Below, in pieces: positions 1 through 43,172 of a stretch of 43,172 nt of DNA; within the stretch, counting starts at the first letter, position 1; each line of letters begins with the position of its first letter. The notes beneath the pieces were generated by a model, which was given only the letters and a program-made list of their open reading frames with translations, had not been told where the DNA came from and searched no databases. Both the position numbers and the translations under genes were made by a program. The DNA comes from Cytophagales bacterium (GTDB lineage: Bacteria; Bacteroidota; Bacteroidia; Cytophagales; Spirosomataceae): contig JAAFJP010000043.1 in NCBI GenBank assembly GCA_013298125.1, forward strand, positions 1 to 43,172, given 5' to 3'.

Positions 1-74
1 TTTGAATTTGTCTTTGAGGTATTCTCCAAAAGACTTACGTCCTCTGGACTTAATTGTATAAATCTGTATCCCAT
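1..74 (-). CDS. Possible 5' end of a gene cut by the window edge
   Basis: On the minus strand an ATG at 74 opens a frame without stop to the window edge (24 codons, beginning MGYRFIQLSPEDV). It lies four bases downstream of a TAnnTTTG box (79-86) whose surroundings match the promoter of the neighbouring TetR gene. I recognise no family from so short a stretch. A second stop-free frame covers the same bases but has no ATG. The promoter is better supported than the reading frame. If real, the gene would be the downstream partner, and probable target, of the TetR regulator. Confidence 0.25.
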   Translation of the reverse strand, partial: MGYRFIQLSPEDVSLLENTSKTNS

Positions 75-78
75 AACA

Positions 79-101
79 CAAAAGTAACCAAAATAAAACG
101 T
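79..101 (-). promoter_or_regulatory. Promoter and putative TetR operator, copy 1
   Basis: On the minus strand ACGTTTTA (94-101) is followed by TTTGG and then the -7 box TACTTTTG (79-86). The same arrangement, with few differences, precedes the TetR gene at 800-821, which suggests both are bound by that regulator. An 11-base near-palindrome centred on a single T (AAACG-T-CGTTT, about 96-106) overlaps its upstream end. The box ends only four bases before the ATG at 74. I see no clear -33 TTG. Confidence 0.5.
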
Positions 102-146
102 CGTTTATTTATTAGCGACTACTTAGGTCATTTTTATCAAAAAAAA

Positions 147-770
147 TTATTTATTCACTATACCAAATTCTAAAACCTTCAAATAGGTATTCAAAATACT
201 TTCTTCCGAAATATCCATGTGTTCTTTGATAGATTCTCCTCTAACTTTGGCAAGTTGTAGCACCCCAACGGTCATTCCGTAGAGACACCAAGTGAAACTA
301 TCAGGGTCAAGATTTGGATTGATAAATCCTTCTTTTTGTGCTTTTTCAGTAATTCCTATGACAACTTTGGCGATGTCTTCGCTGGCTTTATATAATTCCT
401 CTGTTTCAACGAATCTATTGTTAGCTTCATAAAACGAAAATAAATCGTAAGAAAGAGGATGTTTTTTGAAAAATAGATAATTAGCTTTTACGATTGATTT
501 TACTTTTTCGAGACCGTTTTCATCATTCTGTTCAATAGTTCTAAATTCTTTTAAAAGTAATAGGCGGGCTTTGAGGGTTAATTGTGCCATAATCTCCTCC
601 TTACTCTTGAAATACAAATAAATTGTTCCTTTTGCCAACTGAGTTTCATTAGCAATCAAATCAATGCTGAGTCCGTGTATGCCATGCGTGGACATGACAG
701 TTTCTGCCGCCGATAAAATACTTTCTCTTCGGTTCTCTTTTTCTAACAGTTTTCTATCTTTTGTACTCAT
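147..770 (-). CDS. TetR/AcrR family transcriptional regulator
   Basis: A 207-residue one-component repressor-type regulator. The N-terminal TetR helix-turn-helix is clear at about residues 10-55, with the typical recognition stretch LAKGTIYLYFKSKEEI. The helical C-terminal part (about 60-205) is the variable ligand-binding and dimerisation domain, so the ligand cannot be told. The length is normal for the family. I chose the ATG at 770 rather than an in-frame TTG at 779, because TTG starts are rare in this phylum and the ATG opens the usual N-terminus. A promoter box lies at 800-807. The operator-like sequence there is repeated before the next gene downstream (79-101), so autoregulation and control of that truncated neighbour are likely. 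This is inferred from the shared site. Confidence 0.93.
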   Translation of the reverse strand: MSTKDRKLLEKENRRESILSAAETVMSTHGIHGLSIDLIANETQLAKGTIYLYFKSKEEIMAQLTLKARLLLLKEFRTIEQNDENGLEKVKSIVKANYLFFKKHPLSYDLFSFYEANNRFVETEELYKASEDIAKVVIGITEKAQKEGFINPNLDPDSFTWCLYGMTVGVLQLAKVRGESIKEHMDISEESILNTYLKVLEFGIVNK

Positions 771-799
771 GTTATCCAATAGTTAAATAAAAAATAAAT

Positions 800-821
800 C
801 AAAGTTACGAAAGTAAAACGT
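800..821 (-). promoter_or_regulatory. Promoter and putative TetR operator, copy 2
   Basis: On the minus strand ACGTTTTA (814-821) is followed by CTTTCG and the -7 box TAACTTTG (800-807), 29 bases upstream of the TetR start codon. Alignment with 79-101 gives the shared pattern ACGTTTTAYTTTSG followed by a TA..CTTT box. Conservation extends beyond the -7 element itself, as expected for an operator overlapping two co-regulated promoters. Confidence 0.5.
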
Positions 822-855
822 AATCAGATATCTATACTTGATTTTGGAAATAAAT

Positions 856-1281
856 TTATGAAATCAAAAACCTTTCCCGCAACTCAGGCGTAGGAATTCT
901 ACAAGAATCCGCTTTTCCAAAAATTCGATAACGGTTTTTGGCAATAATGTCATAGAAAAAATTGAGAAAAAACGCAGGAAGAATTTTAAATATAGTGAGG
1001 TATTTCCACGCCCCCGAAAGATGTTTGACGATTTCCAAGGCTGCTTCTGCCTTTTGATATAACTGATTGTCTTTCAGCAAAATAACTGAATCAAAATCCT
1101 CGGTGTTTTTATTAAATTTACGTAAAATGTCTTGTCCAATCTCTGATTGAAGAGGGGCAAATTTGAAGTGTTTTTCGGGGTCGTGGTCAATCACAAAATT
1201 GATGGATGCATTGCAAAAATTACAGACTCCGTCGAAGAGGATCAATTCGTAATGAGTATTTTTATCTTTCATTTGTTCCAT
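856..1281 (-). CDS. DCC-family thiol-disulfide oxidoreductase-like protein (DUF393)
   Basis: A protein of about 141 residues. It has the family signature near the N-terminus: a beta strand ending in FDGVCNFC, that is, DGxCxxC with both cysteines, followed by the helix NASINFVIDHD and the segment FKFAPLQSEIG. Members are thioredoxin-like and are predicted, rarely shown, to act in disulfide chemistry. The open frame extends upstream to 1413, but those 44 residues are unlike the family. I therefore start at the ATG at 1281; the ATG at 1272 is equally possible. The gene is divergent from the response regulator that starts at 1456. I found no good promoter box. Confidence 0.85.
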   Translation of the reverse strand: MEQMKDKNTHYELILFDGVCNFCNASINFVIDHDPEKHFKFAPLQSEIGQDILRKFNKNTEDFDSVILLKDNQLYQKAEAALEIVKHLSGAWKYLTIFKILPAFFLNFFYDIIAKNRYRIFGKADSCRIPTPELRERFLIS

Positions 1282-1455
1282 GATGAAGGTTTTATATGAA
1301 AAATAACACACTTTATCGAAACAAAGTGCTTTATGGACGAGTAAAGTATTGAAAAAAGAAGGAATGAGAGTTTTAAATAAAGTTTTTCTATAAAAAATAC
1401 CGTACTTTGTCATATCAATCCATCTCCATAAAATACCACAACGAAATTATAGAAA

Positions 1456-2097
1456 GTGAATCCTACCACAATCATTATTGCTAAACAAGAAAAAATCATG
1501 GTCGATGCTATTAAAACAGCATTGATTCAAAATGGTTTTGACGTAAAGGCAACCTCCCCTTCATTTGCTGAAACGCTCGAATTACTCAAAAAACACAGTC
1601 CAGATATTTTAATTTTGGGGAGTGAATTGTCAGGTATGAGCAATCTTAAAGCCTTGGAAAATCTATCGGTCAATCCTTCAACGAAAGTAATTCTTTATAC
1701 TCGTAACACTGATTTAGAAGAAACCCTGACCGCTATCAAAAAGGGTGTAATGGGGTATTTGAATACAGAAACGGATTTGGACGAGTTGTTAACTTGTGTA
1801 AAAGCAGTTATTAATGGTTCTAAATTTTTGTGTCATATCACTCGAAATGCTTTATTTCTAATGGAAAATCAACAACCCGTAAAACCCATTAAAAATAGCA
1901 AATTATCAGACCAAGAAAACCGAGTGATGAGTCTGTTGGCAGAAGGAAAAACCAATGATGAAATTGCCGATATTCTGAATATTGCTTCAAATACGGTTAA
2001 TAATCACCGAGCAAATATTAGAAAAAAATTGGACTTGAAAGGCGGTAAGAGCATTTTGTTACAATATGCCATTTCTCAGAAGAATTATTATGGATAG
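1456..2097 (+). CDS. NarL/FixJ-type response regulator with degenerate receiver
   Basis: A 213-residue protein: receiver-like domain (about 4-120) and LuxR-type helix-turn-helix (about 148-205, with TNDEIADILNIASNTVNNHR). The receiver keeps the fold pattern but lacks its chemistry. The usual acidic pair after beta-1 reads KQ (residues 10-11), the phospho-acceptor Asp in PDILILG is Gly55, and the conserved Lys in the GYLxK position is Thr104. The Thr/Ser switch position is kept (YT, 81-82). It is therefore probably not controlled by Asp phosphorylation. The start is GTG: the next ATG (codon 15) would remove beta-1. No histidine kinase lies nearby. A hairpin terminator follows at 2148-2181. Confidence 0.88.
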   Translation: MNPTTIIIAKQEKIMVDAIKTALIQNGFDVKATSPSFAETLELLKKHSPDILILGSELSGMSNLKALENLSVNPSTKVILYTRNTDLEETLTAIKKGVMGYLNTETDLDELLTCVKAVINGSKFLCHITRNALFLMENQQPVKPIKNSKLSDQENRVMSLLAEGKTNDEIADILNIASNTVNNHRANIRKKLDLKGGKSILLQYAISQKNYYG

Positions 2098-2256
2098 GTT
2101 TTTAGAGAATAGATTTTAGATTGGTAGAGTATAGAAAGAATTATAAAGTAGGCAAACTCAAACGAGTATGCCTATTTTTTTTATGTAAATATGAGATTTC
2201 TTGTTTCATAAAATCTAACCTCTATACCCAATTCTCTAACCTCTAAAATATAAATC
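2098..2256. repeat. Loose fold-back repeat around a terminator
   Basis: The stretch 2098-2132 (GAGAATAGATTTTAGATTGG and following) is roughly complementary to 2206-2256 (AATCTAACCTCTATACCCAA and following). It resembles the intergenic inverted repeats elsewhere in the window, but the match is imperfect. A regular terminator hairpin lies between the arms. Confidence 0.35.
2148..2181 (+). terminator. Rho-independent terminator after the response regulator
   Basis: The arms TAGGCAAACTC and GAGTATGCCTA can form a stem with one mismatch around an AAAC loop, followed by eight T residues. It lies about 50 bases after the stop codon of the response regulator. Confidence 0.8.
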
Positions 2257-2327
2257 TACTATATAAAAACCCTCAAATTAGTAGAAAATCGACTATATCA
2301 TATTGAAAAATGATAGAAAAACGACTA

Positions 2328-2358
2328 TTGACAAACCTGATTTTATGACGTTGCTTTG
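2328..2358 (+). promoter_or_regulatory. Promoter of the candidate small RNA
   Basis: A TTG (-33, 2328-2330) and TTGCTTTG (2351-2358, one mismatch to TAnnTTTG) are separated by exactly 20 bases. This is the spacing of Bacteroidota housekeeping promoters. Just upstream the motif AGAAAAnCGACTAT occurs twice, at about 2283-2296 and 2315-2328. No reading frame follows. The next signal is a terminator about 100 bases on. Confidence 0.5.
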
Positions 2359-2362
2359 TACT

Positions 2363-2468
2363 ATATTTCGAAAGTGGTATTTCAGAAATTAGTGATAGCC
2401 TACACCTACAAGCATTTTTTACCTCCAAAGATTGGCTATGAACCTGACCCGCACAGTCAGGTTTTTTT
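2363..2468 (+). ncRNA. Candidate small non-coding RNA of about 105 nt
   Basis: The 432-base gap between the response regulator and gmhA holds a well-spaced promoter (2328-2358) and a strong terminator (2441-2468), with no credible reading frame between them. Inside, ATAGCC (2395-2400) can pair with GGCTAT (2434-2439) around a 33-base loop containing ACACCTACAAGC and a T run. Size, promoter and terminator would suit a stand-alone RNA such as the 6S-type RNAs of Bacteroidota. That assignment is a guess which I cannot confirm from sequence alone. Confidence 0.45.
2441..2468 (+). terminator. Strong rho-independent terminator
   Basis: A perfect 8-bp stem, AACCTGAC / GTCAGGTT, with the loop CCGCACA runs into seven T residues. 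No protein gene ends nearby on this strand; the response regulator already has its own terminator at 2148-2181. This one must therefore end another transcript, presumably the candidate small RNA. Confidence 0.85.
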
Positions 2469-2500
2469 GCGTCTAATGAATATTCCTACATGGTATTTCG

Positions 2501-2508
2501 TAATTTTG
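2501..2508 (+). promoter_or_regulatory. -7 promoter box of gmhA
   Basis: TAATTTTG matches TAnnTTTG exactly and lies 21 bases before the gmhA start codon, directly after the terminator at 2441-2468. No clear TTG is present at the -33 position. Confidence 0.55.
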
Positions 2509-2529
2509 GATAAATAAAAGAAATACAAA

Positions 2530-3105
2530 ATGCTCGAAATCATTTCCCAAGAGTTAAACGAGGCTCAAATAGTCCTTCAAAATTTCCTTTCTGACGAAAA
2601 AAACATAACTGACATTGAATCGGCGGCTCGCTTGATGGCTTCGGCTATTCAGTCTGGCAATAAAATTATTTCTTGTGGCAATGGTGGTTCGCATTGCGAT
2701 GCCATGCACTTTGCCGAAGAACTCTCAGGTCGTTATCGTGATAATCGTAGGGCTTTACCCGCCATTGCTATTTCAGACGTTTCACATTTATCATGTGTGA
2801 GTAATGACTATGGCTATGAGTTTGTCTTCTCACGATTTATCGAAGGGCTTGGCAATCAAGGAGATGTGTTGTTGGGAATCTCAACCAGTGGTAATTCGGG
2901 TAATATCATCAAAGCCGTTGAGGCAGCCCATGCAAAAGGAATGAAGGTAATTATTCTTTCAGGAAAAGATGGTGGAAAATTAGCTGGCAAGGCAGACGTA
3001 GAAATCAGAGTGCCTCATTTTGGCTACGCAGACCGCATTCAAGAAATTCATATTAAGGTCATTCATATTTTTATTTTGTTGATTGAAAAGATGGTGATTG
3101 GTTGA
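2530..3105 (+). CDS. gmhA: Phosphoheptose isomerase (sedoheptulose 7-phosphate isomerase)
   Basis: A 191-residue SIS-domain protein, the same length as Escherichia coli GmhA and strongly similar from memory. It converts sedoheptulose 7-phosphate to D-glycero-D-manno-heptose 7-phosphate, the first step towards ADP-heptose or GDP-heptose for lipopolysaccharide or glycoprotein. Diagnostic stretches are [20 protein letters not shown] (about 48-67), [32 protein letters not shown] (phosphate-binding loop) and [19 protein letters not shown] near the C-terminus with metal-binding Gln/His. It is cytoplasmic and acts as a tetramer in characterised members. The other heptose genes are not in the window. 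The start has a promoter box 21 bases upstream. Confidence 0.97.
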
Positions 3106-3145
3106 TTGCTACTACAATGAATAAACCCTTCAAACACATTTTAAA

Positions 3146-4654
3146 ATGAAAAAAAGAAATCTAATTTTAGGCTTTTTGTTATTCTCTCAGATTAGTATTA
3201 TTGCCCAAAATATTACCAATCAGGCGGAATTAATAAAACCTTATTTATCTACCATAGATCAAATTTGTAAAGGATTTGCCGAAAAACAGCATTTGCCAAG
3301 TTTGGTTTATGGTTTGGTGGTGGATGGGCAATTGGTGCATTCGGGCAATATTGGGATTATCAATACGAATACAAAAACCATTGCCAATAATACATCTGTT
3401 TATCGCATTGCGTCTATGTCGAAAAGTTTTGCGGCAATGGCGATTTTGCAATTACGAGATGCAGGGAAATTACGTTTAGACGACCCTGCCTATCTTTATA
3501 TTCCAGAATTAAAAGGGCAAAAATTCTCAACCGATTCGCCCGAAATCACCATCCGACATTTATTGACTCATGCCGCTGGTTTTCCAGAAGATAATCCTTG
3601 GGGAGACCGTCAATTGGCAATTTCTGATGAAACGATGCTCAAAATGTTCAAAAAGGGCATTTCGTTTTCAAACACCCCAGGCAGGGCTTATGAGTACAGT
3701 AATATGGGTTTTGCAATGTTAGGATATATCATCAAAAAAGTGAGTGGACAGCCTTATCAAACTTATATCAACCAAAATATTCTGAATCCCTTGGGAATGA
3801 TAAATACCTATTGGGACTATACCAAAGTCCCTCAAAATCAATTGGTTAAGGGGTATAGATACTTGGATGAAAATTGGGTAGAACAACCCATGTTGGGCGA
3901 TGGTGCGTATGGAGCAATGGGCGGAATGCTGACAACAATGGATGATTTTGCAAAATATACCGCCTTTCATCTCTCAGCGGGAGTTTCGGATGTAAAGGAG
4001 TCGCCTGTTTTGAAGCGGAGTTCCTTGCGAGAAATGCACCACCCGTGGAATATTAGTGCGTTTAATACAGAAAATAAAAATGCAAATGGCAAACTTATGC
4101 CCTTTGTATCAGCCTACGGATATGGTTTGCGTTGGGTAGAAGATGCCGACCACAAAATTGGTATTGGGCATTCGGGAGGCTTGCCAGGCTTTGGAAGTAA
4201 CTGGAAAATTCTACCAAAATATGGTATTGGAATTATTGCTTTTGCCAATCGCACTTATGCCCCTGTGAGCGGATTGAACGTACAAATTTTGGATACTTTG
4301 GTGGCTTTGGCACATCTTAAACCAAAGCCCGTCGCCGTTTCTCCAATCTTAAAACAACGTCAGAAGGAATTGGTAAGCCTCCTGCCCGAATGGAAAAATG
4401 CCGAAGCAACTGACATTTTTGCAGAGAATTTTTTCTTAGATTATTTCCCAAATAGTTTAAGAAAAGAGGCAGAAGGCATTTTTAATAAAGTAGGTAAAAT
4501 CTTGAAAATCAATGAGATAATTCCAGAAAATAATCTTCGTGGAGCGTTTGTAATGGAAGGAGAGAAAGGAAATTTTGAAGTAAGTTTTACACTTTCTCCC
4601 GAAAACCCTGCCTTGATTCAGGAGTATAATATTCGGGAGATTTTGAGAAAATGA
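3146..4654 (+). CDS. Secreted serine hydrolase, class C beta-lactamase/PBP fold
   Basis: A 502-residue protein with an N-terminal signal peptide (MKKRNLILGFLLFSQISIIA) and a beta-lactamase-related catalytic domain (about 35-380). All three active-site motifs are present: S90-M-S-K93 (SxxK), Y184-S-N186 (YxN) and H342-S-G344 (replacing KTG). The family includes esterases, D-aminopeptidases and peptidases as well as true AmpC enzymes, so the substrate is unknown. A C-terminal extra domain of about 120 residues follows, as in many Bacteroidota members. It is likely periplasmic. The gene lies 40 bases after gmhA and may be co-transcribed, though the functions are not obviously linked. A fold-back repeat follows the stop. 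Confidence 0.92.
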   Translation: MKKRNLILGFLLFSQISIIAQNITNQAELIKPYLSTIDQICKGFAEKQHLPSLVYGLVVDGQLVHSGNIGIINTNTKTIANNTSVYRIASMSKSFAAMAILQLRDAGKLRLDDPAYLYIPELKGQKFSTDSPEITIRHLLTHAAGFPEDNPWGDRQLAISDETMLKMFKKGISFSNTPGRAYEYSNMGFAMLGYIIKKVSGQPYQTYINQNILNPLGMINTYWDYTKVPQNQLVKGYRYLDENWVEQPMLGDGAYGAMGGMLTTMDDFAKYTAFHLSAGVSDVKESPVLKRSSLREMHHPWNISAFNTENKNANGKLMPFVSAYGYGLRWVEDADHKIGIGHSGGLPGFGSNWKILPKYGIGIIAFANRTYAPVSGLNVQILDTLVALAHLKPKPVAVSPILKQRQKELVSLLPEWKNAEATDIFAENFFLDYFPNSLRKEAEGIFNKVGKILKINEIIPENNLRGAFVMEGEKGNFEVSFTLSPENPALIQEYNIREILRK

Positions 4655-4680
4655 ATTCACTTGATTAGAAAATGGATAAC

Positions 4681-4778
4681 TGTCATTGCGAAGTACGAAG
4701 CAATCTGTTGGATTGATGAAAAGAACTTTGAAACCCATTGCATCAATCGAAAAGATTGCTTCGTTCCTCGCAATGACA
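4681..4778. repeat. Fold-back repeat, TGTCATTGCGA family
   Basis: The arms 4681-4706 and 4753-4778 are 26 bases each with two mismatches (outer end TGTCATTGCGA, inner end ACGAAGCAATCT). A second shorter pairing inside, GATTGATG with CATCAATC, makes one long cruciform. Similar TCATTGCGAGGA...AAGCAATC palindromes are widespread as dispersed repeats in many bacteria. It separates two convergent genes and could act as a bidirectional terminator. Confidence 0.85.
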
Positions 4779-4798
4779 GTATCATTACAATGACATTC

Positions 4799-5968
4799 TC
4801 AACAAATCCCCAAAGCCTTACGAATTCGTAAAATCGCAGCCTCAAAAACCAAAACTTCTGAACAAAGTGATGTACGAATATAGCCATCACCAGCCGTTCC
4901 GAAGATACCTCCTGGGGTGATAAAAACGCCTGATTTTTCTAAAATTTCGTCTGATAATTCGTAGCCTGTTGAATATTTTGCAGGAATTTTTGCCCAAACA
5001 AACATTCCCGTTTGATTTACATCATACTGACAATCAAGCAATTCCATCATTTCAAAAACTTTTTGCTGACGTATTTTATAGGTTTTATTCAATTCATCAA
5101 ACCAAGATTTATCATTTTGTAAAGCCTGAACCGCTGCCATCTGCAAAGGCAAAAACATTCCCGAATCCATGTTGGATTTGAACCTTAAAACTGGATTGAT
5201 AAACTCCGCTTTACCTGCCAACATTCCAATCCGCCAACCTGCCATATTGTGAGATTTTGAGAGAGAATTTAACTCCATCGCCACTTCTTTCATTCCCTCT
5301 ACCGAAAAAATACTTTGTGGGTCGTCGTTCAAGATAAAACTGTATGGATTGTCATTGACTATCAGGATGTTATGAGTCGAAGCAAAATCTCTTAATTCCT
5401 CAAAAAAGCCTTTCGTAGCCTTCGCACCCGTAGGCATATGAGGATAATTAACCCACATGAGTTTTACTTTTGATAAATCTTTTTTGGCTAATCCCGCTAA
5501 ATCTGGTAACCAACTGTTAGCTTCTGAGAGGTCGTAGTCCACCACTGTCGCCCCAGTCAAAAGGGATGCCGCACGATAAGTTGGATAGCCAGGATTAGGT
5601 ACTAAAACTTCATCGCCCGCTTCGAGATATGCCATCGAAATATGCATAATTCCCTCCTTAGAGCCAATCAGAGGCAATATTTCATTAACTGGATTCAGTT
5701 CAACTCCGTAGGCATTCTGATAAAAACTTGCCATGCCCTCACGTAGGGCGGGTATGCCTACGTAGCTTTGGTACGCATGATTTTTAGGATTTTGGGCAGC
5801 CGAAGCCAATGTCTCAATCGTGGAGTCGGAAGGTGGAAGGTCGGGGCTACCGATGCCAAGATTCAGGACATCAATGCCCGAAGCACGCATTTCGGCTATT
5901 TGTTTTAGTTTGGTTGAGAAATAATATTCTTGCACCAAATTCATTCGGGAAGCGGGGGAGATGGTCAT
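4799..5968 (-). CDS. PLP-dependent class I/II aminotransferase, probably aromatic amino acid related
   Basis: A 389-residue fold-type I aminotransferase. Visible motifs are LNLGIGSPDLPPS (35-47), the cofactor-binding segment with D206 and Y209 in IVNDNPYS, the Schiff-base lysine K238 in SLSKSHNMAGWRIG, and a C-terminal YIRTSL whose Arg should bind the substrate carboxylate. The usual NPTG loop reads NYPHMPTGA. By family alone it could be an aspartate, alanine, methionine, diaminopimelate or aromatic aminotransferase. The upstream leader peptide with five consecutive Tyr codons and an attenuator (6054-6219) points to tyrosine or phenylalanine synthesis. A similar enzyme commonly sits in the aromatic operon of this phylum. 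Here it stands alone. An inverted repeat begins exactly at the start codon (5968-6042). Confidence 0.92.
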   Translation of the reverse strand: MTISPASRMNLVQEYYFSTKLKQIAEMRASGIDVLNLGIGSPDLPPSDSTIETLASAAQNPKNHAYQSYVGIPALREGMASFYQNAYGVELNPVNEILPLIGSKEGIMHISMAYLEAGDEVLVPNPGYPTYRAASLLTGATVVDYDLSEANSWLPDLAGLAKKDLSKVKLMWVNYPHMPTGAKATKGFFEELRDFASTHNILIVNDNPYSFILNDDPQSIFSVEGMKEVAMELNSLSKSHNMAGWRIGMLAGKAEFINPVLRFKSNMDSGMFLPLQMAAVQALQNDKSWFDELNKTYKIRQQKVFEMMELLDCQYDVNQTGMFVWAKIPAKYSTGYELSDEILEKSGVFITPGGIFGTAGDGYIRTSLCSEVLVFEAAILRIRKALGIC

Positions 5969-6042
5969 TAGTTACTGGTTATTGGTTATTAGGGATTGGA
6001 GAAGCATCAGAATTTTTCTAATAACTAATAACCAGTAACTAA
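5968..6042. repeat. Fold-back repeat, TTAGTTACTGGTTATTGG family
   Basis: The arm 5968-5992 (TTAGTTACTGGTTATT...) is complementary, with minor differences, to 6018-6042. The arms enclose about 25 bases. The element occupies the leader of the aminotransferase mRNA between attenuator and start codon, and its inner arm touches the start codon itself. Related sequence occurs at 38117-38310. Confidence 0.8.
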
Positions 6043-6053
6043 TAACTCAAATA

Positions 6054-6086
6054 AATAAAAAAAGCCAACTCAAATTGAGTCGGCTT
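6054..6086 (-). terminator. Attenuator terminator upstream of the aminotransferase
   Basis: On the minus strand AAGCCGACTC (6077-6086) pairs with GAGTTGGCTT (6062-6071), a 10-bp stem with one G-U pair and a 5-base loop, followed by a T run (6052-6061). It lies between the leader peptide stop (6130) and the gene start (5968). Bases 6070-6077 of the hairpin are also perfectly complementary to 6109-6116, giving an alternative antiterminator pairing. Confidence 0.85.
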
Positions 6087-6129
6087 GTGTATTGTTAGTT
6101 CTTTATTCCAATTTGAACACACCCGACTA

Positions 6130-6183
6130 TCACTGACCGTAGTAGTAATAATAAGTTAGATATGTGTTGTTTGTCAATTTCAT
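6130..6183 (-). CDS. Tyrosine-rich leader peptide (attenuation)
   Basis: A 17-codon frame, MKLTNNTYLTYYYYYGQ followed by TGA. It contains six Tyr, five of them consecutive (codons TAT TAT TAC TAC TAC). Its ATG lies four bases downstream of the -7 box (6188-6195) of a promoter with ideal spacing, so the message is leaderless or nearly so. A terminator (6054-6086) and a competing 8-bp pairing follow before the aminotransferase. Ribosome stalling at the Tyr run when charged tRNA-Tyr is scarce would favour the antiterminator. The architecture is seen directly; the regulation is inferred by analogy with known leader-peptide attenuators. Confidence 0.82.
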   Translation of the reverse strand: MKLTNNTYLTYYYYYGQ

Positions 6184-6187
6184 TCCT

Positions 6188-6219
6188 CAAAGGTAGGGCG
6201 AAAAATTTATTTTGGCAAA
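6188..6219 (-). promoter_or_regulatory. Promoter of the Tyr leader and aminotransferase
   Basis: On the minus strand TTTG (6216-6219) lies exactly 20 bases before TACCTTTG (6188-6195), a full match to the Bacteroidota -33/-7 arrangement. It begins two bases downstream of the recX stop. Transcription should start within a few bases of the leader peptide ATG at 6183. Confidence 0.75.
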
Positions 6220-6220
6220 T

Positions 6221-6673
6221 CTATTTCAAAAACCTCCCCACCACATCATACACCAAATCTTGCTCAAAACCACGACTGAGGGCGAATCTGACTAATTTTT
6301 GTTTTTTGATTAATTTATCGGAATCTTTAATATCTCTTGATTTTTTTTCGATGATTTCTTCCAATGTAATCATATAATCGTCTCCATCAATCTCACTCAT
6401 ACCCGCCCGAAGGCAATAGTCTGACACGCCCCGCATTTTGAGTTCTTGTCGGATTTTGATTCTGCCCCATTTTTTTTGTCGGAATTTACTGCCCGCAAAT
6501 ATTCTGGCAAAACGCTCTTCGTTGAGATAATTATTTTCGATTAACCACGAGATAATTTCCTCTGATTCATCGCCCAGAACGTCTAATTCAGCTAATCTGT
6601 TACGCACTTCTTTGTGGGTGCGTTCTTGGTAGGCACAAAAATTGGCAGCTTTTATGAGGGCTTCTTTGTTCAA
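6221..6673 (-). CDS. recX: Regulatory protein RecX
   Basis: A 150-residue all-helical protein made of three-helix repeats, typical of RecX (usual length about 150-160). Recognisable stretches are CAYQERTHKEVRNRLAEL (about 13-30), WLIENNYLNEERFARIF, and the lysine/arginine-rich SKFRQKKWGRIKIRQEL (about 62-78). RecX binds RecA and modulates or caps RecA filaments during recombination and the SOS response. It acts in the cytoplasm. It follows a small membrane-protein gene by 11 bases, so the two are probably co-transcribed. recA is not in the window. The end of the gene abuts the promoter of the tyrosine leader. Confidence 0.95.
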   Translation of the reverse strand: MNKEALIKAANFCAYQERTHKEVRNRLAELDVLGDESEEIISWLIENNYLNEERFARIFAGSKFRQKKWGRIKIRQELKMRGVSDYCLRAGMSEIDGDDYMITLEEIIEKKSRDIKDSDKLIKKQKLVRFALSRGFEQDLVYDVVGRFLK

Positions 6674-6684
6674 TGGATTAGGGT

Positions 6685-6876
6685 TTACTTTCTCGAATCT
6701 TTGGCAACGTGAATAATTCTGCCAATCAATCCAAAACTGGCAATCCCTCCAAAAATGACTATAATTAGTGTTTTTTCATTGATTCCCATTGAGAATAAGG
6801 ACATTACGCCCCAAATCACAAAAGCGATGAGCATGATTCCTGCGATTCCGAGGAGTATGTAAGCGATGTTTTTCAT
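6685..6876 (-). CDS. Small two-helix membrane protein, unknown function
   Basis: A 63-residue protein with two predicted membrane helices (about 3-29 and 36-52) joined by a short polar turn (GINEKT) and a basic C-terminal tail ending HVAKDSRK. I do not recognise a family. It precedes recX by 11 bases in the same direction and has its own promoter-like sequence at 6894-6924, so it is probably a real gene in an operon with recX. Nothing in the sequence suggests a functional connection. Confidence 0.7.
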   Translation of the reverse strand: MKNIAYILLGIAGIMLIAFVIWGVMSLFSMGINEKTLIIVIFGGIASFGLIGRIIHVAKDSRK

Positions 6877-6893
6877 GTTGTCTGAATTTTTAG

Positions 6894-6924
6894 TAAATAT
6901 ACAATCAACAATTTATATCAACAA
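6894..6924 (-). promoter_or_regulatory. Promoter of the small membrane protein and recX
   Basis: On the minus strand a TTG (6922-6924) and TATATTTA (6894-6901, one mismatch to TAnnTTTG) are separated by 20 bases. They lie 18 bases upstream of the start codon at 6876. Confidence 0.5.
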
Positions 6925-6957
6925 TGTTCTTGATTTTTCATTAATTTTATAGCTGGT

Positions 6958-7037
6958 GGCTTTCGGCAGTCGGCTATCAGCTGTCAGCCAAAACAAATTA
7001 CCGACAGCTGATAGCCGATTGCTGAAAGCTGAAAGCC
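6958..7037. repeat. Fold-back repeat, CGGCTATCAGCTGTC family
   Basis: The arm 6958-6985 (GGCTTTCGGCAGTCGGCTAT...) is complementary to 7003-7037 (GACAGCTGATAGCCGATTGC...) except for two mismatches and an extra GCTGAAA unit in the right arm. It is richer in G+C than the flanking DNA. It lies in the divergent gap before the oligopeptidase gene. Confidence 0.85.
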
Positions 7038-7056
7038 CACAACAAATCCATCAACA

Positions 7057-9204
7057 ATGAAAAACTTATCGCTCACAATCGGCGTTGCTTTGTTATTAGC
7101 ATCGTGCCAAAAAGAATCAAAAAAAGCTGTACCAATGAACCCAGACGTGATGAAAGCCCCGATGGCGGCAATAAAGCCTCACCCCATGACCCTCCACGGA
7201 GATACTCGTGAAGATAATTATTATTGGCTAAACGACCCCAAAAATCCAGAAGTTATCAAATACCTCAATGCCGAAAATGCCTATACTGATACCGTAATGG
7301 CTCCTACCAAGGCTTTTCAAGATAAACTTTTTGATGAAATGAAGGGTAGAGTTAAAGAAAAAGATGAGTCTGTGCCTGTGAAAGATGGTGATTATTATTA
7401 CTATTCAAAATACGTAGAAGGCGGAGAATACCCAGTCTATTGTCGTAAAAAAGGCTCTTTGGATGCCGCAGAGGAGATTTTGTTAGATGGTAATGCGATG
7501 GGGAAAGGCAAGACTTATTTCAACATCGGAGGCTACGATATATCTGACGATGAGCAAATTATGGCTTTTGGCGTTGATACGGTGAGTCGTAGAAATTATA
7601 CGCTGAGATTCAAGGATTTGAAAACGGGTAAAATCTTGAAAGACCAAATCAAAAATACCGAAGGCGGTTCGTATGCTTGGGCGACTGACAACAAGACGAT
7701 TTTCTACATGGTGCGTGACCCACAGACTTTGTTGGCATCAAAAGCCTATCGTCACGTTTTGGGAACTGACCCCAAAACGGACGTGTTGGTTTATACAGAA
7801 AAAGACCCACAATTTTATACAGGAATCGGCAGAACGAAATCGAAGAAATATATTATTTCGGTTTCTGACCATAACGGCGTTTCGACGGAGTATCGTTTGT
7901 TAGATGCTTCAAATCCTACGGGGAAATTTGAGGTATTTTATCCAAGAAAACACGGTTTGCAGTACGATATTGAGCATTTTGGCAGTAAATTTTATGTGAG
8001 AACAAATGCCGATGGAGCTACAAACTTCAAATTAATGGAGGTTGAGGAAGGCAAAACTGCCGATATGAAAAACTGGAAAGAGGTGATTGCCCACCGTGCT
8101 GATACGTATTTGGACGGTATGGAAGTTTTCAAAAATCATTTGGTTTTGCAGGAAAGAAGAAACGCTCTTTTGCACCTCAGAATCATCAATCAGACCGACA
8201 AAAAAGAACATTACGTAAAATTTGATGAACCTGCCTATGATGCGGGAGTGAGTGCAAATCCAGATTTTGAGACCAATATTTTACGTTTTAGCTATACTTC
8301 TTTGACTACGCCAAGCTCAACTTTCGACTATAACATGGACACGAAAGAAGACAAATTGATGAAAGAACAAGAGGTTTTGGGCGAGTTCAACAAAGGTGAT
8401 TATGTGACGGAAAGACTCTTCGCAACGGCTCGTGATGGCGTGAAAGTGCCTGTGTCGATTGTCTATAAAAAAGGCTTCAAGAAGGACGGTTCGCAACCAC
8501 TTTTGCAGTACGCTTATGGTTCGTATGGCTACTCGACTGACCCTTATTTCTCGGCGGCTCGTCTGAGTTTATTGAATCGTGGTTTTGCCTTTGCGATTGC
8601 CCACATCAGAGGTGGACAAGAGATGGGTCGTCAATGGTATGAAGACGGGAAGTTGTTGAAAAAGATGAATACTTTTAACGATTTTATTGACGTTTCAGAG
8701 TTTTTGATAAAAGAAAAATTTACGACAAAAGAGAAATTATTTGCCAATGGAGGCTCTGCGGGCGGTTTATTGATGGGTGCAATTACAAATATGCGTCCAG
8801 ATTTATACAGAGGAATCGTGGCGGGTGTGCCTTTTGTGGATGTGGTTACTACGATGTTAGATGAGACTATTCCCCTAACAACGGGCGAATGGGAAGAGTG
8901 GGGAAATCCTAAAAATAAGGTTTATTACGACTACATGAAATCCTATTCTCCGATTGATAATGTGGTTAAAAAGGACTATCCAAATCTATTGGTAACGTCA
9001 GGCTTGCACGACTCGCAAGTGCAATATTTTGAGCCAGCCAAGTGGGTTTCTAAGCTCAGAGCCTTGAAAACGGATAAAAATGTACTCCTTTTTCATTGCG
9101 ACATGGAGGCAGGACACGGCGGTGCATCTGGGCGTTTCAAGCGTTTTCATGATGTAGCGAGAGAGTATGCGTTTATGTTGAATTTGGTTGGGGTTGGTGA
9201 GTAG
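7057..9204 (+). CDS. ptrB: Oligopeptidase B-like S9A prolyl oligopeptidase family lipoprotein
   Basis: A 715-residue serine peptidase with an N-terminal seven-bladed propeller (about 60-450) and a C-terminal alpha/beta hydrolase domain (about 455-700). The catalytic triad is visible: S567 in ANGGSAGG, D652 in SGLHDSQV and H687 in EAGHGGASGR. The block PFVDVVTTMLDETIPLTTGE is characteristic of oligopeptidase B, which cleaves after Lys and Arg in short peptides. Unlike the cytoplasmic E. coli enzyme it begins with a lipoprotein signal peptide ending LLASC (Cys17), so it should be membrane-anchored outside the cytoplasm. The ATG at 7057 gives this signal peptide. A perfect 16-bp hairpin follows the stop. 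Confidence 0.95.
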   Translation: MKNLSLTIGVALLLASCQKESKKAVPMNPDVMKAPMAAIKPHPMTLHGDTREDNYYWLNDPKNPEVIKYLNAENAYTDTVMAPTKAFQDKLFDEMKGRVKEKDESVPVKDGDYYYYSKYVEGGEYPVYCRKKGSLDAAEEILLDGNAMGKGKTYFNIGGYDISDDEQIMAFGVDTVSRRNYTLRFKDLKTGKILKDQIKNTEGGSYAWATDNKTIFYMVRDPQTLLASKAYRHVLGTDPKTDVLVYTEKDPQFYTGIGRTKSKKYIISVSDHNGVSTEYRLLDASNPTGKFEVFYPRKHGLQYDIEHFGSKFYVRTNADGATNFKLMEVEEGKTADMKNWKEVIAHRADTYLDGMEVFKNHLVLQERRNALLHLRIINQTDKKEHYVKFDEPAYDAGVSANPDFETNILRFSYTSLTTPSSTFDYNMDTKEDKLMKEQEVLGEFNKGDYVTERLFATARDGVKVPVSIVYKKGFKKDGSQPLLQYAYGSYGYSTDPYFSAARLSLLNRGFAFAIAHIRGGQEMGRQWYEDGKLLKKMNTFNDFIDVSEFLIKEKFTTKEKLFANGGSAGGLLMGAITNMRPDLYRGIVAGVPFVDVVTTMLDETIPLTTGEWEEWGNPKNKVYYDYMKSYSPIDNVVKKDYPNLLVTSGLHDSQVQYFEPAKWVSKLRALKTDKNVLLFHCDMEAGHGGASGRFKRFHDVAREYAFMLNLVGVGE

Positions 9205-9206
9205 TT

Positions 9207-9246
9207 GTAATTTGAAGGGTTTGCAAAAGTAAACCCTTCAAATTAC
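9207..9246. terminator. Perfect hairpin after the oligopeptidase gene
   Basis: GTAATTTGAAGGGTTT and AAACCCTTCAAATTAC form a perfect 16-bp stem with an 8-base loop, two bases after the stop codon. There is no T run beyond the arm, so termination may be weak, or the element may be one of the fold-back repeats. Confidence 0.6.
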
Positions 9247-9332
9247 TTCCTTATTTAGTAAAATGAACTTCCAATATAATCAATAAATATTGTTTTTACT
9301 CATAAATTTAAAGGTTCAATTATTAGCTAACC

Positions 9333-10448
9333 ATGAAAAAATTAATTGTATTATTTCTATTCTTATCAATTTATTCTTCATTTTCACAAGCCAGTTTGAC
9401 TACAACTTATGAAAGTGTTTTAGGGTTTCGTATAAACTTAGGAGAAACATGGAGCAAAACCTCAAAGCATGATTTATTTTCAAAACTTAAAGAAGTCAAA
9501 AATTTGAAAACTAAACATATTTTCGATTTGGATATAGATAATTGTTTTCATAAAGCTTCTAATAATGATAACGGTTTTCCTTATTTTATTGTAAAAACTA
9601 TTTATAAAACATCCAAATATGAAGATGAATACGGTAAAGCAATGGAGGAGTTACAAAAGTTCATTTCACAAAAATCTGAAATTCAAAAAAGCAATATTGA
9701 TATAAAGGACACCTCCGATATAAATATAGAAGTAGGAAAATATTATAGAGAATCTACGATGAAAGTAATATTAAATCCTGTCGATATTGGAAGAGATGCA
9801 AAAGGGGATTTAATGGTAATCATGGGACTTTATTTTGGTAAGAATGCAAGTTTTATGGTAATATACTGTGATTATAAAAACGAATACAGCTCAGATAAAG
9901 GCAAAATATCACGAATATTCTCTTCTGTAAAAGATATCAGTTCAATTATGATTACAAGAGAATATTTAGAAACACATAACAAAGCTACACAGTTTTATAA
10001 TGACGGTGTAAAATCATCTAATAGCGAAGATGCAGTTAAATTATTTACAAGAGCAATTGAAACTTATCCAAAAGAGGATTCTGTTTTTATAGCAAGTTCT
10101 TTTTATAACAGAGCAATTAGTAAAAAACAGCTTAGAGAAATTGATTTGAATGATATTGTTGAAGATTACACCAATTCAATTGAATATGATCCTTTTCATT
10201 ATCAATCTTACACAAATAGAGGTTATATAAAATTTCATAAAAATGATTGCTATGGAGCAATTGATGATTTTGAAAAAACAATCAAATTCGATAATTATAT
10301 ATCTTATTTTTCACCTATTGCAATAGGAAACAAAGGACTTGCAATGTTAACGTTACGTCAAGATGGTTGCCCATACTTAAAAGAAGCCATTGATTTGGGA
10401 AATCAAAAAGTGATTGAAATTTATAAAAATAACTGTGAAAAAAAGTAG
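9333..10448 (+). CDS. Secreted protein with C-terminal TPR repeats, unknown function
   Basis: A 371-residue protein with a clear signal peptide (MKKLIVLFLFLSIYSSFSQA). The middle (about 25-205) has no motif I recognise. The C-terminal third (about 215-365) shows TPR-like helical repeats, for example THNKATQFYNDGVKSSNSED, SFYNRAISKKQLREIDLND and YTNRGYIKFHKNDCYGAIDD. TPRs bind proteins; the partner is unknown. It probably resides in the periplasm or on the cell surface. The gene is notably A+T-rich compared with the oligopeptidase gene. I saw no clear promoter box. Confidence 0.85.
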   Translation: MKKLIVLFLFLSIYSSFSQASLTTTYESVLGFRINLGETWSKTSKHDLFSKLKEVKNLKTKHIFDLDIDNCFHKASNNDNGFPYFIVKTIYKTSKYEDEYGKAMEELQKFISQKSEIQKSNIDIKDTSDINIEVGKYYRESTMKVILNPVDIGRDAKGDLMVIMGLYFGKNASFMVIYCDYKNEYSSDKGKISRIFSSVKDISSIMITREYLETHNKATQFYNDGVKSSNSEDAVKLFTRAIETYPKEDSVFIASSFYNRAISKKQLREIDLNDIVEDYTNSIEYDPFHYQSYTNRGYIKFHKNDCYGAIDDFEKTIKFDNYISYFSPIAIGNKGLAMLTLRQDGCPYLKEAIDLGNQKVIEIYKNNCEKK

Positions 10449-10465
10449 CTTTCACAATTTAAAAT

Positions 10466-10824
10466 ATGAAAAATCAAGCTCTTATTAACAAATTAAATGA
10501 AATCTCACAAGTGGATAATTCTTGGCGAGAGGAGGCTAAATTTTACAGAAACAACAAAGAATGGCTTGATCGTTCCGCAAATATTGCCATCACAATTTTA
10601 AGCACTTTACGTCATAATCGTAAAGAAAATCGTTTCCCAAACACCCAAAAGGACTTGGCTGAACTCATGAATATCACGCCTCAATAAGTGAATAAAATGG
10701 TAAAAGGTACAGAAATTTAACCCTTGAAACGATTAGTCGTGTTGAGAAAGCCCTTGATATTCAGTTGATTGAGATTCATCGTGAATCTAAAAAGATTGTT
10801 GTTGAAGAAATGGAGTTGGCTTAG
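10466..10824 (+). pseudogene. Broken XRE-type helix-turn-helix regulator gene
   Basis: The first 73 codons read as a small HTH protein (NTQKDLAELMNITPQ) and stop at TAA 10685-10687. The protein sense continues past the stop (VNKMVKGTE). After one missing base in the A run near 10712 it resumes in another frame: LTLETISRVEKALDIQLIEI, to a stop at 10822-10824. Restoring one codon and one base gives a complete regulator of about 119 residues with the classic TPQ-VNKMVKG-LTLETISR-EKAL pattern. Two independent lesions make decay likelier than a single sequencing error. The remaining N-terminal fragment could still be translated. It lies 17 bases after the TPR gene. Confidence 0.82.
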
Positions 10825-10836
10825 GGGTGTTTAAAT

Positions 10837-10880
10837 AAAATACGGATTGTTTTGTTGCATAACAAAACAATCCGTATTTT
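10837..10880 (+). terminator. Perfect 20-bp terminator hairpin containing a promoter
   Basis: The arms 10837-10856 and 10861-10880 are perfectly complementary over 20 bases (ACGGATTGTTTTGTT in the left arm), with the loop GCAT and T-rich 3' arm and tail. It ends the transcript of the broken HTH gene. The same DNA holds the promoter of the next small genes (10852-10882). Confidence 0.85.
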
Positions 10881-10882
10881 TG
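10852..10882 (+). promoter_or_regulatory. Promoter embedded in the terminator hairpin
   Basis: A TTG (10852-10854) in the left hairpin arm and TATTTTTG (10875-10882), which begins in the right arm, are separated by exactly 20 bases. This fully matches the Bacteroidota promoter pattern. The start codon at 10905 follows 22 bases later. Confidence 0.6.
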
Positions 10883-10904
10883 TATATGAATAAACCACAA
10901 AATA

Positions 10905-11090
10905 ATGGAAGACAAAATCAAACATTTGATTGCTCAATATCTAACCGAAATATCCATGAGCAAGTTAAAACTGCAAAATTATGCCTCTCTTGATTTATTG
11001 ACAGATGATATTGTAAACGAAGAATTGGAGCTTCAAGAAGATTTGAATGACAGAGTGGAAAAATTACGAGATATTTTAAAGAAATTGTAA
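10905..11090 (+). CDS. Small acidic helical protein, unknown function
   Basis: A 61-residue protein with no recognised family. It is predicted to be all-helical, with a charged C-terminal half (EELELQEDLNDRVEKLRDIL) that could form a coiled coil. It starts 22 bases after a well-formed promoter and is followed after 17 bases by another unknown gene in the same direction. Together with the broken HTH gene upstream they form a short unexplained segment. Confidence 0.55.
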   Translation: MEDKIKHLIAQYLTEISMSKLKLQNYASLDLLTDDIVNEELELQEDLNDRVEKLRDILKKL

Positions 11091-11107
11091 AACACAATGA
11101 AAAGGAT

Positions 11108-11539
11108 ATGAAGAAGTTAAAACAAATAATAAAAAATCTAAACGATGCCATAACACTTGAAGAAGTGGATAAAGCCAGTAAAGAAGCCAGTGAACATTAT
11201 CAATTATTGACTAATTCAGAGGAGAAAGAGATGTTGAAACAAGCTATCATGGCGGGTTTTGAAAAATCTAAAAAGAAAGTTGAGAAACTTAATAAGGAAT
11301 ATGACACTATCATGGCTCAGTTTGAAGATTCAAAACAAATTTCAATTGCAGTAGATGGTAAAGAATATTCTCTAAATGATTGGGTTACGATTCAAAATTA
11401 TTGTAAAATGTTTGATATTGAGAGTACCAGTGTGGTTACAAACTGGATAAAAAGAGGAAAAATCCCGAGTGAAAATATCTTGGATTTGAAGGAACTGAAC
11501 AATATTAGATTGGTGAAAGCCATTGCTTATAGAGCGTAA
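11108..11539 (+). CDS. Unknown protein with helical N-terminus and possible DNA-binding C-terminus
   Basis: A 143-residue protein. Residues 1-90 are strongly helical and charged (coiled-coil-like, EKSKKKVEKLNKEYDTIMAQ). Residues about 95-143 contain VDGKEYSLNDWVTIQNYCKM followed by STSVVTNWIKRGKIP. That arrangement resembles a MerR/excisionase-type winged helix-turn-helix: a helix choosing a tract, then a TNWIKRGKIP wing. The DNA-binding idea is pattern recognition, not a family match. The stop lies two bases before the start of the dehydrogenase gene. Confidence 0.6.
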   Translation: MKKLKQIIKNLNDAITLEEVDKASKEASEHYQLLTNSEEKEMLKQAIMAGFEKSKKKVEKLNKEYDTIMAQFEDSKQISIAVDGKEYSLNDWVTIQNYCKMFDIESTSVVTNWIKRGKIPSENILDLKELNNIRLVKAIAYRA

Positions 11540-11541
11540 TT

Positions 11542-12333
11542 ATGACAATCATAAAAAACAAAACCGTCTGGATTACAGGAGCTTCGTCAGGAATTGGCGA
11601 AGCTCTTGCGTATCAATTTGCCAAAGAAGGAGCAAAGTTAGTGCTTTCGGCAAGGCGTGAATCTGAATTACAGCGAGTTGCGGATGCGATAGGTTTATCT
11701 GAAAAAGACATTTTGGTCTTGCCAATGGATATGCTCGAATTTGAGCATTTTCCTGATAAAGTCAAAACCGTTATTGAACATTTTGGACAAATTGATTTCG
11801 TTGTACAGAATGCTGGAATCTCACAACGCTCGTACGTGAAGGACACTAAATTTCAAGTCTATCGGGATTTGATGGAATTAGATTTTTTTAGTGTGATTGC
11901 CTTCACACAGGCACTCCTACCACACATGAGCGAGCGTAAGGAAGGGCATTTTGTCGTAATTAGTAGTATTGCGGGTAAAATTGGGGTTCCTTTACGTGGA
12001 GGTTACGGAGCTGCCAAACACGCCATTATCGCCTTTTTTGATTCACTCAGGGCGGAAGTTTGGCAAGATAATATCAATGTCACCACTATTTGTCCAGGCT
12101 ATATTTTAACCCAAATATCTGTGAATGCCTTAGATTCTTCGGGCAACAAACACGGCAAAATGGACGATAACCAAGCCAACGGTATGACGGCAGATGTTTT
12201 CGCCAAAAAAGCCATGAGAGCCATTTTGAGCAATAAAAAGGAAGTTTATATTGGTGGAGCTTATGAGGTTTTTGGCGTTTATTTGAAGCGTTTTTTGCCT
12301 TCTTTGGTTTATCGGTTGGTTCGGAAGAAATAA
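11542..12333 (+). CDS. Short-chain dehydrogenase/reductase (SDR) family oxidoreductase
   Basis: A 263-residue classical SDR. The Rossmann nucleotide-binding motif TGASSGIG is at about 11-18, the NAG motif follows in VVQNAGIS (about 88-95), a Ser in VISSIAGKIG (about 140-149) and the catalytic YGAAK (Tyr/Lys) at about 155-159. SARRESEL after beta-2 has basic residues, suggesting NADP(H). Its length and C-terminal tail resemble DHRS7-like SDRs. The substrate cannot be predicted. It follows the preceding gene by two bases and is probably co-transcribed. It converges on the GSCFA gene with only five bases between the stops. Confidence 0.93.
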   Translation: MTIIKNKTVWITGASSGIGEALAYQFAKEGAKLVLSARRESELQRVADAIGLSEKDILVLPMDMLEFEHFPDKVKTVIEHFGQIDFVVQNAGISQRSYVKDTKFQVYRDLMELDFFSVIAFTQALLPHMSERKEGHFVVISSIAGKIGVPLRGGYGAAKHAIIAFFDSLRAEVWQDNINVTTICPGYILTQISVNALDSSGNKHGKMDDNQANGMTADVFAKKAMRAILSNKKEVYIGGAYEVFGVYLKRFLPSLVYRLVRKK

Positions 12334-12338
12334 AGGGA

Positions 12339-13313
12339 TTACCCCACCAATTTCTGTCGAACAAAACTCACTTCCTCCCGCACATCAACTCGTCCAGAAA
12401 TCTTCATCAAATCTTCCAATAATTTCTTCAAAAACGTTTGGTGACTTTCTGATTTTTCATTGAAAGGACGGTGATTTAGTGAGTTTTGAATTGAAGTCCA
12501 TTCTTTGGTGAAATCTTTTAAATCTTCATCAAAATAGGTTTCTATAAATTTCTCAAAAATGTATTGCTCCGCTACTTCGTTGGGGTGGATTAGGTCTGAT
12601 TTGTAGAAACGATAATCACGCAAATCATCCACCATGATTTCGTAAGATGGAAAATACTCAACATTCTCATAATCAGTGGTTAAATAATGACAAGCGGCTC
12701 TGAGAATGGATTTTGAAACCTGATTTTCGGGTACGCCGTCCTTCGTGTGTCTGACAGGCGAGACGGTCAGAATTATTGTTAAATCGGGATTGATTTCCTT
12801 TAATTCTTTATGCAAAACGGCAAACCCTTTACAAATATCTTTCACACTCAACAGTTCTTTTTCAAATAAACTATTGGGCATTTTATGACAATTGGCTATG
12901 TAAGTTTGTGGATTTAACAGTCTGTAAATAAAGGCTGTTCCGAAGGTGATAAGGAGATAATTGGTCGTCGGTAATTGGCATTTAATTCCAAATAAAGTTT
13001 GGTCAATTTGATTACGTAACGTCTCTTTTGAATTACTAAAAAACTGCGAATGAAAATCATAGTGCAACCACATTTTTTGATTTTCTATGTACAAACGTTC
13101 ATCTGCCTGTGTGTAGGTAGGCGATAGAATTTTGAAAATAGAAAGTGGATTAAAAAGCGTTCCAAAGGGATTGACGATAATATCTAATTTGTTATGTCTC
13201 AACTGATTGCCCACTACATCCGCAAAACAAGATCCCATCGTCAAGAGCTGAGATTCAAGTGAAACCTTGTACTTTGACGATGGGATATGGAAGGTTGTTC
13301 TGAAATTTTGCAT
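12339..13313 (-). CDS. GSCFA domain-containing protein
   Basis: A 324-residue protein with the defining motif in LLTMGSCFADVVGNQL (about 24-39) followed by NPFGTLFNPLSI. Further conserved stretches are LITFGTAFIYRL and the segment ILTVSPVRHTKDG; RFYKSDLIHPNEVAEQYIF near the C-terminus carries the D-x-x-H typical of SGNH-like hydrolases. GSCFA proteins are therefore probably SGNH-type esterases or hydrolases, but no substrate is established. It has no signal peptide. It is the last gene of an operon with the DUF4249 lipoprotein (10 bases upstream) and the TonB-dependent receptor. Confidence 0.9.
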   Translation of the reverse strand: MQNFRTTFHIPSSKYKVSLESQLLTMGSCFADVVGNQLRHNKLDIIVNPFGTLFNPLSIFKILSPTYTQADERLYIENQKMWLHYDFHSQFFSNSKETLRNQIDQTLFGIKCQLPTTNYLLITFGTAFIYRLLNPQTYIANCHKMPNSLFEKELLSVKDICKGFAVLHKELKEINPDLTIILTVSPVRHTKDGVPENQVSKSILRAACHYLTTDYENVEYFPSYEIMVDDLRDYRFYKSDLIHPNEVAEQYIFEKFIETYFDEDLKDFTKEWTSIQNSLNHRPFNEKSESHQTFLKKLLEDLMKISGRVDVREEVSFVRQKLVG

Positions 13314-13323
13314 TGGTTTTATC

Positions 13324-14187
13324 CTATCTCTCCTTCACCTGAAATCTCAACGTATCACCATTGATTCCTGTAAAAATTCCGAGACCGTTTGTGATAGTAG
13401 TTGGAGGGGTGCTGATATTTTGTGAGGTGCTTCCTGTACTATTGTAAAGAGCCGCATAGTCTGGATTTACTTTCAATAGCACCACGTTATATCTTCCAAA
13501 ATACTGAAATTGTTGTGAACGCAAACGGGTCGTAGTTCCTTGAACGGGCTGACTTCTAAAACGACGATTAAATTCATTGAATGTAGCCGTTGAAGAGGTC
13601 GGTAATGTTACTACCAAGTCAGGAGTTGATTCAATGTTATCTGCCACTACAAAATGATATTCGTTACTCGGATTTGTCCATGATAAATTGACATCAACGT
13701 TCCCATCCAAATCCCGCCCAAAACCGCTGGTGATGACTTGACGAGTACGTACAATTGAAGCAATATCAGATTTTAAACCTACTGGTTTCGTAGGAATTAT
13801 GGTACTGGCAGAAATCGTTTTCCCATTATAATCAAATGACAATGAGTACGTTACGCCAGCTTTTAGTTTCACATTTGGCTCTGAACGATACAAGGAATCT
13901 GTCCCTTGATAAGGCTTTAATAAGTACGTTTGTCCATCGCTACCACTTACTTTGATAGAGAGTCCAGCAATTAAGGTTTCTTTGTTTGACAAATCTTCAT
14001 TAAAAGCAATCTCTTTCTTTACCTTGATGGCAATGGGCTGATTTGGCACTAAATACCCCTCCACAACAGGTTTAGCCCCTCCTGGAATAGTATTCGATTC
14101 TTTCTCGCAGGCAGTCAAAAGTCCCAATCCCAACGCTAAGGTTGTGGTTAGGTTGAGGAATGTTTTATATGTTGAATATGATTTCAT
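13324..14187 (-). CDS. DUF4249 lipoprotein, partner of the TonB-dependent receptor
   Basis: A 287-residue protein with a lipoprotein signal peptide ending GLLTAC, then the sequence of a DUF4249 protein (KPVVEGYLVPNQPIAIKVKK near the mature N-terminus, followed by beta-rich repeats). DUF4249 proteins are encoded next to TonB-dependent receptors in Bacteroidota and are thought to be outer-membrane accessory lipoproteins; their ligands are unknown. I start at the ATG at 14187. The longer frame to 14226 would translate part of an intergenic inverted repeat (MERGAGGEVRHKE). It sits between the receptor and GSCFA in one operon, with the repeat at 14202-14288 inserted between receptor and this gene. 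Confidence 0.9.
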   Translation of the reverse strand: MKSYSTYKTFLNLTTTLALGLGLLTACEKESNTIPGGAKPVVEGYLVPNQPIAIKVKKEIAFNEDLSNKETLIAGLSIKVSGSDGQTYLLKPYQGTDSLYRSEPNVKLKAGVTYSLSFDYNGKTISASTIIPTKPVGLKSDIASIVRTRQVITSGFGRDLDGNVDVNLSWTNPSNEYHFVVADNIESTPDLVVTLPTSSTATFNEFNRRFRSQPVQGTTTRLRSQQFQYFGRYNVVLLKVNPDYAALYNSTGSTSQNISTPPTTITNGLGIFTGINGDTLRFQVKER

Positions 14188-14201
14188 TTCTTTATGTCTT
14201 A

Positions 14202-14288
14202 CCTCACCCCCTGCCCCCCTCTCCATTAGAGAGGGGGAGAAATCGAACGAATGCTCCCCTCTCTAATGGAGAGGGGCGGGGGGTGAGG
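14202..14288. repeat. Fold-back repeat, G+C-rich CCTCACCCCC family
   Basis: The arm 14202-14238 (CCTCACCCCCTGCCCCCCTC...) is complementary to 14254-14288 apart from one or two base differences. It carries ATTAGAGAGG in its inner part. The base composition is strikingly G+C-rich in an A+T-rich genome. It sits inside an operon between two minus-strand genes. Similar CCTCACCCCC...CTCTCC repeats are common in Bacteroidota genomes. Confidence 0.88.
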
Positions 14289-14294
14289 TTTCCT

Positions 14295-17096
14295 TTATTT
14301 AAACTTATAACTAAACGTAATATTTGGCGTAAACCCAAGGTAATTTACATCCGTGACTGATAAACTTTTTTCGTTGGTTTTTGAGTCTGTGAGGGTTTGA
14401 TATTTCTTAAACCACACATTACTATGACCATAAAGATTATAAATCGAGAGTCCGATGCTACCGTGTCCGAAGTTATAGGTTGCCGAGACATCCATACGAT
14501 GCGAGTCTGGCAAACGGTTTCCGTTGGTCGTTGATGGGTCGGTGAAAGTACGCTCAGAGCCATCTAATAGTCTTACTGTATAACCACCTACGATAGACGT
14601 GTAAGGTCTGCCCGTTGCATAAATCCAAGTAGCTCCCAAATCCCAACGTCCTAATTTATAGATATTTACCGATTTGAATTCGTGTCTTACGTCAAAATTT
14701 GAAGGAAAATTGCTTTCTCCCGAGGGCAACACAATGTTTTTATCTGCTTGTGCAATCGTATAACCTACCCAGCCTGTGTAATCGCCAAATTTCTTTTGTA
14801 CCAAAAAGTCAATTCCCTTGACTTTCCCTGTACCATTAAAGAACGTTTCTTGGGCTAAGATACCCCGTCCGATTTGGGGGGTAAATCGCAAAGAATATCT
14901 TGAATCGTTTTGGATGTCTTTATAATATCCTTCTACATCAAAAAGATAGTCGTTGATTTCATAGCTCGCTCCCAGAATAATATGTGTCGAAGTCGTTACG
15001 GGCAAGTAAGTATCATTTGCCAAAACCCAGAAATTACGACTACCGTTTGTAATATCTTCACGCTCTACTTGCTTGGCAAATTGATGATAAATTCCCCATG
15101 CTCCCTTGATTTTCAAACGGTCATTCACAGCGTATGTAGCGGACAAACGTGGTTCAAAATACGTTTTTTTCGTTGGGCTAAAATAGGACATTCTCAAACC
15201 GCCTTTTACGGTAAAATCGCCAAAATGTGCCTCATCTTGCAAATAGCCAGCCATCAAGCCTCCATTGTCTCGCTTTCCGATGATTTCAAGTGTATCGTTT
15301 TGGCTGTATGTATAATCAATGTTGAATTTGTTATATTGTAATCCGAAAAGAACACTATTCTTTGAAGAAGTTTTATACTCTACATCAAATTTTGCTGAAA
15401 CATCTCTCAAATTATTAGATTCTAACGAGCCAAATTTCACGGTACGCACTTCAGTTCCACGTAAAAATTCAGCGGTATTGGTGTTATCTCTATCACTAAA
15501 AAAATTAGAATAACTAACCAAAGCATTTGTATAAAACGTATCACTCCAACGTTTCGACCACTTCAAACTCGACCCTGTATTTCCCCATTGCGAAAGGTCC
15601 GTATTACTAAAACCTCCATTACCACCAAAGGGAGATAAAATATTTTGAGAATTATCTAAATTATCTTTTCCGCTATAATAACTCAATGAAATATTCTCGT
15701 TTTCGGAAGGCTTGAAAGTCACTTTTCCGTTCAAATCATAGAAGTAAGAGCTTGGTGTAGTGGTAGTCTGCGAAAAGCGAGGTCCACTAAATTGTGCATT
15801 ATTACTGTTTGAATTGAAACTATCAAAAATAGTCCCATACAAAGGTCCTGCCCATGAGTGTCTGCCCGCAACTGAGAAAGTCAAGCGTTTGTCTTTATTC
15901 AAAATTGGACCTTCTGCCCAAACGTTGGCACTCATCAGCGTTAAATCTCCGCCAAAATTCCGTTCACGTTTATTACCATCCTTACTCGTGATTTCTACTA
16001 CTGATGATATACGTCCACCAAATTTGGCATCAAAACCACCTTTATACAACTGTACGTCTTTGATAGGGTTGGAATTGAAAGCTGAGAAGAAACCATACAA
16101 GTGGTCCACATAATAAACCGTGAATCCATCATAAAGCACCAAGTTTTGGTCGGGCGTGCCTCCACGTACATACAAGCCCGAAGACGACTGATTGGCGGCA
16201 CTAATACCTGGCATTAACTGAAAAGCACGAAAAATGTCCTTTTCGCCAATATTAGGCAATTTAGCAATATTTCGAGGAGTCATTTTGAACATACCAATCG
16301 TTTCGGCGGCTTTCAAGACCTCGGTTTTTTCACCTTTCACGACAACTTCGTCCAACTCAGCATTATCGGGTTCCATCTCAATCGTTACGCCATTGATAGG
16401 AGCATCAGGAACCAATTTGATGGTTGTGGTAATGTATCCGATATAACTCAAAGTCAAAGTTGTGGTATCTGTCGGAACGTTCAATAGCGTAAAATATCCG
16501 TCCACATTGCCCTGAGAGCCTGTTTTGTTACTTTTTATCGTGAGGTTTACGAAAGGCAGTGGCTCAGAAGTACGAGCATCAATGATACGACCTGTGAAGG
16601 TGAAACCAAATTTTCTGGCAGGTTTATCAGTCGCACGATTATTGACAATGGCTATTTTAGGGCGTTCTGTTTGCACTTGCCCAACTTGAACATTTGGAGT
16701 AGGACTTGCTACGATTGGAGCATCTCCTGCATTTCCACCATAATACGTTCCGCTGTTGTAGCTACTTTTCACATAGACTTTATCTGTCTTCGAAATGATG
16801 TTTACGACTTGGTTATCATCCACATAAAATTTCAGTCCAGAGCCTTTCAAAAGCCCTTTTAAACCAACTTCAAGAGCCATATTATCAAACCAATAACTGG
16901 CATAAACGCCTTTGAGTTTGGCAGGGTCATATTTGAATTTAATGTTAGTCTTTGCCTCTAAATCCTGTAAGATTTCGATTAATTGACGATTATTATAAAA
17001 TTCGTCCTTAATGGTTATTCCCGTAGAAGTCGTTACCTGCGAAAAGCCCTTCAAGGTGAATAACAGTAAGGTGGTTAATAAAAAAAGTTTTTTCAT
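14295..17096 (-). CDS. TonB-dependent outer-membrane receptor with STN-like and carboxypeptidase-regulatory domains
   Basis: A 933-residue protein with signal peptide (MKKLFLLTTLLLFTLKGFSQ). An STN-like secretin/TonB short domain follows at about 30-110 (LEAKTNIKFKYDPAKLKG), then a CarboxypepD_reg-like domain at about 165-250 (FTGRIIDARTSEPLPFVNLT). The plug is at about 260-390 (LPNIGEKDIFRAFQLMPGIS, GLYVRGGTPDQNLVLYDG), and the rest is a 22-strand barrel ending in ITFSYKFK with a terminal aromatic/lysine pattern. It imports a ligand too large for porins, using TonB-ExbBD energy. The substrate is unknown. The STN domain usually marks signalling receptors, but no FecR/sigma pair is adjacent. 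It heads the operon with DUF4249 and GSCFA. Confidence 0.95.
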   Translation of the reverse strand: MKKLFLLTTLLLFTLKGFSQVTTSTGITIKDEFYNNRQLIEILQDLEAKTNIKFKYDPAKLKGVYASYWFDNMALEVGLKGLLKGSGLKFYVDDNQVVNIISKTDKVYVKSSYNSGTYYGGNAGDAPIVASPTPNVQVGQVQTERPKIAIVNNRATDKPARKFGFTFTGRIIDARTSEPLPFVNLTIKSNKTGSQGNVDGYFTLLNVPTDTTTLTLSYIGYITTTIKLVPDAPINGVTIEMEPDNAELDEVVVKGEKTEVLKAAETIGMFKMTPRNIAKLPNIGEKDIFRAFQLMPGISAANQSSSGLYVRGGTPDQNLVLYDGFTVYYVDHLYGFFSAFNSNPIKDVQLYKGGFDAKFGGRISSVVEITSKDGNKRERNFGGDLTLMSANVWAEGPILNKDKRLTFSVAGRHSWAGPLYGTIFDSFNSNSNNAQFSGPRFSQTTTTPSSYFYDLNGKVTFKPSENENISLSYYSGKDNLDNSQNILSPFGGNGGFSNTDLSQWGNTGSSLKWSKRWSDTFYTNALVSYSNFFSDRDNTNTAEFLRGTEVRTVKFGSLESNNLRDVSAKFDVEYKTSSKNSVLFGLQYNKFNIDYTYSQNDTLEIIGKRDNGGLMAGYLQDEAHFGDFTVKGGLRMSYFSPTKKTYFEPRLSATYAVNDRLKIKGAWGIYHQFAKQVEREDITNGSRNFWVLANDTYLPVTTSTHIILGASYEINDYLFDVEGYYKDIQNDSRYSLRFTPQIGRGILAQETFFNGTGKVKGIDFLVQKKFGDYTGWVGYTIAQADKNIVLPSGESNFPSNFDVRHEFKSVNIYKLGRWDLGATWIYATGRPYTSIVGGYTVRLLDGSERTFTDPSTTNGNRLPDSHRMDVSATYNFGHGSIGLSIYNLYGHSNVWFKKYQTLTDSKTNEKSLSVTDVNYLGFTPNITFSYKFK

Positions 17097-17120
17097 TTAC
17101 ATATTTAATTAAAACGAATA

Positions 17121-17128
17121 CAAAGTTA
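17121..17128 (-). promoter_or_regulatory. -7 box of the TonB receptor operon
   Basis: On the minus strand TAACTTTG matches TAnnTTTG exactly and ends 24 bases before the receptor start codon. No clear -33 TTG is present. Confidence 0.5.
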
Positions 17129-17245
17129 GGGCAATCTTTCCAGAAATTGCCATTTGAGAGGTTAATACTGAAATCAATCAGGAGGTTTGTACGTAGGAAT
17201 ACGTGAAATGGGCGTTAAATATTGTTAAAAGGACACATCAAGTAG

Positions 17246-17345
17246 GCAGTAAAATTTAGTTTGCAGTAGGCAGTCAGTAAAGTCTCTGTCTAAATAAAGT
17301 TGTTAAATATCCATTTTACAAACTGCCTACTGCATACTAAATTAC
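17246..17345. repeat. Fold-back repeat, GCAGTAGGCAGT family
   Basis: TTTAGTTTGCAGTAGGCAGT (about 17255-17274) is complementary, with small differences, to AACTGCCTACTGCATACTAA (17321-17340). An additional AGTAGGCAGT lies just upstream, so the left arm is partly duplicated. It occupies most of the gap between the receptor promoter and the symporter stop codon. Confidence 0.8.
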
Positions 17346-17359
17346 TCTTTACTATCTAT

Positions 17360-19150
17360 CTACGCAAAATAATACATAATCCAAACCATTGTCCCCGTCA
17401 AGATTCCTGCATAAAAAACATCAGATAGGTAAAATGGCAAGTCTGATTTTTCTTTTTTGTAATACCACATAAAAAGCCCCAATGTAAGGAATGAAGCTGG
17501 AAACGCTCCCAATTGTGGGGTTATTACTGAGAAAAATACTAATAAAAATATTGGTAATTGTAGTACAGAAAAACGTAAAACCGCTCCAAAAATCCCTGAT
17601 ACTGAAACGTTTAAGTCTTGCTCATTTTCTACATCTTTTTGAGTATTCAATATTTTACTCAAAACAACCACGAAGGCTGAACCAATTACGAAAATCAAGA
17701 ATACTCGATAAAGAAAATTGAATTTTTCTCCGAAGGTTTCTTTTACCCAATCGTAATTTACCAAGACATTTTCATATAATAAATCACAACATAAACCGAT
17801 AATTGGCGAGCCCAACAACACAATCACAGCAGCCGTTGGATTGGTTTTCTTCCATAAAATTCCCCAGAAAAAAACGATTACTAAGCCTGGTTTTATGTAA
17901 GAAGTTTGTTTGGCTAAGGTGATAAAAAAGTTATCCGAAGATGATGGGTTGTAAGTAGTATTTGCCAGAAATGTTGCCAGAATACACATCAAAATCACGA
18001 AGCCCTGTCCAAATCTAACCGTCTGTTTATCAGTGGCTTGCGGGTTGATATATTTTCTAAAAACATCAAAAGCCATCATCGTCGAAACTGAATTCATCAT
18101 CGAATAAATGGCGGAGAAAATGGCACAAATTAAGCCTGCCAAAATCAATCCTACGAAGCCATAGCCTACGGGTACGACGGTTTTCATCAAGGTCAAAAAG
18201 GTATCGTCGGGCTTTACGGCATCTACGCCAAAGCGATTTTTGAAAATGTAAAAAGCCGCTGAACCTACGGCTATCGAAAAGAATGGAATCAATAATTTCA
18301 AGAAACCCGCCGCCACAATGCCGAGGCGTGCATCACGGTCTGTTTGGGCAGCTAAAACTCGCTGAACTTGGTATTGATTGGTTGTCCAGTAAAATAAATT
18401 GAGTATCGTCAGACCCGTAAAAATGCCCAACCACGGCAATGTAGAGTGATTTGTGGGTAAATACAGGTGCATTTTATTAGCTTGTTCATGGTCAATTTTT
18501 AGCAATCCAGACAGCCCGTTAATTTCGGGTTGCATATAGGTAAGTGTACCCATGAGTATGAGTGCCAGAATCATCACAACCGTCAGAATATTATCCGCTA
18601 TTACGACAGATTCCATTCCTCCAAAAACTGTAAAAAGTGCTGTTACTGAGGCAATTAGGATGATTCCTTGTAGATAAGTAATTTCAAAACTTGTACCCTG
18701 AAAAAGTAATCCCAAAGTCCGACTACCGATATAAAATCCGCCAATTAATTGAATCATGATGAAGACAATCATCAAAATCATGTACGCCAAACGTGCCTTT
18801 GAATTATAGCGACTTTCGAGGAATTGAGAGAGGGTGAAAAATTGTTTTTTTCGATAAATCGGAATGAAAACATACGCCAAAACCAAGATGGCGGGGATTG
18901 CCCAAATTTCGTAATGGCTTTGTGCAAAACCGATAGAATAGCCCACGCCCATCATGCCAATAATTTGTTGAGCATGAATATTTGTCCCAAAAATCGAACC
19001 CGCAACCGAATACCATTTCAGCGAACGCCCAGCCATAAAATAGTCTTCCGAATTTTTCTTTTTGAAACTGGAATACATACTGGCAATTATCAAAAAAAGG
19101 ATGAGTAAAACGACTACAATGAGGTCGATTGTGGTTAGGGATTGGAGCAT
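17360..19150 (-). CDS. Sodium:solute symporter (SSS/SLC5 family)
   Basis: A 596-residue integral membrane transporter with about 14 predicted helices. It starts with a short periplasmic N-terminus and TM1 (LIVVVLLILFLIIAS). Family features are the DYFMAGRSLKWYSVAGSIFG loop (about 36-55), AQQIIGMMGVGY in the unwound first core helix, GGMESVVIADNILTVVMIL and NLFYWTTNQYQVQRVLAA (about 265-282). It resembles the SGLT-like branch, which moves sugars such as glucose, galactose or sialic acid with Na+. The substrate cannot be read from sequence. It is monocistronic, with a promoter box at 19177-19184 at the edge of a repeat. Confidence 0.94.
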   Translation of the reverse strand: MLQSLTTIDLIVVVLLILFLIIASMYSSFKKKNSEDYFMAGRSLKWYSVAGSIFGTNIHAQQIIGMMGVGYSIGFAQSHYEIWAIPAILVLAYVFIPIYRKKQFFTLSQFLESRYNSKARLAYMILMIVFIMIQLIGGFYIGSRTLGLLFQGTSFEITYLQGIILIASVTALFTVFGGMESVVIADNILTVVMILALILMGTLTYMQPEINGLSGLLKIDHEQANKMHLYLPTNHSTLPWLGIFTGLTILNLFYWTTNQYQVQRVLAAQTDRDARLGIVAAGFLKLLIPFFSIAVGSAAFYIFKNRFGVDAVKPDDTFLTLMKTVVPVGYGFVGLILAGLICAIFSAIYSMMNSVSTMMAFDVFRKYINPQATDKQTVRFGQGFVILMCILATFLANTTYNPSSSDNFFITLAKQTSYIKPGLVIVFFWGILWKKTNPTAAVIVLLGSPIIGLCCDLLYENVLVNYDWVKETFGEKFNFLYRVFLIFVIGSAFVVVLSKILNTQKDVENEQDLNVSVSGIFGAVLRFSVLQLPIFLLVFFSVITPQLGAFPASFLTLGLFMWYYKKEKSDLPFYLSDVFYAGILTGTMVWIMYYFA

Positions 19151-19176
19151 GGGATATTTATTGTATTAAAAAATAT

Positions 19177-19184
19177 CAAAAGTA
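19177..19184 (-). promoter_or_regulatory. -7 box of the symporter gene
   Basis: On the minus strand TACTTTTG matches TAnnTTTG and lies 26 bases before the symporter ATG. It touches the edge of the fold-back repeat 19186-19250, so the repeat occupies the position of the upstream promoter half. Confidence 0.45.
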
Positions 19185-19185
19185 A

Positions 19186-19250
19186 TTTGTAGCGGCGTAT
19201 CGAATACGCCCTCTCGGACGAAATGGGCGTATGCGATACGCCCCTGCAAA
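19186..19250. repeat. Fold-back repeat, GGCGTATCG-AATACGCC family
   Basis: The arm TTTGTAGCGGCGTATCGAAT... (19186-19211) is complementary to 19225-19250 with three mismatches, and each arm is itself a small palindrome (GGCGTATCG / ATACGCCC). It lies between the DUF1003 gene and the symporter. Confidence 0.85.
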
Positions 19251-19266
19251 TTATCAGATTTACAAA

Positions 19267-19809
19267 TTACCTTAAAGAATCTATTTTTTGTTCAATTGAT
19301 TTCAAAATTTCTAATTGTTTAGCTTGGCTTTCAAAGAGCGTTTTGATTTGTTCTTCCAACAATAAATCCACTTTTTGATGCAAACTTCTCACTTCCAACT
19401 CGGCTTTTAGGTTTATCAAATAGTCATTTTCACTCCGCTGACGGTCTTTTTCTTCTTGTCGATTCTGACTCATCATGATGATTGGAGCTTGTAAGGCAGC
19501 AATACACGACAAAATTAGGTTCATCAAAATAAAAGGATAAGGGTCAAAAATCAAATTGCTGGCAGCATTCACATTAAACAATATCCAAACGACCAGAACG
19601 ATAAAAAACGAAATAATAAATGCCCAACTTCCTCCAAAACGTGCGACTCTGTCAGAAATTTTTTGTCCTCGAGTCAATAATTCTTTGGGCGGATTCAACA
19701 GATTTTCGATAATCAATTTCTCGTCTTCTATCGTTTTTTTAACGATTTCTTGCAGTTTTTTCACTTGCTCAGCTTCTGATTGCAACAGATTATTGATGTC
19801 TTTATCCAT
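19267..19809 (-). CDS. DUF1003 family membrane protein
   Basis: A 180-residue protein. Two membrane helices lie at about 66-84 (AFIISFFIVLVVWILFNV) and 94-115 (FILMNLILSCIAALQAPIIM), followed by the conserved family stretch APIIMMSQNRQEEKDR and a coiled-coil C-terminus (LEVRSLHQKVDLLLEEQIK). DUF1003 proteins are inner-membrane proteins of unknown function. Length and order of parts are as usual for the family. It has a fold-back repeat on both sides and no obvious operon partner. Confidence 0.9.
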   Translation of the reverse strand: MDKDINNLLQSEAEQVKKLQEIVKKTIEDEKLIIENLLNPPKELLTRGQKISDRVARFGGSWAFIISFFIVLVVWILFNVNAASNLIFDPYPFILMNLILSCIAALQAPIIMMSQNRQEEKDRQRSENDYLINLKAELEVRSLHQKVDLLLEEQIKTLFESQAKQLEILKSIEQKIDSLR

Positions 19810-19850
19810 TTTTTGTTTTTGTGTTTATTCCATTTCTGTAAAAGAAAAAT

Positions 19851-19928
19851 AAACTACTGTAGCTCGAAGTGGCACTTCAAGGCGTTAGAGTCCAATTCTC
19901 GAAGTGCCACTTCGAGCTACAGTAGTTT
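19851..19928. repeat. Fold-back repeat, ACTGTAGCTCGAA family, copy 1
   Basis: The arms 19851-19878 and 19901-19928 are perfectly complementary over 28 bases (outer AAACTACTGTAGCTCGAAG, inner GGCACTTC). A second copy of the same family is at 32005-32078. The element ends at the base before the tspO stop codon. Confidence 0.9.
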
Positions 19929-20411
19929 TCAGTTCAATGACCAAATAGTATAATTCAAAATCGTTGCAAAACTCACCCAGCAAATATACGGAACGAGTAA
20001 CCAAGCCGCTTTTTTGGAAGATTCGGCAAAGATAAAAATCGTGGTGATAATCGTGACAACCATCATCAAAATATCAACCAAAGCCCATGCGGGAGATTCA
20101 AATTTGAAGAATAATAATGACCAAATAAAATTCAAGAATAACTGTATCCCAAAAATAGTGAGTGCTTTCTTTTTGTAGGCTTCGGGCGTTTCGCTTTTCC
20201 AGATTGTCCACAAAGCTATACCCATGAGGATATACAAGGTCGTCCAGACGGGTCCAAATAGATAGGCGGGTGGATTCCAAGAAGGCTTGTTAATGGACAT
20301 ATACCACGTTCCCAAACCTGATTGTGAGAAAAAACCACTGGCGATTCCTCCGCCCAGACACAAGGTAATGGAGATGATTAATTTAGCCGTTGATGAAAGA
20401 TTATTTTGCAT
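19929..20411 (-). CDS. tspO: TspO/MBR family tryptophan-rich membrane protein
   Basis: A 160-residue protein with five predicted membrane helices, the standard length and topology of TspO (translocator protein homologue). Typical stretches are GTWYMSINKPSWNPPAYLFG (about 37-56) with the conserved W/P pattern, GPVWTTLYILMGIALWTIWK, and the Trp/Asn-rich FLNFIWSLLFF. TspO binds porphyrins and related ligands. In bacteria it has roles in tetrapyrrole handling and stress. I start at the ATG at 20411; the longer frame to 20435 would overlap the upstream gene. It lies seven bases downstream of the beta-barrel gene, as an operon. Confidence 0.93.
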   Translation of the reverse strand: MQNNLSSTAKLIISITLCLGGGIASGFFSQSGLGTWYMSINKPSWNPPAYLFGPVWTTLYILMGIALWTIWKSETPEAYKKKALTIFGIQLFLNFIWSLLFFKFESPAWALVDILMMVVTIITTIFIFAESSKKAAWLLVPYICWVSFATILNYTIWSLN

Positions 20412-20418
20412 ATTTTTA

Positions 20419-20880
20419 TTATTTTTTACCCCCAAAATGATACCCTAAGCCTAACCAAGCCCTAAATTGACCCGCTGTGCCATCATACTGAACGTAAGGA
20501 CCTACTTCAAAATTGACACTTACTTTGGGTGCTTTCTCGAACGGATAGGCACGCACGCCGAAACTTCCAAAATAACCATTGATAAGCCGTCTATTATCTA
20601 AAATTGCTCCTACAATTCCCATATTTGCCCCTCCACCGACATAAAAATTGGCATTGGGAACGTAGGCTACGTTGAACATCAAAGCGGGTTCAGTATTTAA
20701 AGAAGAAAGAAACGAATTCATCTGAAAACGAAAATCCATCCAAACAACCTTCGTGGGATTGGTCGCTATTGAAAGTTGTTGTGCATTTCCGAATGGATAA
20801 TAGCTAATTGCCTGAGCATTAGACTTTTGAGCGTATAAAAAAACTGTGAGTACAATAAAAAATCTATGAAAAAGTTTCAT
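20419..20880 (-). CDS. Secreted outer-membrane beta-barrel-like protein, unknown function
   Basis: A 153-residue protein with a signal peptide (MKLFHRFFIVLTVFLYAQKSNA). The mature part has alternating hydrophobic strands (VWMDFRFQMNSF, ALMFNVAYVP, FYVGGGANMGIVGA, VSVNFEVGPYVQYDG) and ends FRAWLGLGYHFGGKK, the pattern of a small outer-membrane barrel. I do not recognise a named family. It precedes tspO by seven bases. The minus-strand TACTTTCG about 35 bases upstream is a weak promoter candidate. Confidence 0.78.
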   Translation of the reverse strand: MKLFHRFFIVLTVFLYAQKSNAQAISYYPFGNAQQLSIATNPTKVVWMDFRFQMNSFLSSLNTEPALMFNVAYVPNANFYVGGGANMGIVGAILDNRRLINGYFGSFGVRAYPFEKAPKVSVNFEVGPYVQYDGTAGQFRAWLGLGYHFGGKK

Positions 20881-20918
20881 GGGGCTTGGTGGTTTAATAT
20901 TCTTTTAACGAAAGTAAA

Positions 20919-20953
20919 AAATAAATCCGAAATCCACACTCCCAAATCCTAAA
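20919..20953. repeat. Short dispersed repeat AATCCGAAATCCACA, copy 1
   Basis: The sequence AAATCCGAAATCCACACTCC followed by CAAATCC recurs with few changes at 32641-32668. It sits in the gap between two minus-strand genes. Such short A+T-rich repeats before start codons look like remnants of the fold-back families. Confidence 0.6.
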
Positions 20954-20956
20954 TCA

Positions 20957-22429
20957 TTAAAATCCCATTTCGTTTAGGGCTGCCTTTGCTTTATTATCAA
21001 CTGAATTTTTGTATTCATGTTTTTTGTAGGAAATTGATTTTTCAAAATAGCTTTTTGCCTTCGCCTTTTCTTTTTTTGATTGAAAAATATAGCCCATCTG
21101 CAAGGCAGAACTCGCTCCAAATGACCAATTTTGATTTTCGGAAAGTAAAATAGCTCGTTCAAAAGAAGTGATAGCTTGTGGAAAATTGTTCATTTTTTGA
21201 AAAATTCTACCTTTCCGATAATTGAGTTCAGCACGGTCTGAGGCTTGGTCAAAATTGGTTTCTGAATAGGAATTTAGAATTTCCAAAGCCTTGTCATAAT
21301 ACCCTCCATCAAAGGCTAATCGTGCTTTCATTAATACTTTTTGAGGAATTGATTTTTTGTTCAAATAATTCTCCGAAAATTTAGCGGCAGCCTTGTCAGA
21401 CTCTACAATCGTTGAACCGACGGATTTTACTTTTTCTAAAAAATAAACACCTTTAACTTCCTCATTATTAAGCCAATAGCAAAGAAATAGCTTATAGTAT
21501 GTATCTTTTAGAAAGTTGAAGCCTTTATATTTTGTTAGAAAATTTTGGAATAATTTTGCAGCGATTTGATATTGCCCTTTTTGCAAATAAATCTCGGCTT
21601 TGAGGTATTCTAAAAATGGAAAGGGTAGATGATTTTTATCTAATTTTCGGTTATCCATAATACTCAAAGCAACCTCACTCCTACCCTCTTTCATAAGCGT
21701 TGTTATTCCGAAAAAAATAAAGAGTTGATTATCTGGGTGTTGTTGGATAAATGCTTGAAAATCAGCAAGTTTCTTAGGCGTAAATTTCAGAATGAAGGCA
21801 TAAATTAGGTAGTCAATCAATTGAGCTTCGTCACTATAAATTGGGTCTTTTTGAATAACGTTTTGAAGTTCAGCAAGTCCTTGTTTGATATTGCCTTTGA
21901 GTCCCAAAAGATTGGCAACCCACTGGTAATTTTCGGGTGTTGAGCCAATCAAGATGTGTAGTAATCCCAGTGACTTTTGATTGGGTAGAAAATCTGGAAA
22001 TTCTTTGGCGTTAGCTTCTAATAATTTGTAGGCTTTGATGATTTCCCAAGAGCCTTTGACTTCATGCCCAAACTTCAACTTCACGAAGGCTGTATGTATG
22101 CGTATCTCCGCTTGTAGGAAACGATTATAGGGCGATTTTTTATCTAATTTTTCAAGATATTCTAATCTACTTACCTGATTATCAATAAATTGCTCATAAA
22201 AACTCTTTTCTTCATTGATTAATAATTGAATCAAATCGGCATAACTTTTCAAGTAAACTTTTACACCATTATTGGTTTTATCATTCTCTAAAATCGTTCT
22301 ACCTACACCCAAATTCGTCTTAATTATCTCTAAATAAGCCCTTTGCATGGTCGGATTCATGTCAAAATCTGCGGCTTTTGAGCTTAAAGAAATTATAGTT
22401 AAGAATAATATACAGAGTTTTTTTTGCAT
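20957..22429 (-). CDS. Secreted TPR-repeat protein
   Basis: A 490-residue protein with a signal peptide (MQKKLCILFLTIISLSSKAA). It is almost wholly helical, with TPR-like motifs throughout the second half: KAEIYLQKGQYQIAAKLFQN, AFDGGYYDKALEILNSYSE, LNYRKGRIFQKMNNFPQAIT and SALQMGYIFQSKKEKAKAKS. Proteins of this layout are common in Bacteroidota and probably scaffold other proteins in the periplasm or at the outer membrane. No enzymatic motif is visible. The gene lies 76 bases from the beta-barrel gene downstream. Confidence 0.87.
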   Translation of the reverse strand: MQKKLCILFLTIISLSSKAADFDMNPTMQRAYLEIIKTNLGVGRTILENDKTNNGVKVYLKSYADLIQLLINEEKSFYEQFIDNQVSRLEYLEKLDKKSPYNRFLQAEIRIHTAFVKLKFGHEVKGSWEIIKAYKLLEANAKEFPDFLPNQKSLGLLHILIGSTPENYQWVANLLGLKGNIKQGLAELQNVIQKDPIYSDEAQLIDYLIYAFILKFTPKKLADFQAFIQQHPDNQLFIFFGITTLMKEGRSEVALSIMDNRKLDKNHLPFPFLEYLKAEIYLQKGQYQIAAKLFQNFLTKYKGFNFLKDTYYKLFLCYWLNNEEVKGVYFLEKVKSVGSTIVESDKAAAKFSENYLNKKSIPQKVLMKARLAFDGGYYDKALEILNSYSETNFDQASDRAELNYRKGRIFQKMNNFPQAITSFERAILLSENQNWSFGASSALQMGYIFQSKKEKAKAKSYFEKSISYKKHEYKNSVDNKAKAALNEMGF

Positions 22430-22461
22430 TTAGGTCTAATCTAAAAATGGATAAAATACAC

Positions 22462-22488
22462 AAAAAAACCCTACTGTTTAGATAGGGC
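22462..22488 (-). terminator. Terminator overlapping the stop of the small protein gene
   Basis: On the minus strand AGCCCTA and TAGGGTT form a 7-bp stem (one G-U) around a 9-base loop, followed by seven T residues. The TAG stop codon of the 64-residue gene is part of the 3' arm. Confidence 0.65.
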
Positions 22489-22665
22489 TCTTTTGTTCAA
22501 GATTTCTATTGCCTCTTTGGGCAATCCATATTTTTTTAAAAATTCTTTGGCATCCTCTAACTTTTCCTTGAAAAAAACTTTCCCTTCTAAATGATCAAGT
22601 GAAGGATCATAAATACTTCGTTGAAAGTTATTATTTGACTTGATATTTTTTGTTACTGTTTTCAT
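22471..22665 (-). CDS. Small protein encoded downstream of the DUF6934 gene
   Basis: A 64-residue, charged, probably helical protein (IYDPSLDHLEGKVFFKEKLE, then AKEFLKKYGLPKEAIEIL). It lies 13 bases after the DUF6934 gene in the same direction, shares its promoter and ends in a terminator. Small helical proteins of this sort are often found beside DUF6934 genes, as I recall. The two-gene layout resembles a toxin-antitoxin module, but no biochemical role is known to me. Confidence 0.7.
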   Translation of the reverse strand: MKTVTKNIKSNNNFQRSIYDPSLDHLEGKVFFKEKLEDAKEFLKKYGLPKEAIEILNKRALSKQ

Positions 22666-22678
22666 GATACTAAACTAA

Positions 22679-23161
22679 TTAATCTTTTCTTAAAATCAAA
22701 AAAGCATGATAGTTTTTATTTATCGTAAATATTTCCCAGCCATTATTACTGTAACCGAAAACATAGGCTACTTTGTTTATTTCATTCATATACCTGTTAA
22801 GCCCCATTTGGTATAAGCGTGTCCTTCTTGGCTTTTCATCTGGAAGCTGACTACCTCTAAAAAATATTGAAGCATTTGGATATTCTTCCCAAAACTCATT
22901 GGCGGTATTTGCCACAGTTGCCAATACTTTTTGAGTATCACCATTTTTACTTTCAATTTCATCATCAATCCCACCTGTCTCTTCATCATAATCGCCAAAT
23001 CCTAAATTATAGACCTCAGTTCCCGAAGGTAACTCTGCAAATTCAGGATTATCAATTTTGGAATAAATTATCATCTTTTTGATAACTCTCATACCAACAC
23101 TTTCAAAAGTATAAACTAAACTATGTACAGTATTTTTTGTAGTGTATTTTTCAACATTCAT
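22679..23161 (-). CDS. DUF6934 family protein, possible toxin-antitoxin component
   Basis: A 160-residue protein starting MNVEKYTTKN. The pattern matches DUF6934 as I know it: YTFESVGMRVIKKMIIYSKI near the start, EVYNLGFGDYDEETGGIDD (about 52-70), the invariant-looking KNGDTQKVLATVANTANEFW, YPNASIFFRGS and RRTRLYQMGLNRY (charged, nucleic-acid-like). The family has no established function; its habit of pairing with a small gene suggests a two-component module. I chose the ATG at 23161 over 23206 because the extra residues are unlike the family and lie upstream of the likely transcription start (box at 23204-23211). Confidence 0.8.
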   Translation of the reverse strand: MNVEKYTTKNTVHSLVYTFESVGMRVIKKMIIYSKIDNPEFAELPSGTEVYNLGFGDYDEETGGIDDEIESKNGDTQKVLATVANTANEFWEEYPNASIFFRGSQLPDEKPRRTRLYQMGLNRYMNEINKVAYVFGYSNNGWEIFTINKNYHAFLILRKD

Positions 23162-23203
23162 AAAAATTAAAACAACGCATTTTAGTGGTAAAATTACTTT
23201 CAA

Positions 23204-23211
23204 CAAAGCTA
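23204..23211 (-). promoter_or_regulatory. -7 box of the DUF6934 module
   Basis: On the minus strand TAGCTTTG matches TAnnTTTG. It overlaps the last codons of the phosphatase gene and lies 42 bases before the ATG at 23161, so the module can be transcribed on its own. No good -33 is visible. Confidence 0.5.
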
Positions 23212-23535
23212 TAAATCAATAATCGCCCCTACCTTCTCCTCCAAAATCTCAATCAACTCTTCATCCATAAACTGATAATCGTCTGGAATATTTAATACGT
23301 GAAGAGACTTGCCATTCAATGAATCTTTGAATTTTTCTTGGATTCTGGAACGATGTTTTTTCTCCATCACAAAGATAATATCAGCCCAACCAATCAAACC
23401 AGCGGTGATTTTTACTCTCGCACCATTTTCCGTACCTGCCGATTTTACTGAATAATCTTCATGATTTTCAAAGATTTTTTCAGCCGTCAGACTTCGCCAT
23501 TTATTTTGGCTACACACAAAGAGGAGTTTTTGCAT
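23209..23535 (-). CDS. Low-molecular-weight protein tyrosine phosphatase-like protein
   Basis: A 108-residue protein with the phosphate-binding loop at the very N-terminus, VCSQNKWRSLTAE. It keeps the C-x5-R-S catalytic signature (Cys8, Arg14) of low-molecular-weight phosphatases and arsenate reductases. It is shorter than the usual 140-160 residues. The C-terminal aspartate general acid is expected near LNIPDDYQFMDEELIEIL. A short branch of this kind is widespread in bacteria, usually annotated only as a phosphatase family protein. The substrate is unknown. It follows the membrane TPR gene by six bases, so the two form an operon from the promoter at 24336-24366. Confidence 0.87.
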   Translation of the reverse strand: MQKLLFVCSQNKWRSLTAEKIFENHEDYSVKSAGTENGARVKITAGLIGWADIIFVMEKKHRSRIQEKFKDSLNGKSLHVLNIPDDYQFMDEELIEILEEKVGAIIDL

Positions 23536-23541
23536 GATTTT

Positions 23542-24288
23542 TTATTTTATAGTTCTCAAAACCCTTTTCACTTCTCCCATTACCCCTTTTTTGAGATTTT
23601 TCTCATAACTGGTCATCGAATCGTATTCTTCAATAATGTCACACAAAAGATTATACGCATCTTCTTTACGGTCTTTTTCCAACAAGAATTTTGAATACTC
23701 CAACCTCCCTTGGAAATTAGAAAATCTCCGATTCATTTCCTTGAATTTCTCCTCCGCCTTTGCGGAGTCTCCTGCATAGTGTAATGCCCAAGCAAAAGTG
23801 ATATTGTTTTCGCCAACAGGATTCAATTTTTTAGATAATTCAATCACTTTTGGGTAATCCTTTTTCAAATAATACGCATGAGATAGTTTTTGAAATAGCT
23901 CCACATTATCTGCATAGATTCCATTTCTACAAGATTCATAAATGTGTATTGCTTCGTCCAAACGTCCCTTATCAACGTAGGCATCCGCTAAGTTCATTTT
24001 ATTGGTGTGGGTATCCGAAAATTTTACCGTTTTTTCTAACTTTTCAATGGTATGATTACTATTCAAGATACTTTTCATGCCCTCTGTTACATTGTCTGTT
24101 ACATTAGAGACATTACGACGACTGTAAAAATTTTCGTAGAGATAAATGAGGCTACCAATGATGGGTAAAAAAATGATAAGATAGTACCATTTTTGTTGAT
24201 TGTTGTTCTTGTAGGCGTGATAGAGGCAAAAGCCTTGAAGCCCAAGAATTAAGTAGTAGTAGTTTGAGTAGTCTATTAAATCGAACAC
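23542..24288 (-). CDS. Membrane-anchored TPR protein
   Basis: A 248-residue protein with two N-terminal membrane helices (about 10-25 and 34-51, KWYYLIIFLPIIGSLIYLYE). This layout resembles the short phospholipase/cardiolipin-synthase N-terminal membrane segment. A soluble TPR region follows (about 95-230; NLADAYVDKGRLDEAIHIYE, LSHAYYLKKDYPKVIELSKK, WALHYAGDSAKAEEKFKEMN). It probably faces the cytoplasm and binds proteins. The downstream phosphatase gene follows after six bases, so the two may act together. That is inferred from position only. Confidence 0.85.
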   Translation of the reverse strand: MFDLIDYSNYYYLILGLQGFCLYHAYKNNNQQKWYYLIIFLPIIGSLIYLYENFYSRRNVSNVTDNVTEGMKSILNSNHTIEKLEKTVKFSDTHTNKMNLADAYVDKGRLDEAIHIYESCRNGIYADNVELFQKLSHAYYLKKDYPKVIELSKKLNPVGENNITFAWALHYAGDSAKAEEKFKEMNRRFSNFQGRLEYSKFLLEKDRKEDAYNLLCDIIEEYDSMTSYEKNLKKGVMGEVKRVLRTIK

Positions 24289-24335
24289 TGTATGAGGGGT
24301 TAATAGTAGTTATTTTGTCTGTTATTTGTTTTTAT

Positions 24336-24366
24336 CAAATTTACAAAAAATAAAATAATACTTCAA
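24336..24366 (-). promoter_or_regulatory. Promoter of the TPR-phosphatase operon
   Basis: On the minus strand TTG (24364-24366) and TAAATTTG (24336-24343) are separated by exactly 20 bases, a full match to the Bacteroidota promoter. The -7 box ends 47 bases upstream of the TPR gene start at 24288. Confidence 0.65.
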
Positions 24367-24373
24367 ATTTACA

Positions 24374-24811
24374 TTAAAACCACTTTTGACCAATCTTCCC
24401 CATATAATCAATTCCACGTCCTTTCAAATAAAAGCGTTGCAATTCAGCACCAACATTCGGGTACATTTCCAATTCGTGCAAGTCCACCAAGGACATCCAA
24501 ACCAATTCCAAAGCTGAGGTTTGTTCAGAATTCAAAACAGGTTTTCCAGCAAGAATTTTTCCTTCAAAAACACAATGAAGCACGTCTTCTTTTCCTTCGG
24601 GCATGATGACATCGCCTGACAAAATCATTTCGCCCACTTCTACTTCTATCCCTAATTCTTCCATCAATTCTCGTACAACCGTTTCTGTGAGTGTTTCGCC
24701 TTTGTCCACATTCCCTCCAGGGAGATTATAGACATCGGTTTTACCGTAACGATACCGCATCAACAAGATTTGATTATTTTCTACAATAGCTATGCTGGGA
24801 CGTACTTTCAT
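24374..24811 (-). CDS. Nudix hydrolase
   Basis: A 145-residue protein with a complete Nudix box, GGNVDKGETLTETVVREL followed by MEELGI (about 31-54), which matches G-x5-E-x7-R-E-x2-E-E-x-G. Nudix enzymes hydrolyse nucleoside diphosphates linked to another moiety, using Mg2+ bound by the box glutamates. The specific substrate cannot be predicted. The strand MKVRPSIAIVENNQILLMRY before the box is typical. It is divergent from the head-GIN gene at 24913. I saw no clear promoter. Confidence 0.93.
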   Translation of the reverse strand: MKVRPSIAIVENNQILLMRYRYGKTDVYNLPGGNVDKGETLTETVVRELMEELGIEVEVGEMILSGDVIMPEGKEDVLHCVFEGKILAGKPVLNSEQTSALELVWMSLVDLHELEMYPNVGAELQRFYLKGRGIDYMGKIGQKWF

Positions 24812-24912
24812 TAATTTTTAAAATTTTAATAGGGGTAAATTCCACTATTGATTGTCATGTTTCTATAAATGATTTTTATCTCTGGCAAAATAAACATAAA
24901 CTCTTAAATTCA

Positions 24913-25632
24913 ATGAAAAATCTCCTAAAAACTTCGCTATTTTTATTTATTGTATCGCTTAGTAGCTGTATTATTAAGGTCGATAACAATAATCTGCCGT
25001 TATCAGCCTATGATGAAGTAAGACAAGAAATTAATCTAAAAAACTTTGACCAAATCAGAACGGGAAGTGCTTTTAAAGTTACGGTTTCGCAAGGTAGTAA
25101 TTTTAGAATAACTGCCACTGGTGACCGTACTGATGTCAATGATTTGGATTTTTATGTACGCAATGGCGTTTTGAATGGCGGTTATCGTAGTAATTCCCGA
25201 AACCAACGTTATGGAATGAAAATTGACATTACGTTGCCTACGCTTTCGGCGGTTGATTTTTCGGGGGCAACGGTTGCAGAGGTCGGTAGCTTCAATACCA
25301 ATACTTTTGACGTGTATTTGTCGGGTGCTTCCAAATTAAATCTTGATATAAAAGCTCAAAAAATGAACATTGATGTTTCGGGAGCTTCGCAATTTACGCC
25401 TTCTGGAAATGCCCAAAAAGTAAGTGGTGATTTGAGTGGAGCATCACAATTAAATGCTTTTAGTTTCTTTTCAGACGAAATGAATGTGAGTGTGTCAGGA
25501 GCAAGCAATGCCCGAGTTGATGTAGCTAAGTATCTGAAAATCAATGCTTCGGGTGCAAGTAAAGTACGTTATAGAGGAAATCCAACCACTGAAATTAGTG
25601 TTTCGGGAGCGAGTGTGGTTGAGAAGGATTGA
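24913..25632 (+). CDS. Head-GIN domain lipoprotein (DUF2807)
   Basis: A 239-residue protein with a lipoprotein signal peptide (FLFIVSLSSC, Cys near residue 19) and a GIN/DUF2807 right-handed beta-helix-like domain. Its regular repeats carry the hallmark SGAS motif at least six times (VDFSGATV, VYLSGASKL, IDVSGASQF, GDLSGASQL, VSVSGASNA, ISVSGASVV). NFDQIRTGSAFKVTVSQGSN is the typical head segment. Such proteins are exported lipoproteins of unknown role; adhesion or envelope-associated functions have been proposed. It is monocistronic, with a strong terminator at 25648-25688. Confidence 0.93.
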   Translation: MKNLLKTSLFLFIVSLSSCIIKVDNNNLPLSAYDEVRQEINLKNFDQIRTGSAFKVTVSQGSNFRITATGDRTDVNDLDFYVRNGVLNGGYRSNSRNQRYGMKIDITLPTLSAVDFSGATVAEVGSFNTNTFDVYLSGASKLNLDIKAQKMNIDVSGASQFTPSGNAQKVSGDLSGASQLNAFSFFSDEMNVSVSGASNARVDVAKYLKINASGASKVRYRGNPTTEISVSGASVVEKD

Positions 25633-25647
25633 CGATATTTTAAATTA

Positions 25648-25688
25648 TAAAAGAGGCTCAAATTTGGATTAAATTTGAGCCTCTTTTA
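25648..25688 (+). terminator. Strong terminator after the head-GIN gene
   Basis: TAAAAGAGGCTCAAATTT and its exact complement form an 18-bp stem with a 5-base loop (GGATT). The 3' arm ends in TTTTA. It lies 16 bases after the stop. Confidence 0.85.
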
Positions 25689-25723
25689 TGTTATACTAAA
25701 TTTAAAGATTTGATGTGTATTTT

Positions 25724-25756
25724 ACGGAAGTCTTCGTTTTGAACGAAGACTTCCGT
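25724..25756 (-). terminator. Hairpin after the GH30 gene
   Basis: ACGGAAGTCTTCGTT and AACGAAGACTTCCGT form a perfect 15-bp stem with a 3-base loop, 44 bases past the stop of the minus-strand GH30 gene. The following T run is weak (on the minus strand TAAAATACAC follows), so it may act as a processing or stability element. Confidence 0.55.
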
Positions 25757-25799
25757 TGAAACTCAGTTCTACAATATATTTTACAAATTAGTATCAGAT

Positions 25800-27248
25800 T
25801 TACCACACATAAGTCCCTACGCTACCGCCTGGTAATTGGGTAGTCACCCATTTATTTCTATATTTTATATTAAAACTAACGCCTTCACTTCCATCGTTTT
25901 CAACAATCAAAACCTTTTTTCCTGCGGGTGTTTTGAAGGCTACTGATTGTAAATTTCCTGCATTATTACTGCCAATACAAACTGACCCGACAGGCACAAA
26001 TTTTGAAGCATGGGCAATGATGTAATAAGACACATTTCGAGTAACTGATGAGCCTGTCCCAATCGTCAAAGCCCCTTTGCAAGTGGTGCATCCGCCTTGT
26101 GTACGTGGTCCAAAAGTGGGGTCATTGGCAAGATTCCATTCTAAGACGTTTTTGCTCCAATTTCGCATTGAGCCTATGATTACGTTCTTTAAATGCCACT
26201 TCAAATCTCCTCCAAAATCTCCTTTTGAGTCGGTATATTGCTCGGTGAAATATACATTTTTATCTGGAAAAGCATTGTGTACCGTTGTCAAAGCCGAAAT
26301 ATTCCCTGCGTATAAATGAAATGCAGAACCATCCACAAAAGGACGTGCCTGAGCATCAGTTAAGACCGTAATGGGGTAATTCGGAACATCACAATTATGG
26401 TCGTAAGCAATGATTTTGGTCGTAATGCCAGCCGTTTTAAAAGCGGGTCCCAAATTGGTTTTGATAAATTCGGTTTGCTGTTCGGCAGTCATCAAAAGAC
26501 TTGGATTATTGTTCGGATTCAAAGGCTCATTTTGTGGGGTAATGGCTTCAATCGTGATGCCTTCTGCCTTCATTTGTTGGATGTATTTTACAAAATATTT
26601 GGCGTAAACATCGTAATAAATCGGTTTCAGACTTCCCCCAACAAACGAATCCTTGTCTTTCATCCAAACGGGTGGTGACCACGGCGTTGCCATAATTTTG
26701 ATTTTAGGATTTATTGCCAAAATCTCTTTCAACAAAGGAATCAAGTCCTTTTTGTCTGGATTCAAACTAAAATTAGTCAAATTCAAGTCTGTTTGTCCAT
26801 AAATCAAATCACTGTAAGTAAAAGGCGAATCGTTTAAATCTGATGCACCGATACTAATTCTGAGATAGCTTATCGAGATAGATTTATCACTATTTCCGAA
26901 TAATTCTTGTAATAAATCCGCCTTTGCAGAGGCACTCATTTGGTTGATGACGAAGGCACTTCCGCCCGTGAGGGTATAGCCAAAGCCATCAATTGTTTGG
27001 TATTGCTTGGTTGAATCTACCTCGATTTCTGCATAAGAATTACTGGTAGTTCCAAAAGTCAAAACGCTGGATTGTTTTTGTAATAACGTAATTTGGTCGC
27101 CTCTGGTTAGCCAAAAATCCATATCGTTTGTGCCTGTAACTACGGGTGGGATAACAGGCGGAATGACAACGTTATTGTCTGATTTTGAGCAATTTATAAA
27201 GAGAAAAATGATTCCGAAAAAAGTAAAGAGGCTTTTCTGAAAATTCAT
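25800..27248 (-). CDS. Glycoside hydrolase family 30 lipoprotein
   Basis: A 482-residue protein with a lipoprotein signal peptide ending LFINC (Cys20), a Pro/Val linker (about 28-38) and a GH30 catalytic (beta/alpha)8 barrel with side beta domain. Typical stretches are TIDGFGYTLTGGSAF (about 85-99), YLRISIGASDL, MATPWSPPVWMK, acid/base Glu241 in ITPQNEP and the nucleophile Glu336 in YFTEQYT. The C-terminus, LQSVAFKTPAGKKVLIVEND, is the usual beta strand pair. GH30 includes glucosylceramidase, beta-1,6-glucanase and xylanase activities, so specificity is open. It is probably displayed at the cell surface for glycan degradation. It stands alone, without SusC/SusD partners. Confidence 0.93.
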   Translation of the reverse strand: MNFQKSLFTFFGIIFLFINCSKSDNNVVIPPVIPPVVTGTNDMDFWLTRGDQITLLQKQSSVLTFGTTSNSYAEIEVDSTKQYQTIDGFGYTLTGGSAFVINQMSASAKADLLQELFGNSDKSISISYLRISIGASDLNDSPFTYSDLIYGQTDLNLTNFSLNPDKKDLIPLLKEILAINPKIKIMATPWSPPVWMKDKDSFVGGSLKPIYYDVYAKYFVKYIQQMKAEGITIEAITPQNEPLNPNNNPSLLMTAEQQTEFIKTNLGPAFKTAGITTKIIAYDHNCDVPNYPITVLTDAQARPFVDGSAFHLYAGNISALTTVHNAFPDKNVYFTEQYTDSKGDFGGDLKWHLKNVIIGSMRNWSKNVLEWNLANDPTFGPRTQGGCTTCKGALTIGTGSSVTRNVSYYIIAHASKFVPVGSVCIGSNNAGNLQSVAFKTPAGKKVLIVENDGSEGVSFNIKYRNKWVTTQLPGGSVGTYVW

Positions 27249-27345
27249 AGTTGTTTTGATTAAGATTGATTTTTACTAAAATTACGAAACAAACATTATC
27301 ATAGCATGGTGCATCCAATAAATAATACACCCATGACTTCCATTT

Positions 27346-27380
27346 AACTTCCCGAAAGTTATTTCTACTTTCGGGAAGTT
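27346..27380. repeat. Inverted repeat in a divergent intergenic region
   Basis: AACTTCCCGAAAGT (27346-27359) and ACTTTCGGGAAGTT (27367-27380) are perfectly complementary over 14 bases with a 7-base spacer. It lies between divergent genes (GH30 and Nif3-like), so it is not a terminator for either. It could be an operator or one of the dispersed fold-back elements. Confidence 0.7.
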
Positions 27381-27502
27381 CCTACGAGTCACAAGTGGGT
27401 ATGTTTAAATTTATATGCTCTCTTACGGAATCTTTAAAACTAATTTTTGATAAAGACCCGCTTAAATTTTCTTAAATTCGGGAGTTCAAAATCAGCATTA
27501 TA

Positions 27503-28600
27503 ATGACCATCAAAGACATTACCAATTATTTAGAGCAACTCGCTCCGCTTTCTTATCAAGCAAGTTACGACAATGCGGGCTTGCTCGTGGGCTATCCACA
27601 CACGGAGGTTACGGGTGTACTCGCTACCCTCGACTGTACGGAGGAAATTATCCACGAAGCCATTACTAAAAATTGTAATCTCATCGTAGCTCATCACCCC
27701 ATCGTTTTCAAGGGTTTGAAGCGTTTTAATGGTAAAAATTACGTAGAACGTGCCGTAATGCTTGCCATCAAAAATGACGTTGCCATCTATGCCACCCATA
27801 CCAATTTAGACAGCGTAAAAGGGGGCGTAAACTACATGATAGCGGAGAAATTAGGACTCCAAAATCCTAAAATTCTTGCTCCCGAAAAAAATATTTTAAA
27901 GAAATTAGTCGCTTTTGTTCCGCTTGAAAATACCCAATCCGTGCTTGATGCCCTCTATGTGGCAGGTGCTGGGCAAATTGGGGAATATAAAAATTGTAGT
28001 TTTCGGGTAGAAGGTACGGGGACGTTTACACCCACGGGCGAGGCTAATCCACACATTGGTACATTGAATGAATCAGAAGAAGTTTCAGAAAATCGTATCG
28101 AAGTAATTTTTGATGCTCATCTCGAATCACAAATTTTGAGGGCTTTGAAAACTGCCCATCCCTACGAAGAAGTTGCCTATTATTTGAGTCTCTTAGAAAA
28201 CCAGAATCAAGAGGTAGGTTCGGGCGTAATTGGTTCATTATCAGAAAGTTTATCCGAAAATAATTTCATGAATTATCTGAAAGAAAAAATGGAATTAAAG
28301 ACTTTCAGACATACACCTTTACGAGGAAAAAGTATTCAAAAAATCGCTCTTTGTGGTGGTGCAGGAGGCTTTTTGCTGAATGATGCCATACGACAAGGTG
28401 CAGACGTGTTTATCACGTCCGACTACAAATATCACGAGTTTTTTGATGCCGATGGTCAGATAATTATCTGTGATATTGGGCATTATGAATCAGAAGTTTA
28501 TACAAAGGACTTAATTGTTAGGTATTTGTCCGAAAAATTTAGTAATTTTGCGGTTCTCAAAAGTCAGGTCAATACCAATCCTGTACATTTTTTCAGTTAA
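27503..28600 (+). CDS. Nif3-like dinuclear metal centre protein
   Basis: A 365-residue NIF3/YbgI family protein with the middle insertion domain found in longer members. The N-terminal half has YDNAGLLVGYPHTEVTGVLA (about 21-40), the metal ligands in IVAHHPIVFKGLKR (HH pair) and YATHTNLDSVKGG. The insertion is at about 130-235, and the second half ends with ICDIGHYESEVYTKD, whose His and Glu complete the dimetal site. The family forms toroidal hexamers. Its biochemical function is unsettled (GTP cyclohydrolase or metal-related roles have been suggested). It is probably cytoplasmic. It is followed after 78 bases by the zinc-ribbon protein gene, a pairing often seen in bacteria. Confidence 0.95.
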   Translation: MTIKDITNYLEQLAPLSYQASYDNAGLLVGYPHTEVTGVLATLDCTEEIIHEAITKNCNLIVAHHPIVFKGLKRFNGKNYVERAVMLAIKNDVAIYATHTNLDSVKGGVNYMIAEKLGLQNPKILAPEKNILKKLVAFVPLENTQSVLDALYVAGAGQIGEYKNCSFRVEGTGTFTPTGEANPHIGTLNESEEVSENRIEVIFDAHLESQILRALKTAHPYEEVAYYLSLLENQNQEVGSGVIGSLSESLSENNFMNYLKEKMELKTFRHTPLRGKSIQKIALCGGAGGFLLNDAIRQGADVFITSDYKYHEFFDADGQIIICDIGHYESEVYTKDLIVRYLSEKFSNFAVLKSQVNTNPVHFFS

Positions 28601-28678
28601 AGAGTTACAAAGTTAAAGACGTTAAAGAGTTATACGAATCAAGAATAGCTATCTAACAGATAAACCAAATAAAAACAA

Positions 28679-29443
28679 ATGGCAGCAGTAGCAACCGAAA
28701 CAACCATTGCTCAGAAATTAGAAGCCCTTTTGAAGCTTCAAAGCATAGATTCAGCCTTAGATAGCATCAAGAAAATGCGTGGCGATTTACCAGAAGAAGT
28801 ACGTGATTTGGAAGATGAGGTAGCTGGAATCGAAACTCGTATCAGCAAATTCAACCGTGAAATTGCTGTTTTGGAAGAAGAAATTTCAAAAAATCGTAAC
28901 GCCAAAAAAGACGCTGAAAAGTTGGTAACTAAATATAAAGACCAACAAATGAACGTCCGTAATAACCGTGAGTACGATGCCATCTCGAAAGAAATCGAAT
29001 TGCAACAACTTGAAGGTGAATTGGCAGATAAACGTACTCGTGAGTTTGAATTTAAGGTTTTGAATAAAAGAGACGATGTTTCAGAAACAGAAACTCGCTT
29101 GAATCTTCGTAGAAAAGACCTTGATGCCAAAAGAAAAGAATTGGACGTTTTGATTAAGGAAAGCGAAGAAGACGAAATCAAGTTAAACAAAGACCGTGAC
29201 AAAGCTACTAAGCACGTTGAAGAGCGTTTGTTGCGTCCTTATGACAAATTACGTGGTAATTATCCAAACGGTTTGGCAGTAGTTATGGTAAAACGTGGAG
29301 CTTGTGGAGGATGTTTTAGTGCCGTTCCACCACAACGTCAAGCTGACATTAAAGACAAGAAAAGAATCATCGTTTGTGAACACTGCGGACGTATTTTGGC
29401 AGATGTTGAAGATGTGATTATTGTTGAGAAAGTGAAGAAATAG
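28679..29443 (+). CDS. Coiled-coil protein with C-terminal C4 zinc ribbon
   Basis: A 254-residue protein. A long antiparallel coiled coil (about 10-190) rich in Glu/Lys/Arg leads to a zinc ribbon with the Cys pairs in RGACGGCFSAVPPQ and IVCEHCGRILAD. This is the zf-RING_7/DUF164 architecture conserved across many bacteria next to Nif3-like genes. Its function is unknown; structures of relatives suggest nucleic-acid or ribosome-related interactions. Codon use resembles a well-expressed gene. It ends in a textbook terminator (29464-29494). Confidence 0.94.
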   Translation: MAAVATETTIAQKLEALLKLQSIDSALDSIKKMRGDLPEEVRDLEDEVAGIETRISKFNREIAVLEEEISKNRNAKKDAEKLVTKYKDQQMNVRNNREYDAISKEIELQQLEGELADKRTREFEFKVLNKRDDVSETETRLNLRRKDLDAKRKELDVLIKESEEDEIKLNKDRDKATKHVEERLLRPYDKLRGNYPNGLAVVMVKRGACGGCFSAVPPQRQADIKDKKRIIVCEHCGRILADVEDVIIVEKVKK

Positions 29444-29463
29444 ATTTTATAGTACACACAAAT

Positions 29464-29494
29464 GAGCCTTGAAAGTAGTTTCAAGGCTCTTTTT
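29464..29494 (+). terminator. Rho-independent terminator after the zinc-ribbon gene
   Basis: GAGCCTTGAAA and TTTCAAGGCTC form a perfect 11-bp stem with the loop GTAG, followed by five T residues. It lies 20 bases after the stop codon and also faces the end of the minus-strand gene at 29502. Confidence 0.9.
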
Positions 29495-29501
29495 ATTTGT
29501 A

Positions 29502-30764
29502 TTAAACATATGCTAATGCCCTTTTCGTAAATGCCTTCATAACCTCTTCTTTGACAATACCTTTTTCGTCCATTCGTTGTTTCAGACAAGTTAATAAATC
29601 AGTTACTGTTCCTTCATTATGATTGATGTTGAGCGTTATTCTAATACCTGTATTTTTAAGCGGAACACTTGGCAATGATGATACATTCACGAAAAAGCCA
29701 TCGTGTTGTAAATCCCGAGCCATTTCAAAGCATCTTTTAGTATCTCCCCCGATTCCAACATAAAAAATTGGAGTTCTATCATCACTGGCAAGGGGTAAGT
29801 CTAACTCACAAGCCTTTTGATTGAAATGGTTGATTAGATTTTCTAAATTATCCTGACGGTCATAAATTTCATCACTCAAATGTATATCTGCCGAGGCGAT
29901 GCCCGCAGCAAGCATCGTAGGGGCAACGGGTCCCGAAAATATCAAAGTCGAACCTGTATATTTTATTATTTGTTTCTGAATTTCATCTGAAAAAACCATC
30001 ACCGCCCCATTGGCTGCATAAGCCTTATTCAAAGATGTAATCAAACACATTTTTTCGTGATAATGAGCCACTTGACTCAAAGCGAAGCCTCTTCCATTTT
30101 TCCCTGCCCAACTCATCCCATGAGCATCGTCCACATACAAGTAAAACTGTTCGTACTTATCCAACAGATAGTACAGTTCTTCCATCGGAGCAACATCTCC
30201 AAACATGGAATACACCCCATCAGCCATGTACCAAATTTTACGATTTGTTTTCGATAATTCGATAATTCGTTGTTCCAACAAATCCATTCTACTATGCCTT
30301 AAAAATTCAAGATGACTTCCCTTTGCTTTTGAAATCATAGAGGCATTTTGCACGCTCTTATGAACTTGGTGGTCAAGAATGATGGCATCTTGGGGTTCAG
30401 CTATGTTAGGTATCCAAGAAATATGACCCAAACTGGTGGTGGGAGCAACGATAGAAGGTTTCTCGAAAATTTGACTCAGCTTTTTTTCTAAAATGTTATA
30501 ATACTCAGACTCAATGTAAGTCCTCGAACTTGAAAACTGAACACCATAACGTTCTATAGCATCTTTGGCGGCATCTTTAATTCGACGGTCAATATCTAAA
30601 CCGAGATAACTACAATTGGCGAAGTGTTGTAATTCTTTATTATGCAGCGTTATGGTTTTTCCATTTAGCTGATAATCGGTGAAATGTCCCTGGATAATTC
30701 CAAGTGATTTTGCAAGAGCATAATTCTCAGCAACCAAACTGAGAGAGGCGGATAATTGATTCAT
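29502..30764 (-). CDS. PLP-dependent alpha-oxoamine synthase-like enzyme
   Basis: A 420-residue fold-type I PLP enzyme of the group containing 8-amino-7-oxononanoate synthase, glycine C-acetyltransferase, serine palmitoyltransferase and CqsA. Visible features are FANCSYLGLDIDRRIKDAAK (48-67), SSSRTYIESEYYNILEKKLS, the His stacking residue in LDHQVHKSV, VDDAHGMSW (D212-D213-A-H215) and the Schiff-base lysine K247 in ITSLNKAYAANGAVMVF. The family's usual SFSKAxGxxGG reads SLNKAYAANGA, so it is a diverged branch. It joins an acyl thioester to an amino acid by decarboxylative condensation if the family chemistry holds. There is no acyl carrier or ketosynthase gene nearby. It is monocistronic. Confidence 0.85.
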   Translation of the reverse strand: MNQLSASLSLVAENYALAKSLGIIQGHFTDYQLNGKTITLHNKELQHFANCSYLGLDIDRRIKDAAKDAIERYGVQFSSSRTYIESEYYNILEKKLSQIFEKPSIVAPTTSLGHISWIPNIAEPQDAIILDHQVHKSVQNASMISKAKGSHLEFLRHSRMDLLEQRIIELSKTNRKIWYMADGVYSMFGDVAPMEELYYLLDKYEQFYLYVDDAHGMSWAGKNGRGFALSQVAHYHEKMCLITSLNKAYAANGAVMVFSDEIQKQIIKYTGSTLIFSGPVAPTMLAAGIASADIHLSDEIYDRQDNLENLINHFNQKACELDLPLASDDRTPIFYVGIGGDTKRCFEMARDLQHDGFFVNVSSLPSVPLKNTGIRITLNINHNEGTVTDLLTCLKQRMDEKGIVKEEVMKAFTKRALAYV

Positions 30765-30879
30765 TTTGTTTTCTACTTAGATGACATAGCAATATTGCTT
30801 CTCCAAAAATGAAGAATAACTTTTGTGAAATCAAATAATCGCATGATGAATGAGTAAAAGGTGACACTTTGTTTATCAA

Positions 30880-31020
30880 TTACTTAACTAAATCGCTCAA
30901 ACGTTGAACAACAATCACAGAATTGTCTTTCATGTCCTTTTTCTGTTCGTAAGCTACTAATAAATCTTTACCCGATGACATCACTACTGGATAGGTCGAA
31001 ATTATGAAGTCTGGGGTAAG
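30880..31020 (-). pseudogene. C-terminal remnant of a larger gene, possibly sialidase-like
   Basis: Directly after the DJ-1 fusion's stop codon, and in the same frame, 46 codons read as ordinary protein: LTPDFIISTYPVVMSSGKDL, VAYEQKKDMKDNSV and IVVQRLSDLVK, followed by TAA at 30880-30882. There is no start codon. The sequence resembles the tail of BNR/exo-sialidase-like proteins, in which a sGK-LLVAYE..NSVIVVQ pattern occurs, but this is a weak family call. It is probably the leftover end of a deleted gene, joined by chance or recombination to the end of the DJ-1 gene. Confidence 0.5.
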
Positions 31021-31941
31021 TCAATGCCCCGCATGAACAAACTTCTCAGGCTTTTTATCAAACATTTCTTTACAAACTATACTGCAAAATCCTATTTTCT
31101 TACCTTTATATTCTGATAAATACTTCGTGTTTTTATCAATGTGCATTTTACAAACTGGATCGGTTTCTTCTGCCAAAAAATCTTTGATAACCTCCTCTTT
31201 CTGAGCTACTTTAACCTTTGATTTTTTGATGGAAACCTTTGTCTTTTTATTGATTGGTTGTTGATTTGTTGCTCCAATCACAATACCCATGTTGGGTTTC
31301 CAATGGTCATATTCCAAAGCTGAGACAACCTGTTTTGCTACTTCCAAACCTTTCAATTTTTCGACAATGTGCAATGCTCCGTCAAGTCCTGCCGATACGC
31401 CTGCGGTAGTAATGATTTTACCATCTTCTACAAATCGGGTATTTCTTAATACCTTCGCTTTGGGCGTATATTTTTGTAGATAATCCACCGCCCCGTGATG
31501 CGTCGTAACGGATTTTCCATCTAAAATACCATTTTTTGATAGAAAATAAGCTCCCGTACAAACCGACATTGTTATCTGAGTTTGTTCATTGATTTCTTTT
31601 ACCCATTTCATTACGTCCTCATTCATATACACCTTCATTACGCCCTCTGTTGTTGCTCCTGGAAAGATAATAATATCTGGTTTTGGACAATCAACTAATT
31701 GATAATCAGGCTTTATTTTGATTTTTTTCTGTGGAAAAATACTAACCTCTGGCAAATACGAAACGGTGTAAACATTGAATCCGCCCGTATTTCCAAAAAC
31801 CTCATAAGGTCCAGCGAAGTCTAAAAGCTCTACGCCTTCGTATAAAAAAACGGCTACGTTTAGGGGTTTGCTTTCTGTTTGTGCGAAAGATGCTGTCATT
31901 GTCAAGATGCTGACAATGAGGAAATTATATATTGATTTCAT
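31021..31941 (-). CDS. Secreted DJ-1/PfpI family protein fused to a YHS domain
   Basis: A 306-residue protein with three parts. The first is a signal peptide (MKSIYNFLIVSILTMTASFA). The second is a DJ-1/PfpI glutamine-amidotransferase-like domain (about 27-215) with the nucleophile elbow VCTGAYFLS (Cys128), the acidic EGVELLDF strand and THHGAVDYL. The third is a C-terminal YHS domain (about 258-302) with Cys264 in DPVCKMHI, then FCSIVCKEMF (Cys286, Cys290). The linker (about 225-252) is Lys-rich. The DJ-1 part resembles isonitrile hydratase and AraC-associated members. YHS domains bind metal, often copper or iron. The fusion in an exported protein suggests a metal or redox role in the periplasm. 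A remnant of another gene follows in frame. Confidence 0.92.
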   Translation of the reverse strand: MKSIYNFLIVSILTMTASFAQTESKPLNVAVFLYEGVELLDFAGPYEVFGNTGGFNVYTVSYLPEVSIFPQKKIKIKPDYQLVDCPKPDIIIFPGATTEGVMKVYMNEDVMKWVKEINEQTQITMSVCTGAYFLSKNGILDGKSVTTHHGAVDYLQKYTPKAKVLRNTRFVEDGKIITTAGVSAGLDGALHIVEKLKGLEVAKQVVSALEYDHWKPNMGIVIGATNQQPINKKTKVSIKKSKVKVAQKEEVIKDFLAEETDPVCKMHIDKNTKYLSEYKGKKIGFCSIVCKEMFDKKPEKFVHAGH

Positions 31942-32004
31942 ATTGATTTTTGTTTGATGCGAACAGCATTATCCGCAAATGAGAATAAAAATTGGAATTG
32001 GCGT

Positions 32005-32078
32005 AATTACTGTAGCTCGAAATGGCATTTCGAGAACGGTAGAATATTCTCGAAATGCTATTTCGAGCTACAGTAATT
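32005..32078. repeat. Fold-back repeat, ACTGTAGCTCGAA family, copy 2
   Basis: The arms 32005-32035 and 32048-32078 (AATTACTGTAGCTCGAAATG... and its complement) pair over 31 bases with one mismatch. They share ACTGTAGCTCGAA with the repeat at 19851-19928; the inner GTGGCACTTC there reads ATGGCATTTC here, with matching changes in both arms. This compensatory variation indicates that the hairpin itself is conserved. Confidence 0.9.
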
Positions 32079-32095
32079 TCAGAGAATAAATGAAA

Positions 32096-32485
32096 TCAAA
32101 CAATCGGAGGATGAAAAATAGAGAAGGTAAAGCTCTGAAAATGAGCTAATTGGTAGGAATAAATGGATTTCGTAGAAAAGTTTTTACTCATCAAGTCACA
32201 AGAAAAAAGCGGAGTCGTTTCAAAAACTTCTTCCATAATTTTCTTCATGGACTGGCTTTGCTTTTGGGTTTCTTTGGTGGCGTTATCTTCCGCAATTTTG
32301 TGGAGTTTTTTTGCCAAATAACATTGCCCATTACAGTTTAATTGGGGCTTGAAACGGTTTTCGCAAAGGTTTTTAATGATAAATTCTTTCCTTAATTCAA
32401 AATCCAAATAAACCACAGGCACAAGTATTGTCTTGACACTGATGAGCGTCAAAAGCAATAAGGCGATGTAATTTTTGTGAGTCAT
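32096..32485 (-). CDS. Exported or membrane-tethered small protein with Cys cluster
   Basis: A 129-residue protein with an N-terminal hydrophobic helix (about 6-27, signal anchor) followed by KNLCENRFKPQLNCNGQCYL (about 38-57). The spacing C-x9-C-x3-C resembles a metal-binding or disulfide motif. A Lys/Glu-rich helix and a tail ending FTFSIFHPPIV follow. Proteins with the motif LCENR...CNGxCYL are common, unannotated Bacteroidota proteins, sometimes beside metal-uptake receptors. I do not know a function. A -7 box is at 32508-32515. Confidence 0.8.
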   Translation of the reverse strand: MTHKNYIALLLLTLISVKTILVPVVYLDFELRKEFIIKNLCENRFKPQLNCNGQCYLAKKLHKIAEDNATKETQKQSQSMKKIMEEVFETTPLFSCDLMSKNFSTKSIYSYQLAHFQSFTFSIFHPPIV

Positions 32486-32507
32486 TGGATGTTTAAATTG
32501 TTAGATG

Positions 32508-32515
32508 CAAAATTA
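32508..32515 (-). promoter_or_regulatory. -7 box of the Cys-cluster protein gene
   Basis: On the minus strand TAATTTTG matches TAnnTTTG and is followed by C, the extended consensus. It lies 22 bases before the start codon at 32485. No clear -33. Confidence 0.5.
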
Positions 32516-32605
32516 CGATAAAAACTTTTGAATAAGAAAATTGCTCTACTTATGTTTTACATCAAATTAAACACTACAAATAATGAGTTATCAGGCGTAA
32601 ATGCT

Positions 32606-32613
32606 TATTTTTG
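32606..32613 (+). promoter_or_regulatory. -7 box of the DUF58/Bat operon
   Basis: TATTTTTG matches TAnnTTTG and lies 67 bases upstream of the DUF58 start codon, before the short repeat at 32641-32668. No TTG at the expected distance. Confidence 0.4.
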
Positions 32614-32640
32614 AGTTCTGAACATGAGGATGTGAAGAGC

Positions 32641-32668
32641 AAAATCCGAAATCCACATTCCAAAATCC
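32641..32668. repeat. Short dispersed repeat AATCCGAAATCCACA, copy 2
   Basis: AAAATCCGAAATCCACATTC followed by CAAAATCC corresponds to 20919-20953. It lies 13 bases before the start codon of the DUF58 gene, in its mRNA leader. Confidence 0.6.
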
Positions 32669-32680
32669 GCAATCAGAAAC

Positions 32681-33547
32681 ATGAATCCAAACGAATTTTT
32701 ATCCAAACTTTATAAATACGAAATTAAAATTCGCAAGGCGGTTACTTCGCAGATGCGGGGAAATTTCCATTCTATTTTTAAAGGTTCGGGCTTGGAATTC
32801 AGCGACTTACGTTTGTATCAATACGGTGATGATGTCCGACTCATCGACTGGAATACCTCCGCCAAAGGACACGGAACGTACGTAAAAATATTCAAGGAAG
32901 AGAAAGAACAAACGGTATTTTTTGTGGTAGATGTGAGTGCTTCGCAAAACGTTGGACGGTCTGACCGTTCAAAATTGGATACCATCAAAGAGATTTGTGG
33001 AGTCTTGACTTTATCGGCAATCAAAGAAGCAAGTCACGTGGGATTGTTGTGTTTTTCTGACCAAAAGGAGAAATATATTAAACCCGCCAATACCCTAAAA
33101 CACGGTTACAGGACGATTTTAGAGCTTTTTAAACTCAAAACCGAATCGGTAGGAACGAATCTCAAAAAGATGATTTTGTTTACCTTAGACGTTTTGAAAC
33201 GGAGGAGTTTAGTAATTTTAGTATCAGATTTTATTGATACAGGTTACGAAGAAAATCTAAAAGCCCTCGCCCGAAGACATGACTTGATAGTGATTCATCT
33301 TTACGACCAACGAGAGACGAATTTGCCCCGTTTGGGCATCATTCCAGTATTTGATACAGAGAGCAAAAAAACGATTTGGGTCAATGCCTCTTCCAATTGG
33401 TTTAGGAACAGAATGAAGGATTTATTTGAGAAAAACTCCGAACAATTAGACCAAATTTGTAAGCAAAATCGAGCGAATTATTTGGCAATTGATGCTTCGG
33501 AGGATTATGTGCCTAAGTTGATTAAATTGTTTAAGGTGAGGAAATAG
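32681..33547 (+). CDS. DUF58 domain-containing protein of a Bat-type operon
   Basis: A 288-residue protein. The family signature is complete: GSGLEFSDLRLYQYGDDVRL (about 31-50) and IDWNTSAKGHGTYVKIFKEE (about 51-70). The VWA-like fold that follows begins VFFVVDVSAS with a partial metal-site motif. DUF58 proteins are encoded with MoxR ATPases and Bat (VWA) proteins, which are implicated in stress tolerance and envelope assembly. Here no moxR gene lies directly upstream. The next original operon member (BatD-like, 36077) is separated from it by a restriction-modification cassette. Confidence 0.93.
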   Translation: MNPNEFLSKLYKYEIKIRKAVTSQMRGNFHSIFKGSGLEFSDLRLYQYGDDVRLIDWNTSAKGHGTYVKIFKEEKEQTVFFVVDVSASQNVGRSDRSKLDTIKEICGVLTLSAIKEASHVGLLCFSDQKEKYIKPANTLKHGYRTILELFKLKTESVGTNLKKMILFTLDVLKRRSLVILVSDFIDTGYEENLKALARRHDLIVIHLYDQRETNLPRLGIIPVFDTESKKTIWVNASSNWFRNRMKDLFEKNSEQLDQICKQNRANYLAIDASEDYVPKLIKLFKVRK

Positions 33548-33570
33548 AGTTAATCTTAAAAACGGGATAT

Positions 33571-33765
33571 ATGAATACAAGAGAGGATTTTATGGAATTT
33601 TTCCGTGATGATGAGATGCTAAATATGCTTAGTGTTGAAGATAGAATTGAAATTTTTTTGACGATTCTGTTGGGGAATTTAGACTTTACAAAGGAACTGT
33701 TTGATTCACTATTTTCAGATTATCAGGTTTCGCATCTTGAAGTAATTGAAACAAAAAAAATATAA
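33571..33765 (+). CDS. Small acidic protein upstream of the methyltransferase
   Basis: A 64-residue acidic, probably helical protein (EDFMEFFRDDEMLNMLSVED, then ILLGNLDFTKELFDSLFSD). It lies 23 bases after DUF58 and 5 bases before the methyltransferase gene. It has no HTH motif like a restriction-modification controller protein. I do not recognise it. Its position suggests it came with the cassette. Confidence 0.6.
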   Translation: MNTREDFMEFFRDDEMLNMLSVEDRIEIFLTILLGNLDFTKELFDSLFSDYQVSHLEVIETKKI

Positions 33766-33770
33766 AATTT

Positions 33771-34808
33771 ATGCTTGAAAATTATCGTTTTATAGACCTT
33801 TTTGCAGGTATTGGAGGGTTTAGAACAGGCTTTGAAAGGGCTGGTTTTGAATGTGTGTTTACGTCTGAAATTGATTCAGCTTGTCAAGAGGTTTATGAAA
33901 ATAACTTTGGAGATAAACCATTCGGAGATATTACCAAAATTGACCCACAAGATTTGCCTGATTTTGAGGTTTTACTGGCTGGATTTCCTTGTCAGCCTTT
34001 CAGTATTTCAGGCAGAAAATTGGGCTTTGAAGACACCAGAGGCACTTTATTCTTTAATATTTGTCAAATTATTGAAGAAAAACAGCCCGAAGTTGTAGTT
34101 TTAGAAAATGTCAAACATTTGATTCACCATGACGGTAAGCGAACTTTTAAAGTAATTATCAACGCTTTGAAAGAGTTGGGTTACAAAGTAAGTTATCAAA
34201 TTTTGAACGCCAAAGATTTTGGAGTTCCTCAAAATAGAGAACGAATTTTTATTATTGCTTCAAAATATAAGATTTTTGACTTTGGACAATTAAAGAAAAA
34301 ATATCCTCCTCAACTTCGTGATTTCTTAGATAAAGAAGGAGATTTTGAGATTTTGGATGAGGAAGAATATACGCTTATTGAAAATTTAAGAGAACAAGAA
34401 ACAGGGCTTTTATTTGCAGGGTATAGGAATAAAGGCACTTGGCGAAACGGTGTTAGACCCAATACAGAACATCTTTCAAGGGTTCATCGACAACCCAATC
34501 GAATTTATTCAGTTGATGGCGTTCATCCAACAATCCCCTCTCAGGAGACATCAGGAAGGTTTTTTGTTTATATTCCTGAACAAAAATTAGTTAGAAAATT
34601 GACTATCAATGAATGTTATCGTCTGATGGGTTATCCAGAAAATTTCAAACGACATAAACGTTTATCTGAAAATTATAGACAAGTCGGAAACTCCGTTGCC
34701 ATCCCTGTTGTTGAAGCTATTGCAAAATCTATTTTAACTCAAAAACTATTGATTGATGAACCACAAACAGAAATTATTGGAAATCTACAACTCCTCCTTT
34801 TCAGTTGA
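33771..34808 (+). CDS. DNA (cytosine-5)-methyltransferase of a type II system
   Basis: A 345-residue C5 methyltransferase with all main motifs in order: motif I FIDLFAGIGGFRTGFE (about 7-22), motif IV with the catalytic Cys in GFPCQPFS (about 71-78), motif VI ENVK (about 117-120), motif VIII QNRERIFI (about 156-163), a target-recognition region (about 185-275), then SQETSGRFF, the conserved Thr-Ile-Asn-Glu-Cys-Tyr-Arg segment and motif X QVGNSVAIPV (about 312-321). It transfers a methyl group from S-adenosylmethionine to cytosine C5 and protects host DNA. The specificity cannot be read. It overlaps the endonuclease gene by 53 bases. The cassette seems more A+T-rich than the neighbours. Confidence 0.97.
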   Translation: MLENYRFIDLFAGIGGFRTGFERAGFECVFTSEIDSACQEVYENNFGDKPFGDITKIDPQDLPDFEVLLAGFPCQPFSISGRKLGFEDTRGTLFFNICQIIEEKQPEVVVLENVKHLIHHDGKRTFKVIINALKELGYKVSYQILNAKDFGVPQNRERIFIIASKYKIFDFGQLKKKYPPQLRDFLDKEGDFEILDEEEYTLIENLREQETGLLFAGYRNKGTWRNGVRPNTEHLSRVHRQPNRIYSVDGVHPTIPSQETSGRFFVYIPEQKLVRKLTINECYRLMGYPENFKRHKRLSENYRQVGNSVAIPVVEAIAKSILTQKLLIDEPQTEIIGNLQLLLFS

Positions 34809-35862
34809 GGATATTAAAAATATTGATGAAAAATATCTGAGTTTTCTCAATACTATCGGAGGAAATATATCGACTCAAAAAGGAGTTTTTACTGTTTTAG
34901 TAACCCTTATTGTTCATAAAATACTATCTCCAAATCAAGATATACGGAATCATCAAACTAATATGAAAGATGGTTTTTCTGGAAGAAGTATTGATACTCA
35001 ATTCATTACGCCCACTTTGAAAGAATTAGGTTTATCGTCAATGGCTGAAAGTGGATGGCTAACTCGTTCATTAGAACAACCATTTCCATATACCTTAGAT
35101 TATGGTGGTAAGATTTCAAATACGTTGGTAAAAGAGGCATTTTTAAACCTTGTTGATTTTGTTGAAACGAAGCCAAATAAAGCCGTAAGTGTTCTTAGAA
35201 TTATGTTAAATTTTGCTATTCAAGCAAGAGAAAAAAGTATCATTCCAATCGTTCCATTACTTAACCCTGAAAATCTAACGATTGGAAAACTCATTTCAGC
35301 CTTAGAGTCACATTTCAGTTTTAATTACAAAACTCATGGTGGCTCAAAACTGCCTGTATTAGCTTTTTACGCTGTTTATCAGTCAATTATCAAAGAAATT
35401 AAAAGGTATGAATCATGTTCATTAGGAATTTTAGGAAGTCATACTGCATCAGATAGAACCTCTAAAACGGCAGGAGATATTCAGATTTTTAAAGGTAAAG
35501 ACCTTTTTGAAGCTATTGAAATAAAGTTAGATAAAGAGATAGATAGCTCAATTGTTAGAATAGCTATTGAGAAAATCCAAAGATATAATCCATCTCGCTA
35601 TTACATTCTATCTTTAAAAAATGTAAAGTCAGAAAATAAGGTTGAAATCGAAGAATTGATTACTGAAATAAAAGCAAAACATGGCTGTCAAATAATTGTC
35701 AATGGGGTGATTCCTTCTCTGAAATATTACCTACGCTTGCTATCGAATTTAACAGATTTTTTCGATACTTATTCTTCATTAATCGAAGTTGATAAGGAAT
35801 TACAAGACGTTCATAAACTCAGATGGAATGAGCTAATTCCAGAAATTCTTGACAAACAATGA
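34756..35862 (+). CDS. Type II restriction endonuclease, PD-(D/E)XK type
   Basis: A 368-residue protein encoded directly behind the methyltransferase, overlapping its end by 53 bases. Residues about 205-280 contain a PD-(D/E)XK-like active site: Asp in TAGDIQIFKG and Glu-x-Lys in EAIEIKLD. The N-terminal part has ISTQKGVFTVLVTLIVHKIL and the block DIRNHQTNMKDGFSGRSIDT, which I associate with cytosine-specific type II endonucleases, but I cannot assign a prototype. It should cut the sequence methylated by its partner. I start at the ATG at 34756; a TTG one codon earlier is in frame. It may be coupled to methyltransferase translation. Confidence 0.85.
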   Translation: MNHKQKLLEIYNSSFSVEDIKNIDEKYLSFLNTIGGNISTQKGVFTVLVTLIVHKILSPNQDIRNHQTNMKDGFSGRSIDTQFITPTLKELGLSSMAESGWLTRSLEQPFPYTLDYGGKISNTLVKEAFLNLVDFVETKPNKAVSVLRIMLNFAIQAREKSIIPIVPLLNPENLTIGKLISALESHFSFNYKTHGGSKLPVLAFYAVYQSIIKEIKRYESCSLGILGSHTASDRTSKTAGDIQIFKGKDLFEAIEIKLDKEIDSSIVRIAIEKIQRYNPSRYYILSLKNVKSENKVEIEELITEIKAKHGCQIIVNGVIPSLKYYLRLLSNLTDFFDTYSSLIEVDKELQDVHKLRWNELIPEILDKQ

Positions 35863-36077
35863 CAAACATCTTCAACAAAAACATAACCTACTCAGAAAAC
35901 CTTTTAAATCTTTACGCTGAATTGCATGATTTAGAAATAACCGATTGCATAAAAGACGACGGAGAAATAACTATTGCCGCCGAGGAAGAAAGCGAACCTG
36001 TTTGGGTTTTTGAAATAGATAAAAATAATATGTTTAAACTCACTTGGCAAGACGACGAATATTTGAGTAAAAAATAA
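35859..36077 (+). CDS. Small acidic protein translationally coupled to the endonuclease
   Basis: A 72-residue acidic protein (LNLYAELHDLEITDCIKDDG, then ITIAAEEESEPVWVFEID). Its ATG overlaps the endonuclease stop (ATGA at 35859-35862) and its own stop overlaps the next start (TAATG at 36075-36079), so it is translationally coupled on both sides. Family unknown. It could belong to the cassette (for example a small inhibitor or immunity-type protein) or to the old Bat operon. The sequence does not decide. Confidence 0.65.
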   Translation: MTNIFNKNITYSENLLNLYAELHDLEITDCIKDDGEITIAAEEESEPVWVFEIDKNNMFKLTWQDDEYLSKK

Positions 36078-37027
36078 TGCCCCCAAAACACATTAAATAT
36101 CTAATAATCAACATATTACTCTTAATTATCACTCAAAAAACCAACGCCCAAATACCCAGTTGGGCACCGCCAAAAGGCAAGTTTTTGAGTGATAGTGTAA
36201 AGGTAGGTTTGCCCGTGAAATATGCTCTCAGTTACCGCCATAAGGCAACTGCGGATGTATTTTTTCCTGATTCTACCTATAATTTTGCTCCCTTCGAGAT
36301 GGTCAAAAGAGACTATTTCAATACGGTAACAGACCAAAATGGGAGTTTGGATAGTGTGGTTTATACCCTCATTTCTTTCGAGGTTACGCCCGTGCAAGAG
36401 TTGAGTGTACCCGTATATGTACGTGCAAAGCGTGACTGCACTCGTGTATTTGCCCCGATGGATTATGTGGTTTTGGAAAGTATCATTCCGAATAATGTTT
36501 TGGCTGATACTCTGTCTCTCAAAAAAGATACTCGCCTCATTCCGATTGCTCAACAGGTTAATTTTCCCTTGATATTTTTAATTATCATGGGTATTTTTGC
36601 TATCGTTGGAATCATCTTTTGGTTTTTCGGAAAACCTATCCGCCGACAAATTCGATTGTTTAATTTCAAAAGAAGATATGACGAATTTCAAAAACTTTTT
36701 CAACGCCTCAGTCGTGGTACAGAAGATTCAAAAAAGCGTTTAGAGAATATAGAAAAGGCAGTTGTTCTTTGGAAAAAATACATAGAACGTCTTGAAAATA
36801 AGCCATTTACAACTTTTACTACCAAAGAAATTCTCGATAATCTCAAAGATTCTCGCTTGTCGGATGCTCTCAGAGAAATTGATGCTACCGTGTATGGAGG
36901 CGTGTATTCAAACAAAACTATTGCATCTTTACAGGTGCTTCAAGAATTGGCAAATGGGCTTTATCGTGAGAGGAGAATTGAGATGGGGGTAAACGGAGAA
37001 CGGTACACGGTGAACGGCTCACGGTAA
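36077..37027 (+). CDS. BatD-like membrane protein of the Bat operon
   Basis: A 316-residue protein with a signal peptide (about 1-24, ending QKTNAQ), an exported beta-rich domain (about 25-180, including FFPDSTYNFAPFEMVKRDYF), one membrane helix (about 186-208, PLIFLIIMGIFAIVGIIFWF) and a cytoplasmic helical tail. This is the layout of the BatD/DUF4381-like protein that sits between DUF58 and BatA in this phylum. The last 13 or so residues (GVNGERYTVNGSR) are encoded by a fold-back repeat at 36989-37117 and are not part of the family. The upstream gene overlaps by one base. A stop in the repeat ends the frame. Confidence 0.82.
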   Translation: MPPKHIKYLIINILLLIITQKTNAQIPSWAPPKGKFLSDSVKVGLPVKYALSYRHKATADVFFPDSTYNFAPFEMVKRDYFNTVTDQNGSLDSVVYTLISFEVTPVQELSVPVYVRAKRDCTRVFAPMDYVVLESIIPNNVLADTLSLKKDTRLIPIAQQVNFPLIFLIIMGIFAIVGIIFWFFGKPIRRQIRLFNFKRRYDEFQKLFQRLSRGTEDSKKRLENIEKAVVLWKKYIERLENKPFTTFTTKEILDNLKDSRLSDALREIDATVYGGVYSNKTIASLQVLQELANGLYRERRIEMGVNGERYTVNGSR

Positions 37028-37117
37028 AATTCTCGGTAGAGCCATTCACCATGTACCGTTTACCCTTCACTGTCTTTTGCCCGTTCACCGTGAACCGTTT
37101 ACCTTTTACCGTAAAAC
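36989..37117. repeat. Complex fold-back repeat, CGGTGAACGG family, partly inside a gene
   Basis: GGAGAACGGTACACGGTGAACGGCTC-like units on the left (36989-37020) are complementary to GAGCCATTCACCATGTACCG (37039-37058) and, in a second copy, to CCGTTCACCGTGAACCGTTT (37081-37100). The element therefore has three arms. Its left arm encodes the C-terminus of the BatD-like protein, and it ends at the base before the batA ATG (37118). Confidence 0.85.
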
Positions 37118-38110
37118 ATGACAGACTGGTTTTCAAAATATTGGTTTCTTCCTTCTACCTTTTCGAGTTTCGATTGGGAACATCCTCTATTTCTATACAG
37201 TTTGCCTATCATTCCTATTCTTTTTCTCTTGCGTGATTGGCTTCGGAGTAGTGCCACTCAAAAACTCAATGTAGCCTTTCCTGCCAACGATATTCAGTCG
37301 AATTGGGTGAGTTTTCTACGATTTATTCCTGGATTTTTTTTGATGTGTTCACTGGCTTTAATCATTATTTCTTTGGCTCGCCCGCAACGCTCAACTTCTG
37401 AATCTGACCAATTTGCCGAGGGTATCGACATCATGTTGGCGATGGATATTTCTAAATCTATGGACAATAAGGACATTCCGCCAAGTCGTTTGTCAGTTGC
37501 TAAAAACGTAGCCAATCAGTTTATCAAAGGACGTACGAATGACCGCATCGGACTTGTAATTTTCTCAGGAGAACCACAATCTCTTTGTCCATTAACCACT
37601 GATTATGAGATGATTAAAGAATATATTGACGATATTTCTTCTAATCAAATTAATACATCGGGTACGGCAGTTGGAAATTCTTTGGGCTTGTGTATCAACC
37701 GCTTACGAGAAATTGAATCAACCAGTAAAGTAGCTATTTTGATTTCTGATGGCGACAATACCGCTGGAAATCTTGATCCCGTTATTTCTGCCAAATTAGC
37801 AAAAGTTTTTGGCGTGCGAGTATATACGATTGCGGTAGGTAGCGAGAAAACAACCACAGATAAAGTGGATGAGGGTACGCTCAGAGAAATTGCCCAAATC
37901 AGTGAAGGAAAATTCTTTCGAGCTACGGATGCCCGCTCGTTGGGAGATATTTTTAAAGCCATTGACCGTTTAGAAAAAGTAGAAATCAAACAAAGTCAAT
38001 ACCGAAATGTACAGGATTTTTATCATCCATATCTCCGCTGGGCAATCGTATTTTTCTTGATTTCGTTTGCTTTGAAAAGTACATTTATGGGGAATGTTTT
38101 GGAGGATTGA
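37118..38110 (+). CDS. batA: BatA-type VWA domain membrane protein
   Basis: A 330-residue protein. Two N-terminal membrane segments lie at about 25-40 and 65-88, a von Willebrand factor A domain at about 100-285 and a C-terminal membrane helix at about 308-325. The metal-ion-dependent adhesion site is complete: D110-I-S112-K-S114 in LAMDISKSMD, a Thr in TSGTAVGNSL and the Asp in LISDGDNTAG. This is BatA of the aerotolerance (Bat) operon, which works with MoxR ATPases and DUF58 proteins; its substrate is unknown. It starts right after the repeat. BatB is not found downstream. Confidence 0.93.
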   Translation: MTDWFSKYWFLPSTFSSFDWEHPLFLYSLPIIPILFLLRDWLRSSATQKLNVAFPANDIQSNWVSFLRFIPGFFLMCSLALIIISLARPQRSTSESDQFAEGIDIMLAMDISKSMDNKDIPPSRLSVAKNVANQFIKGRTNDRIGLVIFSGEPQSLCPLTTDYEMIKEYIDDISSNQINTSGTAVGNSLGLCINRLREIESTSKVAILISDGDNTAGNLDPVISAKLAKVFGVRVYTIAVGSEKTTTDKVDEGTLREIAQISEGKFFRATDARSLGDIFKAIDRLEKVEIKQSQYRNVQDFYHPYLRWAIVFFLISFALKSTFMGNVLED

Positions 38111-38116
38111 TTCTGG

Positions 38117-38318
38117 TTTATTAGTTACTGGTTTATTAGTTATTGGTTATCCATGTAATTAGCTATACTCCATCATTCATATTTTATTACAAAAAAATCA
38201 TAGAATCATTTAAAAATATTGCTAATTTAGGTTATGAAAGGCTATTAGTATTATTAGCTCCCAATTTCTAATACCCGATAACAAGTTTCCAATTTCCAAT
38301 AAACTAATAAACCAATAC
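38117..38318. repeat. Repeat-rich gap, TTAGTTATTGGTTATT family
   Basis: The gap after batA begins with GGTTTATTAGTTACTGGTTT and TTATTAGTTATTGGTTATCC (38117-38153). It ends with CAATAAACTAATAAACCAAT (38296-38315), which is complementary in kind. The family is related to the repeat at 5968-6042. Between the ends lies A+T-rich sequence in which I see no gene or promoter box. Confidence 0.6.
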
Positions 38319-38331
38319 CCAACACCCCATT

Positions 38332-40155
38332 ATGGAAATCCAAAATCCTCTCAAAGCCTCTGCCAATAAGCAAAAAGTATTAATAGAAATTGCTTGGGAA
38401 ACCTGTAATCAAGTTGGTGGAATTTATACTGTTATCCGTACCAAAGTCCCTTCGATGGTCGAGAAGTGGGGTGATAATTATTTTCTTTTAGGTCCATATT
38501 TTCCCCAAACTGCCTCTGCCGAATTTGAGCCAATCCACGATTTGGACGATTCTATTTTGGGAAAAACCATCCAAAAAATGCGTGCAGTGGGTTTGGGTGT
38601 ACATTATGGCTATTGGTTAATAACAGGAAAACCCCGCATTATTCTTTTTGATTTAGCTTCACTTGCTCCAAAACTAAATGAACTCAAAGCAAGGCTTTGG
38701 GAGAGACACCAAGTATCAACTTTGAACGTTGAAGACATCGTAAACCAGACGATTTTATTTGGTGAAATGATACGTATATTTCTGACGGAACTCGCTCAGG
38801 AACAAGGGAATAAATCAGAAATCGTAGCTCACATACACGAGTGGATGGCGGCTACTTGTGTACCTGATTTAAAAAAAGATGGGGTGAAAATATCAACCGT
38901 TTTCACGACACACGCCACGATGTTAGGGCGATATTTAGCGGGAAATGTGCCTAATTTTTACGATAAACTCCACACTTTCAACTGGTTAGACGAAGCACGC
39001 CACTACGGAATCGAAGCCCAAGCCACCATCGAACGATTAGCGGCAAATCTTTGTAACGTAATGACAACGGTCAGTGATGTTACCGCCCGTGAGTGTGAGT
39101 TTTTATTAGGAAAAGTACCTGATTTAATTCTACCAAATGGATTGAATATCACTCGTTTTTCGGCAATGCACGAGCATCAAAATTTGCATACCAAATTCAA
39201 AGACCGAATCAATGAATTTGTGATGGGGCATTTCTTCCAAAGCCAGCCTTTTAACCTCGAAAAAACGCTTTATTTCTTTACCTCTGGACGTTATGAGTTC
39301 TCGAATAAGGGCTATGATATTACGTTGGAAGCCCTCGCAAGACTGAATTACAAGATGAAACAAGCGAAGATTGATAAGACCGTTGTGATGTTTTTTATCA
39401 CCAAACAACCTTATCATTCTATCGACCCCGAAGTGTTGCAATCGAGGGCAGTGATGGACGAAATCCATGAAACTTGTAATGCCATCGAAAAGCAAATTGG
39501 TGATAAATTGTTCCAAGCCTCAGCCTCGGCAACGGACTTAAAAATGCCCGATTTGAACGAATTTATAGACGAATATTGGCGTTTGCGTTTGCGTAGAACT
39601 ATCCAGACGTGGAAGACCAATAAACGCCCAAAAGTAGTTACCCATTTACTCAAAGAAGAAGACGGCATCACGGATTATACTCGCAAAGCGAACCTCCTGA
39701 ATAATCCAGAGGATAAAGTGAAGATTGTCTATCATCCAGATTTTATCGTTTCGACCAATCCACTTTTTGGTTTGGATTATGGGCAGTTTGTGAGAGGTTG
39801 TAATTTGGGCGTTTTTCCGAGTTATTATGAACCGTGGGGATATACGCCTTTGGAATGTATCGCTCGTGGCGTACCAACTATCACCTCCGACCTTTCGGGG
39901 TTTGGGGATTATATGATGCAAATCATGCGTGATTACGAGCAATGGGGCGTTATGGTCGTGAATAGAACTTCACAAGATTTTCATAAGGCGGCAGAACAAC
40001 TTTCAGAAATGCTCTTGAAATTCGTAAAACAGTCTCAGCGTGAGCGTATTACACAACGTAATCGTGTAGAGAGTATCTCCGAAACTTTTGATTGGGTGAA
40101 TCTGAGAAGTTATTATGACACAGCCCATGATTTGGCTTTGAAAAGGAAGAAGTAA
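38332..40155 (+). CDS. Glycogen synthase of glycosyltransferase family 3 (eukaryote-type)
   Basis: A 607-residue enzyme with the GT3 N-terminus seen in animal and fungal glycogen synthases: IEIAWETCNQVGGIYTVIRT (about 18-37) with the acceptor/UDP-sugar binding KVGG-like loop, KWGDNYFLLGPYFP and the conserved IVAHIHEWMAATCVPDLK. The C-terminal GT-B domain has the E-x7-E signature in FPSYYEPWGYTPLECIARG. It should transfer glucose from UDP-glucose to glycogen. It is cytoplasmic. Regulatory phosphorylation sites of the animal enzyme are not expected. Other glycogen genes (branching enzyme, glgC) are absent from the window. It is monocistronic. Confidence 0.95.
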   Translation: MEIQNPLKASANKQKVLIEIAWETCNQVGGIYTVIRTKVPSMVEKWGDNYFLLGPYFPQTASAEFEPIHDLDDSILGKTIQKMRAVGLGVHYGYWLITGKPRIILFDLASLAPKLNELKARLWERHQVSTLNVEDIVNQTILFGEMIRIFLTELAQEQGNKSEIVAHIHEWMAATCVPDLKKDGVKISTVFTTHATMLGRYLAGNVPNFYDKLHTFNWLDEARHYGIEAQATIERLAANLCNVMTTVSDVTARECEFLLGKVPDLILPNGLNITRFSAMHEHQNLHTKFKDRINEFVMGHFFQSQPFNLEKTLYFFTSGRYEFSNKGYDITLEALARLNYKMKQAKIDKTVVMFFITKQPYHSIDPEVLQSRAVMDEIHETCNAIEKQIGDKLFQASASATDLKMPDLNEFIDEYWRLRLRRTIQTWKTNKRPKVVTHLLKEEDGITDYTRKANLLNNPEDKVKIVYHPDFIVSTNPLFGLDYGQFVRGCNLGVFPSYYEPWGYTPLECIARGVPTITSDLSGFGDYMMQIMRDYEQWGVMVVNRTSQDFHKAAEQLSEMLLKFVKQSQRERITQRNRVESISETFDWVNLRSYYDTAHDLALKRKK

Positions 40156-40170
40156 GCCGTCAAATTTGGT

Positions 40171-40246
40171 TTCACTCGTACCATGGGAATCTTTTCCGTG
40201 AATATTCGTCCGATTCACGGAAAAGGATTTCCGTAGTACGAGTGAG
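40171..40246. repeat. Fold-back repeat, TCACTCGTAC family
   Basis: The arm 40171-40203 (TTCACTCGTACCATGGGAAT...) is complementary to 40214-40246 (ATTCACGGAAAAGGATTTCC...) except for a short central mismatch. It follows the glycogen synthase stop by 15 bases and may serve as its terminator or mRNA 3' end. Confidence 0.85.
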
Positions 40247-40287
40247 AATCAGCACTACCCAATATTTCAAACAAAAAATTCTAAAAA

Positions 40288-41244
40288 ATGAAAAAGACTC
40301 TATTCACCACCCTTTTGCTCCTTTTTGCCTTATCACAAGGCTTCTCACAAGACTATTCAACATTAGCAAAGCAAGCCTACAAAGTTTACGAAGATAAAGA
40401 GTACGTAAAATCCGTAGAAATATTTGAACAAGCCTTCAAATTAGCCAAACCAACATCTTCTGATTTATACAATGCTGCCTGTTCGGCATCTTTGGCAAAT
40501 CAAACCGATAAAGCCTTTGATTTTCTTGGACAAGCCATTGATGCTGGATATTCAAATCTTGGACATTTGAGGGCTGATACAGATTTAAGTCCTCTGTACA
40601 AAGACAATCGTTGGAAAGAAGTTATTGCCAAAATTGAGAAAATACAAGCGGATGAATTGGCGAAATTAAAGCACCCAAAAATTGCTAAAATGCTTGATTC
40701 TATGGTAGTTAGTGACCAAGCTGTTAGACATAAATATATTGAACTAATGAATCAAGGTTTAAAAGAAAATGCACCCGATAGAGTAAATGCGGGTAAGGCG
40801 ATGTTTAGTGCAGACAGTTCAAATATGATAATTTTGAAAAAAATATTCAAAGAGTACGGCTTCATGGGCATTGAAGAAGTTGGAAAGCAAGGGTCAGGTA
40901 ATTTTTGGTTGATGATGCAACATTGTGATAGAGACCCCAAATTTCAAGAAGAGGTTTTATCAGAAATGAAGAAGCACATTGAAAGGAAAAATGCTAATCC
41001 GTCAAACTATGCTTATTTGATTGATAGAGTAAACGGGAATACTGGAAAACCACAAGTTTATGGAACGCAGATGAAATTAAATCAAGAAGGTTCAAGCTAT
41101 GAACCCCTACCAGTCATAGAACCTGAAAATTTGAATAAAAGACGTGCAGAAGTTGGTCTGGGTACAATTGAGGAATATATTGGAATTATGAATAGCCGTT
41201 ATAAAGGAAGTTTGAAGAAAAAAACCGAAGAAAAATCTCAATAA
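40288..41244 (+). CDS. Secreted TPR/DUF6624 domain protein
   Basis: A 318-residue protein with a signal peptide (MKKTLFTTLLLLFALSQGFS). A TPR-like N-terminal region follows (about 25-115; TLAKQAYKVYEDKEYVKSVE, YNAACSASLANQTDKAFDFL), then a DUF6624 C-terminal domain (about 125-300). DUF6624 features are FWLMMQHCDRDPKFQEEVLS, NYAYLIDRVNGNTGKPQVYG and the closing RRAEVGLGTIEEYIGIM. Its function is unknown. It is probably a periplasmic protein. It precedes the LemA gene by 150 bases and has no obvious link to it. Confidence 0.88.
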   Translation: MKKTLFTTLLLLFALSQGFSQDYSTLAKQAYKVYEDKEYVKSVEIFEQAFKLAKPTSSDLYNAACSASLANQTDKAFDFLGQAIDAGYSNLGHLRADTDLSPLYKDNRWKEVIAKIEKIQADELAKLKHPKIAKMLDSMVVSDQAVRHKYIELMNQGLKENAPDRVNAGKAMFSADSSNMIILKKIFKEYGFMGIEEVGKQGSGNFWLMMQHCDRDPKFQEEVLSEMKKHIERKNANPSNYAYLIDRVNGNTGKPQVYGTQMKLNQEGSSYEPLPVIEPENLNKRRAEVGLGTIEEYIGIMNSRYKGSLKKKTEEKSQ

Positions 41245-41310
41245 AATTGTATGACCTTCACATCAAAAAACAACCGCTTCCCACCAAAAACCAAATATTC
41301 CACACAGAAT

Positions 41311-41342
41311 TTGCGGGTATTTCAAAAAAATATCTACATTTG
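41311..41342 (+). promoter_or_regulatory. Promoter of the lemA operon
   Basis: TTG (41311-41313) and TACATTTG (41335-41342) are separated by 21 bases, matching the Bacteroidota promoter. It lies 52 bases before the lemA start. The leader contains three TTTTCAAATT-type repeats. Confidence 0.6.
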
Positions 41343-41394
41343 ACGTATAATTTTCAAATTAACCAATTTTCAAATTTTCAAATTAATCAAAACT

Positions 41395-41991
41395 ATGTCA
41401 AAAGGACTTCTTATCGGATTGGGCGTTGCAGCCTTAGTATTATTTTGGGGTATTGGTGTCAGAAACGGAATGGCTACTGGCGACCAAGAAGTGAAGGCTT
41501 CGTGGGCGAATGTAGAAACGGCTTATCAACGTCGTGCAGACTTGATTCCGAACTTAGTAAAAACCGTTCAAGGTGTTGCTAATTTCGAGAAATCTACTAT
41601 CACTGAAGTTATCGCCGCACGTGCGAGTGCCACACAAATTAAGTTAGATGCCAACGATTTGACCGATGCCAACATCGCTAAGTATCAAGCTGCTCAAAGT
41701 CAATTGAGCGGTTCATTATCACGTTTAATGGCTGTTGCTGAGAACTATCCACAATTGAAAGCTACTGAAAATTTCTCAGAATTACAGTCGCAATTGGAAG
41801 GTACAGAAAACCGCATCAAGGAAGAGAGAGACCGTTTCAACGGAACTGTCAAAGGCTTTAACAACAAAGTCGTTACGTTCCCTAATAGCTTGATTGCCAG
41901 CTTCTCAGGGTTTACTCAGAAAGGATATTTCCAAGCTGACGCAGGTGCATCAAAAGCTCCAACGGTTGATTTTGGAGGAGGAGCGAAATAA
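41395..41991 (+). CDS. lemA: LemA family protein
   Basis: A 198-residue protein with one N-terminal membrane helix (about 5-22, LIGLGVAALVLFWGIG) and the LemA alpha-helical domain: SWANVETAYQRRADLIPNLV (about 40-59), KTVQGVANFEKSTITEV, SRLMAVAENYPQLKATENFS and GTENRIKEERDRFNGTVKGF. The LemA fold is a long helical bundle. Its role is unresolved, and members are often co-encoded with TPM-domain proteins, as here. The signal anchor puts the domain outside the cytoplasm or tethers it to the inner membrane. The two following genes make this a LemA-TPM-TPM operon. Confidence 0.95.
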   Translation: MSKGLLIGLGVAALVLFWGIGVRNGMATGDQEVKASWANVETAYQRRADLIPNLVKTVQGVANFEKSTITEVIAARASATQIKLDANDLTDANIAKYQAAQSQLSGSLSRLMAVAENYPQLKATENFSELQSQLEGTENRIKEERDRFNGTVKGFNNKVVTFPNSLIASFSGFTQKGYFQADAGASKAPTVDFGGGAK

Positions 41992-42002
41992 ATAAAAAGT
42001 AA

Positions 42003-42103
42003 AAATAATTTTCAATGCTCAATGTTCAATTCTCAATGTTCAAGTCCTTGAAGGTCTGACACTTGAGCATTGAACATTGAGCATTGTAAATTGAAAATTA
42101 TTT
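42003..42103. repeat. Fold-back repeat, CAATGCTCAATGTTCAA family
   Basis: AATTTTCAATGCTCAATGTT... (42005-42044) is complementary to ACTTGAGCATTGAACATTGA... (42061-42103) with a few mismatches and a shift in the internal TCAATGTTCAA repeats. It lies between lemA and the first TPM gene, inside the operon. Confidence 0.8.
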
Positions 42104-42131
42104 AATCTTTTTACCTTTTCTCCTTAAAATA

Positions 42132-42566
42132 ATGCCCCAAAACTTCTTTTCCGATACTCAAAAAGCCGAAATTATTAAGGCTATTCAATCCGCTGAACGC
42201 AATAGTTCGGGTGAAATCCGTGTGCATATCGAGAAGGTGTGTGCTACCGCAAACGTCCTTGACCGTGCCGCCGAAGTATTTATTGAACTTGGGATGAGTA
42301 ACACGGCTCAACTGAATGGTGTACTTTTTTATCTTTCGATTGATGATAGAAAATTTGCTGTTTTGGGTGACAAGGGTATTGACAAAGTTGTTCCCGCAGA
42401 TTTCTGGGAATCAACGAAGGCATTATTAAAAACACACTTTTCGCAAGGACTTTTTACCGAAGGATTGGTCAAAGGCATTCACTCGGCGGGCGAACAATTA
42501 AAGCATTTCTTTCCGTATCAATCAGACGATGTAAATGAATTGCCTGATGATATTTCATTTGGGTAA
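42132..42566 (+). CDS. TPM domain protein, first of two
   Basis: A 144-residue protein consisting of a TPM domain without signal peptide: IIKAIQSAERNSSGEIRVHI (about 14-33), FYLSIDDRKFAVLGDKGIDK (about 66-85), then FWESTKALLKTHFSQGLFTE. The TPM fold includes phosphatases and proteins of photosystem repair in plants; bacterial ones are mostly uncharacterised. It is probably cytoplasmic. It belongs to the lemA operon, with a second, exported TPM protein downstream. Confidence 0.9.
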   Translation: MPQNFFSDTQKAEIIKAIQSAERNSSGEIRVHIEKVCATANVLDRAAEVFIELGMSNTAQLNGVLFYLSIDDRKFAVLGDKGIDKVVPADFWESTKALLKTHFSQGLFTEGLVKGIHSAGEQLKHFFPYQSDDVNELPDDISFG

Positions 42567-42665
42567 ATAGAGGTGTTAGGTTTTGGGTATTAGGTTTTAA
42601 AAAATGCTGATAGTCATAATTTAACATCAAAACCAGTCCTTCTCCACATCGAATCACATAATTTC

Positions 42666-43172
42666 ATGTCCAGAAAATTAATTATATATTTCTTTTTCAC
42701 CGTGTACTGCCTCCTGACGACTGCCCACTCATTCGCACAGGATATACCCGCAAAGCCCAATCCTCCGAGATTAGTCAATGATTTTGTGATGAAATTATCG
42801 CCTTCGGAGTTACAGTCGTTGGAGCAAAAACTTCGTGGATATGCGGATAGTACCTCTACTCAAATCACGGTAGTTATCGTAAAAAATACAGGAGATTCTG
42901 ACCCTTACGATTATGCCATGAAGATTGCGAAAGATTGGGGCGTTGGACAAAAAGGCAAAAATAATGGCTTGGTACTGTTGTGGGCAACCGAAACCCGTAA
43001 GCTCAGAATCGTAACAGGGCGAGGCATGGAAGCGACCATTACCGATGCCATTTCCAAAAGGATAATCAATACTATTTTGAAGCCCTACTTTCAGGCAGGG
43101 CAGTTTTATCAAGGATTAGACGAAGCCACTTCCGAAATCATGCGACGTGCTTCGGGCGAATTTGAGGCAGAA
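42666..43172 (+). CDS. Exported TPM domain protein, truncated by the window end
   Basis: An open frame of 169 codons running off the window. It has a signal peptide (about 1-24, LIIYFFFTVYCLLTTAHSFA) and a TPM domain: SLEQKLRGYADSTSTQITVV (about 47-66), VIVKNTGDSDPYDYAMKIAK, NNGLVLLWATETRKLRIVTG (about 99-118) and the following GRGMEATITDAIS. This is the YgcG-type protein, usually followed by a C-terminal membrane helix or Gly-rich tail, which would lie beyond the edge. It is exported, unlike the TPM protein before it. Confidence 0.9.
   Translation, partial: MSRKLIIYFFFTVYCLLTTAHSFAQDIPAKPNPPRLVNDFVMKLSPSELQSLEQKLRGYADSTSTQITVVIVKNTGDSDPYDYAMKIAKDWGVGQKGKNNGLVLLWATETRKLRIVTGRGMEATITDAISKRIINTILKPYFQAGQFYQGLDEATSEIMRRASGEFEAE

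Follow-up and report, generated by a model that had tools for sequence, protein, structure and literature searches.

A candidate tyrosine-specific ribosome-mediated transcription attenuator upstream of a likely aromatic aminotransferase gene in the Cytophagales

We describe an element that is very probably a tyrosine-specific, ribosome-mediated transcription attenuator controlling a likely aromatic aminotransferase; we put the probability of this reading at roughly 0.9. The element lies in a contig of 43,172 nucleotides from a Cytophagales bacterium, which was analysed at its full length and is called the window below. The nearest named relatives of the window (an Arcicella MAG, a Cytophagales MAG and A. 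rosea) place it within Arcicella or close to it. The locus appears to combine the features of a classical attenuator: a leader rich in cognate codons, an intrinsic terminator, an antiterminator with one arm in common with it, a geometry centred on the leader stop codon, and a pathway gene downstream. The leader, the terminator, the competing helices, the co-evolution of these helices and the gene context were all computed here.

The attenuator locus is preceded by a RecX-like gene, and the first long ORF downstream of the aminotransferase is on the opposite strand. The features, in the direction of transcription, are as follows.

6188–6219, minus strand: Bacteroidota-type promoter recognized from sequence, with −33 element TTTG at 6219–6216, a 20-nt spacer and −7 box TACCTTTG at 6195–6188.
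6130–6183, minus strand: leader ORF MKLTNNTYLTYYYYYGQ, 17 codons, with ATG at 6183 and stop codon TGA at 6132–6130.
6158–6165, minus strand: segment 1, the putative protector arm, formed by leader codons 5ʹ of the Tyr run and predicted by folding to pair with 6124–6117.
6139–6153, minus strand: five putative regulatory Tyr codons, TAT TAT TAC TAC TAC.
6117–6128, minus strand: segment 2 (AGTCGG-G-TGTGT), the predicted 5ʹ arm of the antiterminator, which begins 1 nt past the stop codon.
6078–6090, minus strand: segment 3 (ACACA-AG-CCGACT), predicted to pair alternatively with segments 2 and 4.
6057–6086, minus strand: intrinsic terminator, with an 11-bp stem (6086–6062), a loop of 3 nt and a U-tract to 6057; folding energy −15.4 kcal/mol.
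4799–5968, minus strand: aminotransferase gene (PF00155, E 2.7e-57), the predicted target of control.

A preliminary description of this DNA had listed a TTTG-N20-TACCTTTG promoter, a gap of four bases between the −7 box and the ATG, 17 codons, five consecutive Tyr codons and TGA, and every one of these is found in the sequence. The terminator hairpin with its T run is also there, but its stem has 11 bp and not the 10 given. One further Tyr codon precedes the run of five. Between 5900 and 6400 we observed one terminator-like site, against 0.3 expected from shuffles. Five TAY codons in a row occur twice in the 5.85-Mb genome, and the reversed control pattern occurs seven times. By count alone, then, the Tyr run is not rare; the evidence is its conservation.

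Where does the leader transcript begin? We take the start point of transcription to be about 3 nt downstream of the −7 box. With the TAnnTTTG box as the −7 element, we expect the transcript to begin at, or 1–2 nt upstream of, the leader AUG. If the start point is as we place it, the message would be nearly leaderless, and such messages are rare in the phylum. In two published studies, leaderless messages account for only 5.5% in F. psychrophilum (PMC9723704), and 5ʹ UTRs shorter than 10 nt for ~3.7% in B. thetaiotaomicron (PMC7366714).

In 222 genomes of the family we found 61 orthologues of the aminotransferase at ≥66% identity, from 10 genera that include Arcicella, Flectobacillus, Pseudarcicella, Siphonobacter and Aquirufa. 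Each of the 61 is preceded by a Tyr-rich leader, with 4–8 Tyr codons, and by a terminator-like hairpin; loss of the Tyr codons in relatives, which had been put forward as an observation that could refute the idea, was not seen. The longest Tyr run is five codons in 16 leaders, four in five, three in 35 and two in five. The TAnnTTTG box ends 4 or 5 nt from the leader ATG in 53 of the 61 orthologues and 18–20 nt from it in six, and no such box was found upstream of the leader ATG in the other two. The terminator stem is imperfect in three cases: L002 and L006, both from Arcicella relatives, have a single internal mismatch, and L129 has a bulge; the terminator ends of these three were set by hand, the automatic search having failed or picked another hairpin. 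No aromatic leader was found before 15 aminotransferases of about 50–56% identity (L016–L030).

Comparison of the leaders points to the pairing of 6128–6117 with 6090–6078, that is, of segment 2 with segment 3, as the conserved antiterminator. It replaces the pairing proposed in the preliminary description, between 6109–6116 and 6070–6077. The window does contain that 8-base complement, yet its role as antiterminator was rejected: a complement of at least 6 nt is found in two of the 61 leaders, and the exact 8-mer in one of the 61, with none among the 60 other leaders. Loss of this pairing in close relatives had been named as a second potentially refuting observation, and it is indeed lost, but it is not the pairing that is conserved. 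The last part of segment 3 lies within the 5ʹ arm of the terminator. Taken together, helices 1:2, 2:3 and 3:4 correspond, as predicted structures, to the classical attenuator set.

The 61 loci were thinned to 26 and then, with L115 dropped, to 25 representatives, and 15 lineages were compared. In every one of the 25 representatives, the antiterminator starts 1–7 nt downstream of the first stop-codon base. The native helix was stronger than the mean of cross-lineage arm swaps in 14 of 15 lineages for 1:2, 14 of 15 for 2:3 and 12 of 15 for 3:4, against 6 of 15 and 7 of 15 for the control pairings 1:3 and 2:4. Swapped arms were as strong as native ones in 18% (1:2), 24% (2:3) and 27% (3:4) of cases. 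When one arm was shuffled with dinucleotide content preserved, the antiterminator helix stood out at p<0.05 in 19 of 25 representatives and the terminator helix in only 8 of 25, a low score that we attribute to very short arms shuffling poorly.

Covariation was scored on alignment A1 for the antiterminator. Its score of 0.221 was matched by 3 of 500 shuffles and was above all six slid registers, and 11 cells were changed on both sides, a figure equalled in 6 of 500 shuffles; four of the six pairs have two-sided changes, which 101 of 500 shuffles also reach. The combined 1:2 and 3:4 structure had a covariation score of 0.256, reached by none of 500 shuffles, and its seven two-sided pairs are not above the slid registers (6–9). 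The antiterminator is shorter in Aquirufa type I. In six Aquirufa loci (L014, L120, L121, L123, L124 and L127), the end of the leader ORF carries a hairpin of its own, GCAGGA...TCCTGC or a G-U variant of it, which is possibly a polymerase pause hairpin.

The codons 5ʹ of the Tyr run, which often read N-T-Y-R, recur as well as the run itself. The protector helix would explain this, since these codons make up its predicted arm opposite segment 2. For A. rosea and Flectobacillus the protector pairing is AACACA-U-ACCG with CGGU-UGUGUU; in Siphonobacter and others the letters differ on both arms. Across the 15 lineages the protector helix was stronger than synonymous recodings of the leader (Stouffer z −4.9), a value obtained on rerunning the test after the segment had been redefined once; the first, narrower segment, cut before the N-T-Y-R codons, had scored weakly (mean z −0.7, with p<0.05 in 5 of 25). 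Within Arcicella the helix was no better than the recodings (mean z −0.5; window z 0.12), so the protector helix of the window rests on its relatives.

Recurrence of N-T-Y-R outside the run could also reflect selection on the peptide itself. TnaC is a known case of nascent-peptide arrest that senses tryptophan, and a Tyr-rich peptide might likewise stall the ribosome in response to free tyrosine or another small molecule; the RNA switch would then be identical. We consider this highly improbable: the N-T-Y-R codons are the very ones that make up the arm pairing with segment 2, and the length of the peptide, the length of the run and the residues that follow it all vary. In addition, whether other leaders of the pathway carry Tyr or Phe depends on their operon, as sensing of tRNA charging codon by codon predicts.

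How would a tyrosine attenuator of this design operate? RNA polymerase would start at or just before the leader AUG, with a ribosome close behind it. When charged tRNA-Tyr is short, the ribosome would stall in the Tyr run and cover segment 1, leaving segment 2 free; segment 2 would then pair with segment 3, the terminator would be blocked, and the aminotransferase would be transcribed. When tyrosine is plentiful, the ribosome would reach the stop codon and sit on segment 2, and segments 3 and 4 would form the terminator. Without translation, segment 1 could pair with segment 2, and the terminator would then be favoured. The start site, stalling, termination, the response to tyrosine and the substrate of the enzyme are all predictions.

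To estimate these states we folded the transcript as far as the terminator loop, keeping the ribosome footprint single-stranded; this gives an equilibrium estimate and not kinetics. The mean probability of segment 3 being paired with segment 2 was 0.75 with the ribosome on the Tyr codons, 0.01 with the ribosome at the stop codon and 0.59 for ribosome-free RNA; the corresponding values for the window were 0.68, 0.12 and 0.59. With a downstream footprint of 9 nt instead of 12 nt, the means for the stalled, stop-codon and ribosome-free states were 0.77, 0.06 and 0.59. The stalled value exceeded the stop-codon value in 25 of 25 representatives, and the ribosome-free value in only 18 of 25. For the stop-codon state, masking of segment 2 partly builds in the expected outcome, which is the point of the arrangement: by the computed geometry, the antiterminator arm lies under a ribosome at the stop codon and stays clear of one on the Tyr codons, in all 25 representatives. 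The untranslated state is uncertain, because the Arcicella protector is not above its recodings, the ribosome-free probability is 0.59, and the stalled value is higher in 18 of 25 representatives only. Overall, the earlier suggestion of ribosome-stalling attenuation that senses tyrosine gains comparative support from the 61 of 61 leaders and the co-evolving helices.

A terminator upstream of a gene lowers expression without any sensor, and the Tyr codons could in principle be decoration on a constitutive partial terminator, a Rho-linked element or a ligand riboswitch that overlaps a small ORF. We find this scarcely credible in view of Tyr-rich leaders at all 61 loci, three mutually exclusive, co-evolving helices placed at the stop codon, and a leader composition that tracks the pathway. 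Nor did any Rfam family, Bacteroid-trp (RF01692) included, match above its gathering score in the window or in six related loci; we take T-box to be among the Rfam families, and RF01692 to sit before trp genes. RF01692 is listed as a cis-regulatory RNA of the Bacteroidetes, and in this it resembles the element described here (PMC2864571).

Two other Rfam results were set aside. Membership of Phe_leader (RF01859) was rejected at 19.9 bits against a gathering score of 55; the weak match covers 6056–6168, and the likeness is that of an aromatic amino acid leader attenuator, with a leader that in RF01859 presumably holds Phe codons. The top Rfam hits of all were microRNA models on a palindrome at 5962–6048, and are an artefact. 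This palindrome consists of TAATAACCAATAACCAGTAACTAA units and abuts the start codon of the aminotransferase. One unit has 15 copies in the genome (≤3 mismatches, both local copies included), some of them in inverted pairs, and its reversed pattern has none. The palindrome looks like a dispersed inverted repeat, and it could affect translation of the enzyme.

What is the enzyme that such an attenuator would control? Sequence families leave this ambiguous. Pfam assigns gene 5968–4799 to the class I/II aminotransferases, and the closest solved chain, 6l1l, is an aminotransferase. The best NCBIfam match is to LL-diaminopimelate aminotransferase (PRK09276, E 1.6e-121), an enzyme of lysine synthesis before which a Tyr attenuator would be misplaced, and the tyrA gene of the window species sits behind a gene that by eye resembles dapF. 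We nonetheless regard a lysine enzyme as highly improbable. The PRK09276 match scores 405.9 bits against a cut-off of 507, and none of the 25 models listed (of 66), the other 24 included, reaches its cut-off. Gene context also argues against it: within 2.5 kb of the best 80 of 595 homologues, taken from named or MAG genomes, tyrA lies directly downstream in 73 and pheA upstream in 56. The combination of pheA before and tyrA and DAHP synthase after is found in 35 of these 80, and no such neighbour in three, two of which are at a contig edge.

Since gene context decides where sequence families are ambiguous, the enzyme is most likely an aromatic (prephenate or 4-hydroxyphenylpyruvate) class I aminotransferase of tyrosine synthesis. 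The role in tyrosine or phenylalanine metabolism suggested by the preliminary description is thus borne out by comparison, with tyrA next door in most of the best homologues.

Within the clade that bears the leader, tyrA directly follows the aminotransferase in 8 of 11 genomes searched, among them A. rosea, Flectobacillus, Pseudarcicella, Siphonobacter and Aquirufa. In the genome of the window and in G007 it lies elsewhere, and in G017, where the contig ends behind the aminotransferase gene, tyrA was not found. We looked for a Tyr leader before the distant tyrA of the window's genome and found none, so in this genome the aminotransferase alone would be under tyrosine control. The close Arcicella relative G007 carries a pair of tyrA genes (L182 and L196), one of them in a neighbourhood like that in the window species and the other at a different place; no Tyr leader was found upstream of either in the stretch covered.

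Related leaders are found elsewhere in the Bacteroidota. When 390 genomes of the order were searched with a covariance model of the element, 33 gave matches, 13 of them in the family of the window and 20 outside it. Of the 20 outside matches, 17 loci were opened. Fourteen of them have a Tyr-run leader before a phenylalanine 4-hydroxylase (PF00351 at the same places), and at L223 a leader with both Phe and Tyr precedes a DAHP synthase that carries a chorismate mutase domain; the matches at L221 and L222 are probably due to chance. Hydroxylase leaders were found in six further genomes, from 7 of 30 loci (three already known) and 2 of 20 regions; two other ORF matches in the 20-region scan, one each in L267 and L276, look like chance. 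In all, a Tyr-run leader and terminator before phenylalanine 4-hydroxylase is recorded in other Cytophagales families at L211–L220, L224–L227, L239, L241, L242, L251, L269 and L276.

Phenylalanine hydroxylase makes tyrosine, and enzymes of this kind are usually regarded as degradative. A search for tyrA in 20 genomes with a hydroxylase leader gave a strong match in 10 and none or a weak one (E above 1e-5) in the other 10, and we draw no link between such leaders and a lack of tyrA. The hydroxylase of the window's genome has no aromatic leader upstream, and follows a gene fragment that resembles homogentisate dioxygenase (E 7.7e-8, far below the cut-off). Breakdown in the window's genome and synthesis elsewhere would fit this neighbour and the missing leader.

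Operons that begin with pheA were scanned in Chitinophaga, Hymenobacter, Saprospiraceae, Sphingobacterium and Bacteroidales (within L045–L108; for example L050, L047 and L059). One or two aromatic leaders with a terminator precede 48 of the 55 operons, 15 of which have two, and the scan found no leader in the other seven; the same scan found none in 425 regions upstream of other genes and none on the 55 reverse strands. Among the 15 tandem pairs, 11 have a −7 box no more than 60 nt before the first leader and none has one before the second, as if tandem leaders share one transcript; for single leaders the figure is 23 of 33. The operons with Phe/Tyr leaders, which are often tandem and in some cases include Trp, have the gene order pheA-aminotransferase-tyrA-aroG.

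Aromatic leaders are not universal. None was found before pheA at 16 loci within the family of the window, or before DAHP synthase in 13 genomes. Nine homologues outside the leader-bearing clade lack an adjacent upstream pheA, and eight of these have no aromatic leader. The ninth, L096, is from a Lentimicrobium MAG (Bacteroidales), in an operon with no pheA nearby; its leader is Tyr-rich (MYYYAYYYLNG...), lies ~210 nt upstream of the aminotransferase, and is possibly independent of the Cytophagales one.

The composition of these leaders appears to follow the product of the operon: almost only Tyr ahead of aminotransferase or tyrA, Tyr with some His ahead of the hydroxylase, and Phe with Tyr, in some cases also Trp, ahead of pheA operons. 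Over the most aromatic stretch of eight residues, F/(F+Y) is 0.015 for 38 distinct aminotransferase or tyrA leaders, 0.037 for 16 hydroxylase leaders and 0.588 for 63 pheA-operon leaders. Over whole peptides, the 38 aminotransferase or tyrA leaders hold 20 Phe and 18 His, and the 16 hydroxylase leaders, a set that leaves out L239, L241 and L242 and keeps one of the identical pair L224/L225, hold 83 Tyr, 34 His and 16 Phe. Trp is present in 20 of the 63 pheA-operon leaders.

Attenuators that respond to Trp, His, Phe, Leu, Thr and Ilv are well known. The classical attenuators of E. coli and Salmonella, as listed in one source, are those of trp, his, leu, thr, ilvGMEDA, ilvBN and pheA; they share with the present locus a leader ORF with cognate codons, alternative helices I:II, II:III and III:IV, and a terminator before pathway genes (PMC1183508). 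That list has no tyr operon, whereas the codons here are Tyr (PMC1183508). Two further differences are that here the leader AUG is at or 1–2 nt from the expected start of the transcript, and that the phylum is Bacteroidota. The locus would work like a classical attenuator, with tyrosine specificity and a predicted response to tyrosine.

Attenuators before operons with tyrA were predicted in 2005, reportedly by Song et al. The accessible portion of that work places them before Agrobacterium tumefaciens hisHb > tyrA and Vibrio aroAI > tyrA, and before Bacteroides thetaiotaomicron pheA > hisHb > aroAI-aroQ > tyrA (Table 7, PMC1173090), the last being similar in gene content. The same portion does not name the leader peptide, the codons or the amino acid sensed, and if some of these predictions turned out to concern tyrosine attenuators, the present case would be less new (PMC1173090). 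For F. psychrophilum, of the same phylum, leader-peptide attenuation of amino acid operons, the same mechanism, has been proposed from transcript data, with no tyrosine leader named in the part available (PMC9723704), and short leader ORFs are noted in the available part of the B. thetaiotaomicron study (PMC7366714). In the open-licence literature and among Rfam matches we found no tyrosine-specific classical attenuator; the attenuation survey of Lopatovskaya et al. 2010 could hold such a case. Sinorhizobium trpL, a leaderless message that opens directly with the start codon of its leader peptide, is a comparable case; it differs in having Trp codons and in belonging to the Alphaproteobacteria.

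For the organism, the attenuator would place in a pathway an enzyme whose role is ambiguous from sequence families. For the phylum, we lean towards a broader view, in which Bacteroidota control much of the Phe/Tyr branch by phylum-wide attenuators, homologous or convergent, whose leader amino acids follow the gene content of the operon: Tyr for tyrosine-only operons (an aminotransferase, whether or not tyrA accompanies it, or a phenylalanine hydroxylase that serves synthesis), Phe and Tyr with pheA, Trp in some, and tandem pairs that act in series on one transcript as a logic gate. If such a set exists, Tyr-specific attenuators would extend the ribosome-mediated class to a new specificity. The rule suggested by these leaders is that the amino acid served by an operon can be read from its leader codons; extended to the rest of the order, it suggests that some phenylalanine hydroxylases serve tyrosine synthesis.
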